Shown: positions 1 through 64,000 of the stretch, piece after piece
Position numbering within the stretch: position 1 is the first letter of the stretch
Layout of the letters: each line of letters begins with the position of its first letter
Made by a program: the position numbers and the translations under genes
NCBI RefSeq assembly: GCF_018613235.1
Contig: NZ_JAGGQP010000023.1
Coordinates: forward strand, 124,001-188,000
DNA from: Bacillus sp. ISL-41
GTDB lineage: Bacteria; Bacillota; Bacilli; Bacillales; Cytobacillaceae
Direction: 5' to 3'
DNA length: 64,000 nt
The notes under the pieces: generated by a model
The model's database searches: none
What the model was told of the DNA's origin: nothing
The model's input: the letters and a program-made list of their open reading frames with translations, nothing else

Positions 1-2
1 TC

Positions 3-236
3 CTGATCATAGCATCTTTTATCGTTTGGGTTATGCCTCTGGGAATTCCCTTTTTGCCCATTAGTGGCAAAATGAAAGCAATCAGTATTACAAGCGCTCT
101 CGTCATTGCAGAGGTTTTATTTTGGGTCGGCGCTTTAATGGTAGGTAAAGAGGCCGCGAGAAAAATAAAAAGAGCCTTTAATCCGAAAAACTGGAGAAGT
201 AGAAGGAATGCAGACAGGCAAGAAGGTGGAGAGTAA
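3..236 (+). CDS. Transporter suffix domain-like small membrane protein (5' end outside window)
   Basis: The reading frame is open from the first bases of the window, so this is the 3' part of a gene; an internal ATG at 33 is probably not the start. The visible part has two hydrophobic segments (the first ending near MPLGIPFLPI, the second around ITSALVIAEVLFWVGALMVG) followed by a basic tail with KKAARKIKRAF-like spacing. This matches the small proteins annotated as transporter suffix domain proteins in Bacillaceae, whose function is unknown. I recognise the pattern rather than a catalytic motif. The complete gene would need sequence to the left. Confidence 0.6.
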   Translation: MIIASFIVWVMPLGIPFLPISGKMKAISITSALVIAEVLFWVGALMVGKEAARKIKRAFNPKNWRSRRNADRQEGGE

Positions 237-314
237 GCGGTTGTGCCTGTGAGGCAGTGATGTTGAAATCTTTTTAAAGTTTAGAGAAATATACTTTACA
301 GGGAGTGGATCTGT

Positions 315-518
315 TTGTTTGTTGGCCGGACGTTATATTTATTGGGGATGGCTTTCGTTTTCTTTAGTATTGTTGTACTGATTATGTCTCTTTTTTCAAA
401 TGGCGGCGGAGATTTAATGATTCCAGTATTCGCCTTGCTGAATGGTTTGATTGCCATGGGGGTTGGAGATCTTGTAATAGATGTGAATCATCGGCAAAGG
501 ATTGAAAAGATGAAATAA
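315..518 (+). CDS. Small two-TM hypothetical membrane protein
   Basis: A 67-residue protein starting with TTG, preceded by a GGGAGTGG ribosome site about six bases upstream. It has two hydrophobic stretches (roughly residues 4-26 and 36-56) joined by a short glycine-rich loop, and a basic C-terminal end. The composition fits a small integral membrane protein of unknown role. It is not recognisably related to its neighbours and is probably a single-gene unit. The good ribosome site supports that it is real. Confidence 0.5.
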   Translation: MFVGRTLYLLGMAFVFFSIVVLIMSLFSNGGGDLMIPVFALLNGLIAMGVGDLVIDVNHRQRIEKMK

Positions 519-661
519 ATAGGACGATTCAATTGGGTCAAGGGGACTAAACGGATAGGAGATAATAGGGTTCTAGGTCTCTTGCGGGTAACAAACCAAG
601 CCAGGCGTTCATAGGATAATCAGAATTAAAAGGTGACCTGCCTGGAGGGGGAAGAAGGATT

Positions 662-907
662 ATGATGCCTAATGGAATGAATTTGCAGGGAGCACAAACC
701 GGGCCAATGAATGTGATGGTTGCAGAACCGTATGTCTATTCAGCTCTTTATAAGCTTATTGGAAAAAGAGTCGTCCTTGACACAACGCGTGGATCCGTCA
801 GCGGAATCGTCAGGGATGCCAAGCCTGACCATGTGGTGATCCAGGAGCATGATTCCACCTTTTTTGTCCGGATCCGTGAGATTGTCTGGATTATGCCTGA
901 GACTTGA
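662..907 (+). CDS. yuzF: YuzF family protein (DUF2642)
   Basis: An 81-residue protein preceded by a strong GGAGGGGGAAGAAGG ribosome site. After a short Met/Gly-rich start it has a single small beta-rich domain (about residues 25-80) with the family pattern LIGKRVVLDTTRGSVSG, a DHVV strand and a closing IREIVWIMP. This matches the DUF2642/YuzF group of Bacillus, whose function is unknown; some members are linked to spore-forming species. It is followed directly by a perfect terminator hairpin, so it is likely transcribed alone. Confidence 0.75.
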   Translation: MMPNGMNLQGAQTGPMNVMVAEPYVYSALYKLIGKRVVLDTTRGSVSGIVRDAKPDHVVIQEHDSTFFVRIREIVWIMPET

Positions 908-910
908 GTG

Positions 911-947
911 GAAGCAAAGGGAGTGAGTCCCTTTGCTTCTTTTCATT
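911..947 (+). terminator. Rho-independent terminator after yuzF
   Basis: Perfect 12-bp inverted repeat (GAAGCAAAGGGA / TCCCTTTGCTTC) with a 5-base loop, followed by TTTTCATTT, starting four bases after the stop codon. Confidence 0.85.
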
Positions 948-1027
948 TGTGGATTCTTGTCTATACATAAGGCTCTCCTGGTGAATAGAATATTGGGAGT
1001 GTCTTCATGTAAGGAGGTTAGATGGGA

Positions 1028-1279
1028 ATGAAGCAAGAAAAGACAAACCAGACTTACTCAAACAGGGTGCTACGAGCAGAGTTTGATGATTACTGGAAGA
1101 CCACTGTGACCAAATCGGGCTATGTAAAATATACAGCTTTGAAAAATAAAGCAAGAGTTGACCTGATTCTTTCTGATGGTTCAACCAGGACGGTGTTGTT
1201 CCCTAAGAATGGGTATGTGCTGGTCGGCGGCGGGGGAACAAGCCACTTCAGCAAGCCGCATATTACGATTACTCCGTAA
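1028..1279 (+). CDS. Small hypothetical protein
   Basis: An 83-residue protein with a strong AAGGAGG site at 1011-1017. I chose the ATG at 1028 because the earlier in-frame ATG at 1022 is only four bases from that site. The sequence is polar, with a central strand-rich part (VDLILSDGSTRTVLFP) and a glycine run before an ITITP end. No family recognised. A terminator follows, so it is probably monocistronic. Confidence 0.6.
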   Translation: MKQEKTNQTYSNRVLRAEFDDYWKTTVTKSGYVKYTALKNKARVDLILSDGSTRTVLFPKNGYVLVGGGGTSHFSKPHITITP

Positions 1280-1299
1280 GTTTTATCCAGACGAGAGCC

Positions 1300-1338
1300 A
1301 CACCTCGATTGTTAGATCAATCGCAGGTGTATTTTTTT
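1300..1338 (+). terminator. Terminator hairpin
   Basis: ACACCTCGATTG and CAATCGCAGGTGT pair with one bulged base and are followed by ATTTTTTT. It ends the small gene at 1028. Confidence 0.75.
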
Positions 1339-1389
1339 GAAAAAATCATGGTCTCCCTGCTATTCATAACGTTGTGGCTTGGATTTCAA

Positions 1390-2130
1390 TCAGTGCTTCC
1401 TAAACAATCCGAATAAAACCCAGACCAAAATGATTCCGGCCAAGACATAGGAAGTAATGCTGACTGCTTGGTGGGAGGCCGCGTTCTTCACTCCGATTCC
1501 GATAAAGGCCCACACGAATACGAGCGGATAGATACGATCTTCATTTTTATGGTGAAAATAAATAGCCAGGAGTGTGGCAACCACGAGCATGATCAGTGTC
1601 CAGGCGACATCTGAAAGACCGAATCCATTCCATTCGATATGTTTCAAGTAATAGCTGATATTGGCGATGGTGGCGACGCTGATCCATCCGAGATAGACAG
1701 AAAAGGGAAGAAGATCCCACACAGAATGGTCTTCATTTTTGATGAGATGATAAAGCTTGATAAGAGTCACCAGCAGACCAATCATCACAAATACCGTAAG
1801 CAGGAAGAACTCGTAATGCCATAAAAGGATCCAGGCGATATTTAAGACAGAACTTAGTACATAAAGCGGAGTGGCCTTTTGATAACCCGGCAAATTTCTT
1901 CTTGAAGCAGGAAACTGCCTGATTGTCCAAATAAACAATAAGAAATAAATCAATCCCCAAATCCCAAAAACATATCCAGCAGGAGTGAATAAAACATCCA
2001 GCCTATTTGAAATCTCTCCCGTTGTCTGCCCGTTGATCGGAAGGATATTTGCAAGGGCATTGACCAGCACCACAAGCACCGTGGCAAGCAGATTCAAGAA
2101 AAACCGTCCCATTCTCATCCCAGCCTTCAT
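1390..2130 (-). CDS. TspO/MBR-like tryptophan-rich sensory protein
   Basis: A 246-residue integral membrane protein with about seven hydrophobic helices. Near residues 48-70 it has FTPAGYVFGIWGLIYFLLF, the characteristic W/Y-rich segment of tryptophan-rich sensory proteins related to TspO. The many Trp residues (W58, W68, W100 region, W143, W149) support this. The family binds porphyrins or other hydrophobic ligands in some members; the role here is not known. The start is uncertain, because the first ATG has no clear ribosome site and the Met at residue 5 or 7 could be used. It is transcribed toward the terminator region at 1340. Confidence 0.7.
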   Translation of the reverse strand: MKAGMRMGRFFLNLLATVLVVLVNALANILPINGQTTGEISNRLDVLFTPAGYVFGIWGLIYFLLFIWTIRQFPASRRNLPGYQKATPLYVLSSVLNIAWILLWHYEFFLLTVFVMIGLLVTLIKLYHLIKNEDHSVWDLLPFSVYLGWISVATIANISYYLKHIEWNGFGLSDVAWTLIMLVVATLLAIYFHHKNEDRIYPLVFVWAFIGIGVKNAASHQAVSITSYVLAGIILVWVLFGLFRKH

Positions 2131-2393
2131 TTTAGTAGTTTATTCATCCTATTCCACTTCAGAAAAGTGCATAACTACATTTAGCCTCTGGGCAGGTAGA
2201 TAAACATACCGATGTGTTTATGCTGAGGTACCGCCCTACCTTCTATCCTTTGTTTTGCTGGTATGCCATCAAATGGTCCCATTATATTCCATATATAGGT
2301 CTCAAGGCTGATTACAAGTTAAAGCCCCAGGCTGTTAAATGAAGCTGGGGATTGCCTTATGATTAACCTATAATCAATTGGAGGCGAAAGAAA

Positions 2394-3107
2394 ATGAAAA
2401 AAGTAATGGGGTTGGGTTTGGCGGCATTATCGGCTGTTTTGGTACTGTCTGGGTGCAATAACACAATTTTTGCCAGTGATGAACGTGACAATGAAATCGT
2501 TGTGGAGAAGGATCGGGCAAAGGAGCTTGAAGTTGTTCTGAATTTCGGCGCCGGGGAGATGGATGTTGCGGCCGGTGGCAATGAATGGGTAAGTGGCAAT
2601 GCAATCTATGAACCTGAAAAGATGAAGCCTGAAGTTTCCTATGATTTAGACGGAAAAGTAGGAAAGGTTAAGATTTCACAGCCGGATCATTTTAAAATCG
2701 GAAAGATGAAGAATGAATGGGACCTGAAAATCAACAAAGATGTTCCAGTGGATCTTGTCGTCAATGCTGGGGCATCGGAAACGGATCTTGATTTAAAAGG
2801 AGTTCAGCTTTCAAACCTTGAGGTGAATGCAGGGGTCGGTAAAATAACCGTGGATCTCGGCGGAGACTGGAAAGAAAGCTTTGATGCCAGGATTTCATCT
2901 GGAGTCGGGCAGATGACCGTGATCCTTCCAAAAGATACTGGAATAAGAATTCACGCACAAAAAGGCATAGGTTCATCATCCTTTGAAGATTTAATTTCAA
3001 AAGGAGATGGAGTTTATGTGAATAAAGCTTATGAAGATGCAAAAGTGAAGATCGATCTGGAGGCAGACTTAGGTGTTGGCGAAGTTACATTCAAAACGGA
3101 GAAATAA
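2394..3107 (+). CDS. Toast-rack family lipoprotein
   Basis: A 237-residue secreted lipoprotein with a GGAGG ribosome site. The signal peptide (MKKVMGLGLAALSAVLVLSGC) ends in a lipobox LSGC, so Cys20 or 21 should be lipidated. The mature part has an N-terminal charged segment then repeated strand-turn units with LNFGAGEMDVA, VVNAGASETDLDL and SGVGQMTVILP. Repeated GAG/GVG motifs of this kind mark the toast-rack (DUF2154/DUF4097-like) beta-solenoid. Such proteins are often near envelope stress or LiaF-type genes, but no such neighbour is present here. The function is unknown. Confidence 0.8.
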   Translation: MKKVMGLGLAALSAVLVLSGCNNTIFASDERDNEIVVEKDRAKELEVVLNFGAGEMDVAAGGNEWVSGNAIYEPEKMKPEVSYDLDGKVGKVKISQPDHFKIGKMKNEWDLKINKDVPVDLVVNAGASETDLDLKGVQLSNLEVNAGVGKITVDLGGDWKESFDARISSGVGQMTVILPKDTGIRIHAQKGIGSSSFEDLISKGDGVYVNKAYEDAKVKIDLEADLGVGEVTFKTEK

Positions 3108-3114
3108 TTGTGCA

Positions 3115-3180
3115 AAGGGACGGGATCTGGTTTCATCATTCGTAAAGAATGGTGGAAATGCGGAGGGGACCGTCCCTATG
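3115..3180. repeat. REP-like element of the GGGACGGTTC family (degenerate)
   Basis: An AAGGGACGGGATCTGG half and a GGGGACCGTCCCTATGG half lie about 35 bases apart. They resemble the paired elements found throughout the window. The open frame through this region (3108-3380) has a TTG start with no ribosome site and reads through the repeat, so I do not treat it as a gene. Confidence 0.5.
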
Positions 3181-3468
3181 GCTTTTTAATCAAACGGTTG
3201 ATTAAGATCAACAATGCTTTTTTTCAGAAGCCATCACATTACTCTAAAGGAATTACACAGGATATCGAGCAGCTGATGGATCAAGATGTTTACCCGAAAT
3301 ACGCAGTTGATCCGGAAAACATCGAGAAGGTTTGGGGCCTATGTGTCAGCTTGACGAGCAATCCTGTAAGCAGGGTATAGGAAGAAGAAGGCTGCTGAAA
3401 TGAAACCTTTTCAGAGTATAAGCGTAACATTAGATAGGTCCCAACGCTGAATGCTCAGGAGGTACATT

Positions 3469-3777
3469 ATGGTTGTGACGATTTTTTTCACCGTGGTTAT
3501 CTTGATTCCGATCTATGGCTTGCTGATTTGGACGTATAATAGTCCGGAAGAAAGCATCTTGTTCGGCAGTCGCTGGATGTATAAAGAGGAACCGGAAATA
3601 TCGAGTAAAGCCATCCGCTATACTAGGTTCATCGCAATGGCTTCTATGATTGCGATTCCTTTTGCAGTCGTAAGTCTCCTCCTCGAAATCTATGTGCTTA
3701 GATTAGTATTAGTCGTGATTCCGATTGTGATGATATTTGGAGCTCTTAAAATATTCACTGATGAGAAAGATCAGTAA
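3469..3777 (+). CDS. Three-TM hypothetical membrane protein
   Basis: A 102-residue protein. The ATG at 3469 is chosen because CAGGAGG lies seven bases upstream; an upstream in-frame TTG lacks a site. Hydrophobic helices lie at about 3-23, 51-70 and 73-92, with a charged loop (FGSRWMYKEEPEISSK) between the first and second and a DEKDQ tail. No family recognised, but the layout fits a small multi-pass membrane protein. A terminator follows. Confidence 0.6.
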   Translation: MVVTIFFTVVILIPIYGLLIWTYNSPEESILFGSRWMYKEEPEISSKAIRYTRFIAMASMIAIPFAVVSLLLEIYVLRLVLVVIPIVMIFGALKIFTDEKDQ

Positions 3778-3780
3778 ACT

Positions 3781-3813
3781 GGCGTGATCCGGGGAGGATT
3801 CGCGCCTTTTTTG
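3781..3813 (+). terminator. Terminator
   Basis: GGCGTGATCC and GGATTCGCGCC form an imperfect stem followed by TTTTTTGTTG, just after the stop at 3777. Confidence 0.65.
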
Positions 3814-3852
3814 TTGTATTAGATTCATTAAAAGGATTTGGAGGAGAAGAAT

Positions 3853-4230
3853 ATGACACTGCAGGTGGGAGATATCATAACGTTTGAGCGGACTTTTACA
3901 TTAAGGGATGTTGAGTTGTTCACAGAGATTTCAGGAGATGAGGGAATCCATCATCTGACTCCGGATGAACAGGGCAGGCTGGTTGTCCAGGGTTTGCTGA
4001 CAGCCACACTGCCGACCAAAGTAGGTGGTGACCACAATGTGCTTGCCCGGAATATGACCTTCGAGTTCCTTCGGCCAGTTTTTACAGGGGATACCATCAT
4101 ATGTGAAGTGAAAATAGAGAGATACGAAAAGCAGGAAAAGGATCGGACTGCTATTCGAGCGACCTTCATTTGTACCAATCAGAATGAAAAAGAAGTGCTG
4201 ACCGGGGAGTTTTCCGGGGTGATTCTATAA
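3853..4230 (+). CDS. MaoC/hot-dog fold dehydratase-like protein
   Basis: A 125-residue protein. The ATG at 3853 follows a GGAGG at 3841-3845. It has the layout of single hot-dog MaoC-like enoyl-CoA hydratases: an N-terminal RTFTLRDVELFTEISGD helix, a VQGLLTATLP segment where the family usually has HG(M)L, a FLRPVFTGDTI motif, then closing beta strands. The catalytic Asp of the D-x4-H pair could be the GDEGIHH segment near residues 25-31. The substrate cannot be read from sequence. It is a stand-alone gene just ahead of a GNAT gene. Confidence 0.7.
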   Translation: MTLQVGDIITFERTFTLRDVELFTEISGDEGIHHLTPDEQGRLVVQGLLTATLPTKVGGDHNVLARNMTFEFLRPVFTGDTIICEVKIERYEKQEKDRTAIRATFICTNQNEKEVLTGEFSGVIL

Positions 4231-4278
4231 CTCTGACAAGGTGTGTTAAATTTTAACAAGAAGGACTTGGTGGGTAAG

Positions 4279-4782
4279 ATGGAAGATTCTATAAAAATAG
4301 AGAAAATGCGCTCAGTTGATTGGGAAGAGGTAAGAGCAATCTACCTTGAGGGTATTGCGACAGGGCATGCTACTTTCCAAAAGGAGGCACCTTCCTGGGA
4401 GGAATGGGATTCCGGTCATGACGCGGAATGCCGGATTGTTGCGCGTGTGGATAGAGATGTTGTGGGGTGGGCTGCGTTAAGTCCTGTATCAAGCAGGAGT
4501 GTGTACGCAGGTGTTGGAGAAGTGAGTGTGTATGTTGGTCAGAGATATAATGGAAAAGGGATTGGCGGTTTACTATTAAAATCTTTGATTGAATTAAGTG
4601 AGCAGAATGGCTTTTGGACATTGCAATCTAGTATTTTTCCTGAAAACGAAGGAAGTATTAAATTACATAAAAACCATGGCTTTCGAGAAGTGGGAAGGCG
4701 AGAGAGGATTGGCAAGTTGGATGGTATATGGCGTGATACAATCCTTTTGGAAAGAAGAAGCAGGATAGCAGGAGAAAAATAA
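4279..4782 (+). CDS. GNAT N-acetyltransferase, phosphinothricin/methionine-sulfoximine type
   Basis: A 167-residue protein covering the whole GNAT domain. Its start region IYLEGIATGHATFQKEAPSW is typical of the Pat/Bar-like branch that acetylates phosphinothricin or methionine sulfoximine. Acetyl-CoA binding is shown by VSVYVGQRYNGKGIGGLLL (Q/R-x-x-G-x-G/A), and NEGSIKLHKNHGF is the usual C-terminal signature. The ATG at 4279 has a moderate GGTGGG site; a TTG further upstream is less likely. The true substrate is uncertain. Confidence 0.75.
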   Translation: MEDSIKIEKMRSVDWEEVRAIYLEGIATGHATFQKEAPSWEEWDSGHDAECRIVARVDRDVVGWAALSPVSSRSVYAGVGEVSVYVGQRYNGKGIGGLLLKSLIELSEQNGFWTLQSSIFPENEGSIKLHKNHGFREVGRRERIGKLDGIWRDTILLERRSRIAGEK

Positions 4783-4903
4783 TAGTTGTTGCTTTCTCGC
4801 GTAATATATTTCAATCTGATAACAATTACTTAAAAACTTCCCTTTTAATTCGAAGAATGTGATAATATGACGGACAAGTTAAGTGAAAGGGGATTATCTT
4901 TTT

Positions 4904-5602
4904 ATGATGAAGCGCATTTTAACAGGAATTCTTTTATTGAGCGTTGCCGTCCTTGTGCTGGGCGCATGCAGCAATGATAGCTCAAAAGGGAATACTGAGA
5001 AAGAAAATAAAAAAGATTTGGTTGCGAAAGTAGATGGGGAAGGCATTTCTAAGCAGCAATATGAAAAAGAGCTGGAGGCCATGAAAGCAACTTATGAACA
5101 ACAGGGCATGCCGGCAGATCAGATGGACAGCAAGCAAAAGGAAGAACTGGAAAAGTCCGTTCTGGATCAAATGATCAATGCAGAGCTGCTGCTCCAGACA
5201 GCTGAGAAGGATGGCATTTCGATTGAAGATAAAGAAGTCGATGCAGAGCTGGAAAATATCAAAGGCAACTTCGAAGATGATAAACAGTTCGAAGAAGCAC
5301 TGAAAAAGAATGAAATGACCGAGAAAGAGCTAAAGAGTCAGCTGAAAAAGCAACTGACTGTCAACAAGTACTTAGACAGCAAGATTGGCAAGGTTGAAGC
5401 AACTGACAAGGAAATCCAGGCCATGTATGATCAATATAAACAGCTGGCACAAGCCCAAGAACAAGAGCCCGAAGCATTAGAGAAGATCAAGCCACAGCTT
5501 GAGCAGCAGGTTCTCTCAGAAAAAGAAAACGAGAAAATCAGCAAGCTGATTGAAGATCTACGCAAAGAGAATGAAGATAAAATTGAGATCATTAAAGCAT
5601 AG
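4904..5602 (+). CDS. SurA N-terminal domain lipoprotein (PrsA-like, no PPIase domain)
   Basis: A 232-residue lipoprotein with an AAAGGGG site before ATG ATG. The signal peptide ends in a lipobox (VLGAC), followed by a serine/lysine-rich linker. Residues about 45-165 show the SurA_N helical chaperone pattern (VAKVDGEGISKQQYEKEL, then LDQMINAELLLQTAEKDGI). The C-terminal part is a long charged helix. The parvulin prolyl isomerase domain of full PrsA (about 290 residues) is absent. It probably acts as an extracytoplasmic chaperone anchored to the membrane. A terminator follows. Confidence 0.75.
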   Translation: MMKRILTGILLLSVAVLVLGACSNDSSKGNTEKENKKDLVAKVDGEGISKQQYEKELEAMKATYEQQGMPADQMDSKQKEELEKSVLDQMINAELLLQTAEKDGISIEDKEVDAELENIKGNFEDDKQFEEALKKNEMTEKELKSQLKKQLTVNKYLDSKIGKVEATDKEIQAMYDQYKQLAQAQEQEPEALEKIKPQLEQQVLSEKENEKISKLIEDLRKENEDKIEIIKA

Positions 5603-5607
5603 AATTA

Positions 5608-5645
5608 CATGAAAAAGAGGATAGGCAGATGCCTGTCCTCTTTCA
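5608..5645 (+). terminator. Terminator after the SurA-N lipoprotein gene
   Basis: AAAGAGGATAGGC and GCCTGTCCTCTTT form a 13-bp stem with one G-T pair, followed by CATTTGTTCT. It could serve both the plus-strand gene and the convergent SDR gene. Confidence 0.7.
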
Positions 5646-5678
5646 TTTGTTCTCTATTCTTTGGGACTGAATGGAACA

Positions 5679-6437
5679 TTAATAAGCAGTCCAGCCAGCG
5701 TCAGCTGTGATGACTGTTCCATTTACAAAGCTTGATTCATCTGAAGCAAGAAACAATGCAGCTTTTGCGATTTCGGCTGCTTTGCCGATTCGTGGGTTCA
5801 GGGCCAGTCCAGGCTGGGTGCGGCCCATTCCGAATTCGCTGATGCCTGTCATGGATGCGCTGATGTTTGTTTCAACAGCACCAGGTGCAATCGCATTGCA
5901 GCGGATGCCTTTTTGCGCATACATGAATCCAGTATTCTTGGTGAATCCAACAACTGCATGCTTGGAAGCTGTGTAAGCTGCGCCAGCTCGGGCACCTTGT
6001 AATCCGCCGGCAGAAGCGACGTTGATGATAACGCCTTGCTCTTTTTCCAGGAAGATTGGAAGAACCTTTCTAGTTGCGCGCATCACGCTCGTCGTATTGA
6101 CCGCGAAAATTCGCTCCCAGTTGTCGTCCTTGATTTCACCAGCTGGCTCGAAGTTGTCCATAATCCCGGCGTTATTTACTAGAATATCAACAGTTCCATA
6201 AGTCTCTACTGCTGTATCGATTAAATTTTGAATGTCTTCTTCCTTCGCTACATTGGCCATTACAGAGGTCGCTGTACCTCCAGCAGATTGGATTTCTTCC
6301 ACTGTTTTAGCCGCTGCCTCGGCGTTAATATCCGATACTACGACCTTTGCCCCTTCTTTTGCATAAAGCACGGCAATTTCCTTTCCCATCCCGGATGCTG
6401 CGCCTGTAACGATCGCTACCTTATCTTGAAGTCTCAT
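5679..6437 (-). CDS. SDR family NAD(P)-dependent oxidoreductase
   Basis: A 252-residue classical short-chain dehydrogenase, preceded on its strand by GGGAGGA. It has the TGxxxGxG cofactor motif (TGAASGMG, residues 11-18), NNAG at 88-91, Ser142, Tyr155 and Lys159 (YTASK), and the AIAPGAVET segment that follows the active site. Asp36 after the second strand suggests a preference for NAD(H). The length and C-terminal DAGWTAY match 3-oxoacyl-ACP reductase and glucose 1-dehydrogenase annotations, but the substrate is unknown. It is divergent from the TetR gene at 6630, which probably controls it through inverted repeats in between. Confidence 0.85.
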   Translation of the reverse strand: MRLQDKVAIVTGAASGMGKEIAVLYAKEGAKVVVSDINAEAAAKTVEEIQSAGGTATSVMANVAKEEDIQNLIDTAVETYGTVDILVNNAGIMDNFEPAGEIKDDNWERIFAVNTTSVMRATRKVLPIFLEKEQGVIINVASAGGLQGARAGAAYTASKHAVVGFTKNTGFMYAQKGIRCNAIAPGAVETNISASMTGISEFGMGRTQPGLALNPRIGKAAEIAKAALFLASDESSFVNGTVITADAGWTAY

Positions 6438-6460
6438 TTCAATTCCTCCCTTTTAAAAAG

Positions 6461-6483
6461 TGTTGAATCCCCATTATTCAACA
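6461..6483. promoter_or_regulatory. Inverted repeat, candidate TetR operator 1
   Basis: TGTTGAAT and ATTCAACA flank a 7-base centre, a perfect 8-bp palindrome just upstream of the SDR ribosome site. Its position between a TetR gene and a divergent enzyme gene suggests repressor binding. Confidence 0.55.
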
Positions 6484-6504
6484 GATGTTGATTAAGCAAC
6501 ATCT
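6483..6504. promoter_or_regulatory. Inverted repeat, candidate TetR operator 2
   Basis: AGATGTTG and CAACATCT are perfect 8-bp arms around ATTAAG and directly abut the first repeat. A TATAAT-like stretch follows at 6509-6517. Confidence 0.5.
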
Positions 6505-6584
6505 ATCTATAGTATAATAACCAAGGAAGAAACGCTTCAATCGGCAAAGAAAGCGATATTTGTTTAATAATGAACACCATGCCC

Positions 6585-6602
6585 CAATAATGAATATTAT
6601 TG
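6585..6602. promoter_or_regulatory. Inverted repeat, candidate TetR operator 3
   Basis: CAATAAT and ATTATTG surround GAAT as perfect 7-bp arms. The AATAATGAA core also occurs at about 6566 and, inverted, in the first repeat. It lies 27 bases before the TetR start, so autoregulation is plausible. Confidence 0.5.
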
Positions 6603-6629
6603 CATTTTATTGAACAAAGAGGTGGTTAT

Positions 6630-7232
6630 ATGTCCGTTAAAAGTGACTATATAGACAGAAGGATCTTGAAATCCAAGAGGGCTCTGAAAGAAGCATTGAT
6701 TTCCTTGATGAAAATGAAAGAGTTCAAGGAGATTACCGTAAAAGATCTTGTTCAGGGTGCCGATTTGAACCGGGGCACTTTTTACAAGCATTATCAGTAC
6801 AAAGAGGACCTGCTGAACGAAATCATCGACGATGTCATCACCGACCTGATCGAATCCTATCGTGAACCATATATAAACAAAGAAAACTTTGAAGTGGACA
6901 AGCTGACAACCTCCGCAATCAAAGTGTTTGATCATGTCAGCCAATACAGTGATTTTTACTCCCTGATTGTCCAATCCACAACACTGACAGGATTTCAGCA
7001 TAAAATGACCAAGGTATTGAAAGAACTCACCCTGAAGGACCTAAGCGATCAAATTAAGAATGAGAAAATCAACAAGGAATTACACGCCAGCTACCAGGCA
7101 TTTGCGATTGCCGGGTTGATCATCGAATGGATTGAAGGAGGCTATAAATACAGCTCGCATTATATGGCAGAACAGCTGCTGGAAATCATAAAGTATAACA
7201 GCTCGAACGCTGTATTCAGGCCGAATGGATAG
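6630..7232 (+). CDS. TetR/AcrR family transcriptional regulator
   Basis: A 200-residue regulator starting at ATG 6630 behind AGAGGTGG. The N-terminal helix-turn-helix lies at about residues 10-55 (KRALKEALISLMKMKEFKEI, then TVKDLVQGADLNRGTFYKHY), where GTFYKHY is the TetR recognition helix. The C-terminal half is the helical ligand and dimer domain, of the DhaS/YfiR-like C-terminal type. It is divergent from the SDR gene with three inverted repeats between them, so it likely represses that gene and itself. The inducer is unknown. Confidence 0.85.
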   Translation: MSVKSDYIDRRILKSKRALKEALISLMKMKEFKEITVKDLVQGADLNRGTFYKHYQYKEDLLNEIIDDVITDLIESYREPYINKENFEVDKLTTSAIKVFDHVSQYSDFYSLIVQSTTLTGFQHKMTKVLKELTLKDLSDQIKNEKINKELHASYQAFAIAGLIIEWIEGGYKYSSHYMAEQLLEIIKYNSSNAVFRPNG

Positions 7233-7268
7233 AAGAAACAAGGCTGTATGTTCTTCGATAGGATTCAT

Positions 7269-7312
7269 TTTAACCGCTGAGAGCTTTAGGCTCTTAGCGG
7301 TTTTCTTTTTGA
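7269..7312 (+). terminator. Terminator after the TetR gene
   Basis: AACCGCTGAGAGC and GCTCTTAGCGGTT pair with one G-T pair around TTTAG, followed by TTCTTTTT. Confidence 0.8.
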
Positions 7313-7382
7313 AAAAACAATTGATTTCCTCAATTCCGATATATTGCGATATTTTACCTTGAGCCAGCCTGAACAGCGATGA

Positions 7383-7538
7383 GGGCAACTTAATGGCCCA
7401 TATCTTCAAAATGTTACCGCTTCCATTCACTATCTCGGCCATATGCTCACGAATGGCAGGATATCCCTTGAAACTGTTTTTGAGGATGTTACCATTAATA
7501 ACGTTGGCAAAAGAGAAACGGTATACGAACACTTTTGA
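7383..7538 (+). pseudogene. Possible 3' remnant of a protein gene upstream of proB
   Basis: In the 280-base gap before proB one frame stays open for 51 codons to a TGA and has protein-like composition. Examples are SIHYLGHMLTNGRISLE and VFEDVTINNVGKRETVYEHF. There is an upstream stop in frame but no usable start or ribosome site. I read it as the end of a decayed gene; the family is not recognised. The alternative is chance, since the gap is short. Confidence 0.3.
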
Positions 7539-7591
7539 ATGAGTGAGGGTTCCTTCTGTAGTAGACGGACGGATTCACAAGGAGGTATTGG

Positions 7592-8716
7592 ATGGCAGAG
7601 CAAGACAGGAAGATAAAAAGAGTTGTAATTAAGATTGGCAGCAGTTCGCTGACGAGTATGCATGGGGAAATCAGCCGCAGGAAGCTGGAGAATCTGGCGA
7701 ACCAGATTGTGGCCTTGAAGGATGCGGGCTATGAAACCGCGGTTGTTTCATCTGGTGCCGTGGCGGCAGGATACCGCAAACTTGGCTGCATTCAGCGGCC
7801 GACTTCATTGCCGGAAAAGCAGGCAGCCGCTTCAATCGGCCAGGGCTTGTTAATGGAATCTTACTCAGAACTCTTTTTATCTCATGGGTATGTCGCTTCC
7901 CAAATCTTGATCACGAGAAGCGATTTCGCGAATGAAAATCGCTACAACAACATGAAAAATACGTTGAACGTCTTGTTGGAGAGAGGGATCATCCCGATCA
8001 TCAATGAAAATGACACAGTCACGGTCGACCGCCTGCGTTTCGGTGACAATGACACACTATCAGCGAAGGTAGCCGCGTTGATTGAGGCAGACCAGCTGAT
8101 TATCCTTTCCGACATCGACGGTTTGTATGACGCAAATCCGAACGACAACCCAGACGCTAAATTGCTGGATAAGGTCCATGAAATTACTCCTGAAATCGAA
8201 GCAGCAGCAGGCGGCTCAGGAAGTGCGGTCGGTACAGGCGGGATGAAATCAAAGATCTCCGCTGTAAAAATTGCGATGGCATCCGGAATCGATTCGTTTT
8301 TGGGGAAGGCCGACAGCAAGGACATCCTGGTAAAAGCGGTGAGCGGAACGGCAAAAGGGACGTATTTCAACCAGGATCCCGAAGGCTTCAACCTCGACAA
8401 CAACCAGCAATGGATCGCATTTCATTCAGGTCCTGAGGGGGAAGTCATCATCCGTCCGGAATCAAGGGAACCAATCATCGAGGATCGGAAAAATATCCTC
8501 CCGTCTGACATCCTTCAGGTGAAAGGAAGGTTCGGCGAGGGAGCCGTCGTCAGAGTGATGGATGAAAACGGAGAAGAGATTGGACTCGGACGAATCAATT
8601 ATTCTAGCGGAAAATTGGAAGAGACACTTATTGAAGAAGAGTGTGAACGAAAAGAAGCAATCGAGCAGGACACATTTGTCTGTTCACGTGATTTTGCATT
8701 GCCGGTATCAGTCTAA
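7592..8716 (+). CDS. proB: Glutamate 5-kinase
   Basis: A 374-residue enzyme catalysing ATP-dependent phosphorylation of L-glutamate to glutamyl 5-phosphate, the first step of proline synthesis. AAGGAGG lies seven bases before the ATG. The N-terminal amino-acid kinase domain shows VVIKIGSSSLT (10-20), VSSGAVAAG, INENDTVTVD (about 145-155) and DIDGLYDANP. The GTGGMKSKI segment near residue 215 is the conserved nucleotide-site loop. A C-terminal PUA domain (about 280-355) is present, giving the long form of about 370 residues. It is followed after 21 bases by proA, so the two form an operon. Confidence 0.97.
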   Translation: MAEQDRKIKRVVIKIGSSSLTSMHGEISRRKLENLANQIVALKDAGYETAVVSSGAVAAGYRKLGCIQRPTSLPEKQAAASIGQGLLMESYSELFLSHGYVASQILITRSDFANENRYNNMKNTLNVLLERGIIPIINENDTVTVDRLRFGDNDTLSAKVAALIEADQLIILSDIDGLYDANPNDNPDAKLLDKVHEITPEIEAAAGGSGSAVGTGGMKSKISAVKIAMASGIDSFLGKADSKDILVKAVSGTAKGTYFNQDPEGFNLDNNQQWIAFHSGPEGEVIIRPESREPIIEDRKNILPSDILQVKGRFGEGAVVRVMDENGEEIGLGRINYSSGKLEETLIEEECERKEAIEQDTFVCSRDFALPVSV

Positions 8717-8737
8717 AAATATACAGGAGGCGTTTTG

Positions 8738-10003
8738 ATGACATTGACAATGACTCAAACAACGACAGTAGAGGAACAAGCAATTGCAGCGAAAAAGGCA
8801 GCGAAGCAGCTAAGCATTCTTTCCACTGAGGAAAAGAACGAGGCGTTGCTGATTCTCGCTGACGCACTGGAAACCAATTATGAAGCCATTTTAGCGGAGA
8901 ACGAAAAGGATTTGCAGAACGGAAGGGAAAAAGGCTTCGAGGACGCATTCATGGATCGCCTGGCACTCTCACGCGAGCGAATCTTCGACTTTGCCGAAGG
9001 ACTACGCCAGGTAGCAGAGCATGCAGATCCAGTTGGCGACATCCTTTCAGACTGGACACTGAAAAACGGACTTAATGTAAAAGAAATCCGCGTTCCGCTT
9101 GGCGTCATCGGCATGATCTACGAAGCACGTCCGAATGTAACCGTTGATGCAGCAGGACTGGCGCTTAAATCAGGAAACGCCATCATCTTAAAAGGGGGAT
9201 CCTCCGCACTATCCTCCAACAAAGCCATCGTCGACATCATGCACCAGGCACTTGAAAACACAAAAGTGCCAAAAGACGCCATTCAATTCATCGCCACTGC
9301 AGACCGCGAAGCAACACAGCAGCTGTTCACGATGAAAGAGCACATCGACGTCCTGATCCCGCGCGGAGGCGGAGCATTGATCAAGGCAGTCGTTGAAAAC
9401 GCGACGGTTCCTGTTTTGGAAACCGGAGTAGGAAACTGCCACCTTTATGTGGACGAAGAAGCGGACACTGAAAAAGCACTGAACATCATGATTAATGCCA
9501 AAACAGATCGCCCGGCAGTCTGCAACGCAGCTGAGACACTCATCGTCCATCAGGCTTGGCTTGGAGAAAATAAAGAAAAGCTTGCGGCTGCATTCCAGGC
9601 GAACGGCATCACAGTTCATGGTGACGAAGCAGCAGCGGAAGTACTGCCAAACGTAGTGCCAGCAACCGAAACCGACTGGACTGACGAATACCTGAGCCTC
9701 GACATCGCCGTCAAGGTGGTTAACGATCTTGATGAAGCCATTGACCACATCGACCAGTACGGCACAAAACACTCAGAAGCGATCATTACTGAAAATGCTG
9801 AGAACGCAAAGAAATTCCTGCAGCTAGTAGATGCCGCAGCACTCTATCATAACGCTTCCACTAGATTCACAGATGGCGGAGCTTTAGGGTTTGGAGCTGA
9901 GATTGGGATTTCTACACAGAAGCTGCATGCCAGAGGACCAATGGGCTTGCCGGCGCTGACTACCCGGAAGTATGTAATGGTTGGGGATGGGTTGGTAAGG
10001 TAA
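8738..10003 (+). CDS. proA: Glutamate-5-semialdehyde dehydrogenase (gamma-glutamyl phosphate reductase)
   Basis: A 421-residue aldehyde-dehydrogenase-superfamily enzyme that reduces glutamyl 5-phosphate with NADPH, the second step of proline synthesis. ATG at 8738 is preferred over the in-frame TTG three bases earlier, with AGGAGGCG upstream. Typical segments are VPLGVIGMIYEARPNVT, LKGGSSA, and ETGVGNCHLYVD. The catalytic Cys lies in DRPAVCNAAETLIVH (about residue 260), and the end GPMGLPALTTRKYV is characteristic. It is coupled with proB as the second gene of the operon. Confidence 0.97.
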   Translation: MTLTMTQTTTVEEQAIAAKKAAKQLSILSTEEKNEALLILADALETNYEAILAENEKDLQNGREKGFEDAFMDRLALSRERIFDFAEGLRQVAEHADPVGDILSDWTLKNGLNVKEIRVPLGVIGMIYEARPNVTVDAAGLALKSGNAIILKGGSSALSSNKAIVDIMHQALENTKVPKDAIQFIATADREATQQLFTMKEHIDVLIPRGGGALIKAVVENATVPVLETGVGNCHLYVDEEADTEKALNIMINAKTDRPAVCNAAETLIVHQAWLGENKEKLAAAFQANGITVHGDEAAAEVLPNVVPATETDWTDEYLSLDIAVKVVNDLDEAIDHIDQYGTKHSEAIITENAENAKKFLQLVDAAALYHNASTRFTDGGALGFGAEIGISTQKLHARGPMGLPALTTRKYVMVGDGLVR

Positions 10004-10100
10004 TGAGAGGAGAGGAAAACTTTCCTTGTCGCCGTTAAAGTAACGGTCTCTCTTTTATAGGTGCAAATCAATAATACAAATAACTTATTATAGTAAAACG

Positions 10101-10141
10101 GCATGATGATTAAGAATGAAATCATCATGCTTTTTCTTTTT
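10101..10141 (+). terminator. Terminator of the proBA operon
   Basis: GCATGATGATT and AATCATCATGC are perfect 11-bp arms around AAGAATGA, followed by TTTTTCTTTTTC. The rest of the gap to 10331 is AT-rich with a TATAAT at 10173 and no other structure noticed. Confidence 0.85.
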
Positions 10142-10330
10142 CCTATATTATCCGGTAAAGATTTTTCTCTGCTATAATTGGAATTGTAATACCAATTTAA
10201 ATTATTCTTTCCGGGTTTTTAAAGGTCTGTGAAATGATGTCCTTAAGCTAAAATAGCTAATAGTTGAATTAAGTACCCAATTCCTGAATATGAAAATAAA
10301 GAGAAGTTCATTAAAGTGGGAGTGTTTACA

Positions 10331-11092
10331 TTGAGAATATTAGTTACTGGTTCAACAGGACAACTAGGGTCAACTTTACTTAAGCAACTAAAAGGCTCTG
10401 ATTATAAAATTAAAATAACTTCTAGAAGAAAACCTGAAGGATTAGGACAATTCGATTGGGTATATAGCGATTTATCGTCTGGTGAAGGATTAGAAGAAGC
10501 GATAAAAGATGTAGATGTAATTATACACGCAGCAACGAGTCCGATTAAAAATTCAAAAATGGTCGAGGTTTTAGGTTTTAAGGAGTTTTTAGGTAAAATG
10601 AAACATATAAAACATCTTATTTATCCGTCAATTGTTGGGATAGATGAAATACCATTTAAATATTATAAGCAAAAATATGAAGCAGAAGAATTGTTGAAAA
10701 ATAGCTCTATCCCTCATACGATTGTACGTGCCACTCAATTCCACAATTTTGTCGAAGATTTATTTATATCAAAACCACTCTTTAAAAGATATATTGTCCC
10801 TGGGAACTTTAAATTTCAAAGTGTTGATGTTAGTGAATTTGCCAGTCATCTAATAGGTTTAGTGGAAAAGGATACACAAGGAAGAGCGGATGATTTTGGT
10901 GGACCAGAAATTATGACATTAAAAGAAATGGTTGAACTGAAAATCAAAAAAAATAATGAATCAAATAGAGTTTTAAGTATTCCTTTTCCAGGAAAACTGT
11001 ACCAATCTATCTCCGAGGGGAGAAATACAAATTCTTTTCGGAAAATGGGCAAAATCACCTTCGAGGAATATCTAAGTAATAAGATCGAATGA
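10331..11092 (+). CDS. NAD(P)-binding NmrA/SDR-a5-like protein
   Basis: A 253-residue atypical short-chain dehydrogenase. I chose TTG at 10331 because GGGAG lies nine bases before it and translation then begins just before the Rossmann motif (MRILVTGSTGQLG, with GxxGxxG). Later parts include VDVIIHAATS, HLIYPSIVGID and a YYKQKYEAEELL segment matching the YxxxK-type helix of NAD(P)H-binding family members. The AFGGPEIMTL-like region (FGGPEIMTL) is typical of NmrA-like proteins acting on quinones or sugars. The substrate is unknown. It is a single gene of lower GC than proBA. Confidence 0.75.
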   Translation: MRILVTGSTGQLGSTLLKQLKGSDYKIKITSRRKPEGLGQFDWVYSDLSSGEGLEEAIKDVDVIIHAATSPIKNSKMVEVLGFKEFLGKMKHIKHLIYPSIVGIDEIPFKYYKQKYEAEELLKNSSIPHTIVRATQFHNFVEDLFISKPLFKRYIVPGNFKFQSVDVSEFASHLIGLVEKDTQGRADDFGGPEIMTLKEMVELKIKKNNESNRVLSIPFPGKLYQSISEGRNTNSFRKMGKITFEEYLSNKIE

Positions 11093-11199
11093 GGAACTAA
11101 GGTTACTGAGAGGGCCTTCTTTATTTTACTAAAAAAGCTTGTGAAGATTTGTACTTAAACGAAAGGGTGCAAGAGTAAAGCAACGCATAATTTACGTTG

Positions 11200-11778
11200 C
11201 TACGTAGCTTTGTTAGAAGTATTTCTGGTAAAACTCCTGTCTGAGCCTTCCACTGGTGCTCCGTTATTTAATAAGTGGGTGGCATAGCTGCGTCTTAGTT
11301 GGTGAGGGTGGATTTCTTTATTGATGCTAGCACGAGCTGAGATTTTCTTTATGTAATACCTCATCTGAGCAATACTCATCCTGTGTGGCTTTCTCTCCGT
11401 TACAAAAATGGCTGGATCCTTATCCTGGCGGCTATCGATATATCGCAAAAGCCATAATTGGGCTCGAATATTAAAATAGACTTCACGTAAAAGTTCAATT
11501 GCCCTTTCTGATAAAAATTTGGGGATTCTCTTGCCTGCTTTAGGTTCTTTAATTTTTGTTGCCGGATTAAAGGGAATTTGTCCTTCCTCGTGACACCAGC
11601 GAAACAATGACTTCATGAATCGAATCCTGTGAGCCACACTTGTGGGTTTTAAGTCCTTACCTCGAGTAACAAGATATTCTTTCAATCCTTCTGTATTGAA
11701 TGTCTCAATAATTGGGTCCTTAAAATAACTAATGAGCAGCTTTGCCTGAATCCCATATACTTTAAAGCATAAATTGAA
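11200..11778 (-). pseudogene. Decayed tyrosine recombinase (XerC/phage integrase-like)
   Basis: On the minus strand the frame from about 11778 reads through KDPIIETFNTEGLKEYL, the N-terminal SAM-like core-binding domain and the SVAHRIRFMKSLFRWC helix into the catalytic domain. After SERAIELLRE it jumps directly to YFNIRAQLWLL, so the segment with the first catalytic Arg (the GCRIGE region, about 45 residues) is missing. The HQLRRSYATHLL motif is present, but after NNGAPVE the frame diverges (GSDRSFTRNT) and the catalytic Tyr is lost. Two deletions therefore make it inactive. It may mark an old integration site. Confidence 0.75.
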
Positions 11779-11785
11779 AATCCTT

Positions 11786-12412
11786 CAATACGTTTATCAG
11801 CTTAATAGGATTTCCAAGCTGTTGATAATAACAAACAAATCCCTCCATTTAAATCGGCTAATAAAGAGATTCTTGCCAGTTTTATAGAAATATAGACTAG
11901 ATTAATAAATAATTTAGAACATATATAAAAGCCTTATTGCACAAACGGGGCAGGATACTTTAATACAAAACAGGAAATTCTTAGTGGTATTCACATAATA
12001 TCAACAGACACAATAGCAATAGCGGTGTATTATTTAGATACTAAGATATTGAATGTGATATTAATGGAAAGCACTCCTGTTATTTACCAAGGAAAAGATT
12101 ATTTATTGCTTATTCAATTCGCATCTGGTTACTGTGAGGTTGTTGAGGTTGGAAAACACAATCATTCCGTTAAACTGGTGCATTTTCCCCAATTGAGGCT
12201 AAAGGGGCTTAACCGTCTAAGAGGCGGTCATTTTTTCATTGTTTTGCTAACAGAGCATGTTAGTTGAGCTTGTCAAAGATTTAAGAAAAACAGGAGCCAT
12301 TAAAAATGGTAACAACTACTATATACAAACTTCCTTGATAGTTATTATTATTTATAATGGTACTTTAATAAAATTATAAATAAAAACATCAAAGGGGAAT
12401 ACAGAAAACATC
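11786..12412. other. Gene-poor AT-rich stretch
   Basis: This stretch lies between the broken integrase and the secreted protein gene. It holds one weak open frame (12064-12267) and an AACCGTC/GGCGGT hairpin with a T-run at 12211-12237. Otherwise I see nothing supported. Confidence 0.5.
12064..12267 (+). CDS. Doubtful small hypothetical protein
   Basis: An open frame of 67 codons from ATG 12064. The first 45 residues look protein-like (ESTPVIYQGKDYLLLIQFAS, CEVVEVGKHNHSVKLVHF). The rest reads through an apparent terminator hairpin at 12211-12237, so the natural C-terminus has probably been lost by a frameshift or fusion. No ribosome site is visible. Treat it as a possible gene remnant. Confidence 0.25.
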   Translation: MESTPVIYQGKDYLLLIQFASGYCEVVEVGKHNHSVKLVHFPQLRLKGLNRLRGGHFFIVLLTEHVS

Positions 12413-13330
12413 ATGAAAAACATCATGAAAAAATTAACGGCAAGCATCTTATTATTAGGAATTTTATTTAGTGGATTTAGTTCTGTTCATGCAGAAGAAA
12501 TAAATGTCGGTACAGTTACATATGAAATTTGGAGCAACAGTAATGTAATTAATTCAAACCCCCAAGGCGGCTTGCCTTTATCTTGGGCAAGGGGAAAAGC
12601 TTCTTCCTTGCCAGATGGTAGATATACTTTCTCGGTTTATCTTGACCTAACCAAATCAGCAGTGATTCCTTTTGGCGATGACCCGCAATGGTTTAGAGAT
12701 TCTTACATTTTTTTTGAAGAAAATCAAAGTTATCCAACCATCCAGGAAGCGCAAGCAGCTGCAAGGGAATACATCAATAACTGGATAGATGCAAACAACG
12801 GAACATGGTATACAACACAATTTAATGCTACTTATGTATTTTTTGACCCAGATCAAACGCCACCTTCAATCAGTATTGCGAGTCCAATGAATTCGATGTA
12901 TTTGGATGAACAATCACTTACGGTGACTTATTCAGTAACTGATAACATGTCTGGCGTGGATTACCAATCGATTAGTGCAACTTTGGACGGTCAACCGATT
13001 AGCAGCGAAACCACGATTTCTCTATATACATTGAGTATCGGGTCACATACGTTAACTGTGAGTGCGTCTGATAACGCCGGTAACGTTGCAACACAGTCGG
13101 TAACATTCCAAGTAAATACAAGTATAGATTCCTTAAAGGGTCTAGTTTCTCAATTCACAAAAAACGGCTTAATAGAAAATAGAGGGATATCCAATGCATT
13201 GACACAAACACTTGATTATGGAAATCTACAATCTTTCGTAAATCAAGTTGAATCACAAAGCGGGAAGCAAATTAATGCAACGGTAGCTAATTACTTGTTA
13301 CGGGATGCAAACTTTCTGCTTGGTCAATAG
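12413..13330 (+). CDS. Secreted protein with Ig-like and FIMAH-like domains
   Basis: A 305-residue exported protein. Its signal peptide ends near SSVHAEE (residue 28-30). Residues about 35-145 form a domain rich in aromatic residues with no family I recognise. A Bacterial Ig-like domain follows (about 150-235: PPSISIASP, YSVTDNMSGVD, TLTVSASDNAGN). The last 65 residues match the FIMAH domain (SLKGLVSQFTKNGLI to YLLRDANFLL) found at the ends of Firmicute extracellular enzymes. The codons at the start are duplicated (two AACATCATGAAAAA units), giving two possible ATGs; AAAGGGG lies upstream. It is likely surface-associated or released. A strong terminator follows. Confidence 0.75.
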   Translation: MKNIMKKLTASILLLGILFSGFSSVHAEEINVGTVTYEIWSNSNVINSNPQGGLPLSWARGKASSLPDGRYTFSVYLDLTKSAVIPFGDDPQWFRDSYIFFEENQSYPTIQEAQAAAREYINNWIDANNGTWYTTQFNATYVFFDPDQTPPSISIASPMNSMYLDEQSLTVTYSVTDNMSGVDYQSISATLDGQPISSETTISLYTLSIGSHTLTVSASDNAGNVATQSVTFQVNTSIDSLKGLVSQFTKNGLIENRGISNALTQTLDYGNLQSFVNQVESQSGKQINATVANYLLRDANFLLGQ

Positions 13331-13359
13331 GGAAAATCTCATAAAGAACAAAGTTTAAC

Positions 13360-13390
13360 GGGTCTCGCGCAGTCGAGACCCATTTCATTT
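13360..13390 (+). terminator. Terminator
   Basis: GGGTCTCG and CGAGACCC are perfect arms around CGCAGT, followed by ATTTCATTT. Confidence 0.75.
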
Positions 13391-13523
13391 AACAACTTTG
13401 CAAGTGTAACAAGTTTCCTTTCATATCTTTTAAAGCATTTTTCTGTAAAGAATTCAGCACAACTAATTATTGGAAGTAAAAGGAAGCGATTATTCCCATT
13501 TAATTTAATGAAGGGGGAGACAG

Positions 13524-13567
13524 AGGGACGGTTCTACTGCTTGTTTTCAAGCAGTAGAACCGTCCCT
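13524..13567. repeat. Perfect 20-bp palindrome, GGGACGGTTC family
   Basis: AGGGACGGTTCTACTGCTTG at 13524-13543 is repeated as its exact reverse complement at 13548-13567 with a TTTT loop. It is the tightest member of the REP-like family in this window. It lies in the gap before the SLH gene, which contains no other feature. Confidence 0.85.
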
Positions 13568-13652
13568 TTGCTTTCCCCATGCTTTCAATATACAAAATAG
13601 TCCAAAAATGTTACGGTTATGGTAATGGAAATATTGGCAGGGGGGAGATATC

Positions 13653-14693
13653 ATGAAAAAAATAACGTGTTTTTTGTTGTCTGCTGTGTTGGTTTCAAGC
13701 CTCTTTTTATTCAATGGAAAAGCGGATGCCAGCAGCTCGTTCAGTGACATTAAGAATCACTGGGCAAAAGAGGATATGGAGTATTTGGTACAGAAAGGGA
13801 TTATCGGAGGCTATGCTGATGGTACTTTCAGGCCGAATGACGTTGTCACTCGAGCTCAGGCTGCGATCATGATTGGCCGTGCTCTTGGCTTGCCTGGGGA
13901 ACAGCCTGTTGACGCAAGGTTTAAGGATGTTCCAGCAAGCGTAACGGGTTCAGGCTATATTCATCAGTTGGAACTGATTGGCGTGGCGGCAGGTTATGGA
14001 GACAGAACTTACCGGCCGCACAATGCGGTAAATCGGGGAGATGCAACGATTCATTTAATCAAATCGACCCTCGCTCCTTCAGACCGAACAGGGTATCCAG
14101 AACATCCATTCAAAGATGTCTCAACAAGCCAGGCGTCAGGAGACTATGTCATCATTGCTTACCATAACGGAATTGTGGATGGCTATGCAGATAAGACATT
14201 CCGCCCCTATGAACCTATTACCCGCGCTCAGTTCTCGGTCTTTCTTTCTCGATCACTTCAAAGTGAAAGGCAGAGCGTTCCGGAGCTCGAGGAGCAGCAA
14301 GCTGTCGATTTGCTGAACAGATACAATACTGTCAGGGAAGCCGCCTATGATGATGCATTGGATCAGCCAAATTTAAAGTTCCAAACGTATAAAACGAAAG
14401 AGGAATTCTATCAATTATTCCTCGATTTTATGTCGAGAGATGTGGTTGAACAGACCTTCAGCATCAGATTGAAAGAGAAAGATGGCAGCTTATATTTGGT
14501 GGCGATGGATTCAGTGAGAACCTTCAAGCCAGAGATTCCTCATGATTTCGAAAAAGTAACAGATCGTTTATCTGTGCTCACCCAAATCCAGGAAAGCGAA
14601 ATGTATGGTCGGGAAAAGCTTATTTTTACCTATAAAAATATGGATGGAACTTGGAAAATCAGTTCTATAAGAGCGGTAAATTTATTACAGTAG
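13653..14693 (+). CDS. S-layer homology (SLH) domain protein
   Basis: A 346-residue secreted protein with GGGGGGAG nine bases before the ATG. A signal peptide (MKKITCFLLSAVLVSSLF to KADAS) precedes three SLH repeats at about residues 28-72, 90-130 and 150-195. They are marked by FSDIKNHWAKEDMEYL, GGYADGTFRPNDVVTRAQAA and DGYADKTFRPYEPITRAQF. SLH triplets bind pyruvylated secondary cell-wall polymer, so the protein is anchored to the wall. The C-terminal 140 residues are a separate alpha/beta domain of unknown function. A single gene with its own terminator. Confidence 0.9.
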   Translation: MKKITCFLLSAVLVSSLFLFNGKADASSSFSDIKNHWAKEDMEYLVQKGIIGGYADGTFRPNDVVTRAQAAIMIGRALGLPGEQPVDARFKDVPASVTGSGYIHQLELIGVAAGYGDRTYRPHNAVNRGDATIHLIKSTLAPSDRTGYPEHPFKDVSTSQASGDYVIIAYHNGIVDGYADKTFRPYEPITRAQFSVFLSRSLQSERQSVPELEEQQAVDLLNRYNTVREAAYDDALDQPNLKFQTYKTKEEFYQLFLDFMSRDVVEQTFSIRLKEKDGSLYLVAMDSVRTFKPEIPHDFEKVTDRLSVLTQIQESEMYGREKLIFTYKNMDGTWKISSIRAVNLLQ

Positions 14694-14706
14694 TTTTATC
14701 GTAAGT

Positions 14707-14740
14707 GAGAGACACGGGACCTAGCCTGTGTCTCTTTATT
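14707..14740 (+). terminator. Terminator after the SLH gene
   Basis: AGAGACACGGG and CCTGTGTCTCT form an 11-bp stem with one G-T pair, followed by TTATTTAGGATTTT. Confidence 0.75.
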
Positions 14741-14828
14741 TAGGATTTTGTCGAAGGTTAATTCTTTATTAAGAACAAATGGTTATTTATAATGTATTTA
14801 TGATTCTATTTTTCTAAGGGGGAAGAAA

Positions 14829-15131
14829 ATGGCGAAAATTATTGTTACATACGATCAGCCGAAAGATCAAGCAGGATTTGAGAAGCACTATTATGATGTG
14901 CATATTCCGCTAGTTCAAAAGGTTCCAAACTTAAAAGGCGCTGAGGTTCACCGAGTGCTGCAATCCATGTATACGGATGAAAAGTTATACTTGATTGCCG
15001 AACTGCAGTTTGATAATCCAGAAGTCTTGGCACAGTCACTCGCAACACCGGAATTCCAGGAAGTGCAGGGAGATGTAAAAAACCTTATAACCTACCTCAA
15101 TAAGCCGCCGGTCGTGGCGATTGTGGATTAG
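14829..15131 (+). CDS. EthD family protein
   Basis: A 100-residue protein behind AAGGGGG. It is a ferredoxin-fold dimeric alpha+beta barrel of the EthD type, with VTYDQPKDQAGFEKHYYDVH at residues 5-24, HIPLVQKVPNLK, and a C-terminal TPEFQEVQGDVKNL helix. The paired His residues in FEKHYYDVHIP are conserved in this group. Members assist oxidative degradation pathways, but no catabolic genes are adjacent and the role here is open. Confidence 0.85.
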   Translation: MAKIIVTYDQPKDQAGFEKHYYDVHIPLVQKVPNLKGAEVHRVLQSMYTDEKLYLIAELQFDNPEVLAQSLATPEFQEVQGDVKNLITYLNKPPVVAIVD

Positions 15132-15135
15132 TTTT

Positions 15136-15254
15136 ATGCAACAAAGGGACATGGGAAAAATGTCCCTTTGTTACTTGTGGAAGCGTGGTGACATACCTCT
15201 TGCTTCAACTCAAGAGATTAATTTGGAAGCGTAAACGTCCCTCTGTTTCCTCTG
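15136..15254. repeat. REP-like palindromes before the 53-bp array
   Basis: CAAAGGGACA at 15142 and TGTCCCTTTG at 15161 are perfect 10-bp arms and may also terminate the EthD gene. A half element AAACGTCCCTCTGTTTCC follows at 15233. Both belong to the GGGAC-type family. Confidence 0.6.
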
Positions 15255-15731
15255 GTAATTGTACCCTTATGTAGTGGCGAGAGCTCGCATAAGGATCCGT
15301 TTAATCCGTAATTGTACCCTTATGTGGTGGCGAGAGCTCGCATAAGGATACGATAAATCCGTAATTGTACCCTTATGTAGTGGCGAGAGCTCGCATAAGG
15401 ATCCGTTTAATCCGTAATTGTACCCTTATGTGGTGGCCAGAGCTCGCATAAGGATCCGTTTAACCCGTAATTGTACCCTTATGTAGTGGCGAGAGCTCGC
15501 ATAAGGATACGATAAATCCGTAATCGTACCCTTATGTGGTGGCGAGAGCTCGCATAAGGATGCGATAAACCCGTAATTGTACCCTTATGTAGTGGCGAGA
15601 GCTCGCATAAGGATGCGTTTAATCCGTAATTGTACCCTTATGTAGTGGCGAGAGCTTGCATAAGGATCCGTTTAATCCGTAATTGTACCCTTATGTGGTG
15701 GCCAGAGCTCGCATAAGGATATGATTAATTC
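15255..15731. repeat. Nine-copy 53-bp tandem repeat, each unit a hairpin
   Basis: Nine head-to-tail units of exactly 53 bp start at 15255, 15308, 15361, 15414, 15467, 15520, 15573, 15626 and 15679. Each contains CCTTATG ... CATAAGG as outer arms and GCGAG-AG-CTCGC inside, then a variable tail (ATCCGTTTAATCC, ATACGATAAATCC or ATGCGATAAACCC). Units 4 and 9 carry GGCCAGAG, breaking the inner stem, and unit 8 has CTTGC. The last unit is degenerate at its 3' end. No coding frame runs through it. The units differ too little and have no separate spacers, so it is not a CRISPR. Confidence 0.9.
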
Positions 15732-15782
15732 ATAAGGTACTTCTATATGGAGCAAAAAGCCAGGATCGCCCCTATGTCCTGC

Positions 15783-16238
15783 TTACAGTTCCTTCGTCAT
15801 GAACACACTATTGGAATCTTCCACATAATCGTCAAAGGGAGGACAGTAGTGGAAGCCGAATGTCTCGTAAAGTTTCCGCGCCGGGAGGAACGCTTCCATG
15901 GATCCTGTTTCCAGGCTTAGTCTTGTATAGCCGCGCCTTCTTGCCTCGGAAATGATGTATTGTAGCACAGCTCGCGCGACCCCTTTTCGTAGATGGGCAG
16001 AAACAGTCCTCATGGATTTAAGTTCACCGTGCTGGGGATCGAGCTCCTTCAGTGCTCCGCAGCCCATCAACTGATCGCCCTCCCATACAGTCCAGAAGGA
16101 AATCTCCGGTCTTTTCAATTTCTCCAGGTCTAGAGCATGGATACTCTCTGGTGGGGAGTGGAGTGTCATTCCATGCAAATGCTCGCCAATTAACGAAATA
16201 ACCTCTGGTCCTGTCAAATCATCGGACTTAATTATCAT
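15783..16238 (-). CDS. GNAT family N-acetyltransferase (YsnE-like)
   Basis: A 151-residue acetyltransferase. The internal Met at 16238 is chosen as the start because GGAG lies eight bases upstream; the longer frame has no site. The acetyl-CoA region reads MRTVSAHLRKGVARAVLQYI (about 80-100), with Arg/Gly-x-x-Gly/Ala, followed by GYTRLSLETGSMEAFLPARK and FGFHYCPPFDDY. That C-terminal layout matches YsnE/IAA-acetyltransferase-like proteins. The substrate is unknown. It stands alone between the repeat array and the AraC gene. Confidence 0.8.
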   Translation of the reverse strand: MIIKSDDLTGPEVISLIGEHLHGMTLHSPPESIHALDLEKLKRPEISFWTVWEGDQLMGCGALKELDPQHGELKSMRTVSAHLRKGVARAVLQYIISEARRRGYTRLSLETGSMEAFLPARKLYETFGFHYCPPFDDYVEDSNSVFMTKEL

Positions 16239-16426
16239 AAAAAAAACTCCAGCAAATTTTCGATATGAAGATAAAGAAGTATTTGGTAAATTAGGATTAT
16301 CATAACCTTCACATAAAAAGGAAGACAACTAGTTTCTTATTTCATATAGTAAAAGGGAGAATTCAAAAGTGAGACAAGCGTCTCTATCCCCAAGTTTTTT
16401 TAAATGTTGACGAGATTAACCGTAAA

Positions 16427-17338
16427 GTGGTGAGCACGATTCAACAGTTACTTTTATTTCAACGTGTCATTGATTATATAGAGGATCATATTAGAGAGGA
16501 ACTTAGTGCTGAAGAGCTGGCGAGAATGGTTGGGTATTCGCCTTATCATTTTTCGCGGATTTTTCAGAAGCAGACGGGTTATACATTGATGGATTATGTG
16601 GTAAAAAGGAAGCTCCAGTTTGCGCTGTACGAATTGGTGAATGGGAGAAAGATCATCGAGATTGCCATGGATTATGGATTTGAAACGCATGCTGGCTTTA
16701 CGAAAGCGTTCAAGAAGTGTTTTGGAAGTCCTCCGAGTCTTTATAAGGAGCATTGTCCAACATCACTGCCTCAAAAACTGGATTTAATGAGCCTTCACGA
16801 AAAGAACACGGGCGGCATCGTCTTGCAGCCTCAGATTTTCCGGCGAGAGGCCTTTAATGTCGCCGGGAAAATCTTCAGTATCGAGAATTTCCCTGCAAAC
16901 AGAAATGTGCCTGCCTTCTGGGACCAGGAAGGTTTGACGGACGGTTCGATTGAAACGTACCTGTACAAAGAGCTGGCGCCGAAAAAGCATGGAGAGTATT
17001 GCATCAATTTGAGTCGCAGCTTGGATGAAGGGTGCCGTTATATATTTGCTGTAGATCATGATGATGAAAAAGGCTTGCCGGATGGAGTAACCACTGCACA
17101 AATTCCTGAAGCTACCTATGCGATATTCCGGACGCCTTTGGTTGATGTTGACCAATTTGCTGCAGCCATAAAAGGAACGTGGAGATACATACTCGAGGAT
17201 TGGTTTCCAAACTCATCCTATGAACTGGATGAAGAGGGCTTCGACTTTGAATTTTATGATGAGCATTGCCATTATTGGGATTTCAAAAAAATCTATATGG
17301 AAATTCATATCCCCATCAAAGAAAAATCTCGAGAGTGA
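16427..17338 (+). CDS. AraC family regulator with GyrI-like effector domain
   Basis: A 303-residue regulator. Two AraC helix-turn-helix motifs lie in residues 8-105: ELSAEELARMVGYSPYHFSR and then KIIEIAMDYGFETHAGFTKA with FGSPPSLYKEH. Residues about 135-300 form a GyrI-like/SHS2 ligand-binding domain (VAGKIFSIENF, then YAIFRTPLVDVDQFAAAIKG, ending YWDFKKIYMEIHIPI). This arrangement is found in MarA/SoxS-type regulators that bind drugs. The start is GTG; a second GTG follows directly and the ribosome site is weak. It may control the convergent MFS gene at 17344, but no operator was identified. Confidence 0.85.
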   Translation: MVSTIQQLLLFQRVIDYIEDHIREELSAEELARMVGYSPYHFSRIFQKQTGYTLMDYVVKRKLQFALYELVNGRKIIEIAMDYGFETHAGFTKAFKKCFGSPPSLYKEHCPTSLPQKLDLMSLHEKNTGGIVLQPQIFRREAFNVAGKIFSIENFPANRNVPAFWDQEGLTDGSIETYLYKELAPKKHGEYCINLSRSLDEGCRYIFAVDHDDEKGLPDGVTTAQIPEATYAIFRTPLVDVDQFAAAIKGTWRYILEDWFPNSSYELDEEGFDFEFYDEHCHYWDFKKIYMEIHIPIKEKSRE

Positions 17339-17363
17339 CTCTATCACCCTCGAGATTTTTTGA
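17323..17363. terminator. Bidirectional terminator
   Basis: AAATCTCGAG and CTCGAGATTT are perfect 10-bp arms with A- and T-runs on both sides, placed between the convergent AraC and MFS genes. Confidence 0.85.
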
Positions 17364-18582
17364 TGGCCAATTGATAAAAATAGATGACAGGTGTTAAAAG
17401 AATCGCACTTGCAATCATCGCAATTTTAATCGAAAAATTGGCGGCAATGAGTCCAATTGCCGGTCCGCCGCTAATTTGGCCAATGGCATCCACCTGGCCT
17501 TTTACCGAAAAAAACGTCGCGCGTGTGGAGGAATCAGGAATGATTTTATTCAGCCATGTGTCCTCAAACGGTGCCATGACAGACCTTGTTCCTTGGATGA
17601 TCAGGTAAAAGCACAGCAAACCGATGATACCGGTCGAAAGAGCAAAACCGGTCAGCGAAGCGATGATCAGAACACATCCGATCAGCAAGGCTACATAGAT
17701 GGTGTTTAACTGATGATGGAGCGAACTCCGGCTGATAAAATGAAGGCCGACAAATGATAGGAGCATCACGGCAAAATTAATGCTGCCGATCAGGATGACC
17801 AAATTCCCTTCCGTCATATATGCGAGATGGGTTTCTTCAAGGAAGTGAGAAATCCACAGCCGGTCGAAGCCTTCACTATATAGCCCGAAAAACAAGGCAA
17901 TAAGGAAAAGGATCCGCATCAGATAACTGGCCTTTGTATAATGGACCATCTCACTCATATTTGTCTTCAGCGTCTGCAAAGTTGATGTATTTTCAGGTTG
18001 GACAGGTTTGAAATTCTCTTCTTTCATAAAAAGAAGCAGAAAAACTGCTAACCCCATCATGGATAATCCGCCAATGATGATCGGCAGGTTGATCATGAAA
18101 TAGTAACCTATCAACATACTTAAAGGAATGGCGATCACTTCGCCTAGCTTGCCGGCCTTAGCACCATTCACAAACGCCTCGGAAGCACGATTTTCTCCGA
18201 TCTCATCAGCAATCCAGGCTTGATGGGCACCGCTCGTAAATGTGTAGCCAATTCCCCAAAGGACCTGAGACACTAAAACGGCCACGAAATACGGAAATGA
18301 GCCCTCGATGAGGAACCCGGCTCCAATCAAAAAATACCCGGAAATCACCGAAAGCCTGCGACTCTTTAAATCTGCCATAAACCCAGTCGGAATCTCAAAC
18401 AGGAACACAACCGCCTCGAGAACACTCCCAACCAGAACGAGCTGCAACGGATCAAGGCCGACGACCTTCACGTGATACAGCAGGTTAACTGTAAAAATAA
18501 ATGTAAAAAAGAACTGCGACCAGAAACGTGTATATATATAAACACGATAGGAATCCATTTTTTTGATAAATATCAATTTCAT
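17344..18582 (-). CDS. MFS transporter
   Basis: A 412-residue protein with 12 predicted hydrophobic helices. The motif-A-like loop between helices 2 and 3 is GFMADLKSRRLSVISG (about 68-83), and FEIPTG precedes it. The sequence type resembles MFS pumps in the group with a long central loop (about 185-215: MKEENFKPVQPENT). Start choice is unsure: GGGGGAG abuts the first ATG, so the TTG six bases further or the Met at residue 9 may be used. The substrate is unknown. It is convergent with an AraC/GyrI regulator, a pairing common for drug exporters. Confidence 0.8.
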   Translation of the reverse strand: MKLIFIKKMDSYRVYIYTRFWSQFFFTFIFTVNLLYHVKVVGLDPLQLVLVGSVLEAVVFLFEIPTGFMADLKSRRLSVISGYFLIGAGFLIEGSFPYFVAVLVSQVLWGIGYTFTSGAHQAWIADEIGENRASEAFVNGAKAGKLGEVIAIPLSMLIGYYFMINLPIIIGGLSMMGLAVFLLLFMKEENFKPVQPENTSTLQTLKTNMSEMVHYTKASYLMRILFLIALFFGLYSEGFDRLWISHFLEETHLAYMTEGNLVILIGSINFAVMLLSFVGLHFISRSSLHHQLNTIYVALLIGCVLIIASLTGFALSTGIIGLLCFYLIIQGTRSVMAPFEDTWLNKIIPDSSTRATFFSVKGQVDAIGQISGGPAIGLIAANFSIKIAMIASAILLTPVIYFYQLAIKKSRG

Positions 18583-18747
18583 CTCCCCCTAACCAGATTA
18601 TAGAGAGGGAGGAAGACAAATACTTTTCCGAATTTGCGGTTTTTTCGGGCTTCAGGAAATGTCTCGAGTAAACCATCCAGCTCATTTATGGAATTACCCA
18701 AGTCCGGGTAGCCACGTTCTTTAAGCCTTATTTTAGACGGGAGGATT

Positions 18748-20016
18748 CTAGTATTCTAGTTCTGCCGATTCAGGCTGGCGCATTTCCTTAATCGTACTCA
18801 CTCCAAACAAGCCGATTAGAGAAAAGATGACGGGAATGATGAAGCCATAGAAATAGCCTTCAGTCATACTGCCTGAGACAGACTGGAAATGATCCAACAC
18901 TTTCCCGAAAAATACTGGCAGTAAAACGGCGCTTAGGAATCCACCGGTATTCGCAAAGCCAGATACCAAGCCAGATTCCCTCATAGGAAAGGATTGACGA
19001 ACGACAGCAAATGTTAAGGCACTTGCTCCAAATCCAAAGCCGATGATAAAGAAAAGCAAAATGAGCATGAAAAGTGGAGGATTCCCTTTGAATAAAAGGA
19101 AAGCAGACCAGCTTGTTAAAATAATGAAATGAACAATGACATAAGGGCGCTTGATTGTTTCAAGCCGACTTGAAATCCAGCTGGTCAGCGGGGCCCCAAT
19201 AAGAGCCCCTATAAGCCCAACCATTACTAGTTGACTGGCATCCGACCGAGTCAGATCATACATATTCGTCCCATAAGGCACTGCCCATGAACTAATAAAG
19301 CCCACATAGCCGCCAACAACCCCAAAATGACAGAAGAATAAAGCCCATGCCTGCCGATTCATAACGATTCTTTTTAATAACATCGAAATGTTTTGACGTT
19401 GAATCTCATCTTTTACAGTTACCGATTCATGAGGAAAGAGTTGTCTTGGTTTCTTTACCAGCACCATATAAAGAAGAATTCCGGATAGACATAAAGCTAT
19501 GCCCGCAGAAAAAAAGGCTGCTCTCTAGCCAAGTAAGTCAATCCAAGCAGAGAAAGGAACTGTCGCCAGAAGGAATCCAAGACTTCCCGTCATACCCGCG
19601 AAACCAATTAAGCGGACAAATTCCTTTACCTTAAACCATTGGCTTAAAATCAATACCAAGTTGACCCAAATGGTCGCATCTCCAATTCCCGTAAGGATTC
19701 TGGCAAAAAATAAGACAACCTCATGTGTCCCAAGACTATAGATGATGGTGCCTAACCCTGTAACGATTGCCCCTATAATCAGAAAAAAGTTGGGCCCAAA
19801 CCGATCAGCCAAGATCCCCATTGGAATTTGCAGACTAGTATAAACCAAGAATTGCATACTTGTTAGTAACCCGATCGTTGTGGCTGTTACCTGAAAATCC
19901 TTCATCACCTGTTCTGTAATCAATCCCGGAGCTGTCCGCTGGCTCGACATTAATAAGTAAGTGAACAATACGGAAAAAAATACAACCCACCTAAACCTGC
20001 TATTATGTTTGTCCAA
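18748..20016 (-). pseudogene. MFS transporter interrupted by one in-frame amber codon
   Basis: On the minus strand the frame runs from ATG 20016 through six helices to WIDLLG, meets a TAG at 19525-19527, and continues in the same frame (RAAFFSAGIALC) to the end at 18748. The complete reading is 422 codons, the usual length for a 12-helix MFS protein. The N-half has the motif-A loop GILADRFGPNFFLIIG, and the stop falls where a Trp (TGG) would fit. A single G-to-A change therefore breaks it. It may be a recent pseudogene, a sequencing error or a suppressed codon. Confidence 0.85.
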
Positions 20017-20089
20017 TGATTTCTACTCCCGTTGGCTTTTACACTATATATATGGATATTCAGCACCGGTCATGATAACTTACTTAATC

Positions 20090-20127
20090 AGAAGCACGGG
20101 GACGTACCCTATGCTTCTGTTCAGTAA
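20090..20127. repeat. REP-like element left of the first paralog
   Basis: AGAAGCACGGGGACGTACCC with an inverted TATGCTTCTG half. Together with the element at 20967-20996 (AAGCACGGGGACGTTGAAGT then GCTTCTT) it brackets the 20170-20958 gene. Confidence 0.6.
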
Positions 20128-20169
20128 ATAGCTCAAAACTTTACGGCTGAAGAAAATAGGAACAAAAGA

Positions 20170-20958
20170 ATGAGTTCCTGGTACGTGCAAACAGAAGCAG
20201 AGAAAGTTGAAACTTTTCTGAAAAGTTTACGTAAAACATTAGAGGTGACTTTGATGATTGAAATAATCTTTCTTTTTATTTTGTTTCTGCTTGGAACTCT
20301 TGCACGTTATATCGTGTTTGGTGCCTTCGATCCATTACTGTTTGCGGCGATTTTCCTTCTCCCCTTAGGGTCGTTCGCTATTTATCTTGTTAGTAAAAAG
20401 TTCGCAGAAAAAGAGCGTGCGTATCAGCCGAAAAATATAGAAGGGTGGTCATTTTACAATATCCAAAAGTCATTGCCCATTCAGAAACCTCTCTTTAAAG
20501 GCGAGGTCCACAGAGGATATGTAAAACGTTATTTTCAGCAAAAGTGGAATTATATTGTTGGTGATCTTTTCGGTTTTAGCTGGCACCTTTCATTAGAGGT
20601 GAAAATTGACGAAGATGTATACGATGTACAATGGTATCATCAAAAGTGGTTCACCCAACAAGATCAATGGAAAATATATAAAAACGGAAAACAAATCGGC
20701 CAGGCACAAACTCAGGTGAATCTGAAAAATACCGTGAGTCTGACGGAATACATAAGGTTTAACTTCCATGACATCACTTTTGAGACTTCTGCACCGACGT
20801 TAACATCCACCATTTCACTAACCCATGAACAAAGGCACCTTGGCAAAATGAAACGCAACCATATCATCAGCAATGTCCAAGTATTAGAAGTACAAGAAGA
20901 TAAACCAGAATATCTAGTCGCATTAATCCTTCATTCCTACTTTTTCAAAGGCAAATAA
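20170..20958 (+). CDS. Hypothetical membrane protein, paralog of the gene at 35513
   Basis: An open frame of 262 codons. Two hydrophobic segments (about residues 30-70 of the long form: IIFLFILFLLGTLARYIVFG and LLFAAIFLLPLGSFAIYLVS) are followed by a soluble domain of about 170 residues (FAEKERAYQPKNIEGWSFYN, YVKRYFQQKW, KRNHIISNVQVLEV). It shares roughly 70 percent identity by eye with the product at 35513. No known family recognised. Two starts are possible. ATG 20254 has a good GAGGTGA site and matches the paralog; ATG 20170 is weak, but codons from 20197 on are conserved in frame in the paralog. REP-like elements flank the gene. Confidence 0.65.
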   Translation: MSSWYVQTEAEKVETFLKSLRKTLEVTLMIEIIFLFILFLLGTLARYIVFGAFDPLLFAAIFLLPLGSFAIYLVSKKFAEKERAYQPKNIEGWSFYNIQKSLPIQKPLFKGEVHRGYVKRYFQQKWNYIVGDLFGFSWHLSLEVKIDEDVYDVQWYHQKWFTQQDQWKIYKNGKQIGQAQTQVNLKNTVSLTEYIRFNFHDITFETSAPTLTSTISLTHEQRHLGKMKRNHIISNVQVLEVQEDKPEYLVALILHSYFFKGK

Positions 20959-20966
20959 AATGATCG

Positions 20967-20996
20967 GCAAGCACGGGGACGTTGAAGTGCTTCTTT
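20967..20996. repeat. REP-like element right of the first paralog
   Basis: GGCAAGCACGGGGACGTTGA followed by the inverted half AGTGCTTC. Same family as at 20090. A more decayed member (ACGGGGAGTACGCCCTGTAT) lies at 21594-21625. Confidence 0.55.
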
Positions 20997-21157
20997 CCAA
21001 ATGATCAATTTTTGGGAGCATATGGTACGGCCGTAGGCTTTTCAAGTAATCGAATAAAGGAGCAGACGTGTTGAAGAAGGATTTAACGCTTAAATTGTTG
21101 AAGAATGTATCTAGCAGGGATTGACACTAGAAGCATAGATGCAGGAGGATGATGAAG

Positions 21158-21583
21158 ATGCAGATGAGACCGGAATATGAAGATTTTCCATTAAAGGCAT
21201 ATGACAAGATCAGGTATGCAGATACGGATCGGCAGGGACATGTAAATAACGCACTATTTTCAACCTTCCTGGAAACGGGAAGAACGGAGCTGCTCTATGC
21301 AAAGGAGCCGCTGCATGCTGAAAACGCCTCTTTTGTCATAGCGAGTCTGAAGCTGGATTTGCTTTCTGAAATTCGGTGGCCTGGAATAGTGGAAATCGGC
21401 AGTGCCATTACAAGAGTTGGCAACAGTTCCTTTTCTTTATTTCAGGGAATCTATCAAAATGGAAAGCTTGCTGCGGTTGCAGAAACCGTCATCGTGCAAA
21501 TGGACGAACACACTAGAAAGTCCGCGCCACTTTCATCTGAAACAAAAGAGGAATTAAGGCAATATTTAGTGAAACGGAAATAG
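21158..21583 (+). CDS. Acyl-CoA thioesterase, 4HBT hot-dog family
   Basis: A 141-residue thioesterase. Four ATGs lie close together; 21158 has the best spacing (nine bases) from AGGAGG at 21143-21148. The active-site segment KIRYADTDRQGHVNNALF (about residues 17-34) carries the D/N-x-x-GHVNN pattern of 4-hydroxybenzoyl-CoA-type thioesterases such as YbgC/FadM. The Asp in YADTD is the likely catalytic residue. The physiological acyl-CoA substrate is unknown. Confidence 0.85.
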   Translation: MQMRPEYEDFPLKAYDKIRYADTDRQGHVNNALFSTFLETGRTELLYAKEPLHAENASFVIASLKLDLLSEIRWPGIVEIGSAITRVGNSSFSLFQGIYQNGKLAAVAETVIVQMDEHTRKSAPLSSETKEELRQYLVKRK

Positions 21584-21703
21584 CATATATGACGAACGGG
21601 GAGTACGCCCTGTATTCCTTTTATGAAAAACGTGAAAAGCTACACTCTGCTTACTACAGAGAAAAGTAATTATGAGAAGATCTTTATATAAAATTAAAAA
21701 AGG

Positions 21704-22198
21704 ATGAAAATAAAATTGATGATCAAGTTCTCAATTGATAAAGATAGAAGCTTCCATTTAAGATCTGCAGCCATTATCAAAATTAATGACAGGGTCTTAT
21801 TTCAAAGGCCGATTAATAGTGAAAATTGGTTTTTGCCAGGAGGAAGAGTTGAGCATTTTGAATCAACAGAAGTGACATTAAAAAGAGAGTTAATGGAAGA
21901 GTTTAACTTAAAAGTAGACTATATGAAACTCTGCTGGGTAGTGGAGTATTTTTTAGAGGCTGGGAGTAAAAAAATTCAGGAATTAGGAATGCATTACCTT
22001 GTGGAAATTCCCGAAGATCATGAATTAGTTAACAATAAAGATGAGTTCAAAGGAGTGGAAGACGGATATATCCACAAATGGATTGAGATCAATGAACTTG
22101 ATAAGTACAAAATAGTACCCGAGTTTGTTGTTCCTCAGTTACAAAAGTTGGGGGACAGCAGCAATATTGAACATACAGTTTTAACAGTAGTAAGGTAG
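21704..22198 (+). CDS. Nudix hydrolase
   Basis: A 164-residue protein with a Nudix box at about residues 46-68: GGRVEHFESTEVTLKRELME then EF, fitting G-x5-E-x7-R-E-x2-E-E. The Nudix fold hydrolyses nucleoside diphosphate-X substrates with Mg2+ bound by the RELMEE glutamates. The start is ambiguous. ATG 21704 directly abuts AAAAAAGG, while TTG 21716 or ATG 21719 are better spaced, which would remove four or five residues. The substrate is not predictable. Base composition is AT-rich compared with its left neighbours. Confidence 0.85.
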   Translation: MKIKLMIKFSIDKDRSFHLRSAAIIKINDRVLFQRPINSENWFLPGGRVEHFESTEVTLKRELMEEFNLKVDYMKLCWVVEYFLEAGSKKIQELGMHYLVEIPEDHELVNNKDEFKGVEDGYIHKWIEINELDKYKIVPEFVVPQLQKLGDSSNIEHTVLTVVR

Positions 22199-22244
22199 AT
22201 CCGCTTAGGGCTTTTTAATCATATTGTGGAGGTGCGATTACTTC

Positions 22245-22688
22245 ATGGTTTTTCAATCAAAAGTAGATCCCTTTTTTAGAAACTTTATATTGGTTGCAGT
22301 GCTTGTTATTGCTTTAGCATCATTCTTTCCATTATTCGTTGAAGGCGGCACTCAATTACCAGTGGTTCTCATTCTCAGTTCAACATTTCTTATTGTGGTA
22401 TGTTTTATTTTATGGACTGCTTTTTCAGTAAAGTATATTTTCTATAGTGATTATTTACTCATTAAAGGCGGGCCATTTAGAAGTAAAATTCTTTATGAAA
22501 ATATAACAAAGGTAACACCTTCAACTGATATTTTTACAGGATATAGAATATTGTCATCGAGAGATGCGCTCGAGATCTTCAATAAAACAACCGTTTTCGG
22601 AAGCGTAAAAATTTCACCAAAAGCGAAGAGAGAGTTTATTGCTGAGCTAAGAAAAAGATGTCCGAACGCAACAATCCAAGATTGTTAG
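22245..22688 (+). CDS. PH domain-like membrane protein
   Basis: A 147-residue protein from ATG 22245 behind GGAGGTG. Two hydrophobic helices (about 13-34 and 41-63) lead into a bacterial PH-like domain (YIFYSDYLLIKGGPFRSKIL, YENITKVTPSTD) ending FIAELRKRCPN. This architecture is that of small YdbS/YyaB-type bPH proteins of unknown function. It lies 57 bases before the next small membrane protein, with which it may be co-transcribed. Confidence 0.65.
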   Translation: MVFQSKVDPFFRNFILVAVLVIALASFFPLFVEGGTQLPVVLILSSTFLIVVCFILWTAFSVKYIFYSDYLLIKGGPFRSKILYENITKVTPSTDIFTGYRILSSRDALEIFNKTTVFGSVKISPKAKREFIAELRKRCPNATIQDC

Positions 22689-22744
22689 AGTGCCGGGTGC
22701 GTTTGCTGAACAAGCAACCGGGCCGCTAAAAAGGGGGAACCCAA

Positions 22745-22927
22745 ATGAAACATTGGAAAGACTTGAATTATAAGGAGAAAGCAGCAAGATCGTTCTTCAC
22801 AACTTGCATCTTTTCATTACTCATTTTAATACCAAACTATCCTCTCGGAAGTTATTTGGTGGTAATGGGGATCAGTTGTTCAAGTACAGTGCATTATCTT
22901 ATAAAACATCGTAGAAATTATTCTTGA
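22745..22927 (+). CDS. Small hypothetical membrane protein
   Basis: A 60-residue protein with AAAGGGGG seven bases before the ATG. It starts with a charged segment (MKHWKDLNYKEKAAR) followed by two hydrophobic helices (about 17-30 and 34-52) and a basic end (KHRRNYS). No family recognised. The strong ribosome site supports a real gene, likely downstream of the PH-like gene in one transcript. Confidence 0.55.
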   Translation: MKHWKDLNYKEKAARSFFTTCIFSLLILIPNYPLGSYLVVMGISCSSTVHYLIKHRRNYS

Positions 22928-23074
22928 ACTAAATGTGCGATTCATGGGTACGCAACCGCCCTTCTTTAAGTAAGGCTGTTGTTGTTAAAATCTTAAAGCC
23001 GATTTTTTCTTTTCAGTACATTCCCAGAATAATTGCATAGGATATGTTGATAAACTGGGAAGGGATTGACAAAA

Positions 23075-23896
23075 ATGTACTATGCTCCTCATGGGTATTC
23101 AACTCAATACTCTTATTATGGCAATGGCCCGCAATATTATGATGGAAGACAGTCTGGTCAGTGGGCGTATCCTTATGGAATGCAGCATGTGAACGGTTTT
23201 CAATCTTTCCGCTATCCTAACGGTAATGGAATAATTCCGTTAGCGGATTATGGACCAAATCCATATGTGGTAAATATCAATGAAGCAACAAAGCAAAACA
23301 ACACATATCGTACGGCTTTATGGACAGGAACGCATTTACAGGTCACGTTGATGAGCATTGATGTTGGTAATGATATCGGTTTGGAAATGCATCCTGATGT
23401 CGATCAATTTTTGCGGATTGAACAAGGCCAGGGAATCGTTCAGATGGGCCAGACTAAAGATAACCTTAGCTTTCAAAGACCGGTCGTTGACGATTCTGCC
23501 ATCATGATTCCTGCCGGAACATGGCATAATGTGACCAATACCGGTAATACTCCGTTAAAGCTGTACTCCATCTATGCTCCTCCTAACCATCCATTCGGAA
23601 CTGTCCACGTGACAAAAGCCGATGCAATGGCCAGTGAAGGCGGAGGTAACGGAAATGGGAATACGGTTGTTTTTGGCAAGACTCCAGATGAGTGGGTACG
23701 GCACACAGAATATTTAGTGCAGGAAGGATTAGAGGACGTTAAAAGAGGAATCAACGCTACGCACATTCTTCAAGAGTTCATTCTAATGGGAGTGCTTGTA
23801 GGGAAAGGGTATACTCCGGAAAAAGCATATGAAACCGTAGAAGAGTGGGAGCGTTCAGGAAAATCCCAGCTTCTTCTTCAGAGCAAGAATATGTAG
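23075..23896 (+). CDS. Cupin domain protein
   Basis: A 273-residue protein from ATG 23075, chosen over a TTG nine bases earlier by spacing from GGGAAGGGA. The first 70 residues are rich in Tyr, Gly, Asn and Gln, as in spore-coat-like proteins. Residues about 75-180 form a cupin barrel: GLEMHPDVDQFLRIEQGQGI is motif 1 (GxxxxxHxHxxxExxxVLxG with one His replaced by Asp) and IPAGTWHNVTNTGN is motif 2. The C-terminal 70 residues are helical. A spore or general-stress role is suggested by the N-terminus but unproven. A perfect terminator follows. Confidence 0.8.
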   Translation: MYYAPHGYSTQYSYYGNGPQYYDGRQSGQWAYPYGMQHVNGFQSFRYPNGNGIIPLADYGPNPYVVNINEATKQNNTYRTALWTGTHLQVTLMSIDVGNDIGLEMHPDVDQFLRIEQGQGIVQMGQTKDNLSFQRPVVDDSAIMIPAGTWHNVTNTGNTPLKLYSIYAPPNHPFGTVHVTKADAMASEGGGNGNGNTVVFGKTPDEWVRHTEYLVQEGLEDVKRGINATHILQEFILMGVLVGKGYTPEKAYETVEEWERSGKSQLLLQSKNM

Positions 23897-23928
23897 GGAT
23901 TAAAAAAACAATAAACGGTGTAGAACAT

Positions 23929-23962
23929 GAGGATAGCCATTTCGCTATCCTCTTTAATTTTG
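23929..23962 (+). terminator. Terminator after the cupin gene
   Basis: GAGGATAGC and GCTATCCTC are perfect 9-bp arms around CATTTC, followed by TTTAATTTT. Confidence 0.85.
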
Positions 23963-24035
23963 CTGATATGTCCATGGTACCGCACGAATTAAAAGCGGAA
24001 TAATCAGGGGTATTCTATTATCTATTTTAGTTCTC

Positions 24036-24133
24036 GGAAGAGACGGGCGAACCGTCCTGTGTCTCGCGTGTAAATGAAAATTAATACAAGGGCCGACCAG
24101 TTGAGATAAGCAATTCGCTTATCTCTTTTTTTA
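24036..24133. repeat. REP-like half plus orphan terminator hairpin
   Basis: GAGACGGGCGAACCGTCC at 24039 is a degenerate GGGACGGTTC element. At 24103-24133 GAGATAAGC and GCTTATCTC form a perfect hairpin with TTTTTTTA, yet no gene ends here. A close copy, including the GGCCGAC lead-in, lies at 41716-41762. The rest of the 23897-24311 gap shows nothing else. Confidence 0.6.
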
Positions 24134-24311
24134 TCGATTCTTGTGGACAAAGAACTGTTCCGCACACTATCCACAAGTCCTATCCTCCATAGTGTCTTAG
24201 TAGTATTTTAGTGACCTATAGTATGTATTTTGCCCTTGCGGCAGAGGTAAAACAAATGACGCTAACGTATTCTTTCCTTGAAATAGATTTTTCAAGGAGG
24301 GTATTGCGTAG

Positions 24312-27300
24312 ATGAAAAAACGAAAGCTCGTGACGGCTGTATGTTCGACGCTGCTGGCTGGTCAGGTTTTGTTAACAAGCGGAATAAAGGCTGATCAGGT
24401 GACAGGACCAGTGACTTCAGAGGGAATCCATGAGGATCATGAGTCCCATCTGTATGATGTCCGAAATGTGGTGAACAGTGTCCTGCCGACCCAGAAACAG
24501 CTTGATGCCGCTAACACATTGGTTCAATCTGTGGGTGCAGGAACGAAGATTAAGTGGAACACCGTGTTTGGAACCCCTTCGACCATTATCAAGGAACAGG
24601 GATATTTGACAGCTCCTTCTAATGAAAGCGCTGAGACGATTGCGCGCAACTGGCTAAAGCAAAATGCGGCGCTATTTGGGCTTCAGTCCTCAGACATTGA
24701 CTCATTTATCGTAAGCAAAAATTTTGAAATGCCAGGAACAGGGCTTCGTCCCGTCACTTTGCAGCAAAACTTTGATGGCATTGAGTCTGCCTACGGAGGA
24801 CGAGTGATCATCGCGGTCAACAAAGAGGGCCAGATTCTTTCCGCAGCAGGAAACCTTAGCCGCGCAACAGGCTTGATTGCAGAATTCCAGCTTTCAGAAG
24901 CAGATGCCTTAAACAAGGCAGTTGAGCTGCAATTGCCAGACGTAAGCTTTGTTCCAAAGCTGTTAAGTACTGAAAAAGGCTGGTCAGTATTTGCTGGAGG
25001 AGATGTGCTGCCGGCTGAGCAGCGTGTAAAGAAAGCAACGTTTATTACGAAGGACGGTGTCCGGCCAGCTTACCGTGTGCTTTTCATCAAGGAGCTGAAT
25101 GAAGGCTTTGAGATGGTGATCGATGCAGCGAATGGCAAGCTTTTATACCAACGCTCCCTCGTTGACACGCTATTAGAGACAGAAGGACTCATTTTTGAGA
25201 ACTATCCTGGTGCACCGGCTGGCGGAACTCAGATTGTGAAGTCGTTTAAAGGGGATCCAAAGGCGTCACCAAAAGGCTGGCTGATTCCGGGAACAAGCTT
25301 GGGATTGACGACATTTGGTAACAACGCCAACTCGTATGCGAACTGGAGCAACTTTTTGGTTCCGGCCGATCAGGCTGTTCGTCCGCTGGCGTTAGATGGC
25401 GATTTTAGCTACTTATTTAAAAACGCGTGGCAAAAAACAAACGGGCAAACGACACCGCCGTCCTATGCAGAGGATTTAAACAGTGCGGCGACGAACTTGT
25501 TCTATCATCATAATCTATTCCACGACTATTTCTACAACCTTGGGTGGACAGAAGCAGCCGGGAACCTTCAGCTTTCAAACTACGGAAAAGGTGGAATGGA
25601 CGGCGATGCCATCTTAGGTCTTGTGCAGGCAGGAGCGCTGTCAGGCGGTGCGCCAACGTATACGGGACGGGATAACGCCTACATGCTGACGCTTCCTGAT
25701 GGTATTCCTGCATGGAGTGGTATGTTCCTTTGGGAACCGATACCGGGGTCATTTGAAGGACAATATGCAGATGGTGATTTTGATGCCGGAATTATTTATC
25801 ATGAATATGCCCATGCATTGACCAATCGTTTCGTAGCAGGCGGAGAAGCACTCGGCAGCCACCAGTCAGGTTCCATGGGCGAAGGCTGGGGAGACTTCTT
25901 TGGAATGCACTATCTGGCAAAAAAAGGCCTGCAAGAAAAGCCAGTTGTGGGAGCTTATGTGACAGGGAATGCTGAACGAGGCATCCGCAGTTATGCACTT
26001 GATGAGGCACCATACAATTATGGGGATGTTGGCTATGATGTTGGCGGGCCAGAGGTTCACTCTGACGGCGACATTTGGGCAGCTATTTTATGGCATGTAA
26101 GAGACACATTGATTGATAGCATTGGGAAAACCGAAGCAGAATCAGTCATCGAGCATCTAGTCATGGATGCGATGCCAATCTCCGTTCCGAATCCATCGAT
26201 GGAAGACATGAGAACGGCGATCCTTGCCGCAGATTTTGAACGCTACGATGGAAAGCACTATGATGCTTTATGGACTGCATTCGCACAACGCGGCTTAGGA
26301 GCAAATGCATTATCCAAAGGCGGAGACGATACAGACCCAGTTCCAGGATTCAACCATCCAGATGGACAGCGGAACGGCCAGTTGATTGGAAAGGTGGTTA
26401 ACGCTGCTACAAATAAACCGATTCAGGATGCACGAATCATCATTGGTGAGTTCGAAGCAAGAACAAGTCCACTTGCGGTATCGGGCCAAAAGGGCGACTT
26501 CGGGGCATATATTGTAGAAGGAACTTATGACATTACGATCCAGGCAAAAGGTTTTGGATCGAGGACCATTCGTGATGTTGCCATCAAGGCAGGAGAGAAG
26601 AACCGATTGACGTTTACCATTGGACCAAACGTTGCATCATCCTTTAACGGAGCTTCGATTTCCAGCGTATCCGGATCATCGGACAGCAACCCGGTTAAGT
26701 TTGCGATTGACGACACAGAAGCAAGTGTGTTCGCCTCAAATACGCAGGAAAATGGGTTCCTTGGCGCGGACTTCATCGTTGACCTGGCGGGAGATGATCC
26801 AGTTGAAATTTCCCATGTTCAAGTAAGTGCCATGAAGGACATTTCCGGTTCACGATTTGCGACACTGAAAAACTTCAGTCTTCAAACGTCAATGGACGGA
26901 GAAAACTTCACGACGGTATGGAAAGGGAAATTTGAAGCCGGGAAGCCAAGGCCAACGGTCGCAGACCTTCATTACCAGGGAATCGATCTTCCACAAACTG
27001 TAGAAGCAAAATATCTGAAATTTATCGCACATGATGCACAGGACAATACAAAAGGCTTTGTTCAAGTGGCTGAGGTTCAAGCCTTCTCTGAGCAAAAATC
27101 AAAGATTGAACCGCTTGAACTAGAACCAGAAGAACCGTTTGTTTCGGAAGGTACTGTGCAGGCAGGAAATGCAGGAACAGGAATCGGAAGCCTGGCAGGT
27201 GTGCCAGCTACCCTGGCTGTCACAGAGAACGAGTTCGTGACGACGCAAAACCCAGAGCCGGCATCCCAAGGTGCAGATGGATATGTTGTGACCCTACCAG

Positions 27301-27527
27301 AGCAATATGGCGATGGGATCCATAACTTCACACTAAAGGGAAGCAATGACGGATCGTATGACTACGATGTCTACTTCTATAATAAGAACTTTGAGCTGAT
27401 TGGGAGTGTCGCGACATCTGGGGCGAACGAAGCAGGAGTCATTCCGGGCGGCACACGCTATGTATATGTTGGATTATATTCAGGAGCAAATGTACCGTTT
27501 ACGTTTACAGCGGTGAGTCCTTATTAA
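24312..27527 (+). CDS. Secreted M36 (fungalysin-like) zinc metalloprotease, multidomain
   Basis: A 1071-residue extracellular protease with CAAGGAGGG before the ATG. A signal peptide of about 27 residues is followed by an FTP/PepSY-like propeptide (about 50-280). The M36 catalytic domain (about 300-680) has the zinc site HEYAH (H497, E498, H501) and third ligand E524 in GSMGEGWGDFF. Next come a carboxypeptidase-regulatory-like beta domain (about 690-760, GQLIGKVVNAATNKPIQDAR), a discoidin-like F5/8C domain (about 765-920) and a C-terminal beta domain resembling pre-peptidase or cell-surface modules. It likely degrades extracellular protein. It appears monocistronic. Confidence 0.9.
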   Translation: MKKRKLVTAVCSTLLAGQVLLTSGIKADQVTGPVTSEGIHEDHESHLYDVRNVVNSVLPTQKQLDAANTLVQSVGAGTKIKWNTVFGTPSTIIKEQGYLTAPSNESAETIARNWLKQNAALFGLQSSDIDSFIVSKNFEMPGTGLRPVTLQQNFDGIESAYGGRVIIAVNKEGQILSAAGNLSRATGLIAEFQLSEADALNKAVELQLPDVSFVPKLLSTEKGWSVFAGGDVLPAEQRVKKATFITKDGVRPAYRVLFIKELNEGFEMVIDAANGKLLYQRSLVDTLLETEGLIFENYPGAPAGGTQIVKSFKGDPKASPKGWLIPGTSLGLTTFGNNANSYANWSNFLVPADQAVRPLALDGDFSYLFKNAWQKTNGQTTPPSYAEDLNSAATNLFYHHNLFHDYFYNLGWTEAAGNLQLSNYGKGGMDGDAILGLVQAGALSGGAPTYTGRDNAYMLTLPDGIPAWSGMFLWEPIPGSFEGQYADGDFDAGIIYHEYAHALTNRFVAGGEALGSHQSGSMGEGWGDFFGMHYLAKKGLQEKPVVGAYVTGNAERGIRSYALDEAPYNYGDVGYDVGGPEVHSDGDIWAAILWHVRDTLIDSIGKTEAESVIEHLVMDAMPISVPNPSMEDMRTAILAADFERYDGKHYDALWTAFAQRGLGANALSKGGDDTDPVPGFNHPDGQRNGQLIGKVVNAATNKPIQDARIIIGEFEARTSPLAVSGQKGDFGAYIVEGTYDITIQAKGFGSRTIRDVAIKAGEKNRLTFTIGPNVASSFNGASISSVSGSSDSNPVKFAIDDTEASVFASNTQENGFLGADFIVDLAGDDPVEISHVQVSAMKDISGSRFATLKNFSLQTSMDGENFTTVWKGKFEAGKPRPTVADLHYQGIDLPQTVEAKYLKFIAHDAQDNTKGFVQVAEVQAFSEQKSKIEPLELEPEEPFVSEGTVQAGNAGTGIGSLAGVPATLAVTENEFVTTQNPEPASQGADGYVVTLPEQYGDGIHNFTLKGSNDGSYDYDVYFYNKNFELIGSVATSGANEAGVIPGGTRYVYVGLYSGANVPFTFTAVSPY

Positions 27528-27654
27528 AAATATCTCTGAAACGAGGGTGTCCAAAGGTATTAAGTGAGGAATCGACCCGACAGGCCTTCGTATGGCATTG
27601 AATGAGCTATATGACCGTTATCAAAAACCTTCCGTACTAAAGTAATGTAAAGAA

Positions 27655-27705
27655 TTAACGCACTAACGCACCGGGGGTCTGACCCCCGGTGCGTTAGTGT
27701 GTTAA
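27655..27705. repeat. Very long palindrome centred on GGGGGTCTGACCCCC
   Basis: Two 24-bp arms (27655-27678 and 27682-27705) differ at one position and flank CTG. The core differs from the GGGACGGTTC family, so it is a second repeat type. It could terminate the protease transcript, although no T-run follows. The sequence before it (27590-27645) reads ALNELYDRYQKPS in one frame, a possible sigma-factor-like scrap. Confidence 0.8.
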
Positions 27706-27733
27706 AGCTAACTCGAAAATGTCAAAATAAAAG

Positions 27734-27758
27734 AAAAAGACCATCGAATGGTCTTTTT
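27734..27758 (-). terminator. Terminator of the STAS gene (works on both strands)
   Basis: AAAAAGACCAT and ATGGTCTTTTT are perfect 11-bp arms around CGA, just beyond the minus-strand stop at 27766. Confidence 0.8.
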
Positions 27759-27765
27759 CCTGCAA

Positions 27766-28587
27766 TTAAAGGTAATTTTTTAATGTCTCTTTAAGAGTCC
27801 CTTTTGTTTCTGTATCTTTTTCAAAAAGTATTCCGCCATGGACCATTTTTCTTACTAGGTCCGGTCGGAGCCCGGTCAGGATGGCTTTGCAGCCCATCAT
27901 GGCCACTCCAGTCAAGATCTTTTGAAAGTAGTCAATAACATCCGGATCCATCATGGCTACACCTGATAGGTCGATCACTAAATTTTGGAACCTTGTGTTA
28001 GCTATTTCGTTTAGTACTTTTTCTTCAATGATTCTAATTCTAAAGGAGTCAATAGTGCCAATGAGAGGTAAAACAGAAACAGTCTCACTTACTGGAATAA
28101 TTGGGACAGACAAATGTTCAACCATTTCTCTTTGCTTATGGAGCATTTGATCTTTATATTTTGAGTAGCTGAGAAAGAAACTGTTTAGAAATTGGTCTAT
28201 TTGTTCATTTATGAATTCTTCCATTTCATAAAAATCCTTTTTTCCATCAGTCAGGTTCTTTTCTTCATCAATTTCACCAATTATTTTCCAAAAAGTTCTT
28301 CTGATTGCTTGAACCCATTCTAATTTTAGAGATAGAGTTAGAGAATGTCCTGCCCAGGCAATTCCCTCCTCCTCTGCAAAAGCAATTAGATCTTTTTCAT
28401 TTTGATTAATTATGAAGAAAATTAATGTCCTGGCATTTTTCAAAAGGTCAATGTTCCCTTTTTCTAAAATCTCTGTGATTTTCCCCGAAACATTAACTGC
28501 TTGAGAGAGTAAATTCTCATCAAATATCTCACCATTTTCATTAAAGTAGTTTTTGATTTCTTCTCTTAAATCATTGATGTTATTCAA
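27766..28587 (-). CDS. RsbR-like STAS domain protein with altered phosphosites
   Basis: A 273-residue protein with an N-terminal helical sensor-like domain (about 1-150) and a C-terminal STAS domain (about 160-270: VLPLIGTIDSFRIRIIEEKV, VIDLSGVAMMD, KAILTGLRPDLV). This is the layout of RsbR-type stressosome proteins that control sigma-B. The Thr normally following DLSGVxxxD is Pro here (MMDPDV), and the Thr of the RPExAQTxV motif is Lys (RPDLVRKMV). It could therefore be a non-phosphorylatable paralog. It starts with TTG behind GGGGGT. No rsbS or rsbT is adjacent. Confidence 0.8.
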   Translation of the reverse strand: MNNINDLREEIKNYFNENGEIFDENLLSQAVNVSGKITEILEKGNIDLLKNARTLIFFIINQNEKDLIAFAEEEGIAWAGHSLTLSLKLEWVQAIRRTFWKIIGEIDEEKNLTDGKKDFYEMEEFINEQIDQFLNSFFLSYSKYKDQMLHKQREMVEHLSVPIIPVSETVSVLPLIGTIDSFRIRIIEEKVLNEIANTRFQNLVIDLSGVAMMDPDVIDYFQKILTGVAMMGCKAILTGLRPDLVRKMVHGGILFEKDTETKGTLKETLKNYL

Positions 28588-28937
28588 TTTTTTTACCCCC
28601 GAAGTAATAACTGTACAACTAATATTACATACCCTTTTAGACGGTTTATAAACTCATTTACCTAAAAATTGCTATAAGATTTTTTTCGATTTCTCAAAAG
28701 TTAGGGACCAATGAACCAAAAGCTGCTGGGGGAGAGCACAGGGCGTACTAAGTGCTTTTTTTCAACGGATGATTTTGGGAGCATAAGGTACGTGATCTGC
28801 TTTTTTCTTAAAAGTCCGATAAAGAAATATAAAAATCTCAGCCAAAAGTTGTAGATAGGTTACAACATTCTTCCGAAGAGATCGCTTAATGGTTTTCTTA
28901 TAATAAAGATACGAAAAAGCTTAGGAAGGTGTTCAAA
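28588..28937. other. Intergenic stretch with decayed repeat
   Basis: This is the divergent gap between the STAS and MBL genes. It holds a weak REP-like half (GGGAGAGCACAGGGCG at 28730) whose sequence resembles the 21594 copy, and a later GGAGCATAAGGTACG similar to 21015. No gene seen. Confidence 0.4.
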
Positions 28938-29768
28938 ATGAACCATTATATATGTAATACTTGCGGTGTCGAATATTCCCATTCTGCTCATGCTCCTGAA
29001 GCCTGTATGATTTGCGCTGACGAAAGACAGTACATCCATCCGGACGGACAGTCATGGACGACGCTACAACAGCTTGCAGATTCAGGGAAATATAAAAATA
29101 CCATTATCCAAGAAGAGGAGGGACTGTACAGCCTTACCACTACTCCTTCGTTTGCTATTGGGCAGACAGCTTATTTAGTTCGGAATGAAGGGTTCAACTT
29201 GTTATGGGATTGCATCACCTACCTGGACGAAAAAACAGAAAATGAAATACATTCTCTAGGAGGAATCGATGCCATCGCATTATCCCATCCGCATTATTAT
29301 TCGACACAGGTTGAATGGGCTGAAGTATTCGGAGCAAGCCTTTATATCCACGAAGCTGATCGCCAGTGGGTCACCAGGCACAGTGACAGGATCATATTCT
29401 GGTCTGGTGATTCTCTGGAGCTTGATTCGGGTGTAACATTATATCGTTTGGGTGGTCATTTTAATGGGGGAAGTGTTTTACACTGGGAAAATGATGTGAA
29501 CAAGCAAGGGGTCCTTCTTACTGGTGATATTATTCAAATAGTGGCCGATCGAAAATGGGTAAGCTTCATGTATAGTTATCCAAACCTGATTCCATTGCCA
29601 GCTAACAAGGTTCAGGAGATGGCAGCTAAAGTCAGAATTCTAAATTTTGACAGACTGTATAATGCATTTCATCGTGTTATTAAGGAAGATGCCCATCAGT
29701 CTGTTCAAAAATCCGCTAAGAGGTATATTGAGGCTTTGGAGGGAAAGTTCGTTCATATAAACAATTAA
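28938..29768 (+). CDS. MBL-fold hydrolase with N-terminal zinc ribbon
   Basis: A 276-residue protein from ATG 28938 behind AGGAAGG. Residues 6-29 form a rubredoxin-like ribbon (CNTCGVEY then CMIC). The rest is a metallo-beta-lactamase fold: the motif normally HxHxxDH reads SHPHYYSTQ (about 118-126), TGD gives the Asp ligand (LLTGDIIQI), and the GGHFNGGSVLHW segment gives a later His. Asp and His of the second metal site are replaced by Tyr and Ser, so it may bind one metal. The substrate is unknown. A terminator follows. Confidence 0.8.
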   Translation: MNHYICNTCGVEYSHSAHAPEACMICADERQYIHPDGQSWTTLQQLADSGKYKNTIIQEEEGLYSLTTTPSFAIGQTAYLVRNEGFNLLWDCITYLDEKTENEIHSLGGIDAIALSHPHYYSTQVEWAEVFGASLYIHEADRQWVTRHSDRIIFWSGDSLELDSGVTLYRLGGHFNGGSVLHWENDVNKQGVLLTGDIIQIVADRKWVSFMYSYPNLIPLPANKVQEMAAKVRILNFDRLYNAFHRVIKEDAHQSVQKSAKRYIEALEGKFVHINN

Positions 29769-29785
29769 GATGATCAGCTGGAAAT

Positions 29786-29815
29786 AACGCCTGGTTGATA
29801 AAACCAGGCGTTTAA
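29786..29815 (+). terminator. Terminator after the MBL gene
   Basis: AACGCCTGGTT and AACCAGGCGTT form a perfect 11-bp stem with a short loop, followed by TAA. Confidence 0.75.
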
Positions 29816-29897
29816 TGGGAGCAAGGGGACGGACCTTATGCTCCTTTTTCGTAATTGTTTTTGGAAGAAAAAGGTATGTCCCTATGCTTCTGTATAT
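29816..29897. repeat. Paired REP-like element
   Basis: GGGAGCAAGGGGACGGACCT with CTCCTTTTT forms one unit, and AAAAAGGTATGTCCCTATGC forms the second in opposite sense. Same family as 13524 and 36221. Confidence 0.6.
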
Positions 29898-30607
29898 AAA
29901 TAAGCAAACCAAATCGCAAACTATTTAGCAATAAAGAAGGAGCTAGATATAACTCCCCAAACATAATATGTTTAGGAACTCATATATTGAATGCCATCCA
30001 GGTTATGATTGAATAAAATGGTTGGTATTTTAGCATATAAAATATCACTTTGATAATGCCATTTTCATGCTCCTAATCAGTGTGCTAATTACAGTGTTCA
30101 TTCTTATGATAAAAAGCTATAAACCTTGATATATCAAAAAAAGGTGTACTAAATCGTATGTGATTTAGCATGACTTTTGTGTTGTTTTTTCCGCGTTTTG
30201 CACTCCTAAAGAGAACCCATTATGTCCATTGGTAGGGAAGGCCTTTATTTTGTTTATCATCATTCTTAATTGTCCATATGTCTTCCATCGGTACCATTCT
30301 AGCCTATTGAAATTAGAATATATTATTGCTAGTAGTCTATAATTATAGATTATTGGAATATGAATCATGTGAATGTTGGTGCGATTTATCAATCATGCCC
30401 GTCTGTTTGAAGGGTATTTTAAATGGTCTTGTTGTTCAAAGACTTAAGCAGTTGTATACAAAAGGCTTCTCTCATCATTATATTGGTTCTAGAATGGCAC
30501 AAGGAAACCGTCCCTGCCTCAAGTTCAGTACCAAGGAGGGGCTATTTTGGAAAAGGAGGACGCTTCAGGTTCAGGCTTCTGAATTATCGAGAGGTGGGTG
30601 CAGCGAA
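29898..30607. other. Long AT-rich gap before the oxidoreductase
   Basis: No supported gene in 700 bases. On the minus strand about 30165-30315 reads RLEWYRWKTYGQLRMMINKI, then KAFPTNGHNGFSLGV, which looks like a scrap of protein but has no good start. A short GAAACCGTCCCTGCCTC repeat half lies at 30506. The plus frame open from 30326 is an upstream extension of the next gene without a ribosome site. Confidence 0.4.
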
Positions 30608-31783
30608 ATGTGGAATAGATTGAAAAGACTTCATCATCTGAATGGATATGCTACCTTATTTTTATTCATAAGTGGGATTTTGCTTTTCATTCCTTCATTA
30701 AGGGGGCCGTTGGCTTCATACCGTGTCATGTTGAAGGACGTTCATATTTGGATCGGTTTTGCAACGGTTGCCTTCCTTCTGCTTTATTTCCGCTATTTTG
30801 CTTTCCATTACAAAGTCATCAAAAAACAACAAGGGAAGAAACGGAATCTTGCGATGGTTATTGGATTGATCATCGGCTGGATTATTAGCGGTACGGTTCT
30901 GACTTTTCAAAGGAGTCTTCCTGAAGAACTTGTTCAAGCTTCATTGATCGTACATGATGTTTTCACCTGGATTGGTCTGCCGGTCCTCCTTTTCCACTCA
31001 GTGACTAGGTCAGGATGGTTTAGGAAAAGATCAAATCAATTGCAAGAAAAAAAGAAAGAACTATATGCTTTCAGCCGCAGAGGGTTTTTCAAATACGGCA
31101 TTGTCACTTTGCTTGCGATCTTTTTGGGTCCATCAATTTATAAATGGTTAAAACAAGTAATGGATGATGGGGGATCGACACTGCAGGAGGTGGCGCTGAA
31201 CAGCACAAATGAGCTCTCACCCATACCGATTCCCGCCACGCAATCCTCCCCTCCCATTGGTGGAGGGTATGAAGGCAAATTCCGCATTTACACAGTAACG
31301 GAGACACCGGCTTTTAACAATGAAAATTGGAATTTTATGATTGATGGATTGGTTGATGAACCAGTGTCGTTATCATGGGAAGAATTCGTCAAATTGAAGA
31401 GGACAGTCCAGGTTAGTGATTTTCACTGCGTTACTGGATGGTCCGTGCTTCATGTCACGTATGAAGGCATTCTGTTGAAAGATCTCATGAAGAAGGTAAA
31501 GCTGAAAGAGAACGCGTCCCATCTGAAATTTTACTCGGGCGACGGTGTCTATACTGACTCATTATCCCTTGAACAGGCAGCCTTGGATGATGTCATGGTC
31601 GCCGTGCTCATGGATGGAGAGCTGATCCCGTCAGATTATGGTGGCCCCGTCCGGCTGATTGTCCCCAAAATGTATGCCTATAAATCTGTGAAATGGCTTG
31701 TCAGAATCGAAGCCATCGATCATGTACACGAAGGCTACTGGCAAGTGAGGGGATATGATACCGATGCATGGGTAGGATCATAA
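30608..31783 (+). CDS. Membrane-anchored molybdopterin-dependent oxidoreductase
   Basis: A 391-residue protein; ATG 30608 has GAGAGGTGGG upstream. The first 145 residues hold four hydrophobic helices with His residues (KDVHIWIGF, RYFAFHY, IVHDVFTWIG), resembling a DUF4405/cytochrome b-type membrane domain. A twin-arginine-like motif follows (SRRGFFK, 156-162) with a second membrane segment. The C-terminal domain (about 230-390) is of the sulfite-oxidase/YedY type. Cys274 in SDFHCVTGWS would coordinate molybdenum, and DYGGPVRLIVPKMYAYK is conserved. It is probably a fusion of the YedYZ type working at the outer membrane face. The substrate is unknown. Confidence 0.85.
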   Translation: MWNRLKRLHHLNGYATLFLFISGILLFIPSLRGPLASYRVMLKDVHIWIGFATVAFLLLYFRYFAFHYKVIKKQQGKKRNLAMVIGLIIGWIISGTVLTFQRSLPEELVQASLIVHDVFTWIGLPVLLFHSVTRSGWFRKRSNQLQEKKKELYAFSRRGFFKYGIVTLLAIFLGPSIYKWLKQVMDDGGSTLQEVALNSTNELSPIPIPATQSSPPIGGGYEGKFRIYTVTETPAFNNENWNFMIDGLVDEPVSLSWEEFVKLKRTVQVSDFHCVTGWSVLHVTYEGILLKDLMKKVKLKENASHLKFYSGDGVYTDSLSLEQAALDDVMVAVLMDGELIPSDYGGPVRLIVPKMYAYKSVKWLVRIEAIDHVHEGYWQVRGYDTDAWVGS

Positions 31784-31839
31784 GAGACTTGAGCTAATCT
31801 TGTACTGAATGATGGAGCGTGGACAAAAAAAGACAGCAA

Positions 31840-31912
31840 ACAGGGAGCAAGGCTGATGGACCTTTTGCTCCTTTTTTTTGAGACAAGGGGATGGTTCCGG
31901 CGTCTAGTGAAT
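31840..31912. repeat. Paired REP-like element
   Basis: GGGAGCAAGGCTGATGGACC with GCTCCTTTTTTTT, then GAGACAAGGGGATGGTTCC with GCGTCT. The first half has a T-run and may end the oxidoreductase transcript. Confidence 0.55.
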
Positions 31913-32007
31913 GGAAAAATTATAACCATGTATTCTCTAGTACAGTCTCGTACGGCATGGACTCAAATAAGAATACTCAATGCACTTCTATGATTATTTC
32001 GGTTCAC

Positions 32008-32043
32008 GATTGAGACGAGAGAACCGTCTCTGTGTCTCTTGTT
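32008..32043. repeat. REP-like element
   Basis: GAGACGAGAGAACCGTCTCT then GTGTCTCTTG. Related to 24039 and 58390 copies. Confidence 0.55.
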
Positions 32044-32072
32044 TACTTTTTTGATTTTTAAAGAAAAAGTAG

Positions 32073-32102
32073 TTGACACCAAAAATAAATTTATGGTATT
32101 AT
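32073..32102 (+). promoter_or_regulatory. Sigma-A-type promoter of the CarD gene
   Basis: TTGACA at 32073-32078 and TATTAT at 32097-32102 with an 18-base spacer, about 70 bases before the start. Confidence 0.65.
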
Positions 32103-32124
32103 TATAAATTTGCTAAAAAATAAT

Positions 32125-32157
32125 ATATATGGTAAGGTTAAGAAGGTTACCATATAT
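32125..32157. promoter_or_regulatory. Perfect 11-bp inverted repeat abutting the CarD ribosome site
   Basis: ATATATGGTAA and TTACCATATAT flank an 11-base centre and lie between the promoter and the GGAGGTGG at 32158. It may be a DNA operator or a hairpin in the leader that limits access to the ribosome site. Confidence 0.6.
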
Positions 32158-32170
32158 GGAGGTGGATTAT

Positions 32171-32632
32171 TTGTTTCAAATTGACGATACGATTGTTTAT
32201 CCAATGCACGGAGTAGGTATTATTAAAGCTATAGAAGAAAAGGAAATCTCAGGGGAAAAACAACAGTATTATGTCATAAAAATGTTAATCGGTAATATGC
32301 AAGTCATGATTCCTGCGGGTAAAATATTGAATTCAAATATACGACCTGTTACTGACATAAGTGCAATAAAACACATCATTAACATTTTTCAACATGGAGA
32401 ATCTGATCGATTACTTCCGTGGAAACAAAGGTATAAACTGAACGCGGACAAAATGAAAACAGGTAACATTCAAGAATGTACGGAAGTTGTACGTGATTTA
32501 CTGCGTATACAGAAAGAAAAAGTGCTTAATACAAGCGAAAAGCAAATGCTAGATAACGCACATAAATTTTTGATCAGTGAACTGGGATTAATTAAAGGGA
32601 TTACTGATCATCAAATAAAAAGTTTCTGTTAA
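32171..32632 (+). CDS. CarD family transcriptional regulator
   Basis: A 153-residue protein. TTG 32171 is chosen because GGAGGTGG lies five bases upstream and the family N-terminus begins here (FQIDDTIVYPMHGVGIIKAI). The first 60 residues are the CarD/TRCF RNA-polymerase-interaction Tudor-like domain. The rest is a helical domain (WKQRYKLNADKMKTGNIQEC, VVRDLLRIQKEKVLNTSEKQ) that contacts promoter DNA in studied members. The family modulates RNA polymerase open complexes. A consensus promoter and an inverted repeat precede it. Confidence 0.85.
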   Translation: MFQIDDTIVYPMHGVGIIKAIEEKEISGEKQQYYVIKMLIGNMQVMIPAGKILNSNIRPVTDISAIKHIINIFQHGESDRLLPWKQRYKLNADKMKTGNIQECTEVVRDLLRIQKEKVLNTSEKQMLDNAHKFLISELGLIKGITDHQIKSFC

Positions 32633-33112
32633 GGTTTCTTTCATACATTTCCCGAAAATATTCTTTTCCAAGACATTCAACTTCTCCAACTCACCTGTAG
32701 AGCATGAACCTCTTTTGTTTTTTTCTACAATCTAATCCATTTTTATTACTTGAATTTCCTTTACGAACGTTTGAAGTTTCATCAAAAAAACTCGATAAAA
32801 TAGTCACTTGATTTTTGCAATCCTGATTCACACTGGCACGGACTAGGAGCCGTAAGGATGAAAGAGAGGTAGGGCTTTCATTGTTTTAGGGATACAATTT
32901 ATTATTTAAGTCATTATTCAAGAAAAAAACAATCAAATTCACCTCTGTCTTTAAGGATTTTTCGCGTCTACTGAGACAGTGAATAGTAATTGTTTAGCTT
33001 CCTTACGTAAAAGAGAAAAACGAATTGGTATCACCATATGGTCCACTACAAAAAGGGAGTGGCATCAATTCGAATAGGTCAGTCAGAAGAGAGAATTCAT
33101 TTTAATAAATAG

Positions 33113-33294
33113 CTGTTTCCGAAAAATTGTGGTTAAAATCCTAAAGCCGATTTTAACGTGGTAAAACGCTATATTGTAGGTCGGTATCAAGTGTGCAAGC
33201 TCTTTTCTCATAATAAGCTTTCATTTTGTGAGGAAACATAGGTCATTCCATCCTATTTTTGTAGTCAATAGCAACAAAGTTTGAGAAAAGAGCC
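33113..33294. mobile_element. 182-bp MITE-like insertion with 9-bp target duplication
   Basis: AATAAATAG occurs at 33104-33112 and 33295-33303. The flanks joined directly reproduce the uninterrupted sequence at 35349-35460, so the window contains both filled and empty sites. The insert starts GCTGTTTCCGAAAAATT (with the last bases of the flank) and ends AAAGTTTGAGAAAAGAGCC, giving imperfect terminal inverted repeats. It encodes no protein. Its inner GTTAAAATCCTAAAGCCGAT is echoed at 22986. Confidence 0.7.
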
Positions 33295-33361
33295 AATAAA
33301 TAGTGATATCAACCTAAAAGCAGAGGGATTCAGTTTTTGAATCCACTGCTTCTTTTATTGC
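33295..33361. repeat. Repeated hairpin module, copy 1 (right half)
   Basis: About 60 bases from TAGTGATATCAACC to CTTCTTTTATTGC are identical to 35398-35457. They contain an AGCAG..GGATTCA / TGAATCC..CTGCT hairpin. The left half of the module (33062-33112) matches 35349-35399 with few differences. Confidence 0.8.
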
Positions 33362-33548
33362 GATCGACTTTCATCGCATTTGAACCGTAACGTTCACATC
33401 CAACTAAAGTCCCTTGCAATTTTTCCTAAATCTTGTTATTCTTAGGTAGAATTATTTTTGTTCGGTGTAAAGTTCGACTCTTCGTTCTAATGATCACTTT
33501 GGGCAAGGATAGTAATACAATGTGCATTAGCACTAGGAGGCAACAAAC

Positions 33549-33749
33549 ATGGAACAAGGTACAGTTAAATGGTTTAACGCAGAAAAAGGTTTCGGATTCA
33601 TCGAGCGCGAAGGTGGAGAAGATGTATTCGTTCATTTCTCTGCAATCCAATCTGAAGGCTTCAAATCATTAGACGAAGGTCAAAAAGTTACTTTCGACGT
33701 TGAGCAAGGTGCACGTGGACCTCAAGCTGCTAACGTTCAAAAAGCTTAA
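33549..33749 (+). CDS. Cold shock protein (CspB/CspD-like)
   Basis: A 66-residue OB-fold RNA/DNA chaperone with AGGAGGCAACAAAC before the ATG. RNP1 (KGFGFIER, residues 13-20) and RNP2 (VFVHFSAI, about 26-33) are intact, and length and sequence match Bacillus CspB/CspD. It melts secondary structure in mRNA at low temperature and in stationary phase. An AT-rich leader of at least 60 bases precedes it, as is usual for csp genes, and a terminator follows. Confidence 0.95.
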
Positions 33750-33768
33750 TTTTGATATAGCATACCGA

Positions 33769-33798
33769 AACAGACTCCAAAAGGGTCTGTTTTTTTAT
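33769..33798 (+). terminator. Terminator of the cold shock gene
   Basis: AACAGACTCC and GGGTCTGTT pair around AAAA, followed by TTTTTTATTTT. A second hairpin (CCCTGCTC / GAGCAGGG) at 33820-33846 has its T-run on the other strand. Confidence 0.8.
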
Positions 33799-33987
33799 TT
33801 TCAAAAATAAAGCAATAAAAAACCCTGCTCAACGAACGAGCAGGGGCATGGTACCGGTAAGTAAAAAATTTAAAGCAAAAGGTTATTTACATTATAACAT
33901 AACAATCTCATAATCAAATGATTAGCAGAAATTTAGCAAGTGCATGATAATGACAACATAGAATGCACACAAATGGAGGAATGGATG

Positions 33988-34308
33988 ATGAAATTTCCAA
34001 ATGACGCGGATGGAGAAGCATTGCGCAGTTTGTTTAATGAAGGTGTAAGTTTTAAAAAGCCGCAGCCAGTCGAGTTTTTTATAGCTGTGCCGGATAAGGC
34101 AACTGGCGAGAAGCTTCTGAACGTATTGAAGGAAGAAGGCTTTCATGGCTTACTCGATCAGGATGATGAGACAGATGAGTGGGCTTGCAGTTGCTCGAAA
34201 AGGATGCTCCTTAACCATAGCGAGTTAAAAAAAGTGCAGGAAAAGCTGGATAAAATAAGCAAGCCTTACGGCGGCCATTCTGATGGCTGGGGAGTATTCA
34301 TAGAATAA
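33988..34308 (+). CDS. RraB-like ribonuclease E inhibitor family protein
   Basis: A 106-residue protein. ATG 33988 has the best spacing (eight bases) from GGAGG. The sequence begins MKFPNDADGEALRSLFNEG and contains VEFFIAVPDKATGEKLLNVL and WACSCSKRMLLNHSELKKVQ, ending HSDGWGVFIE. This is the RraB fold with the closing GGHSDGWG typical of the family. Bacillaceae normally lack RNase E, so the partner is unclear. It lies 15 bases before the peptidase gene and is probably co-transcribed with it. Confidence 0.85.
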   Translation: MKFPNDADGEALRSLFNEGVSFKKPQPVEFFIAVPDKATGEKLLNVLKEEGFHGLLDQDDETDEWACSCSKRMLLNHSELKKVQEKLDKISKPYGGHSDGWGVFIE

Positions 34309-34323
34309 AATTCAGGTGATGAC

Positions 34324-35031
34324 ATGCTACATACTTTTTTAGGTGAAACAATCGGGTATGATGTGATATATAAAAATCGTAAAACAATCGGCATTTATAT
34401 GGATTTGTACGGCCATGTCGAAGTCCACGCTCCTAAGGGGACCTCAGATGCAAGTGTGCTTCAAATCTTAGAAGGCCAATGGGACTTGATCCTGCAAAGG
34501 GCGAAGGAAATGAAAGAGCGGGCCTCAGCCGGTAGGGAAAAAGAGTACGGACCAGGCGGACAATTTCTATATTTGGGGAAGCTCTATCACATTCTGATTT
34601 CCCAGGATGCAGATATCGAAAAAGACAATGCCGTGTTTGAGGCAGACACGCTCCATGTATACGTGAAAGAGCAAAATGAAGAGAGCATCAAACAGGCTTT
34701 GAAGCGATTTTACTATCAGCAGTGCAAGGCATTTGTCGAAAAACGGGTTAAATTTTATCAGAGCGAATTCAAAATGAAGCCGCGCTCGATTCGAATCACG
34801 GACAGTAAGACGAAATGGGGAACGTGTGATTCCATGAGGAATTTGACATTCAATTGGAGGCTGTCCATGGCACCAATGGAAGTGATTGATTATGTTGTCG
34901 TCCATGAAATGTGCCATATGGTCCATATGAATCACGACCGTTCATTTTGGCGGCTTGTCGGAAAAATCATGCCTGAATATGAACGGTGTGAGCGCTGGCT
35001 CGCTGTGTCGGGGTGGAGGATGGAGGTTTAG
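34324..35031 (+). CDS. YgjP-like (SprT/M48-type) zinc metallopeptidase
   Basis: A 235-residue cytoplasmic protein of the DUF45/YgjP family. The zinc site is H194-E-M-C-H198 with third His at 204 (MVHMNHDRSFW). The preceding SKTKWGTCDSMRNLTFNWRL (about 160-180) is the second family signature. The N-terminal half is beta-rich. The ribosome site AGGTGATG is close to the ATG. The biochemical role of YgjP proteins is uncertain. It is coupled to the RraB-like gene. Confidence 0.85.
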   Translation: MLHTFLGETIGYDVIYKNRKTIGIYMDLYGHVEVHAPKGTSDASVLQILEGQWDLILQRAKEMKERASAGREKEYGPGGQFLYLGKLYHILISQDADIEKDNAVFEADTLHVYVKEQNEESIKQALKRFYYQQCKAFVEKRVKFYQSEFKMKPRSIRITDSKTKWGTCDSMRNLTFNWRLSMAPMEVIDYVVVHEMCHMVHMNHDRSFWRLVGKIMPEYERCERWLAVSGWRMEV

Positions 35032-35246
35032 TGTAGCGGGGGTGACAGATCCTCTCAGCGGAGCAAAAAACTTCAAAAATATTATCCTTATACTAAAAAG
35101 GGATAGATGAGCATTCTCTTCTGTTGGAATCGGTAAGTTACATCATCCCCTTCCTCATGTTTATATTCATACTGGCATTTGGAAAGAAGCTTGCTTCCAA
35201 CAAAGTATTCCCGGAGCAAAATCAGATACATTCTATGTCATGTTCC

Positions 35247-35336
35247 ACCTTGGAAACGTGGGGAAGGTTCTTCCATTTCAGTGGATAGCATATTTTAACA
35301 ATTTATGAAACGCCAGAACCGTCCATGTGTTTCTCT
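35247..35336. repeat. REP-like pair left of the second paralog
   Basis: GGAAACGTGGGGAAGGTTCT with ATTTTAACAATTTATGAAAC and CCAGAACCGTCCATGTGTTT. The whole 80-base unit is repeated, with few changes, at 36221-36302, so a direct repeat of the unit brackets the gene. Confidence 0.75.
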
Positions 35337-35348
35337 AAACCGAGTGAA

Positions 35349-35460
35349 GCATCAATTCGAATCGTTCAGTCAGAAGAGAGAATTCATTTTAAAAAATAGT
35401 GATATCAACCTAAAAGCAGAGGGATTCAGTTTTTGAATCCACTGCTTCTTTTATTGCAGA
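35349..35460. repeat. Repeated hairpin module, copy 2 (empty-site version)
   Basis: Uninterrupted counterpart of 33062-33112 plus 33295-33361, with AAAAAATAG where the other copy carries the 9-bp duplicated target. It includes the AGCAGAGGGATTCA hairpin. Confidence 0.8.
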
Positions 35461-35512
35461 AAGAGTTGAAACCTTTATAGGAATTTTTCGTAAATCTATA
35501 GAGGTGACTTCA

Positions 35513-36217
35513 ATGATTGAATTAATATTGCTCTTTGTTCTGTTATTGCTTACAGCGATTGCTCGATATATCGTATTTGGTGCATTCGAGCCGCTGATGT
35601 TTGCGATAATTTTGCTGCTTCCAGTAGGCTCGCTTGCTATTTATAAGATCAGTAAAAGGTTTGCAGAAAAAGAGCGTGCTTATCAGCCGAAAAATATTGA
35701 AGGCTGGTCATTTTACAATATCCAAAAATCATTATCCATTCAGAAACCTCTTTTTAAAGGGCAAGTTCAAAGAGGATACGTAAAACGTTACTTTCAGCAA
35801 AAATGGAAATATATCTTTGGTGATCTGTTCGGTTTTAACTGGTACCTTTCATTAGAAATTAAAATTGACGATGATGTATACGATGTTCGATGGTATCGTG
35901 AAAAATGGTTCACTCAACAGGATCAATGGAGAATCGATAAAAATGGGAAAATCATCGGTAAAGCCCAAACGCAAGTTAATCTAAAAAATGCAATGAAATT
36001 AAATGAAGTGATTATGTATAGCTTCTTTGACACTACCTTTATGTCATCTGCCATGACAATCACATCCACCATTTCACTAACTGAAGACGAAGTGCTGCTC
36101 GGCACTATGAAACGCAACCATATCATTAGCAATGTACAGGTATTAGAATTACAGGAAGAAAAGTCGGAATATCTCCTCGCGTTGATTCTTCATTCCTATT
36201 TTTTCAAAAATAAATAA
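35513..36217 (+). CDS. Hypothetical membrane protein, paralog of the gene at 20170
   Basis: A 234-residue protein from ATG 35513 behind GAGGTGA. Two hydrophobic segments (about 2-20 and 25-45) precede a soluble domain sharing long identical blocks with the 20170 gene (FAEKERAYQPKNIEGWSFYN, GYVKRYFQQKW, MKRNHIISNVQVLEL, ILHSYFFKNK). The most divergent part is residues 155-190. Upstream codons from 35456 (AERVETF) still match the paralog in frame, but the frame then enters the hairpin module. The original N-terminus may have been cut by that insertion. Function unknown. Confidence 0.65.
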   Translation: MIELILLFVLLLLTAIARYIVFGAFEPLMFAIILLLPVGSLAIYKISKRFAEKERAYQPKNIEGWSFYNIQKSLSIQKPLFKGQVQRGYVKRYFQQKWKYIFGDLFGFNWYLSLEIKIDDDVYDVRWYREKWFTQQDQWRIDKNGKIIGKAQTQVNLKNAMKLNEVIMYSFFDTTFMSSAMTITSTISLTEDEVLLGTMKRNHIISNVQVLELQEEKSEYLLALILHSYFFKNK

Positions 36218-36220
36218 GGG

Positions 36221-36302
36221 GAAACGTGGGGACGGTTCTTCTGTTTCAGTAAATTACATATTTTAACAATTCATGAAATGCCAGAACCGTCCCTGTGTTT
36301 TT
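36221..36302. repeat. REP-like pair right of the second paralog
   Basis: GAAACGTGGGGACGGTTCTT with CTGTTTC, an ATATTTTAACAATTCATGAA spacer and CCAGAACCGTCCCTGTGTTT. It is the closest match to the 13524 palindrome core among spaced copies. Confidence 0.8.
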
Positions 36303-36853
36303 AAAGAACGAATCGACAATGAAATTAAAACATTGAAGCTTTCAAATCGTGTTTTTATAGATTATACGATGGGGGTAAACACTCTACTTTTATCGGAACG
36401 AAAAGAAGATGAAACTAAAATCCTCCTTCCAAAGGATATATACACATTCATTAAACATAACCCTAATGATTACTTAGAGGATTTCAAAGCACAATTGTTA
36501 AGTTTGAATTTTACGGTTCCGCAGATTGTGTCCTAGATATTAAAATAAAGATAACTAGGTCAGCAATAGAAGGAGAGGAAGATACCGATAGGATGTACTT
36601 GGCTGGTTGGAGAAAAGAGCATAGTATCTATATTCCTATAACTGTATTAAACCCTCATGGAAGTAGAGAATTGTTAAAATTGGAAGTAGAATATTCCACA
36701 TTGCTTCAAGAACGGATAAAATTTGTGAGTGATATGATTACAAGAAGTGAAAGTTATACTCTAAAAGAAAATGGACACGAACAAGTTATTTACGAGCGTG
36801 ACTTAATAAATGAGTACTACATTTTACCTGGAAATAAAGGAAGCAGTAATTAA
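36303..36853 (+). pseudogene. Frameshifted hypothetical gene
   Basis: Two open frames appear to be one gene. The first runs from inside the REP-like unit through FIDYTMGVNTLLL and KILLPKDIYTFIKHNPNDYL to LLSLNF, then ends at 36536. In another frame the sequence continues from the same point (about 36508) as YGSADCVLDIKIKITRSAIE to DRMYLAGWRKEHSIYIPITV and stops at 36853. A one-base indel in a TTTT run near 36508 explains it. The 5' end merges with the repeat, so it is probably also truncated. No family recognised. Confidence 0.55.
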
Positions 36854-36869
36854 GGTTATTTTAACAAAC

Positions 36870-37361
36870 ACAGTGAGAAGCATGGGGACGTTGAACTGCA
36901 CCCCAATTGTTAGACCCACCTAACAATTGGAGGTGTAGTTTTTTATTATTCAAACGAATAGCTAAATACTTTTCCACTTAGGCAATACATATTCAAAGAA
37001 GCAAACGTCCCTTTGCTTCTTTGAATACCTTGAGTCTAACTAGTCTGATGAATTTTATAAGTTTAAGAAGAAAAGATTCATCAGGTTATTGATACATGCG
37101 TAAAAGGGGAGAAAATTAAAAAGGACTTGTCACCATTTCAATAAATAGATTGGGGACAAGTTCTTTTTCATATAGAAGGGCATGGGTCAACTACACATCT
37201 TTTAATGGGATCCTCGAGAGGGACAAAAGGACTTCCCGTTAACATCCGAAATTTGTCGATTTTAAAGAGGTTGGCTGTTGTATAATGGTAAAAGGGTACA
37301 AACTTTTACAGGATATTACAAAATATGCAGATATGATGAGTTGAGTGGAGGGTTCTTCTTG
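36870..37361. other. Gap holding IS3-type end relic and repeat halves
   Basis: At 36870-36900 a GAGAAGCATGGGGACGTTGA repeat half joins CTGCACCCCAATTGTTAG, which pairs with CTAACAATTGGAGGTG before TTTTTT (36895-36945). That hairpin resembles the start of IS3-family elements in Bacillus. AAACGTCCCTTTGCTTC at 37004 is the inverted half. A TATAAT lies at 37281, a possible -10 for the following GTPase operon. Confidence 0.5.
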
Positions 37362-39818
37362 TTGAACACTGACGTACTTTATTTCCTTTCTCACTTGATT
37401 GTTACTGGTGAACAGGTTGAAGAGAGGCAATTAAGTATTTTTAAGGTTTTTTTAAATCAGTTGGATTTAACTGAAATAGGAAAAACAGAAATAGAGAAAA
37501 TCTTAACGAATGATGATAATAAATTAACTTTAAATGAAATAATCCAAAACCTTAAAGGGGCCAAAGACCTTCAGGAATTAGCTTTACAGGTTGGTGTAAC
37601 AATATCTTTAGTTACAGACCTATATGGCGAAGATGAAGAAGTATTTTTTGAAATGGCCAGGAAGTTATGGGGAATAAGTAAAGCAAAGTATAAAGAATTT
37701 GAAAGAGCGGCTGAAGAGCTTATCTCAGAGTCCGCGGACCAATGCGGAATAATAAAGGCTCATGTAAGCTTGTCACATCCTTGGTTCGCAATTTTGATGG
37801 AGGTTATCAATAATCAGGACCAAATGCAGATGGCACTGGATAAACAAATTTTATTTAGTGAATCTGAGTATAAGAAAGCAATTGAATATTGTAAGGGAAT
37901 TGCTAAAGAGGATTATGATTATGCATCCCCTATTCTTAATGAACATCGTATGGTCCTCGAAGAGATATCTTCTTATATTAAGAAGATATTAGAAAAAATA
38001 GATGATCAAAAAAATGATATTTTAAGTGTGAAAGACTCAATAAGAGATATGGAGCAACAAATTAATCAATTAGTTGAAGGACAATTAGAGGAAGTAGCCA
38101 AAACTATGCAAAAAAAGAGAAAGGCTATGGACCATTTCACGATTTCCTTCATGGGTAAGACTAAGGCTGGGAAGAGTACCCTGCACTCCATCATTACGGG
38201 TAGAGGGAAAATGGAAATTGGTGAAGGTAAACAACGGACAACACGTTACAATAGAATATACACATGGAACAACATTCGAATCATAGATACGCCTGGTATT
38301 GGTGCTCCGGGAGGGAGAAGCGATGAGGAGATTGCTGAAAGTATTATTGATGAAAGTGATTTAATTTGCTATCTCGTGAAAAATGATAGTGTACAATCTG
38401 CTGAGTTTAACTTTTTAAAAGCGATTAAAGAGAAAAATAAACCCATAATCATCCTTTTAAATGTAAAAGAAAATCTTGACCAACCTGCGAAATTAAAGAG
38501 ATTTCTACATAATCCAGAGCATATTTATGAAAGAAAGGATTCGAAGTCGCTGGAAGGACATATAAATAGGATCCGGCGGTATGCAGAAGCGCATTATCCA
38601 AACAATGAGTTTGCTATCATTCCGGTTCAATTATATGCAGCCATTCTCTCAAAAGACGAATCCTTCAATGAGCTAGAACGAAAAATATTATATGAAGGCA
38701 GTCATATAGAGTATTTTTTTAATGCTATACGCTTATCAATCATCAAGGAGGGCCATATTCGGCGCAGCCAAACAATCCTGGATGGCCTTATCTATCCGGT
38801 ACACTCCTCTTATAAAGTGCTTAACGAGCATCTCAAGGCTTTTAACACTTTGTCGAGCAAACTAAAAACGTTACAAGAAAGCAATAGTAAGAAGCTTCAA
38901 GAAATCAGGGAAACCTATCAAAATCGAATTGGACAAACAATAGAAAAAGAGTTTGGGAAGTTGGAGGATAAAATTAGCTCCTTTGCAACAAACCATTACC
39001 ATATGAAAAAAAGTGAGTTAGAAAAAGAATGGAGCAAACTGGTAAAGTCCATTGGGATTGAAAGAAGTTTAAAGTCAAATATAGAAGAGGTATTTTCTAG
39101 ATATATAGCAGATATTGAGCAATATTTGAAAGAAATGGTTGAAGACCTCTCCTTCACGAGCGAAAGGAGCGTCAAAGGTATAGATGTGAAAATGCCAAAC
39201 TTATTTGATACCAAACGCTTTTTTGCTTATCTAGCTGGTGCTGGATCTATTCTAATGGCAATAGCGCCGTTTTTAACTTTATCAGGACCAATTGGATGGG
39301 CCGGATTCGCTATATTTGCTATAGGAACAGGATTATCCTTCTTGTTTAAATCCAAAAAAACAAAGATTAAAGAAGCGATAGATAATTTAACTAAGGGGTT
39401 GGAGGAAAGTGTAAAAAAACAGAAGCGAGAAGTCAAACAAGATACCCTTTTACAATTCAGTAAATCGCATAACCAACTTTCACATAATATCGAAGAATAT
39501 CAAAATTCTTTGATATCGGCACTGGATAAGACGATTGCCATCTTATCCGGATCGCAGGGACTGATCCAACAGCAGGAAATGAAATTAAATAAAGCATTTG
39601 GTTATAGACTGCTGAATGCTCATTTACCTCGCAATAAAATCCACTTTAAACTAAATGATGATTTAATCAATGAGGAGGTCATGGGAGTGGATAGAGACTT
39701 TGGGAAAAACATGACAATTAGGACCTCTTCTATTTTAGATGAGGAAATTCAACAAGCATTGAGCCAAACAATCCAGGAGCAAATAGTGATAGTGCCTAAT
39801 TATATCAAGAAAGGGTGA
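37362..39818 (+). CDS. leoBC: Dynamin-like GTPase, Eleos LeoBC-type
   Basis: An 818-residue GTPase. TTG 37362 is chosen from GGAGGG nine bases upstream; the longer frame lacks a site. The first 240 residues are a helical region, partly resembling tellurite/TerB-like helical domains (LTGEQVEERQ type). The G domain has P-loop GKTKAGKS (265-272), a T-rich switch (QRTTRYNR), DTPG (309-312) and LNVKEN as G4. Coiled coil follows, then two hydrophobic segments (about 619-660, RFFAYLAGAGSILMAIAPFL) that could insert in membrane like a paddle, then more coiled coil. It precedes the LeoA gene by seven bases. The pair matches the Eleos anti-phage system. Confidence 0.8.
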   Translation: MNTDVLYFLSHLIVTGEQVEERQLSIFKVFLNQLDLTEIGKTEIEKILTNDDNKLTLNEIIQNLKGAKDLQELALQVGVTISLVTDLYGEDEEVFFEMARKLWGISKAKYKEFERAAEELISESADQCGIIKAHVSLSHPWFAILMEVINNQDQMQMALDKQILFSESEYKKAIEYCKGIAKEDYDYASPILNEHRMVLEEISSYIKKILEKIDDQKNDILSVKDSIRDMEQQINQLVEGQLEEVAKTMQKKRKAMDHFTISFMGKTKAGKSTLHSIITGRGKMEIGEGKQRTTRYNRIYTWNNIRIIDTPGIGAPGGRSDEEIAESIIDESDLICYLVKNDSVQSAEFNFLKAIKEKNKPIIILLNVKENLDQPAKLKRFLHNPEHIYERKDSKSLEGHINRIRRYAEAHYPNNEFAIIPVQLYAAILSKDESFNELERKILYEGSHIEYFFNAIRLSIIKEGHIRRSQTILDGLIYPVHSSYKVLNEHLKAFNTLSSKLKTLQESNSKKLQEIRETYQNRIGQTIEKEFGKLEDKISSFATNHYHMKKSELEKEWSKLVKSIGIERSLKSNIEEVFSRYIADIEQYLKEMVEDLSFTSERSVKGIDVKMPNLFDTKRFFAYLAGAGSILMAIAPFLTLSGPIGWAGFAIFAIGTGLSFLFKSKKTKIKEAIDNLTKGLEESVKKQKREVKQDTLLQFSKSHNQLSHNIEEYQNSLISALDKTIAILSGSQGLIQQQEMKLNKAFGYRLLNAHLPRNKIHFKLNDDLINEEVMGVDRDFGKNMTIRTSSILDEEIQQALSQTIQEQIVIVPNYIKKG

Positions 39819-39825
39819 TTGATTT

Positions 39826-41541
39826 ATGGATACAAATTATTCATTGTTAATTGAAGATGTAGGCCAAAATTTTACGCAACTATCCAAGAACACTATTGAT
39901 CTATTAAAAGAAAGTGGCGGCCCCTATGAAAAGTATGCTGATAAATTGGAAAGCGTTCTTGCTGAAGTGGAAGAAAATTCATTATTAAAGATCGCCTTAG
40001 TCGGCCAATATAGCGCTGGGAAATCATCGATCATCTCAGCATTGACAGGAAATAAAGAGATTAAGATAGATGCAGATATCGCGACAGATATCCCGCAAGA
40101 TTATTATTGGAACGGTGTTATACTTACAGACACACCTGGGCTATATACTGAAAGAAAAGACCATGATGCAAAGACATATGAAGCGATCAAATCATCAGAT
40201 TTATTGCTTTATGTTTTAACTAGCGATTTATTTGATGATATTGTATTAGACAATTTCATCAAACTGGCTTTTGAAGAGGCTTACAGGAATAAGATGATGT
40301 TAGTTGTAAATAAGATGTCCCTTGAACGTGGCGATTTTGATGTATTAAGAAAAAATTATATTGAGACTTTGGAAAATTCTCTTCAGCCTCACACTCTCGA
40401 GGAATTCAAACCTGTCTTTATAGATGCAGCAGATTATATTGAAGGTATTGAAGATGATTTTGAAGATTTAATTGAAACAAGCCATTTTGATGATTTGAAT
40501 ACGGCCATTAATCAATTTGTTTATGAAAAAGGGTTATTAGGGAAAATGGATACTCCGATTAGACAGGCGATATCTGAAATAGGAAAAGCCTTAACCGAAA
40601 ATGACACGGAGGGATCCAAGGAATTCTTCTTACTCCTTGAACGAATTGAAAATAGAGTAAAGCAAAGCATTGAAAAGTCACAAAACAACCTTAATTTCAT
40701 TACGAGTGACTTGCGTTCCGACATTGTCTCTCTAGGAAATCAATTGACATCAATGATTGGTGCAGAAAAAGTAGATTTTGAAGGGGAACAAAAAATAATC
40801 GAGGCGAAATTAAAAAAGAGGATAGAAGAGGCAAATAATGAATTAGAGGAAATGCTTAAGAACGAAAGGGATGAATTAACAAAACAAATACAAGATATAT
40901 TAGCAAGTGATTTAGCTGACTCTTTTTTTGCAAGTGTAGACATTGGATCTGAGCATATTAAAGCAGGTAACGTTAATATAAAAGATTTTTCTAACCTTCA
41001 TAAAAACTTTAAAGCTATCAATACAGTTGTAGAAAAAGCTACAGGCGGCATATTAAGGCTATCCACTAAAGGAGCTAGTGGCTTTGTGAAATCAACTGCC
41101 GTAAGTGGAACGGAACTTCATAAAGGTATTTATCAAGTAGGAAAGTTTTTTGGTCATTCCTTTAAGCCTTGGCAAGCTGTAAACGCAGCAAAATTTCTAA
41201 CGAATGTAGCTAAAGTAGCGGGTCCAATCCTCGCAGTAGCAGGAGTATTATTAGAAATTACAGGACATGTAAAAGAAGAACAAAATCTTGGAAAAGTTTT
41301 GCAAGCAAAAAACGAATGTTCTAGTTCATTTGTATCATTGGCTAAATCAACCCAGGAACAATTTCAGAAACAATTCGATGAATACAAGAATAATACCTAC
41401 AATTCAGTATTAGAAGAAATATCGAATCAACGGAAAGAAGCAACATTACAAAACCAGAATGTTTCTTCAATAAATCAGAAGCTTCAAGCCAATTTAAACC
41501 AATTTGAAGTACTGATCGAGAGGTTGGGAAGTTCAAACTAA
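39826..41541 (+). CDS. leoA: Dynamin-like GTPase, Eleos LeoA-type
   Basis: A 571-residue dynamin-family GTPase. P-loop GQYSAGKSS (60-68), switch threonine region IATDIPQ, DTPG (102-105) and NKMS (162-165) as G4 define the G domain. Residues about 250-375 form helical stalk and coiled coil. A glycine/alanine-rich amphipathic stretch (KFLTNVAKVAGPILAVAGVL, about 463-485) may contact membrane. Length and features agree with LeoA, described as a bacterial dynamin in E. coli and as half of Eleos in Bacillus. It forms an operon with the preceding gene. It should act as a membrane-remodelling or abortive-infection effector. Confidence 0.82.
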   Translation: MDTNYSLLIEDVGQNFTQLSKNTIDLLKESGGPYEKYADKLESVLAEVEENSLLKIALVGQYSAGKSSIISALTGNKEIKIDADIATDIPQDYYWNGVILTDTPGLYTERKDHDAKTYEAIKSSDLLLYVLTSDLFDDIVLDNFIKLAFEEAYRNKMMLVVNKMSLERGDFDVLRKNYIETLENSLQPHTLEEFKPVFIDAADYIEGIEDDFEDLIETSHFDDLNTAINQFVYEKGLLGKMDTPIRQAISEIGKALTENDTEGSKEFFLLLERIENRVKQSIEKSQNNLNFITSDLRSDIVSLGNQLTSMIGAEKVDFEGEQKIIEAKLKKRIEEANNELEEMLKNERDELTKQIQDILASDLADSFFASVDIGSEHIKAGNVNIKDFSNLHKNFKAINTVVEKATGGILRLSTKGASGFVKSTAVSGTELHKGIYQVGKFFGHSFKPWQAVNAAKFLTNVAKVAGPILAVAGVLLEITGHVKEEQNLGKVLQAKNECSSSFVSLAKSTQEQFQKQFDEYKNNTYNSVLEEISNQRKEATLQNQNVSSINQKLQANLNQFEVLIERLGSSN

Positions 41542-41550
41542 TGTAAAAGT

Positions 41551-41669
41551 GTCTCGGAAGATATCACGATATTTAAATCAGTTGGGGCGGCTCATTTGAT
41601 TTAGCTGTGGCTAAGGGAGTTTTTGAGAAGGCAAAGAGTATCAATGAAGGTGAAGAGATCAATCTATAA
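41551..41669 (+). pseudogene. 3' remnant of an ornithine cyclodeaminase gene
   Basis: Directly after leoA one frame reads SEDITIFKSVGAAH, then hits a stop. One base away the next frame reads FDLAVAKGVFEKAKSI to EGEEINL and stops at 41669. Joined by restoring one T in CATTTGATT, this is the conserved C-terminal end of ornithine cyclodeaminase/mu-crystallin family proteins (ITxFKSVGAAxxDLAVA). Only about 38 codons remain. It shows that the defence module replaced or interrupted an older gene here. Confidence 0.75.
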
Positions 41670-41715
41670 GACTACCAAAGTAGAATCGACATCCTCTGTA
41701 CATGTGATTTATTGG

Positions 41716-41762
41716 GATGGCCGGACTGTGGAGATAAGCAATTTGCTTGTCTCTTTTTTTAT
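41716..41762 (+). terminator. Terminator of the lost ornithine cyclodeaminase gene
   Basis: GAGATAAGC and GCTTGTCTC pair with one G-T pair around AATTT, followed by TTTTTTTATC. Nearly the same hairpin and lead-in (GGCCGAC) occurs at 24091-24133. Confidence 0.7.
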
Positions 41763-41855
41763 CTGGATGAAAAAAGTCTCCACTCCTACTTAAGGGGATA
41801 CGAGAATTTCCCCTGTTGCTCCCTATAAAAATATCCACAACTTGGCTTTTAAATC

Positions 41856-41870
41856 TACTAGTTACTAGTA
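41856..41870. promoter_or_regulatory. Palindrome upstream of zorA
   Basis: TACTAGT-T-ACTAGTA is a perfect 7-bp inverted repeat just before a GATAAAAT -10-like stretch (41880). It lies where a repressor of the Zorya operon could bind. Confidence 0.4.
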
Positions 41871-41919
41871 ATTGGGAATGATAAAATAGATAAATAGGTA
41901 GATCTGTAGGGGGTATAGT

Positions 41920-43809
41920 ATGTTTGCTCTATTTGAGAGTATTTATAACTGGATTAATAATATAGGATTAAATAGTTTTACAAGTGGGTTTCTTTTCTTT
42001 CAAGTTGCTTTTTTCGTAATGTATTTATTATTGCATTATTATATGGAAAAAGAAAATATCAAAGCGATGAAATACATTAGAACTGAATTAAATAATCTGG
42101 ATTCTTCTTTGAATATCAAAGAACTAAATAAGGAAATAAATAAGATCTTTGGAAAGTTAAAAGAAAACAATCCTTATCGAATGCAGTGGGAGCGTTATTT
42201 CAGTCGAGTGAGAAAAGAAAACTCGATTGATGAGAAAATTCGAGTAGAACCATTCTTCGGATATGATGTAATGCACGATACTCTTGGTAAAAGAAACATT
42301 TTAGATAACGGTAGTGGAATTCATGTTTCACTAGGGGTACTCGGAACCTTTATTGGATTGGCAATTGGGCTTTCTGGTTTAAATATGGCTGACCCTGATC
42401 TATTAAGAGAAGGGGTTTCGGGACTAATAGGTGGAATGAAGACAGCTTTTTACACATCTGTTTTAGGGGTAGTTTTTTCAATTCTATGGATATTTATAGA
42501 TAGTCTAATAACTCGTCAAAGAAATAAAGATATTGAGTGGCATATCAATAAGCTTCATTATTTCCTCAATGCTGACGACGAAGAAATTTTCTTGAATCGC
42601 CTGGAGAAGATTCAACAGCATCAGACTGAACAAATGAAAACGTTATTAACCGATGCTTTGGAAAAAGCGATGGTACCTTTTGTCCAAACTATTGAAAAAG
42701 GGAATCAAGAAATTACACATCAAATGAAAGAGCAAAATGAAACATCGCTTGAGCATCTGCATCTTATGAAAAATCAAAGTGAGGACATGGCTAACCGAAT
42801 TATGGATGGAGTAAGTGAGTCAATGAATGAATCGATTCATGAGTTCTCTCAAGTACTTCGTTTAGCTCAAGAAAATCAGGATCGAATGAATTCATTATTA
42901 GAAAATACAGTAGAACAATTTAATCAAGCTGCCGAATCAAATTCAAACATGATCCATAAAACAGAAAACATGGTTTCCACATTTACTAATCTTTCAGAAC
43001 AAATGGACGAAACACAGCGTAATTATTCATCTGCTCAAGAAAACTTATTAAATGCTATAAATGACATAGGAAATATCCAATCAATGATGGTTGAACATAC
43101 AGCAACACAAAAGGAAATGATTTCTCATCAGCAGAGCTTTATGTCTAAATCAGACGAGTTGGTGAATCAGTTCGTGGCCTTTGGAGACCGCATGGCAGAA
43201 GTTCAAAATTCTATGATTGAGACTTTAGTTGAAAAAACCGACATGGTTTCAAAGCGTTTCGAAGAATTATCGAACGAGCTTGTCGAAGCCTCCAATAATC
43301 AAAAAGAAGCTTCCAGAGATTCAGCTGATTTTATGGAGAGAGCAAAAGTTGCAATTGCCGAGCTTGTTCCGTTGAGCGAATCTCTAACGACTACAATCAA
43401 TGGTTTAAGTGAATTAGCTGAATCAATCGTGGAAATGAAGGATATGCAAGAAGAAATGATTCCAAAGCTGGACTCTTGGAATACAGCATTAGTTGAAGAT
43501 ATGCGTAGATTTATGACAGTAACTTCTGATCACTTAAATGGAGTGACACAGCAAACAAGATACTCAAGAGAACAGTGGGAATCTGCTGCCAAGCACTTTG
43601 AATCCATCAAAGATGAGCTTAATTCTACCATGATCAGCTTTAAAGATAATATGAATCAAGGTGTCAGCGAAACTTTTAAACTATTTGATGAAGAATTACG
43701 TGAGGCGGTTGTTCATTTCAAATTAATGGGTGAACAATACAAAAACTCAGTAGAACATTTAACAGAGTATGTCAATCAGATTGAAGAGAAGGTTGAGCAA
43801 GGCGTATGA
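41920..43809 (+). CDS. zorA: Zorya anti-phage protein ZorA (MotA/ExbB-like channel with long coiled-coil tail)
   Basis: A 629-residue inner membrane protein behind AGGGGGT. Hydrophobic helices lie at about 21-42, 133-154 and 173-197. The last two carry the MotA/TolQ/ExbB proton-channel signature (GVLGTFIGLAIGLSG and KTAFYTSVLGVVFSILW). From residue 210 to the end it is almost all coiled coil, the long cytoplasmic tail known from ZorA5B2 motors. With ZorB it should form a proton-driven motor that senses phage entry and recruits effectors. The stop overlaps the zorB start by four bases. Confidence 0.93.
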   Translation: MFALFESIYNWINNIGLNSFTSGFLFFQVAFFVMYLLLHYYMEKENIKAMKYIRTELNNLDSSLNIKELNKEINKIFGKLKENNPYRMQWERYFSRVRKENSIDEKIRVEPFFGYDVMHDTLGKRNILDNGSGIHVSLGVLGTFIGLAIGLSGLNMADPDLLREGVSGLIGGMKTAFYTSVLGVVFSILWIFIDSLITRQRNKDIEWHINKLHYFLNADDEEIFLNRLEKIQQHQTEQMKTLLTDALEKAMVPFVQTIEKGNQEITHQMKEQNETSLEHLHLMKNQSEDMANRIMDGVSESMNESIHEFSQVLRLAQENQDRMNSLLENTVEQFNQAAESNSNMIHKTENMVSTFTNLSEQMDETQRNYSSAQENLLNAINDIGNIQSMMVEHTATQKEMISHQQSFMSKSDELVNQFVAFGDRMAEVQNSMIETLVEKTDMVSKRFEELSNELVEASNNQKEASRDSADFMERAKVAIAELVPLSESLTTTINGLSELAESIVEMKDMQEEMIPKLDSWNTALVEDMRRFMTVTSDHLNGVTQQTRYSREQWESAAKHFESIKDELNSTMISFKDNMNQGVSETFKLFDEELREAVVHFKLMGEQYKNSVEHLTEYVNQIEEKVEQGV

Positions 43810-44477
43810 GAAGAAGACGGAAAGAAACAAATTACTGGATGAGTTACGCAGACTTAATGAGCGCGATGTTGATGGTATTTGTTTTGTTACTATCTGTGAT
43901 TATTCTTGATTATAAAAGTGATATGGATGAAAAGCAGCGTCAGATCGATGCGGTGACGAATGTAAAAAATAATATAATTGCAGATTTAACTGAAGAATTT
44001 AAAGGGTCTAATATGAATATTGAAGTTGATCCTCAGACGGGAGCTATACGATTTCCAGGGAATATCCTATATGAAGTCAATTCTTCAGACCTTTCACCAG
44101 AAGGAATCAAGTTTTTAAGAGAATTTGTTCCTAAATACTTCGGAATCATTTTACAAGAGAAGTTCAGAGAGGATATATCCTCCATTATTGTTGAAGGGCA
44201 TACTGACCAAGCTGGAAGTTACTTATACAATTTGGATTTATCACAAGCTCGAGCTTTTTCTGTTGTTCAAGAAATCTATGACGAAAACTTTGTGGACTTT
44301 CCTGAAAAGGATCTCTCTAAAGACTACTTAACTTCGAATGGTCGATCGTTTATGGTACCTATTAATAATCCTGACGGAACGTATAACCCTGATAAATCAA
44401 GACGTGTGGAATTCTTATTTCGTTTGAAAGAAGAAAAGCGAATTGAAGAGCTTCAAAAGTTGGTGAGTGAAGATTGA
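43806..44477 (+). CDS. zorB: Zorya protein ZorB (MotB/OmpA-like)
   Basis: A 223-residue protein. A basic N-terminus (MRRRRKETNYW) leads to a single helix YADLMSAMLMVFVLLLSVII in which Asp16 is the proton-carrying residue of MotB/ExbD-type subunits. After a coiled-coil linker, residues about 85-210 form an OmpA-like peptidoglycan-binding domain (IVEGHTDQAGSYLYNLDLSQ, ARAFSVVQEI, SRRVEFLF). It anchors the ZorA motor to the wall. ATGA overlaps join it to zorA. Confidence 0.93.
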   Translation: MRRRRKETNYWMSYADLMSAMLMVFVLLLSVIILDYKSDMDEKQRQIDAVTNVKNNIIADLTEEFKGSNMNIEVDPQTGAIRFPGNILYEVNSSDLSPEGIKFLREFVPKYFGIILQEKFREDISSIIVEGHTDQAGSYLYNLDLSQARAFSVVQEIYDENFVDFPEKDLSKDYLTSNGRSFMVPINNPDGTYNPDKSRRVEFLFRLKEEKRIEELQKLVSED

Positions 44478-45679
44478 GATATTTTTATAAACCAGTTCTT
44501 ATTACTGAATGGGTTGACCGTGAAATTAAAGAGAGACGTAGATTACCTTTCAATACAGAAAAATTCAGATCCTTAATTGCGGAACTTGAAGTTCAAACAA
44601 AAATATTGTTGGAAGAGTCTTTTGATCGTTTTAAAACTTGGCTAGATAGACTTAGTCCTGAGAAGTTGCTGGCTTTTACTTTTATCATTCCAAAAATCCA
44701 AAACATGATGGCGGTTCAATACCTCGTTCATAAGCTAAATCTTTTTTCTAAAAGGGACATGCGGGTATTTGATTACGCCCTTCATAGTACGTATCATAAC
44801 AATGTGTTTGATGAGACCTGGGATATCGCAAAGGAAGCTTATAGCGAGAGAAAAGAATCTATAACTTTAGGCTGGTCTAAAGATAAAATTCTGTTGTGGG
44901 ATCTTCTCATGGAAGATGGAAGACCGATTAGTAAACAAATACATCAATATGCGTCAAGGTATGAGTTTGATAAGCTCATAGAATTTTTAATGGTAGAAAA
45001 AGGCCATCTCTTTTACCAAGATTTATTATTTAACATGTTTGTTAATGGAACAACATCTTTATATAAAGCCTATCAAACTGAATTTATTGAGTATTTTAGA
45101 AGAGCGGATAACACCAAACGTCAAATGTTGGCGGAAGGGTTTATTCGTTCTCAATCATGTTATGAAGTCACGGATATTAGTGATGAGATCTTTAGTAAAC
45201 TCCAAACTCATGTGAAGTCTCCGATGAAATGGTTTGATGTAAGGCAAAAAGAAAAAGAAGAGTTTCATAGCTGGTATATGTCCAAAGAACTGTTTGATTT
45301 CTTTGGCGAAAATCGAGAAGGTGGAGAACGCTTTAAATACTGGAAAAAATACTCGCGCAGAATCCAACGGCTCATCCATTTACCTCATGATGCTACGATT
45401 TTCATGTACTTTAGTGATGTAGTAATCATCGAAAAAATGACAGGAGGAGCTATATATATTTATGACAGAAGCTGGTTCGATGACAAATTCGATGTGAAAG
45501 TTTCAATCTACGAACAATATTATAAACCTAATAGACCTGTACCGGGACCCTATAAAATTAATAGGAATGCTTTTATGGATACTACACTTAGTCACGATGA
45601 AGGTAGAATTAAACATTATTCAGGATGGCAAGAAGATGTTGATAAATACTTAAGAAATAAATTAGGTTGGGATGTGTAA
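44474..45679 (+). CDS. zorC: Zorya type I protein ZorC (EH-signature domain)
   Basis: A 401-residue soluble protein starting with TTG that overlaps the zorB stop (TTGA). It is mostly helical. The C-terminal end DEGRIKHYSGWQEDVDKYL has the H..xWQ pattern of the EH-signature domain named in Zorya type I systems. ZorC is required for type I Zorya defence and is thought to bind DNA together with ZorD. Identification rests on the C-terminal motif and on its fixed place between zorB and zorD. Confidence 0.9.
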   Translation: MRYFYKPVLITEWVDREIKERRRLPFNTEKFRSLIAELEVQTKILLEESFDRFKTWLDRLSPEKLLAFTFIIPKIQNMMAVQYLVHKLNLFSKRDMRVFDYALHSTYHNNVFDETWDIAKEAYSERKESITLGWSKDKILLWDLLMEDGRPISKQIHQYASRYEFDKLIEFLMVEKGHLFYQDLLFNMFVNGTTSLYKAYQTEFIEYFRRADNTKRQMLAEGFIRSQSCYEVTDISDEIFSKLQTHVKSPMKWFDVRQKEKEEFHSWYMSKELFDFFGENREGGERFKYWKKYSRRIQRLIHLPHDATIFMYFSDVVIIEKMTGGAIYIYDRSWFDDKFDVKVSIYEQYYKPNRPVPGPYKINRNAFMDTTLSHDEGRIKHYSGWQEDVDKYLRNKLGWDV

Positions 45680-45682
45680 AAA

Positions 45683-48343
45683 ATGGTCAGGATTTTTCAA
45701 CGATTCCAAACAAAAAAGTTAGAGATGTCGTTTCATTTAAATGGAACGGACATCTCTTTTCGTCTTTTTTTAGTCAGGGGGAAGGAACGTGATGAAATCC
45801 AAATGCCGATTCCACCTGACGCATATGGAGCCTATTTTGGTGTAGAGGGTTCAACGGAGTATGTCATTTATGAAGGATTGTCCGAGACGCAGTATTTTGA
45901 AGGCGGAAGATTGCCTGTCCATACCTACTATGATATTTTACATGATCGTGTGAAAATACAAGATGACCTAGAGCAAGAGGTCTATGCTGGATACGAAATA
46001 GATTTAAAAGAAGACCTTGCTGCTTTAAGTCTCCCAATAGTTGAAGAGCACCTGCAAGTTTTTATTCAAATGACGGGGTTATCAGGACAACAGCCAGAAT
46101 TTAAAGTGACATTGAAAGACACAAAAGGTGAGAATGTCGAATTCGAATGGGATATTGAAGGTCCTTTCTTAAGAAAAAAAGACGAAGTTAAATTACTTTC
46201 AGAAGGAATATGGCAATTGTTTCAAGTCATTCATTCCGAGATAGAAGATCCTTATGAAAAGATCGCTCGCGTCCAGCACCTTGCAAAGAAATATAATTTT
46301 ACACTAGATGACTTTCTAACAAGAGAAAAATATACCTTTGTTGATGGAATTGAACTTGAACCTAAACTGATAGATGAAGATACACTAAAGCTTGAGATTA
46401 AAACAGATGATGCCACTGCAGATCAATTAGTCGAGCAAAATCAGTTAAATGCTAGTATTAAAAAGGGTGATACAAGGCAACGAGTAAGGTTTGCGCCGAG
46501 AGTAGTTGAAGATATAAAGAAAATTAAACAAAAACAAGTTTTAAGAGGGGAAGAGATCCCTCAATTCGCTGAGAATCCCCACGCTTTTTTTGGAGATGCT
46601 ACATTCTCATTTAATCTTGAAGACTTCTCTGAGCGAGTAAAAGGTTATGTTGTCATTCAACGTGTGCACTATTCTGTAGTAAACGGAAAACGAGTTTGGT
46701 TTAATACAGAGTCGGGTCAGCCGGTTGAAATGGATGAAGATGAAATGCGTAATCAGGTTGCCCGCGAACCGGATAAACTCTTTTACAAACAGAACAATAC
46801 ATACTTTTATTTAGACAAAAAAGCAAAGCAAGAACTAGGGTTTGTGGAGCAGGAGGAGAAACAGACCAAAGAAAAGATAGCTTTGGAAATTCTAAAAAAT
46901 GAAGATGAATTGGAATTTAGCAAAGCCGGAACTGGTGAAAAGCGGTATAAATCCTATCCAATACCAGAGGGATTAAAAGCCAATCTTTTTGACTATCAAA
47001 AAGAAGGGTTCTTTTGGATGGCTAGTCTTGCTGAAGCTGGGAGCAATGGGCTGTTGGCAGATGACATGGGGTTAGGAAAGACGATGCAAGTAATAACTTT
47101 CTTACTTCATAGGGAGAGTCAGGGTCAACTTGCACCGACCTTAATCGTTTTGCCTAAAGCGCTTATCAATAACTGGAAGAATGAAATTGCAAAGTTTGCC
47201 CCATCGCTATCTCCATTTGTGTATATCCATAGTGGACCATCACGTCATCGAACGAAAGCGGAGCTAGAAAAAGAGAAAATTATACTAACTACATATGACA
47301 CATTAAAGGGTGACCAGTTCGTTTTCGGACAAGTTGATTTCCAGAATCTAATAACGGATGAAGCGCAGAATGCGAAGAACTATGGCTCTGCTCGGTCATT
47401 AGCGTTACGTGCTATGAAAGCGAAGTTCAGACTTGCTATGACTGGGACTCCGGTAGAAAACTCACTCGAAGAACTTTGGGCGATTATGGACTTTGTTGAA
47501 CCTGGAGCATTCTCGTCACTGGCGGATTTCAGAAAGCGTTATGTGAAAGAGGTAAATACAGAGGAGTTACGTAAGTTGTTGCAGCCTTATTATCTTCGAA
47601 GAACGAAAAAAGAGGTTCTTGCAGATAAGTTGCCAACAAAGCATATTAAGGAGCCATATTATCTTAGCGCCTCACGCATACAGCAGCAATTAGCTGCATC
47701 CATTGTTTCTGCCAGAAGCGGTAACCAAGCAAATATGTTAACGGCCTTAATGAATTTAAGACAAGCCTATGGACATCCATCAGCAGTTAATGATGATATA
47801 GAGCCATTAGTAAAGCACTCTCCAAAGCTTCAGAAAGTATTAGAACTACTAGAAACGGTCCAGAAACAGCAGGAAAAAGTATTGATATTTACGGAGTTCC
47901 GAAAACTACAGTCCATTCTGAAAGTAGAGATCACAAAGAAATTTAAAATACATGTTCCTATTATTGATGGAAGTACAGATAATAGAGCGGGCGTGGTAGA
48001 AGAATTTAATCACTTAGAAGGTTTCCAAGTAATGATTTTGTCGCCTAAAGCAGCAGGTGTTGGACTAACAATTACAAGTGCTAACCACGTGATTCATTTT
48101 ACACGGTGGTGGAATCCAGCTGTTGAAAATCAGGCCACTGACCGAGCTTATCGAATTGGCCAAGAGAGAGATGTATATGTATATCATTTAATTACCCAAG
48201 ACCCAGGAAACTTTCCGAATGGAACAGTAGAAGAGATAATGCATCAGATACTGATCGATAAGTCAGAGTTGGCAGAAGACGTCATAGTGCCATTTAATAC
48301 GAAGAAGATGCAGAGTGAAGTTTGGGAGAGTGTTAAGAGGTAA
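45683..48343 (+). CDS. zorD: Zorya type I protein ZorD (SNF2-type helicase/nuclease)
   Basis: An 886-residue SNF2-family ATPase. Residues 1-420 form N-terminal beta-rich and helical domains, including the long linker KTKEKIALEIL. The helicase core has LFDYQKEGFFWM (motif Q), ADDMGLGKT (459-467, motif I), TDEAQ (D559-Q562, motif II), MTGTPVEN (motif III), and late motifs SPKAAGVGLTITSANHVIH and ATDRAYRIGQ. ZorD carries the DNA-attacking activity of type I Zorya. It starts three bases after zorC. A hairpin terminator lies at 48522. Confidence 0.93.
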   Translation: MVRIFQRFQTKKLEMSFHLNGTDISFRLFLVRGKERDEIQMPIPPDAYGAYFGVEGSTEYVIYEGLSETQYFEGGRLPVHTYYDILHDRVKIQDDLEQEVYAGYEIDLKEDLAALSLPIVEEHLQVFIQMTGLSGQQPEFKVTLKDTKGENVEFEWDIEGPFLRKKDEVKLLSEGIWQLFQVIHSEIEDPYEKIARVQHLAKKYNFTLDDFLTREKYTFVDGIELEPKLIDEDTLKLEIKTDDATADQLVEQNQLNASIKKGDTRQRVRFAPRVVEDIKKIKQKQVLRGEEIPQFAENPHAFFGDATFSFNLEDFSERVKGYVVIQRVHYSVVNGKRVWFNTESGQPVEMDEDEMRNQVAREPDKLFYKQNNTYFYLDKKAKQELGFVEQEEKQTKEKIALEILKNEDELEFSKAGTGEKRYKSYPIPEGLKANLFDYQKEGFFWMASLAEAGSNGLLADDMGLGKTMQVITFLLHRESQGQLAPTLIVLPKALINNWKNEIAKFAPSLSPFVYIHSGPSRHRTKAELEKEKIILTTYDTLKGDQFVFGQVDFQNLITDEAQNAKNYGSARSLALRAMKAKFRLAMTGTPVENSLEELWAIMDFVEPGAFSSLADFRKRYVKEVNTEELRKLLQPYYLRRTKKEVLADKLPTKHIKEPYYLSASRIQQQLAASIVSARSGNQANMLTALMNLRQAYGHPSAVNDDIEPLVKHSPKLQKVLELLETVQKQQEKVLIFTEFRKLQSILKVEITKKFKIHVPIIDGSTDNRAGVVEEFNHLEGFQVMILSPKAAGVGLTITSANHVIHFTRWWNPAVENQATDRAYRIGQERDVYVYHLITQDPGNFPNGTVEEIMHQILIDKSELAEDVIVPFNTKKMQSEVWESVKR

Positions 48344-48521
48344 GCCCAAAGACACATGGGAAAGATTCCTTGTCTCATTAGTTGGATTATATTCGGACAG
48401 CGTAACAGTCCGGAACGCAGGAAAAGTGCCTTTGTTATGAGAGTATCCATTTCAGACAGCTTCTGGAACACGGGTGATGGTTATATTTAGAGAATAATGA
48501 TAATAATTGGTGTAGAAGAAG

Positions 48522-48552
48522 GAGGGTAGACAATTCGCTATCCTCTTTATTT
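48522..48552 (+). terminator. Terminator downstream of the Zorya operon
   Basis: GAGGGTAG and CTATCCTC pair with one G-T pair around ACAATTCG, followed by TTTATTTTG. The 48344-48817 gap otherwise shows only a TATAAT at 48766 that may serve hsdM. Confidence 0.65.
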
Positions 48553-48817
48553 TGTAACTGTAGTAAGCACAATTCAATTGAGGGATTTTTTATAACTCCA
48601 TTATATCTTTTTTTCATTTAGGCATGGACTTAAGCAAGACAGATAGGGTGTTATTTCTCTCAATTCGGTTCCCTAGTGTGAGCGAGCACAGTCCCTCGTT
48701 TCATCAGGTGAAAAGAAGGACACTGATAGATGGGTTTTCCATTATATTTCCAAGTCGAGATATAGTATAATAGAACTTACATATGCATATATGATTCTTA
48801 ATTTATGAGGTGTAACA

Positions 48818-50284
48818 ATGATTACGGGAGAATTAAAGAATAAAGTTGATAAAGTCTGGGAGACATTCTGGACAGGTGGAATAACCAATCCTTTAACTGT
48901 TATTGAACAGTTTACATATTTGTTGTATATCAAGGGCCTAGATGATAACGAAAAGAAAAAAGAAATGGATGCAGAACTTTTAGGTATAGAACACGAAGGT
49001 ATCTTCCCACAAGATAAGCCGCAGTTACGTTGGTCTATTTTTTCAAATATGGGTCCGGATGAAATGTTTAAGGTGGTTTCACAGGAGGTTTTCCCATTCA
49101 TCAAAGGACTAGGTGGGAAAGGTACTGTTTACTCTAAATTTATGAAGGATGCTATTTTTGTAATTCCTACACCATCTCTCTTAGCAAGAGTTGTTGCAGG
49201 AGTAAATGGGTTAATGCAAGCCAGTAATCCAGATGGTAAAAAGGATACTCTTGGGGATTTATATGAGTATTTACTATCAAAACTTTCTACAGCTGGTACT
49301 AATGGTCAATTTAGAACACCACGGCATATCATTGATATGATTGTTAAATTAATGAAGCCAACACCTGAAGATATTATAGTAGATCCGGCAGCAGGTTCAG
49401 CAGGATTTCTTGTTTCTGCTGGAGAGTACTTAAAAGAAAATCATAGTGATATGTTCCTAGTTCAAAGTCTGAGGGAGCATTTCAATCAAAAAATGTTCCA
49501 CGGGTTTGAGATGGATGGAACAATGCTCCGAATCGGTGCGATGAATATGATGCTTCACGGAGTAGATAATCCTAATATAGCTTACCGTGACAGCTTGTCC
49601 GAGCAGAATAAGGATACTGAGCAATATACACTTGTTCTGGCAAATCCACCTTTTAAAGGTTCATTAGATTATGACTCCGTATCTGACGACCTTCTAAAAA
49701 TAACAAAAACCAAAAAGACCGAGCTATTATTTTTAGCATTATTTATTAGAATGCTTAAAAAAGGTGGAAGGGTTGCTGTTATTGTTCCAGATGGTGTCCT
49801 ATTCGGTAGTTCTAATGCACATAAATCTATTCGAAAAGAAATAGTAGATAAGCATAAATTAGAAGCTATTATTTCAATGCCGTCAGGAGTATTTAAACCT
49901 TATGCAGGAGTTTCAACAGCAATAATGATTTTTACAAAAACAGGTGCAGGTGGAACCGAAGATGTTTGGTTCTATGATATGAAAGCAGATGGTTACTCTT
50001 TAGACGATAAACGAAATCCAATCGATGCAAACGATATTCCAGATATTTTGGCTAGATTTAGTGACTTAGATAATGAAAAGGCAAGAAATCGTGCAGAACA
50101 ATCGTTCTTTGTTGCTGTAGATGAAATTCGTAAAAATGGCTATGAGTTGTCTATTAATAAATATAAAGAGATTGAGTACGAAGAATTGGTATATGAGAAA
50201 CCAGAAATTATTATTACCAAAATTAAAGAGCTAGAAGAAGAAATATTAACAGGGTTATCTGAACTTGAAAAAATAATTATATAG
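48818..50284 (+). CDS. hsdM: Type I restriction-modification DNA methyltransferase (HsdM)
   Basis: A 488-residue N6-adenine methyltransferase subunit, with GAGGTG seven bases before the ATG. An N-terminal helical HsdM_N domain (about 8-140) precedes the catalytic domain. Motif I DPAAGSAGFLV starts at D189 and motif IV NPPF is at 276-279. The FRTPRHIIDMIVKLMKP segment before motif I and the GRVAVIVPDGVLFG strand are typical. It methylates the adenine in a bipartite site set by HsdS. It leads the hsdM-hsdS-hsdR operon. Confidence 0.95.
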   Translation: MITGELKNKVDKVWETFWTGGITNPLTVIEQFTYLLYIKGLDDNEKKKEMDAELLGIEHEGIFPQDKPQLRWSIFSNMGPDEMFKVVSQEVFPFIKGLGGKGTVYSKFMKDAIFVIPTPSLLARVVAGVNGLMQASNPDGKKDTLGDLYEYLLSKLSTAGTNGQFRTPRHIIDMIVKLMKPTPEDIIVDPAAGSAGFLVSAGEYLKENHSDMFLVQSLREHFNQKMFHGFEMDGTMLRIGAMNMMLHGVDNPNIAYRDSLSEQNKDTEQYTLVLANPPFKGSLDYDSVSDDLLKITKTKKTELLFLALFIRMLKKGGRVAVIVPDGVLFGSSNAHKSIRKEIVDKHKLEAIISMPSGVFKPYAGVSTAIMIFTKTGAGGTEDVWFYDMKADGYSLDDKRNPIDANDIPDILARFSDLDNEKARNRAEQSFFVAVDEIRKNGYELSINKYKEIEYEELVYEKPEIIITKIKELEEEILTGLSELEKIII

Positions 50285-50300
50285 ATTGAGGATTTATAAA

Positions 50301-51452
50301 ATGATAAAAGTGAGACTAGGAGATTACGTAGAGATTGATAGTGGCTTTGCTTTTAAATCAAAGTTATTTAATGAAAATGAAGGTATACCAATAATTAGGA
50401 TCAGAGATGTTAATTCTGGGAAATCAAATACATACTATTCTGGAGAATATTCAGAGAAGTATGTTGTTAATAATGGAGATTTTTTAATTACAATGGATGG
50501 CGAATTTAAAATAAGAGAATGGTTAGGTGGTAAAGCCCTACTTAATCAACGGGTATGTAGAATTAAAAGTAAAACGTTAATGTTAAATGAGAGGTATCTG
50601 TTATATCTTCTCCCTAAAGTATTAAAAGATATCGAAGATAAGACACCTTTTGTTACAGTAAAACATTTATCTGTTAAGGATATTGTAGACAGTTTAGTGT
50701 ATATTCCAAACATTACTATCCAAGACAAAATAGTTGAAGCTTTAGATATTGCCAAATCTTTAGTAGACAAACGAAAAGCTCAAATAGCAGTTTTATCTAC
50801 TCTGACACCAAGCGTGTTTTTAGAGATGTTCGGAGACCCAATTCTAAATAATAAAAAATGGGAAATTATAGACTTTCAAGAGGTAATTAATGAAATACGT
50901 TATGGAACATCAACACCTCCAACATTTTCTGATGATGGATTTATGTTTATAAGGGCAACTAACATAAAAGAAGGTAAAGTTCTTAAGAAGAATATGCTTT
51001 TTATTAGTAACGAAGAAGCTAGTAAAATTCAGAAGTGTAAATTATGCTTTGGTGAAATTATTTTCGTAAGAAGTGGAGTTAATTCAGGTGATAACGCAGT
51101 AATTACTGAAGAATTTGTGGGGCACTATGGAGGATACGATATAATCGTAAGCTTAAATGAGGATAAGGTGAACCCTTTTTATTTAAATACCTTTTTTAAT
51201 TCTAATTACCTTGAGGTAATTATTAAGCCATTAACTAGAAGAGCTGGGCAACCACATTTAAATGCAGACCAAATAAAAAGTTTAAAGATCCAATTGCCGC
51301 CATTGGATATTCAGAATAAATTTGTAAAGCTATATAATAAAGTAGAATTACAACAAACATTATTAAAAAGTAGTTTGGAACAATTAGAAAATAACTTCAA
51401 TTCTCTTCTGCAACGGGCATTCAATGGCGAATTATTTAGTAATTTAAACTAA
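50301..51452 (+). CDS. hsdS: Type I restriction-modification specificity subunit (HsdS)
   Basis: A 383-residue protein from ATG 50301 (GAGG upstream), 16 bases after hsdM. It holds two target recognition domains: the first from VRLGDYVEIDSGFAFKSKLF to about 150, the second from about 190 (VINEIRYGTSTPPTFSDDGF) to about 345. Each is followed by a helical spacer (IVEALDIAKSLVDKRKAQI and NKFVKLYNKVELQQTLLKSS). The QPHLNADQIKSLKIQLPPLD motif is typical of the second half. It decides the DNA site for both modification and cleavage. Confidence 0.93.
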   Translation: MIKVRLGDYVEIDSGFAFKSKLFNENEGIPIIRIRDVNSGKSNTYYSGEYSEKYVVNNGDFLITMDGEFKIREWLGGKALLNQRVCRIKSKTLMLNERYLLYLLPKVLKDIEDKTPFVTVKHLSVKDIVDSLVYIPNITIQDKIVEALDIAKSLVDKRKAQIAVLSTLTPSVFLEMFGDPILNNKKWEIIDFQEVINEIRYGTSTPPTFSDDGFMFIRATNIKEGKVLKKNMLFISNEEASKIQKCKLCFGEIIFVRSGVNSGDNAVITEEFVGHYGGYDIIVSLNEDKVNPFYLNTFFNSNYLEVIIKPLTRRAGQPHLNADQIKSLKIQLPPLDIQNKFVKLYNKVELQQTLLKSSLEQLENNFNSLLQRAFNGELFSNLN

Positions 51453-51489
51453 TTAATATAATCAGACCACTCTTTAGGGAGGAATTCAC

Positions 51490-54400
51490 TTGTTAAGAAA
51501 TTTTGAGTTTTTAAGGGAAAAAGCTCAATTTAGCGGTTTTTCAAATGCTTGCTTGGAGGCAGAAAAAAGCCTTCAAGTTAGCCCTGCAACCTGTGCAATT
51601 TTGACCAGACGGGCGTTGGAGCTATCAGTAAAATGGTTATATGCTTCCGATAGAGAGTTAAGAGTACCCTATCAAGATAACTTGTCTAGTTTAATTCACG
51701 AGCCAACATTCAAGTCAATTATAGATGAAGACCTTTTTCCATTATTGAAGTACATCATAAAGCTGGGAAATGTTGCGGTTCACACTACTTCTTCTATTAC
51801 AAGGGATGAGGCTGTATTAGCATTACATAACCTTCATCAATTTATTGATTGGTTAGATTACTGTTACTCAGATAATTATTCCGAGTCGGAGTTTAAAGAA
51901 GAACTTCTTTTAACTGGAGACGAGCCAAGAAAAAGACCCGATGAATATAAAGAGTTATATGATAAATTGAGCTCCAAAGACCGAAAGCTTGAAGATTTGA
52001 TGCGTGAAAATGAGGAAATGCGTAAGGTCTTAACTGATAAACGTATTGAAAACACCGAACAATACAATTTCCAAGTTGACGAAATTTCTGAACTCCAAAC
52101 TAGGAAGATCTATATTGATTTAGAACTTAAGTTAGCTGGTTGGGAGTTTGGAAAAAATGTTATTGAAGAATATCAAGTTTCCGGTATGCCGAACAGTCAA
52201 AATATAGGATTTGTGGATTATGTTTTACTTGGTGATAATGGGAAACCTATAGCAGTCGTGGAAGCGAAGAAAACCTCCTATGATGCTAATAAAGGAAAGC
52301 AACAAGCAAAGTTATATGCAGACTGTATTGAGCAAATGCACGGTCAAAGGCCGATTATCTTCTACACTAATGGATTTGATATCCGGCTTTGGGATGATGT
52401 GAATTACCCTGAGCGGAAAGTATCTGGATTTTATACTAAGTCAGATCTTCAACTATTAATTGATCGTCGGACAATTCAAAGACCATTAGTGGATATTGAA
52501 ATTAAAGAGGAAATCTCAAACCGTTATTATCAAAAAGAAGCTATCCTTGCCGTTTGTGAAGCTATTCAATCAAAACAACGAAAAGCACTCTTAGTTATGG
52601 CTACTGGAAGCGGAAAAACAAGAACGGCTGTATCGCTGGTTGATGTTTTGGTAAGACATAACTGGGTGAAAAATGTGTTGTTCCTAGCGGATAGAACGGC
52701 TTTGGTATTACAAGCAAAGAAAAACTTTAATAACCTCCTCCCAAGTATGACTCTTTGTAATTTGCTTGATAACAAAGATAATCCTGAATTAAGCAGGATG
52801 GTATTTTCGACATATCCCACGATGATGAATGCCATTGATGATACTAAACGAAAAGACGGTAATAAGCTTTTTACTGTTGGACACTTCGATTTAATCATTG
52901 TTGATGAAAGTCACCGGAGTATATATAAAAAATTTCGGGCAATCTTTGAGTACTTTGATGCCACCTTATTAGGATTAACGGCCACTCCAAAAGATGAAAT
53001 TGATAAAAATACTTACGATATTTTCGGCTTAGAAACTGGTGCCCCTACTTATGCATATGAACTTGAACAAGCAGTAAAAGATGGTTATCTAGTTGAGTAC
53101 CGAACATTTGAAGCTTCTTCAAAAATCTTAGATGACGGTCTCCGGTATGATGAATTATCTGATGAAGAGAAAGAACAATTTGAAGATACCTTTGATGAAG
53201 AAGAAGGCGAAGAGATAAGCAACTCTGCTGTTAATCAGTGGTTATTTAATGACAATACTATTGATCAAGTGTTAAATGATCTTATGGAAAAAGGAATTAA
53301 GGTTGAGGGTGGAGATAAGCTAGGAAAGACCATTATCTTTGCTAATAATTCCAAGCACGCTAAACGTATCGTTGAACGATTTAATCAGATATATCCGCAA
53401 TACAATGGAAAGTTTGCTGCTCAAATTGACTATAAAGTTGATTACGTACAAACTCTTATTGATGATTTTTCAACAAAAGATAAATTTCCGCAGATTGCAG
53501 TATCGGTTGATATGTTAGATACCGGAGTAGACATTCCAGAGGTAGTAAACCTGGTATTTTTCAAAAAGGTTCGCTCAAAATCAAAGTTTTGGCAGATGAT
53601 TGGCCGAGGTACTCGCCTGTGTCCGAATCTGTTTGGTGTTGGTGAGGACAAAGAATTCTTTTTAATATTTGATTATTTAAGAAACTTTGAGTTTTTTAGA
53701 GAAAACCAAAAAGGAATTGAAGGGAAAACTTCAGTTGGTTTAACCGAACGTATCTTTAATTTGAAGGTAGATATTATAAAAGAACTTCAGGCACTCGATT
53801 TTCAAGAGGAACCTTATATTCGGCACCGTAAAGAATTAATTGAAGATGTGTACGAAGAGATTAGTCGGCTAAATGATGAAAATTTCCAAGTAAGAATGCA
53901 CCTACAGTATGTTCACAAATATAAAAACCGGGAGAATTGGCAAGCTCTTAGCGTTACGAATGTAAGTGAAATTCAAGAGCATATCTCTCCGCTAATCCTT
54001 TCCATAGTGGATAATGAACTAGCAAAGCGATTTGACAGCGTAATGTATTCCATTGAACTTGCAAAACTAACCGCCAAGAATGCAGGTAGGCCAATTAAAA
54101 GTGTAGTTCAAACAGCCGAAGAGCTTTCTAAGCTAAGTACCATCCCTCAAGTGAATGCCAAAAGAGACATTCTCTTAAAGGTACAGACTGATGTATTTTG
54201 GGAAGAAGCCAATATTTTTGAACTTGAAGAAGTGCGTGAAGCTATACGTGAGTTGGTTAAATTCTTAGAAAAAGAAAGCCAAAAGGATTATTTCACAAAT
54301 TTCAAGGATAACTTTACAATAATTGGTGAAGGTGAAACACCTTTTTACGGCTCAAATGATTTGCAAAATTACCGTAAGAAGGTCAATCAATACTTAAAAG

Positions 54401-54834
54401 AACATCAAGATCAAACAGCGATATATAAGCTGCGATATAACAAGCCACTTACCAGACAAGATATAGAAACTCTTGAAGGCATCTTGTGGAATGAACTAGG
54501 AACCCAGGATGACTATAAGAAAGAATTTGGTGATACCCCTATAACCAAACTCGTTAGGCAGATAGTTGGCCTTGATCAGCAGGCTGCAAATGAGGCATTC
54601 TCAGAGTTTCTAAATGAAGAAAAGCTGAATGTTAACCAACTACGATTCGTAAAACTCATTATTGATTATGTTGTGAAGAACGGAACTCTTGAGAAAAAAG
54701 TATTACAAGAAGATCCATTCCGAGCTCTAGGCAGCGTAACTGAGCTGTTTAGGGATAATATTGATGATGTAAGAGGGATTATAAGAATCATTGATACGAT
54801 TAATCGTAATGTTGAAGAGTATGAAGGGGCTTAA
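51490..54834 (+). CDS. hsdR: Type I restriction enzyme subunit R (HsdR) with DUF4145 N-terminus
   Basis: An 1114-residue protein starting TTG behind GGGAGG. An N-terminal DUF4145 domain (about 1-125) and coiled coil are followed by the nuclease domain with D243 and E258-A-K260 (IAVVEAKKT). The SF2 motor has ATGSGKT (371-377), DESHRS and LLGLTATP, then a [20 protein letters not shown] motif V/VI region. The C-terminal 300 residues match EcoEI-type R C-terminal helical domains. It translocates DNA and cuts unmodified targets. It is the last gene of the operon; a terminator follows. Confidence 0.95.
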   Translation: [1114 protein letters not shown]

Positions 54835-54856
54835 GGGAAAAAATGGAATATGCTCA

Positions 54857-54891
54857 AGAGACCCAGCTATTAAAGCTTGGGTCTTTTTTTT
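54857..54891 (+). terminator. Terminator of the hsd operon
   Basis: AGACCCAGCT and AGCTTGGGTCT pair with one bulge, followed by TTTTTTT. Confidence 0.8.
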
Positions 54892-55123
54892 ACAAAATTA
54901 TTAAATGTTGCCGGTAAGAAAGCGTGAATAGATTTATCAAATAAACAAAATATATAGTGGTTGCCCTTGTATTTCTTTTTAATATCATTTCTATATTTTT
55001 CCTTATTATAATGTAAAATAGAAATTATGGTAAAACTCTATTTTCAAAAGGCATTTTTTCAGGGTACTAATTATTCTAGTTTGATAGATATCGTAGTATC
55101 TAGTTTGAGTGGAGGTAGATATA

Positions 55124-56935
55124 ATGCAAAACAGTTCAATGAAGCTTGAATATAATATCAATGGTATAGGGATAATTACTCCTGTTATATACAATTTCCC
55201 TAAAGGCCTTTACCAAAATAAAAATCTTAATCTTGAGAGAAAATTAAGAGATACTAACCAATTAGGAGCAATAAGATATATTCATAATGGAGCACATTAT
55301 ACAAGATATGAATATGTATTATTACAATATATGCTATTAAATTTTATTCAGAAAAACAGTGAGATAGGATTAGGATCTAAAATTAATTTTAAATCTTGGG
55401 GATTAAATAAAGAATTAATGTATGAAGAAAAAATATCAGCTGCTGAAGTTATTGAACTAATTGTTTTATTTGCTAATATGGGCCATTTTAAGGATACATT
55501 TTCGAGTAATAAAGTTTGGTTCCATTATATTTTAGAAAACCATTATGGAGTGAAAAATGGGTTAAAAAAGGGATTAAGTAGTGAGGGGAAAAAGCTGTTA
55601 GATAAACTTCTGGAAAATTTGGATTATCAAAAAATACAATGGTTAAATGCTTTGTATATGTTAAGCAGGACAAGTGAGTTAGAAGACTATAGAGTTATTT
55701 GCGAAAAGATTGTAAAAAACATTTTGTACAACGAAAATGATAAATGGATGGATCTTTATAACAAAATCAGAAAAGTTTCATATATAGTTCTTGATAGCCA
55801 TTTTTCATATATACCAATTGAAATTAGCTTGCAAAATGTTTTATTTAATCATAGTTTGTTTATAGACGAAATTCTAAAAAATAATTCAAATCTATTTGGC
55901 ACTTTAGAACGTATTAACGAATTATTAGAAGATACTTTATATCTAGAAAATAACGCTTTACTAGTAGGAACATATAGAAGTATAGATATTCATAAAAAGT
56001 TGAATGAGTTCCTAAATAGTAATGAGGATTTAAAAGAAGTAGCTAAAATTAACAAATTAATATTAGATATTAAAGAATCGCCATTATATGAGGAATCACA
56101 TATTATTGAAAATGAAATACCTTGGAATAAAGAAAAAAATCTAAGCCTAACATTTAGAATTAAAGAACGAAGAGGTTTCCCGGTAGATGTTTTTAAAAGG
56201 GAAATGGAGATACTAAAAAAGTTGGGAAACGATATCTATATAGGTTTTAACTTTTCTCCAAGCTTCGAGAAATACAGAACTGTTTATTCATTAAGCAAAA
56301 AATTGAGTGGCAAAAAACTATTAAATAAATGCCTCAGCATACTATCTCAAGGGGTAGATGATTATTTAGAGTATAAACATTTTTCTTTAAAAGAAGTTAA
56401 TAATGGACCATTGATAGATGTGGTTACTAAAAAGATAATTACATATTTATTTAGAAATATATTAAGGAATGATTATTTCTGCGAGTATAATTACTCAAAT
56501 AAATTATGTCCATTTATTTTGGAAATAGGAAGCAAGAAGGCTTTAAGTAAATTAGATTTATATATAGGAGAGTTTAAAAAAATCTTTCCTGATGATAAGG
56601 ATGGCTTACACGAGTTGTCTGCTCTAAGGCATAGAGTAAGTAATATTAACTATAAAGGGCTAACGATAGTTTATGCTGGATCATTAAGGTTTATAGATAG
56701 TAATAAGAAGGCTGTCTGTGAATTAGATGGGCTAATTTTAACTCCAAAAAACAAAAAGAAGTATTTAGAGGTAATAGAAGCTAAAAATCTCAGCATTAAA
56801 AGTCAAAGGAAAACTGTTGCGATGAAACAATTAAGAGAAAAGTTTTTGCCTATAATTGCTGATAGTATGGTTGAAGATACTGAGGTTAAAGAAATTGATA
56901 ACTTTGGAGCCTATGTGGATTTAATGAGGAAATAG
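55124..56935 (+). CDS. Unrecognised defence-island protein: degenerate HD domain plus PD-(D/E)XK-like C-terminus
   Basis: A 603-residue protein from ATG 55124 behind GGAGGT. Residues 38-130 follow the N-terminal pattern of dGTPase/SAMHD1-like HD proteins: LRDTNQLGAIRYIHNGAHYT then RYEYVLL where the family has TRFEHS, and VLFANMGHFKDTF where it has LLHDIGHxPFSH. Both metal-binding positions are altered (H to Y in RYEY, HD to AN in FANMGH), so it should not hydrolyse dNTPs. Near the end, ELDGLILTP (D535) and LEVIEAKN (E552, K554) fit a PD-(D/E)XK nuclease core, followed by a long basic helix. The middle 350 residues are helical. It has its own transcription unit after the hsd terminator and is very AT-rich. 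Confidence 0.6.
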   Translation: MQNSSMKLEYNINGIGIITPVIYNFPKGLYQNKNLNLERKLRDTNQLGAIRYIHNGAHYTRYEYVLLQYMLLNFIQKNSEIGLGSKINFKSWGLNKELMYEEKISAAEVIELIVLFANMGHFKDTFSSNKVWFHYILENHYGVKNGLKKGLSSEGKKLLDKLLENLDYQKIQWLNALYMLSRTSELEDYRVICEKIVKNILYNENDKWMDLYNKIRKVSYIVLDSHFSYIPIEISLQNVLFNHSLFIDEILKNNSNLFGTLERINELLEDTLYLENNALLVGTYRSIDIHKKLNEFLNSNEDLKEVAKINKLILDIKESPLYEESHIIENEIPWNKEKNLSLTFRIKERRGFPVDVFKREMEILKKLGNDIYIGFNFSPSFEKYRTVYSLSKKLSGKKLLNKCLSILSQGVDDYLEYKHFSLKEVNNGPLIDVVTKKIITYLFRNILRNDYFCEYNYSNKLCPFILEIGSKKALSKLDLYIGEFKKIFPDDKDGLHELSALRHRVSNINYKGLTIVYAGSLRFIDSNKKAVCELDGLILTPKNKKKYLEVIEAKNLSIKSQRKTVAMKQLREKFLPIIADSMVEDTEVKEIDNFGAYVDLMRK

Positions 56936-57482
56936 CTTTTAGCTATCATATTTTATATTAGATAAGAATGATGATCTAAATAGAATATAGACGAACTAAA
57001 AGACGTATAATATATGATGACTGAAGAGTCCGTTGGTTGTCACCGATGAACAGAAGCTACCCTAATATGCTTACCAGGCAAGGGTGGCTTATTAATATTT
57101 GTCAAACTTTTAAAGGATTAAGAAATACTCTTAATCTACTTTAAAATTTAATGAGAATATTTACTTCTTAATTACTTCTATTAAGCAAGGAAATTACATT
57201 TAGTTATTAGGATTCAACCCTCCTGTGCTTGATGCAATTTGCAAGGTGTGTTGTACGATTTGTGGTGAAACATTATGTAAAGCGCTACTAGGGGGATTCA
57301 GAAGTATATTTGATGCACTTGCTAGTACTTTAAAAATTAAAGGATCCATAAAACAGTGTTTTCTATTAATGCTAAATTCCACCCATAAAGTGAAGGTTAG
57401 TCATGAAAACTAAATAAATTATGGTAGAAAATTGACAATATTTAGAGGGTAATTAAAGATACAATACTGGGGGGATCAAGAA
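56936..57482. other. Gap with hairpin and two overlapping small frames
   Basis: GCTACCCT and AGGGTGGC (57055-57090) form a hairpin without a good T-run. Two small frames overlap on opposite strands at 57200-57413. The plus frame is Cys-rich (CKVCCTICGETLC), and the minus frame (GTG start, NILLNPPSSALHNVSPQIVQ then HTLQIASSTGGLNPNN) has the more protein-like composition. Neither has a ribosome site. No further feature seen. Confidence 0.4.
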
Positions 57483-58256
57483 GTGATTAAGGAAAAAATT
57501 ACTCAAATTAAATCGTATTTAAAAATGATACCAAAGAATCAACAAGTTGCAGAGGATTTGGATTATTTTACTTTTTTAGCTATATTAATTCCTGTTCCAG
57601 GATACCAACAGGCTGCTCTATTAATTAATAAGTTAGCTGCAAACCATAATTTGAATTTATTAATAACTGAATTACGTGATAGTATTTATCAAACTAATAC
57701 ACGTATATCTACAATAGAAAATGATATAGAAAAAATACAATTAATGGCATCTACCGTTTCTGCTGTATCAGCATTAGATGAAAGTATTAATTTAATTCTT
57801 GAACAAGCACAACAAGAGTTACCTTCTGAGTTTATTGTTGAAACAGAGAATTGGAGTACACAAACTATAATTGATCAAATTATTAATGCAGACTTTACAT
57901 CAGTCTCAGCCAATAATAACAGCCATAATCGGTTGCAAAACGTCGAAATTAACTCTCGACGTACTCATTTACTTGCGACCGATCACTCATCAAATTTCTT
58001 ACAAGGTACTCATTTCAAAGATTCCACAGGCACTGTTGGTATAAATGGTATTACGCAACAAGGAAACATACAAGTTACAGGGAACTCCGTAGGATTTGGT
58101 AAAGGTGGTACCTTAATTTTCGGAAACCCGAATGAAGTAAACGGAAAATGTCCTACTTGTAATAATGTTATTGTTGCAGACAGAATTGAACTACAACGAT
58201 ATTCCCGTATTCAATGTCCACAATGTAAAAATATATTTAACATTAACATACATTAA
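57483..58256 (+). CDS. Unrecognised protein with C-terminal zinc ribbon, at the end of the defence island
   Basis: A 257-residue protein starting GTG behind GGGGGGATC. Residues 1-110 are helical (KSYLKMIPKNQQVAEDLDYF and a coil TNTRISTIENDIEKIQLMAS). The middle (about 155-215) is polar with short repeated strand-turns (GTHFKDSTGTVGINGITQQG, NIQVTGNSVGFGKGG) like a small beta-helix. The last 40 residues hold a zinc ribbon: CPTC and CPQC. Such helical-linker-ribbon proteins are seen as regulators or adaptors, but I do not recognise a family. Its position after the HD/PD-(D/E)XK gene and its low GC suggest it belongs to the island. A terminator follows at 58505. Confidence 0.6.
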   Translation: MIKEKITQIKSYLKMIPKNQQVAEDLDYFTFLAILIPVPGYQQAALLINKLAANHNLNLLITELRDSIYQTNTRISTIENDIEKIQLMASTVSAVSALDESINLILEQAQQELPSEFIVETENWSTQTIIDQIINADFTSVSANNNSHNRLQNVEINSRRTHLLATDHSSNFLQGTHFKDSTGTVGINGITQQGNIQVTGNSVGFGKGGTLIFGNPNEVNGKCPTCNNVIVADRIELQRYSRIQCPQCKNIFNINIH

Positions 58257-58383
58257 CAGTAAGTTGAAATGCGTTCTAGGGAGTATATTTAACTCAATCT
58301 GGAAAAGCATTCATCAAAAATGTTGTAAACCCACCAACATCTCTTTTGTTGTCAGTCCACATATGTGGAATTTGTGGTCATAG

Positions 58384-58415
58384 AGACAAAGGAACGGTTT
58401 CCTGCGTCTCACAGC
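58384..58415. repeat. REP-like element
   Basis: GAGACAAAGGAACGGTTTCC then TGCGTCTCAC. A degenerate member of the GGGACGGTTC family marking the right edge of the island. Confidence 0.5.
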
Positions 58416-58504
58416 AGTAGAGATGAAATGCTGAGTTGCCTGGCAAATTGACCTATGTTACAAACCTGGAGAGTCAGAGTATGATTATATGCTTGCGAAT
58501 CTAA

Positions 58505-58541
58505 ACGATAAGCAGTCCACACTGCTTATCGTATTTTTTTG
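58505..58541 (+). terminator. Terminator
   Basis: ACGATAAGCAGT and ACTGCTTATCGT are perfect 12-bp arms around CCAC, followed by ATTTTTTTG. Confidence 0.85.
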
Positions 58542-58626
58542 TCCAAGTCAGCCAGCATACCACTAAAGGTTCCTACCTAATCGTTCACAAAAACGCCACA
58601 ATCCTCCCCATCCCACCCTATCCTTT

Positions 58627-58663
58627 CCACCCTTTCATCCATATATAAAGGGTGAAAGGGTGG
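58627..58663. promoter_or_regulatory. Inverted repeat covering the ribosome site of the HTH gene
   Basis: CCACCCTTTCA and TGAAAGGGTGG are perfect 11-bp arms. The right arm contains the AAAGGGTGG ribosome site, so as RNA it would sequester it; as DNA it could be an autoregulatory operator. Confidence 0.55.
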
Positions 58664-58672
58664 TGCATTAGC

Positions 58673-59500
58673 ATGACAATTAAATCGGCGGTTATTGAGA
58701 GTTTTGCGGAGTATTCACAGTTTGGTTCGTTGAAGGAGTTTAATAATCATTTTGAGATGTGGATGGCGGATAAGAAGCGTTTTTTCAGTAAGGGTGAGTT
58801 GATTGGTTTGAAGCGGCTGGCTCGTTTTGCTGCGAAGGTTCCTGGGGTGGCCAATGCCAAGATCGGGACGGTCCTGAAGGCGATTTATGAGGAGTATGGG
58901 GAGATGGGGATATCCCGTTCTACTTTTAAAAGGATGATCCTGAAGGCTAGTGAAATTGGTATTTTTATTGTATATGAAACTGCGCGCAAGAACGGTTCAC
59001 AGTCCAGCAACCTGTATGTATTCAATCGTTTCCCAATGAATGAACTACCGGCTGGCGATCAATTGAGCCACCAATATAAAACTATCATTCCTTCTGAAAC
59101 TAATATTAAAAAGAATAATAAACGTGAAGAAAAGGCTGCTGAAGAACAATTATCCGAAATTACAGTGGTAAAACCACTTGCTGAAAAAGCACCGGAAGAT
59201 CATCTCTTTGTCAGCGACCGGGTTCCAAGTGATTTCGTCAATCTTGTAAAATACTTTTACCCGTCCACAAAGTCGATCGAAGAATTCTGGCGGATGAGTA
59301 TGGTCGCTGCCTACCGCAACAACTATGAAAAAGATACAGATCTCCTGTTATCACTGTCCCTTGACTCCTTCAGACAGCTCGTCCGGAAGCTGAAGTCAAA
59401 GGTGGAAGTGAAGAACCCGATTGCTTATTTTACCGGGATTTTGAACAAGAAGTTCCAGGAACGTTATTTTGAAGAGCTTTATGATATGCAGGTTTGTTGA
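58673..59500 (+). CDS. Helix-turn-helix domain protein, Bacillus phage/plasmid type
   Basis: A 275-residue protein from ATG 58673. Residues 1-120 match the conserved N-terminus of Bacillus helix-turn-helix proteins often found on plasmids and phages (MTIKSAVIESFAEYSQF, LIGLKRLARFAAKVPGVANA, GISRSTFKRMILKASEIGIF). A charged linker (about 135-180) follows, and the C-terminal NPIAYFTGILNKKFQERY helix resembles replication-initiator-like ends. A role in replication control or transcription is possible. A hairpin overlaps its ribosome site. Higher GC than the island to its left. Confidence 0.7.
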   Translation: MTIKSAVIESFAEYSQFGSLKEFNNHFEMWMADKKRFFSKGELIGLKRLARFAAKVPGVANAKIGTVLKAIYEEYGEMGISRSTFKRMILKASEIGIFIVYETARKNGSQSSNLYVFNRFPMNELPAGDQLSHQYKTIIPSETNIKKNNKREEKAAEEQLSEITVVKPLAEKAPEDHLFVSDRVPSDFVNLVKYFYPSTKSIEEFWRMSMVAAYRNNYEKDTDLLLSLSLDSFRQLVRKLKSKVEVKNPIAYFTGILNKKFQERYFEELYDMQVC

Positions 59501-59525
59501 AACTCGTTAATCAATTCATTCGCGA

Positions 59526-59615
59526 CAAAGGGTCAAGGTACAGTTCTCAGTTTTCTTAAAAAGTTGAATTATGTAAGTTTTCCGGATAGATGAACTGTTC
59601 CTTAGTCCCAAGGAG
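59526..59615. repeat. REP-like pair
   Basis: CAAAGGGTCAAGGTACAGTT and the inverted GAACTGTTCCTTAGTCCC about 40 bases on. Degenerate member of the family, between convergent genes. Confidence 0.5.
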
Positions 59616-59631
59616 ATTTCTTATTCTGAAC

Positions 59632-60273
59632 TTATTTAGTATCTGGTCTTACAAAACCAAAATCCATCTCCATAGTTCTTAAAAGTGGACTTCCAAAGAT
59701 GTTAATTGAAGCAATACCAATAACTTTTCTTGTTTTTTCTTTAGGTTGATCGGAAAATGAGGTTGTAATTTGAGAATTTATCCATTCTGAAGCTAGTTGC
59801 GGGTTGGAAGTTTTATATGGAAATGCTGCTAAAGGAACTAAGTATGTTTCTGCAACTTTGTTAACTAAGTCAGTCGCTTTTTTCTGGTCATATCCTAAGA
59901 AATTGCTGCCATCAATAGTAGTTTCAATAAGCAAAATTTCTTGAGTTTCTCTTTCAAAGTAAAATACTACAGATACCTGAACTTTAGAATTTCCAGCATA
60001 TGTGTCGAAAGAATAAATATCAGTGGTTTTTCCTGTGAAGATGCCTTGATTCGTAAAACCGTTTGTTGTTAGATACTTAGTAAGGTATTCTGGAGTCAAT
60101 CCGGATGATTTTCTATGTGGCTTTCCTGAGGAAGTTTTTGCAATATGATTATTTGCATTTTCGGTGGATGCTACTTCTTTACTTGCATTAGTATTTGCGG
60201 AGTAATTTAGGTATAATCCGACATACACAGCAGCAATGACTACAAAAGACAATATCCAATAGTTTATTTTCAT
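59632..60273 (-). CDS. Membrane-anchored extracytoplasmic hypothetical protein
   Basis: A 213-residue protein with AGGAGGTCC before its ATG. One N-terminal hydrophobic segment (about 4-24, YWILSFVVIAAVYVGLYL) is followed by a Ser/Asn/Lys-rich linker and a domain of about 150 residues (LTPEYLTKYLTTNGFTNQGI, YFERETQEILLIETTIDGSN, VAETYLVPL). There is no lipobox. It is probably anchored and faces outside. No family recognised. Confidence 0.65.
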   Translation of the reverse strand: MKINYWILSFVVIAAVYVGLYLNYSANTNASKEVASTENANNHIAKTSSGKPHRKSSGLTPEYLTKYLTTNGFTNQGIFTGKTTDIYSFDTYAGNSKVQVSVVFYFERETQEILLIETTIDGSNFLGYDQKKATDLVNKVAETYLVPLAAFPYKTSNPQLASEWINSQITTSFSDQPKEKTRKVIGIASINIFGSPLLRTMEMDFGFVRPDTK

Positions 60274-60510
60274 TGGACCTCCTTAATATGTATGAATTTA
60301 TTTATATACATTAATTTACAGTGTTGCTAAGGGTATATCAATGCATTTAATATAGGAGGATTGATAGACATGGACATGGACATGGAGAAGGCTTAATTGT
60401 TAATCATATATAGAAAATATTTAGGAACAAAGCGAAGGTTCTAGTGTCCCATTGATGACCTATGAGAGAAATCGCAGCTGCCTTTACGATTGGCTTTCCT
60501 TGTAGTTAAA

Positions 60511-60600
60511 TGAAACAGGGGACGGTTCCTGCTTCTCGTAAAAAGTGAAAATATATAAATTTACGAGACAACAGAACCGATCCGCTGTTTCAAGATTTTT
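60511..60600. repeat. REP-like pair
   Basis: GAAACAGGGGACGGTTCCTG with CTTCTCG, a TAAAAAGTG..AAATTTAC spacer and CAGAACCGATCCGCTGTTTC. The outer GAAACAG/CTGTTTC ends pair as well. Confidence 0.75.
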
Positions 60601-60615
60601 CGCATCACTTTGGTT

Positions 60616-61809
60616 TCATTTTTTGTTTTTCTGAATATCCAAGCAAACTTCATAGAAGATTCTCTCTAAATGAATTCGCTCTTCAACATCTGTCATTAGC
60701 TCACTAATACGGTTAAAGGCTTTGATAATATGTAAGGAATTATCAATAATTTTTTCTTGTTGAAGTGTCTTTAGAGATTTTTTGGTTTCCTTAGAGAATT
60801 TCTCTCTAGAGCGAGCTATCTTTTTGAAAATCGAATATATCCTATCCTCAGTTAGATATGGTGTTTCAGCAATTGCCATAACAAGATTTTTAACCCTGTT
60901 TTGAAATGGATCTAAGCTCTTTAGATTCAATAATTTTTCCTTTACACCATTGATTGAACTATCGTGTCTGATAGTTAATATAGGTTCTGATCCATCTGGA
61001 ATTGCTCCGAACTCGTCTCCCTCATCATCTTGTATACGAAACCGAAGTTCAATAGAAAATGTTTTTTCTTTGATTTCATTATTAATTAATATTACTCCAA
61101 AGTATAACTTGCCAATTCCAATAATATTTACTGGCCGTACTTGATCAAACATCACTACAATTTCAGAATCACTCAAATACGCCTTCTCTAAAGTAAACCA
61201 TTGATGTGTTTCAATGGCATGTAGATGAAGTGTGTATAATGTTAAATAGAGTGCAAGGTGGTTATCATAATTAACATACCTCAAAGAAGTAGTTCCTCTA
61301 ATGTACCATTGGTTGTTGTCTTTTATTAGTCTGTACTGAAGACTCTTATCTGGATAAACCGAACATAGGCGCCTAATGTTATATAACAAAGTATCAAAAT
61401 GCCCATTTTCTATACAGAAACTAGAGAATTTACCCATATTAAACAAGGTATCTAGGTACTCATAAGTGAAACGGTATATACCCTCTGCAAATAAATCTTG
61501 ATCATTCTTAAAAACTATGGATAATTGGTTATTATCATTGAAATTTTCGATTTCTATATTAACTAAAGCCTCCGGAATATCCAACTTTTCATTATCGATA
61601 TCACTAAAATTCTTAATCAGTACCTCACTACCTTCAATCCAAAGATAAGGTCCAGAAGCAAGCTCAAGTACATTAAGAGGAAATTCCTGAAAAACTTGTT
61701 CATCGATATTTCTTTCTTTTTTTATGAGAGATTCACACGATTTTAAAGTAGCCGGAGAAGAAGGTAAGTTAAAACCGTTTAGTTGTATTTCATGAATGTA
61801 TTTCCCCAA
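60616..61809 (-). CDS. Hypothetical protein
   Basis: A 397-residue soluble protein starting TTG, with AGAGGGGAG eight bases upstream. It is a mixed alpha/beta protein with charged loops: YGTTSLRYVNYDNHLALYLT-type segment (RGTTSLRYVNYDNHLALYL), a beta region FSIELRFRIQDDEGDEFGAI, then a helical end rich in Lys and Glu (RSREKFSKETKKSLKTLQQE). The last 90 residues are predicted coil and helix. No family recognised. It lies 20 bases downstream of the YdjM-like gene, so they form an operon. Moderate to low GC. Confidence 0.7.
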   Translation of the reverse strand: MGKYIHEIQLNGFNLPSSPATLKSCESLIKKERNIDEQVFQEFPLNVLELASGPYLWIEGSEVLIKNFSDIDNEKLDIPEALVNIEIENFNDNNQLSIVFKNDQDLFAEGIYRFTYEYLDTLFNMGKFSSFCIENGHFDTLLYNIRRLCSVYPDKSLQYRLIKDNNQWYIRGTTSLRYVNYDNHLALYLTLYTLHLHAIETHQWFTLEKAYLSDSEIVVMFDQVRPVNIIGIGKLYFGVILINNEIKEKTFSIELRFRIQDDEGDEFGAIPDGSEPILTIRHDSSINGVKEKLLNLKSLDPFQNRVKNLVMAIAETPYLTEDRIYSIFKKIARSREKFSKETKKSLKTLQQEKIIDNSLHIIKAFNRISELMTDVEERIHLERIFYEVCLDIQKNKK

Positions 61810-61829
61810 AGAAATCTCCCCTCTCCGTT

Positions 61830-62384
61830 TTAATTTAAGGAGTAAATGAATTTAATAAACTCTATAATTGTCTGTACTGTTGAGTTAATAAAAGTAATAT
61901 ATAATTGGGTCGTGAAAAAAATTATCAAGAATAATGAGTAGGTTAATATATAAATGATGTTCTCTAAACGTCCACCAGTTATATATGAAAATCTCCTCTT
62001 TTTGTGTTGAGAATGATAGGGATAAAGTAGAGGAATGCTACTCACCGAAAAATAGTCACCCATTAGATGGAATAAGTAACCTAAGGAAATTCCTAAAGCA
62101 AAACTTTTGGGCACACCGATAGCCGATGAACAATAAATAATAATGGTCAGAATGCTCCACGCTAACAAGCTATGTATAGCACCACGATGCCCAAATTTTT
62201 TTTTAATAATAATACTTAATCCAAAAGACCGTTTTCCAATATATGATTTTGGTTCATCAATATCAGGGAGTAAACTACCAAGGGTGATCCCGGCAGCGTA
62301 TGAAAATAAAAAAGGATATCCGCTTATAAGTGCTACAACTGATCCCATAGCTAAAGAGGAAGTAATATGTGTCTTGTACATCAT
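61830..62384 (-). CDS. YdjM-like membrane-bound metal-dependent hydrolase (DUF457)
   Basis: A 184-residue membrane protein with GGAGGG eight bases before its ATG. Conserved polar residues within helices define the family: MMYKTHITSSLAMG (His6), GSLLPDIDEPKSYIGK (Asp41, Asp43), HRGAIHSLLAW (His66, His71) and GYLFHLMGDYF (His106, Asp110). These probably bind metal at the membrane face. The family is related to LexA-regulated YdjM of E. coli, whose substrate is unknown. It is the first gene of a two-gene unit with the 397-residue protein. Confidence 0.85.
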   Translation of the reverse strand: MMYKTHITSSLAMGSVVALISGYPFLFSYAAGITLGSLLPDIDEPKSYIGKRSFGLSIIIKKKFGHRGAIHSLLAWSILTIIIYCSSAIGVPKSFALGISLGYLFHLMGDYFSVSSIPLLYPYHSQHKKRRFSYITGGRLENIIYILTYSLFLIIFFTTQLYITFINSTVQTIIEFIKFIYSLN

Positions 62385-62602
62385 GTAAATCCCTCCGGAA
62401 TAACCAACTAATAAATGGTTATGCTTTCAGGTCAAGTTGTAGTACAAGGGGGTTTTCTTTTATGAGGAAATCTTTAAGAATGATAAAAAACACCTGTATT
62501 TTAGCGAATAGATTGTAATCATTCCCCCAGATTGAAACCTAACATTCATACGGCTAGCTTAGCGTACCAGGCCGCAATGCCCTCCTGTAAATATAAAGTG
62601 AG

Positions 62603-62672
62603 GCAGGGACAAGGGAGCGGTTTTAAATGTCTGCTATAACGCTTTGAGATAATGGAACCGTCTCTGGGTGTC
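62603..62672. repeat. REP-like pair
   Basis: GGGACAAGGGAGCGGTTTTA and the inverted ATGGAACCGTCTCTGGGTGT about 25 bases on. Lies in the gap between the YdjM-like and CoA-disulfide reductase genes, which holds no other feature. Confidence 0.6.
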
Positions 62673-62821
62673 AGGGATCCAAGAACTCCAATCCGTTACA
62701 TTGAAGCGAGAATTTTCGCGAAAGATAAATAGGGTCTTAATCAGCATTTTTCTAAAGTTACTCATATATAGATATAAATGTTTAAAACTCAATAATAAAT
62801 GGATACACAAGGAGTGGAGGG

Positions 62822-64000
62822 ATGAAGATGAAGATACTTATTATTGGTGGAGATGCGGCAGGTATGAGTGCTGCGATGCAGATGGTGCGAAACAGCTCTA
62901 GAAATGAGATCACTGTATTGGAAAAGGGAGGCGTGTATTCATACGGTCAATGTGGCCTGCCTTATGTGATCAGTGGGAAGATTGAGTCCACAGATAGGTT
63001 AGTCGCTCGCACTCCGTCTACTTTTAAAGAAAAGTATGGTATTGATGCACGTGTATTTCATGAAGCCCAGAAGGTAGATGTAGAAAATAAAATGGTAAGT
63101 GGGATAAACCATAGTAATGGTGAAATGTTCAGCCTGCCGTATGACCGCCTTCTGATTGCGACTGGTGTAAGTTCGGTCGTTCCGAAGTGGGAGGGTGTGA
63201 CACTTCCAGGTATTTTCTCATTAAAGACCATCCCGGATGCAAAAGCGATCATGGATTATCTGGATAAAGATATAAATAATGTGACGGTGATTGGCGGCGG
63301 ATACATTGGGCTTGAAATGGCCGAAAGCTTTGCAGAGCTCGGCAAGAAGGTCACCATCATTGAAAGAAATGAGCAACTAGCCAAGATTTTTGATACAGAC
63401 ATGGCCGAACTGATACATGATGAAGCAGTAAAGCAGAATATTGTGTTGAAAATGGGTGAATCTGTCGAAGCATTCGGCGGAAGTGACCATGTGGAGTCCG
63501 TGAAAACCGATAAAGGAGAGTATGAAACAGATTTGGTGCTGATCGCTGTAGGTGTGAAGCCCAATACGTACTTTTTAGAAGGAACAGGAATCAAAACAAT
63601 TGGCAATGGTGCAATCCAGGTAAATGCCTATATGCAAACCAGTGTGGAGGATATCTACGCGGCAGGGGATTGTGCCACACAATATCACCGGGTAAAAGAA
63701 AAGGATGATCATGTCCCATTGGGAACCCATGCCAATAAGCAAGGACAAATCGCTGGATTGAACATGGTTGATGTACATAAGACTTTTAAAGGAATTGTTG
63801 GCACTTCCATTATTAAGTTTTTCGATTTAACCCTCGGGAGAACAGGGCTATCAGAAACAGAGGCAAACAGGCTGAACATCCCCTGTGGCTCTGTAACCAT
63901 CACAGCAAATGATATCGCCGGTTATTATCCCGATGATAAAAAAATGAAACTGAAACTTGTCTATCATAAAGAGACACATAAGGTTCTTGGCGGGCAAATT
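62822..64000 (+). CDS. cdr: CoA-disulfide reductase (3' end outside window)
   Basis: The frame is open from ATG 62822 for 393 codons to the last base of the window. ATG 62828 is an alternative; AAGGAGTGGAGGG lies upstream. It is a pyridine-nucleotide-disulfide oxidoreductase: FAD motif ILIIGGDAAGMSAAMQM (5-21), the single redox Cys in SYGQCGLPY (Cys44), NADPH motif VTVIGGGYIGLEMAESF, and the second FAD motif YAAGDC. One redox Cys instead of CxxxxC marks CoA-disulfide reductases, which keep coenzyme A reduced. About 50 or more C-terminal residues are missing. Confidence 0.9.
   Translation, partial: MKMKILIIGGDAAGMSAAMQMVRNSSRNEITVLEKGGVYSYGQCGLPYVISGKIESTDRLVARTPSTFKEKYGIDARVFHEAQKVDVENKMVSGINHSNGEMFSLPYDRLLIATGVSSVVPKWEGVTLPGIFSLKTIPDAKAIMDYLDKDINNVTVIGGGYIGLEMAESFAELGKKVTIIERNEQLAKIFDTDMAELIHDEAVKQNIVLKMGESVEAFGGSDHVESVKTDKGEYETDLVLIAVGVKPNTYFLEGTGIKTIGNGAIQVNAYMQTSVEDIYAAGDCATQYHRVKEKDDHVPLGTHANKQGQIAGLNMVDVHKTFKGIVGTSIIKFFDLTLGRTGLSETEANRLNIPCGSVTITANDIAGYYPDDKKMKLKLVYHKETHKVLGGQI

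Follow-up and report, generated by a model that had tools for sequence, protein, structure and literature searches.

A putative defence protein of Bacillus sp. ISL-41 joining an HD dNTPase-like part with replaced metal ligands to a PD-(D/E)XK-like domain

What might a protein do that resembles an HD-type dNTP triphosphohydrolase with metal ligands replaced at one end and a PD-(D/E)XK nuclease at the other, and whose gene lies among phage-defence and restriction genes? This question is raised by a gene at 55124..56935 on the forward strand of the window, that is, the whole 64,000-nucleotide stretch of contig NZ_JAGGQP010000023.1 of Bacillus sp. ISL-41 that was analysed here. The gene is read as encoding a 603-aa pseudo-HD/PD-(D/E)XK-like protein on the basis of the ORF itself and of sixteen related loci. 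The ORF is intact, running from an ATG at 55124 to a stop that ends at 56935 with no internal stops, and a Shine-Dalgarno sequence (GGAGG, 55111..55115, +), read directly, suits this start; an upstream GTG at 55109 was rejected as start, since the GGAGG fits the ATG instead. We propose, at slightly less than an even chance, that the product is a single-protein defence factor in which a pseudo-dNTPase sensor gates a PD-(D/E)XK nuclease. The predicted two-domain architecture of the family is well supported, and we infer the ligand, the sensing, the gating, the nuclease activity and the protection against phage.

The family was assembled from our own searches because Pfam, NCBIfam, PADLOC and the PDB gave nothing significant. 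The window protein belonged to no significant family in Pfam (hmmscan), PADLOC or NCBIfam and had no match in the PDB by sequence (phmmer), and none of the system protein models of PADLOC-DB 2.0.0 matched it; its resemblance to HD dNTPases was invisible to hmmscan and phmmer and appeared in profile-profile comparison only. Its Pfam matches to DM_Arn (E 0.031) and WSN (1.8) fell below the cut-off, as did the best Pfam match among 14 family members, Lpg0393_VPS9 (E 0.015), and the PDB sequence matches 5cw6 (E 0.68) and three chains (E 1.4-7.8) were set aside as chance. Pfam and PADLOC were searched with the 14 members, one of which weakly matched PDC-M38B (0.0054), and NCBIfam with the window protein only. 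The initial annotation, made from the sequence alone, knew of no described system with this pair of domains, and the literature that we searched, which was thin on subscription papers, likewise yielded no protein or system in which a pseudo-HD part is paired with a PD-(D/E)XK domain.

The folds of both ends were assessed by hhalign profile-profile comparison, with targets built from fetched sequences and column-shuffled targets as the null. At the N-terminus, residues 30-140 (55211..55543, +) scored 38.0 against an 11-sequence HD dNTPase profile (P 4.9e-5; 0/60 shuffles as high, maximum 21.0), and residues 22-262 scored 38.1 (0/60, maximum 22.8). With a narrower HD profile the N-terminus gave 29.7 against a shuffle maximum of 20.0, and 30.0 against 24.2, and the full length gave 28.2 against 26.6, a thin margin. 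At the C-terminus, residues 480-603 (56561..56932, +) scored 24.2 against HSDR_N_2 (P 0.0019; 0/60, maximum 14.4) and 17.2 against Mrr_cat, a bare margin over its 60 shuffles (none as high, maximum 17.0); the positive control, in which the known PD-(D/E)XK profiles Mrr and HSDR_N_2 were compared with each other, scored 35.8. The hhalign probabilities are modest, at 67.7% for HD, 14.1% for HSDR_N_2 and 1.8% for Mrr_cat. Among the wrong-domain controls, the C-terminus scored 9.2 against HD (39/40 shuffles as high), the N-terminus 8.1 against Mrr (38/40) and 12.7 against HSDR_N_2 (3/40), and the middle region 10.5 against Mrr (15/40), 13.4 against HSDR_N_2 (1/40) and, as residues 262-440, 18.4 against HD (0/40, but P 0.12). 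The shuffle null must be regarded as lenient, because the middle-region controls against HD and HSDR_N_2 lie near or above the shuffles; the two main scores, for HD and HSDR_N_2, stand well above these same controls. Residues 262-440 may represent the rest of the dNTPase body, with a signal too weak to use. An HD-dNTPase-like N-terminus is thus well supported, resting on profile comparison and short of proof, and a PD-(D/E)XK-like C-terminus is supported by motif and profile together, less strongly than the HD case and also short of proof.

Within the first 140 residues, the window protein shares with the HD dNTPases of the SAMHD1, EF1143 and YwfO type the elements QLG ... [ST]-R-[FYW] ... G-H, in the same order. 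Its motifs (L41-R-x3-Q46-L-G ... H58-Y-T-R-Y-E-Y64 ... L115-F-A117-N118-M-G-H121-F) were put by the aligner onto QLG...EHSRFNH...LLHDLGH of the YwfO-type HD dNTPase of the same genome, to which the closest solved structure is EF1143 (PDB 4lrl). In the available text of the source, the ligand motif of HD phosphatases is given as H ... HD ... D and the metal ligands of EF1143 as H66, H110, D111 and D183 (PMC8177086). Three of these four positions, so defined, read Y64, A117 and N118 in the window protein. By alignment, the Tyr64 codon (55313..55315, +) takes the position of H66, the first His that binds metal, and is Tyr in 14/14 covering rows; the Ala117-Asn118 codons (55472..55477, +) stand in the place of the His-Asp pair, H110-D111, with Asn in 15/15. 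Where HD dNTPases read R-F-x-H, all 14 covering rows read R-[YFW]-[ED]-Y, and the H-D-x-G-H of the dNTPases is N-x-G-H in all 15, preceded by A, G, Y or S. dNTPases have a second active-site His (SAMHD1 H215), whose place, counting from GH, is taken by Phe126 here and by Leu at locus L133. The four viral contigs of the family were retrieved with two peptide patterns, one of which includes N-x-G-H. Their rows therefore lend no independent weight to this motif, and relatives with an intact HD would have been overlooked by that pattern, which played no part in finding the other twelve loci. The initial annotation had likened this N-terminal pattern to SAMHD1/dGTPase-type HD proteins with the His of TRFEH and the HD pair replaced; the profile score bears out the likeness, and the replacements prove to be family-wide. 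For the fourth ligand, R-K-V-S-Y-x-x-L-D (216-224) resembles by eye the dNTPase D-R-M-D-Y-x-x-R-D, which would place Arg216 at the ligand Asp, and the profile test of this region was unsupportive; we do not claim this reading because 8 and 10 of 60 shuffles scored as high.

Since defining ligands are missing, the members of this family are not counted among the HD dNTPases as enzymes, and they may well be built on the HD dNTPase fold, to which they add the C-terminal nuclease-like domain. It could be argued that the protein is still an active HD enzyme that uses unusual ligands (Tyr, Asn, GH) or acts on another substrate, in view of the fact that N118, G120, H121, T125 and F126 vary little or not at all across the family and that the domain is under purifying selection. 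This is highly improbable in our estimate, given that three of the ligands listed for HD phosphatases in the available part of PMC8177086 are replaced in every covering row and that the second active-site His is also lost. As for selection, L007 against L017 gave a dN/dS of 0.114 overall (0.071 for residues 1-260, 0.204 for residues 261-430 and 0.112 for residues 431-end), L007 against L008 gave 0.108 overall (0.314 in 1-260, on seven changes only) and L023 against L022 gave 0.113, and the three other pairs of the six were saturated overall, with 0.085 to 0.132 for residues 1-260. Values near 0.1 in three unsaturated pairs indicate that the dead HD domain is maintained by selection and is not decaying.

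The C-terminal motif reads E533-L-D535-G ... V550-I-E552-A-K554-N in the window protein. The D...ExK motif, from Asp535 to Lys554 (56726..56785, +), was pointed out in the initial annotation and turns out to be kept in 17/17 covering rows, those of L018, L024 and L026 being taken from alignments. In the HSDR_N_2 alignment D falls on D and ExK on ExK, a feature shared with the HSDR_N_2/Mrr-type PD-(D/E)XK nucleases, from which the family differs in having no Pfam match, in its marginal Mrr_cat score and in the pseudo-HD part to which the domain is joined.

The family comprises 17 loci, the window included, with L007/L008 and L022/L023 as near-duplicates. Searched with a single sequence, 397 genomes of the window's order gave three matches, its own included; the two homologues are 57-58% identical to the window protein, and in this search nine further genomes listed from its genus gave none. 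Other single-sequence searches with the window protein returned neither a family nor a homologue. The three-sequence alignment search found Salirhabdus euzebyi, Rossellomorea vietnamensis, Thalassobacillus devorans and Halobacillus karajensis, with 6 of 398 phylum genomes matching, own included, and the nine-sequence alignment search matched four viral contigs. With a viral member as query, plasmids yielded a homologue from Peribacillus, whose protein led in turn to an ORF on a Priestia plasmid that covers the C-terminal part only. Phage records held no family match, a repeat search of viral contigs returned the same four, and further genome searches (1/59, 1/29 and 1/3 genomes matched, all already known) added no new member; locus L002 (G124, E 0.006) was not counted as one. 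Twelve of the sixteen further loci belong to the window's own phylum, to which the whole-genome profile searches were confined, and the other four are the viral contigs. The family is rare and patchy: the single-sequence search found it in 3/397 genomes of the order, and two members lie on plasmids and four on viral contigs. In a 12-row tree, a Bacillaceae group is separate from one made up of the four viral-contig members and L012, the Peribacillus row having a long branch and an unsure placement. At L019 (9147-13530) the member gene is split by genes that resemble, by eye, an IS66-type element.

In the window, Pfam and PADLOC place a type I RM system directly upstream of the gene (48818..54834, +; hsdM 48818-50284, hsdS 50286-51452, hsdR 51490-54834), and further upstream PADLOC places a type I Zorya system with zorA, zorB, zorC and zorD (41920..48343, +), confirming the neighbours named in the initial annotation. 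That annotation had also put the gene in its own unit. This is probably so, because a terminator-like hairpin with a U-rich 3' side (54856..54887, +), found by folding, sits in the 289-bp gap after hsdR; the hairpin has a predicted stability of -16.9 kcal/mol (z -3.36, 0/200 shuffles as stable). A consensus scan, by contrast, listed no terminator, and promoter-like sites were not above chance (17, against 18.4 in shuffles).

The initial annotation had implied a role in phage defence, and a survey of the homologues' neighbourhoods agrees in finding them often near defence genes: at least 9 of the 17 loci have a strong defence match no more than about 10 kb away, a plain count with no random-locus baseline and a lower bound, because the remaining seven loci had flanks scanned only in part. 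Besides the window with Zorya and type I RM, these loci carry DrmA and DrmB (L007), hsdM/hsdS (L018), HaeIII RM and SIR2-HerA (L019), an Eco57I-type enzyme (L023), an hsdR-like gene and McrBC (L024), hsdMSR (L025), PDC-M01AB with a PtuA-like gene (L133), and PbeA and PbeC (L134). L005 is a weak case, with DUF4435-AAA, a sub-threshold Mrr_cat and PDC-M54A, and at eight of the 17 loci the flank portions scanned contained no strong defence gene. One flanking protein each was scanned at L006 and L017 and two for the L007/L008 type of pair, and for L020, L021, L022 and L026 the flanks were run in blastp against one another and against the ORFs of the window.

Several of these neighbours are restriction genes, and they bear on two other explanations. 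In the first, the protein is itself a restriction enzyme, modification-dependent (type IV-like) or sequence-recognising, in which the pseudo-HD part docks on DNA, with an unusual base as one possible target, and brings the nuclease into position without any soluble nucleotide signal. The restriction genes that adjoin or lie near the gene in the window (hsdR) and at L018, L019, L023, L024 and L025 would suit such an enzyme, which we nevertheless hold to be rather unlikely, given that no known DNA-reading domain was matched and that the other neighbours are varied (DrmAB, PtuA-like PDC-M01, Pbe), as fits a general island gene. In the second, the protein is an accessory to the neighbouring RM system that cuts DNA on which the R subunit has stalled, or that protects against restriction. 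An RM gene is the direct neighbour at four of the 17 loci (the window, L018, L023 and L025), and at L019 that position is taken by a gene that looks Vsr-like by eye, beside the HaeIII RM. We consider such a role quite improbable, as the RM types vary from one locus to the next, as none was seen at several, and as the terminator-like hairpin parts hsdR from the gene in the window. On the viral contigs L023 and L025, the homologues and their restriction genes lie near phage capsid-like and primase-like genes, as judged by eye.

The flanks also bear on the view that this is a cellular protein outside defence, acting for example in repair or nucleotide metabolism, or that the fold assignments are wrong, which we judge to be very unlikely. 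The profile signals are modest, no strong defence neighbour was seen at eight of the 17 loci in the portions scanned, and two homologues sit beside a HATPase/DUF4325 pair; this has to be set against the family's rarity and patchiness by single-sequence search of the order, its presence on plasmids and viral contigs, and the several loci that are rich in defence genes. At these two loci, L007 (8595-9787) and L008 (8594-9786, -), the HATPase and DUF4325 STAS-like proteins are encoded upstream of the homologue and on the opposite strand. The L007 and L008 homologues are near-identical yet occur in different genera, and the HATPase of L008 is read as two shorter ORFs.

Sensor-gated defence nucleases are already known. 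The initial annotation had suggested a dead HD domain that senses a nucleotide or nucleic acid and drives a nuclease. We likewise favour a receptor joined to an effector for the present protein because the core with its replaced metal ligands is conserved, the nuclease motif is conserved and the loci are patchy and near defence genes. In this reading the N-terminal part, roughly residues 20-260 and perhaps more of the chain, would derive from an HD-superfamily dNTP triphosphohydrolase that lost metal ligands and kept its core. It would now be a sensor or switch that responds to an infection-induced change in a dNTP-like nucleotide or in single-stranded DNA. Binding of the ligand would release the C-terminal PD-(D/E)XK nuclease, which would then cut DNA of the phage, the host or both. 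Our more specific proposal, which is tentative, is that the stripped dNTPase fold senses a phage-altered nucleotide pool or single-stranded DNA and directly triggers the joined nuclease with no diffusible messenger or partner. A pseudo-dNTPase as the sensor of a defence nuclease was not found in the literature searched.

Parts of such a mechanism have precedents, described here from the available text of each source. The pseudo-HD domain of RelA is a conserved HD domain that has lost its catalytic residues and regulates the catalytic domain to which it is joined, the synthetase (PMC8012599); it differs from the present family in that it belongs to the ppGpp hydrolase branch of HD proteins, has a synthetase as partner and serves the stringent response (PMC8012599). 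Another precedent is Clover, whose CloA is a defence dGTPase that responds to dTTP (PMC12265719). As an HD dNTPase relative found in defence islands, CloA is a precedent for sensing of infection via the dNTP pool, and its active-site mutant H126A/E129A still holds dGTP in cryo-EM (PMC12265719). CloA keeps its HD motif, destroys dGTP and has a nucleotidyltransferase partner (PMC12265719), whereas the family described here has a dead HD site and a joined nuclease-like domain. An intact HD motif of the CloA type, as far as the source defines it, was absent in 15/15 covering rows, and a Pfam scan of ten neighbours in the window showed no nucleotidyltransferase, the flanks of the other loci having been scanned in part. 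The allosteric sites of SAMHD1, for their part, accept oligonucleotides (PMC7854603).

Known defence HD enzymes deplete dNTPs through a live active site; the pseudo-HD family suggests that the fold itself may act as a receptor. If this is true, bacterial sensing of phage-induced changes to the nucleotide pool becomes testable in one protein. The present study also adds a family with no significant match in Pfam or PADLOC (14 members) or in NCBIfam (window protein).

Other genes at these loci may be recorded here. Upstream of Zorya, the window encodes a dynamin-like protein that matches PADLOC LeoA (39826-41541; E 2e-105). Downstream of the pseudo-HD gene lies a 257-aa ORF (57483-58256) with no Pfam or PADLOC match, which ends in CPTC...CPQC, by eye a likely zinc ribbon, and a 397-aa ORF on the reverse strand (60616-61809) also has no match in Pfam or PADLOC. 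On the Priestia megaterium plasmid (L134, 8058-8516), the C-terminal domain occurs alone as a short ORF that adjoins a DUF6602 protein matching NucC-type nuclease models; PbeA and PbeC are encoded close by.
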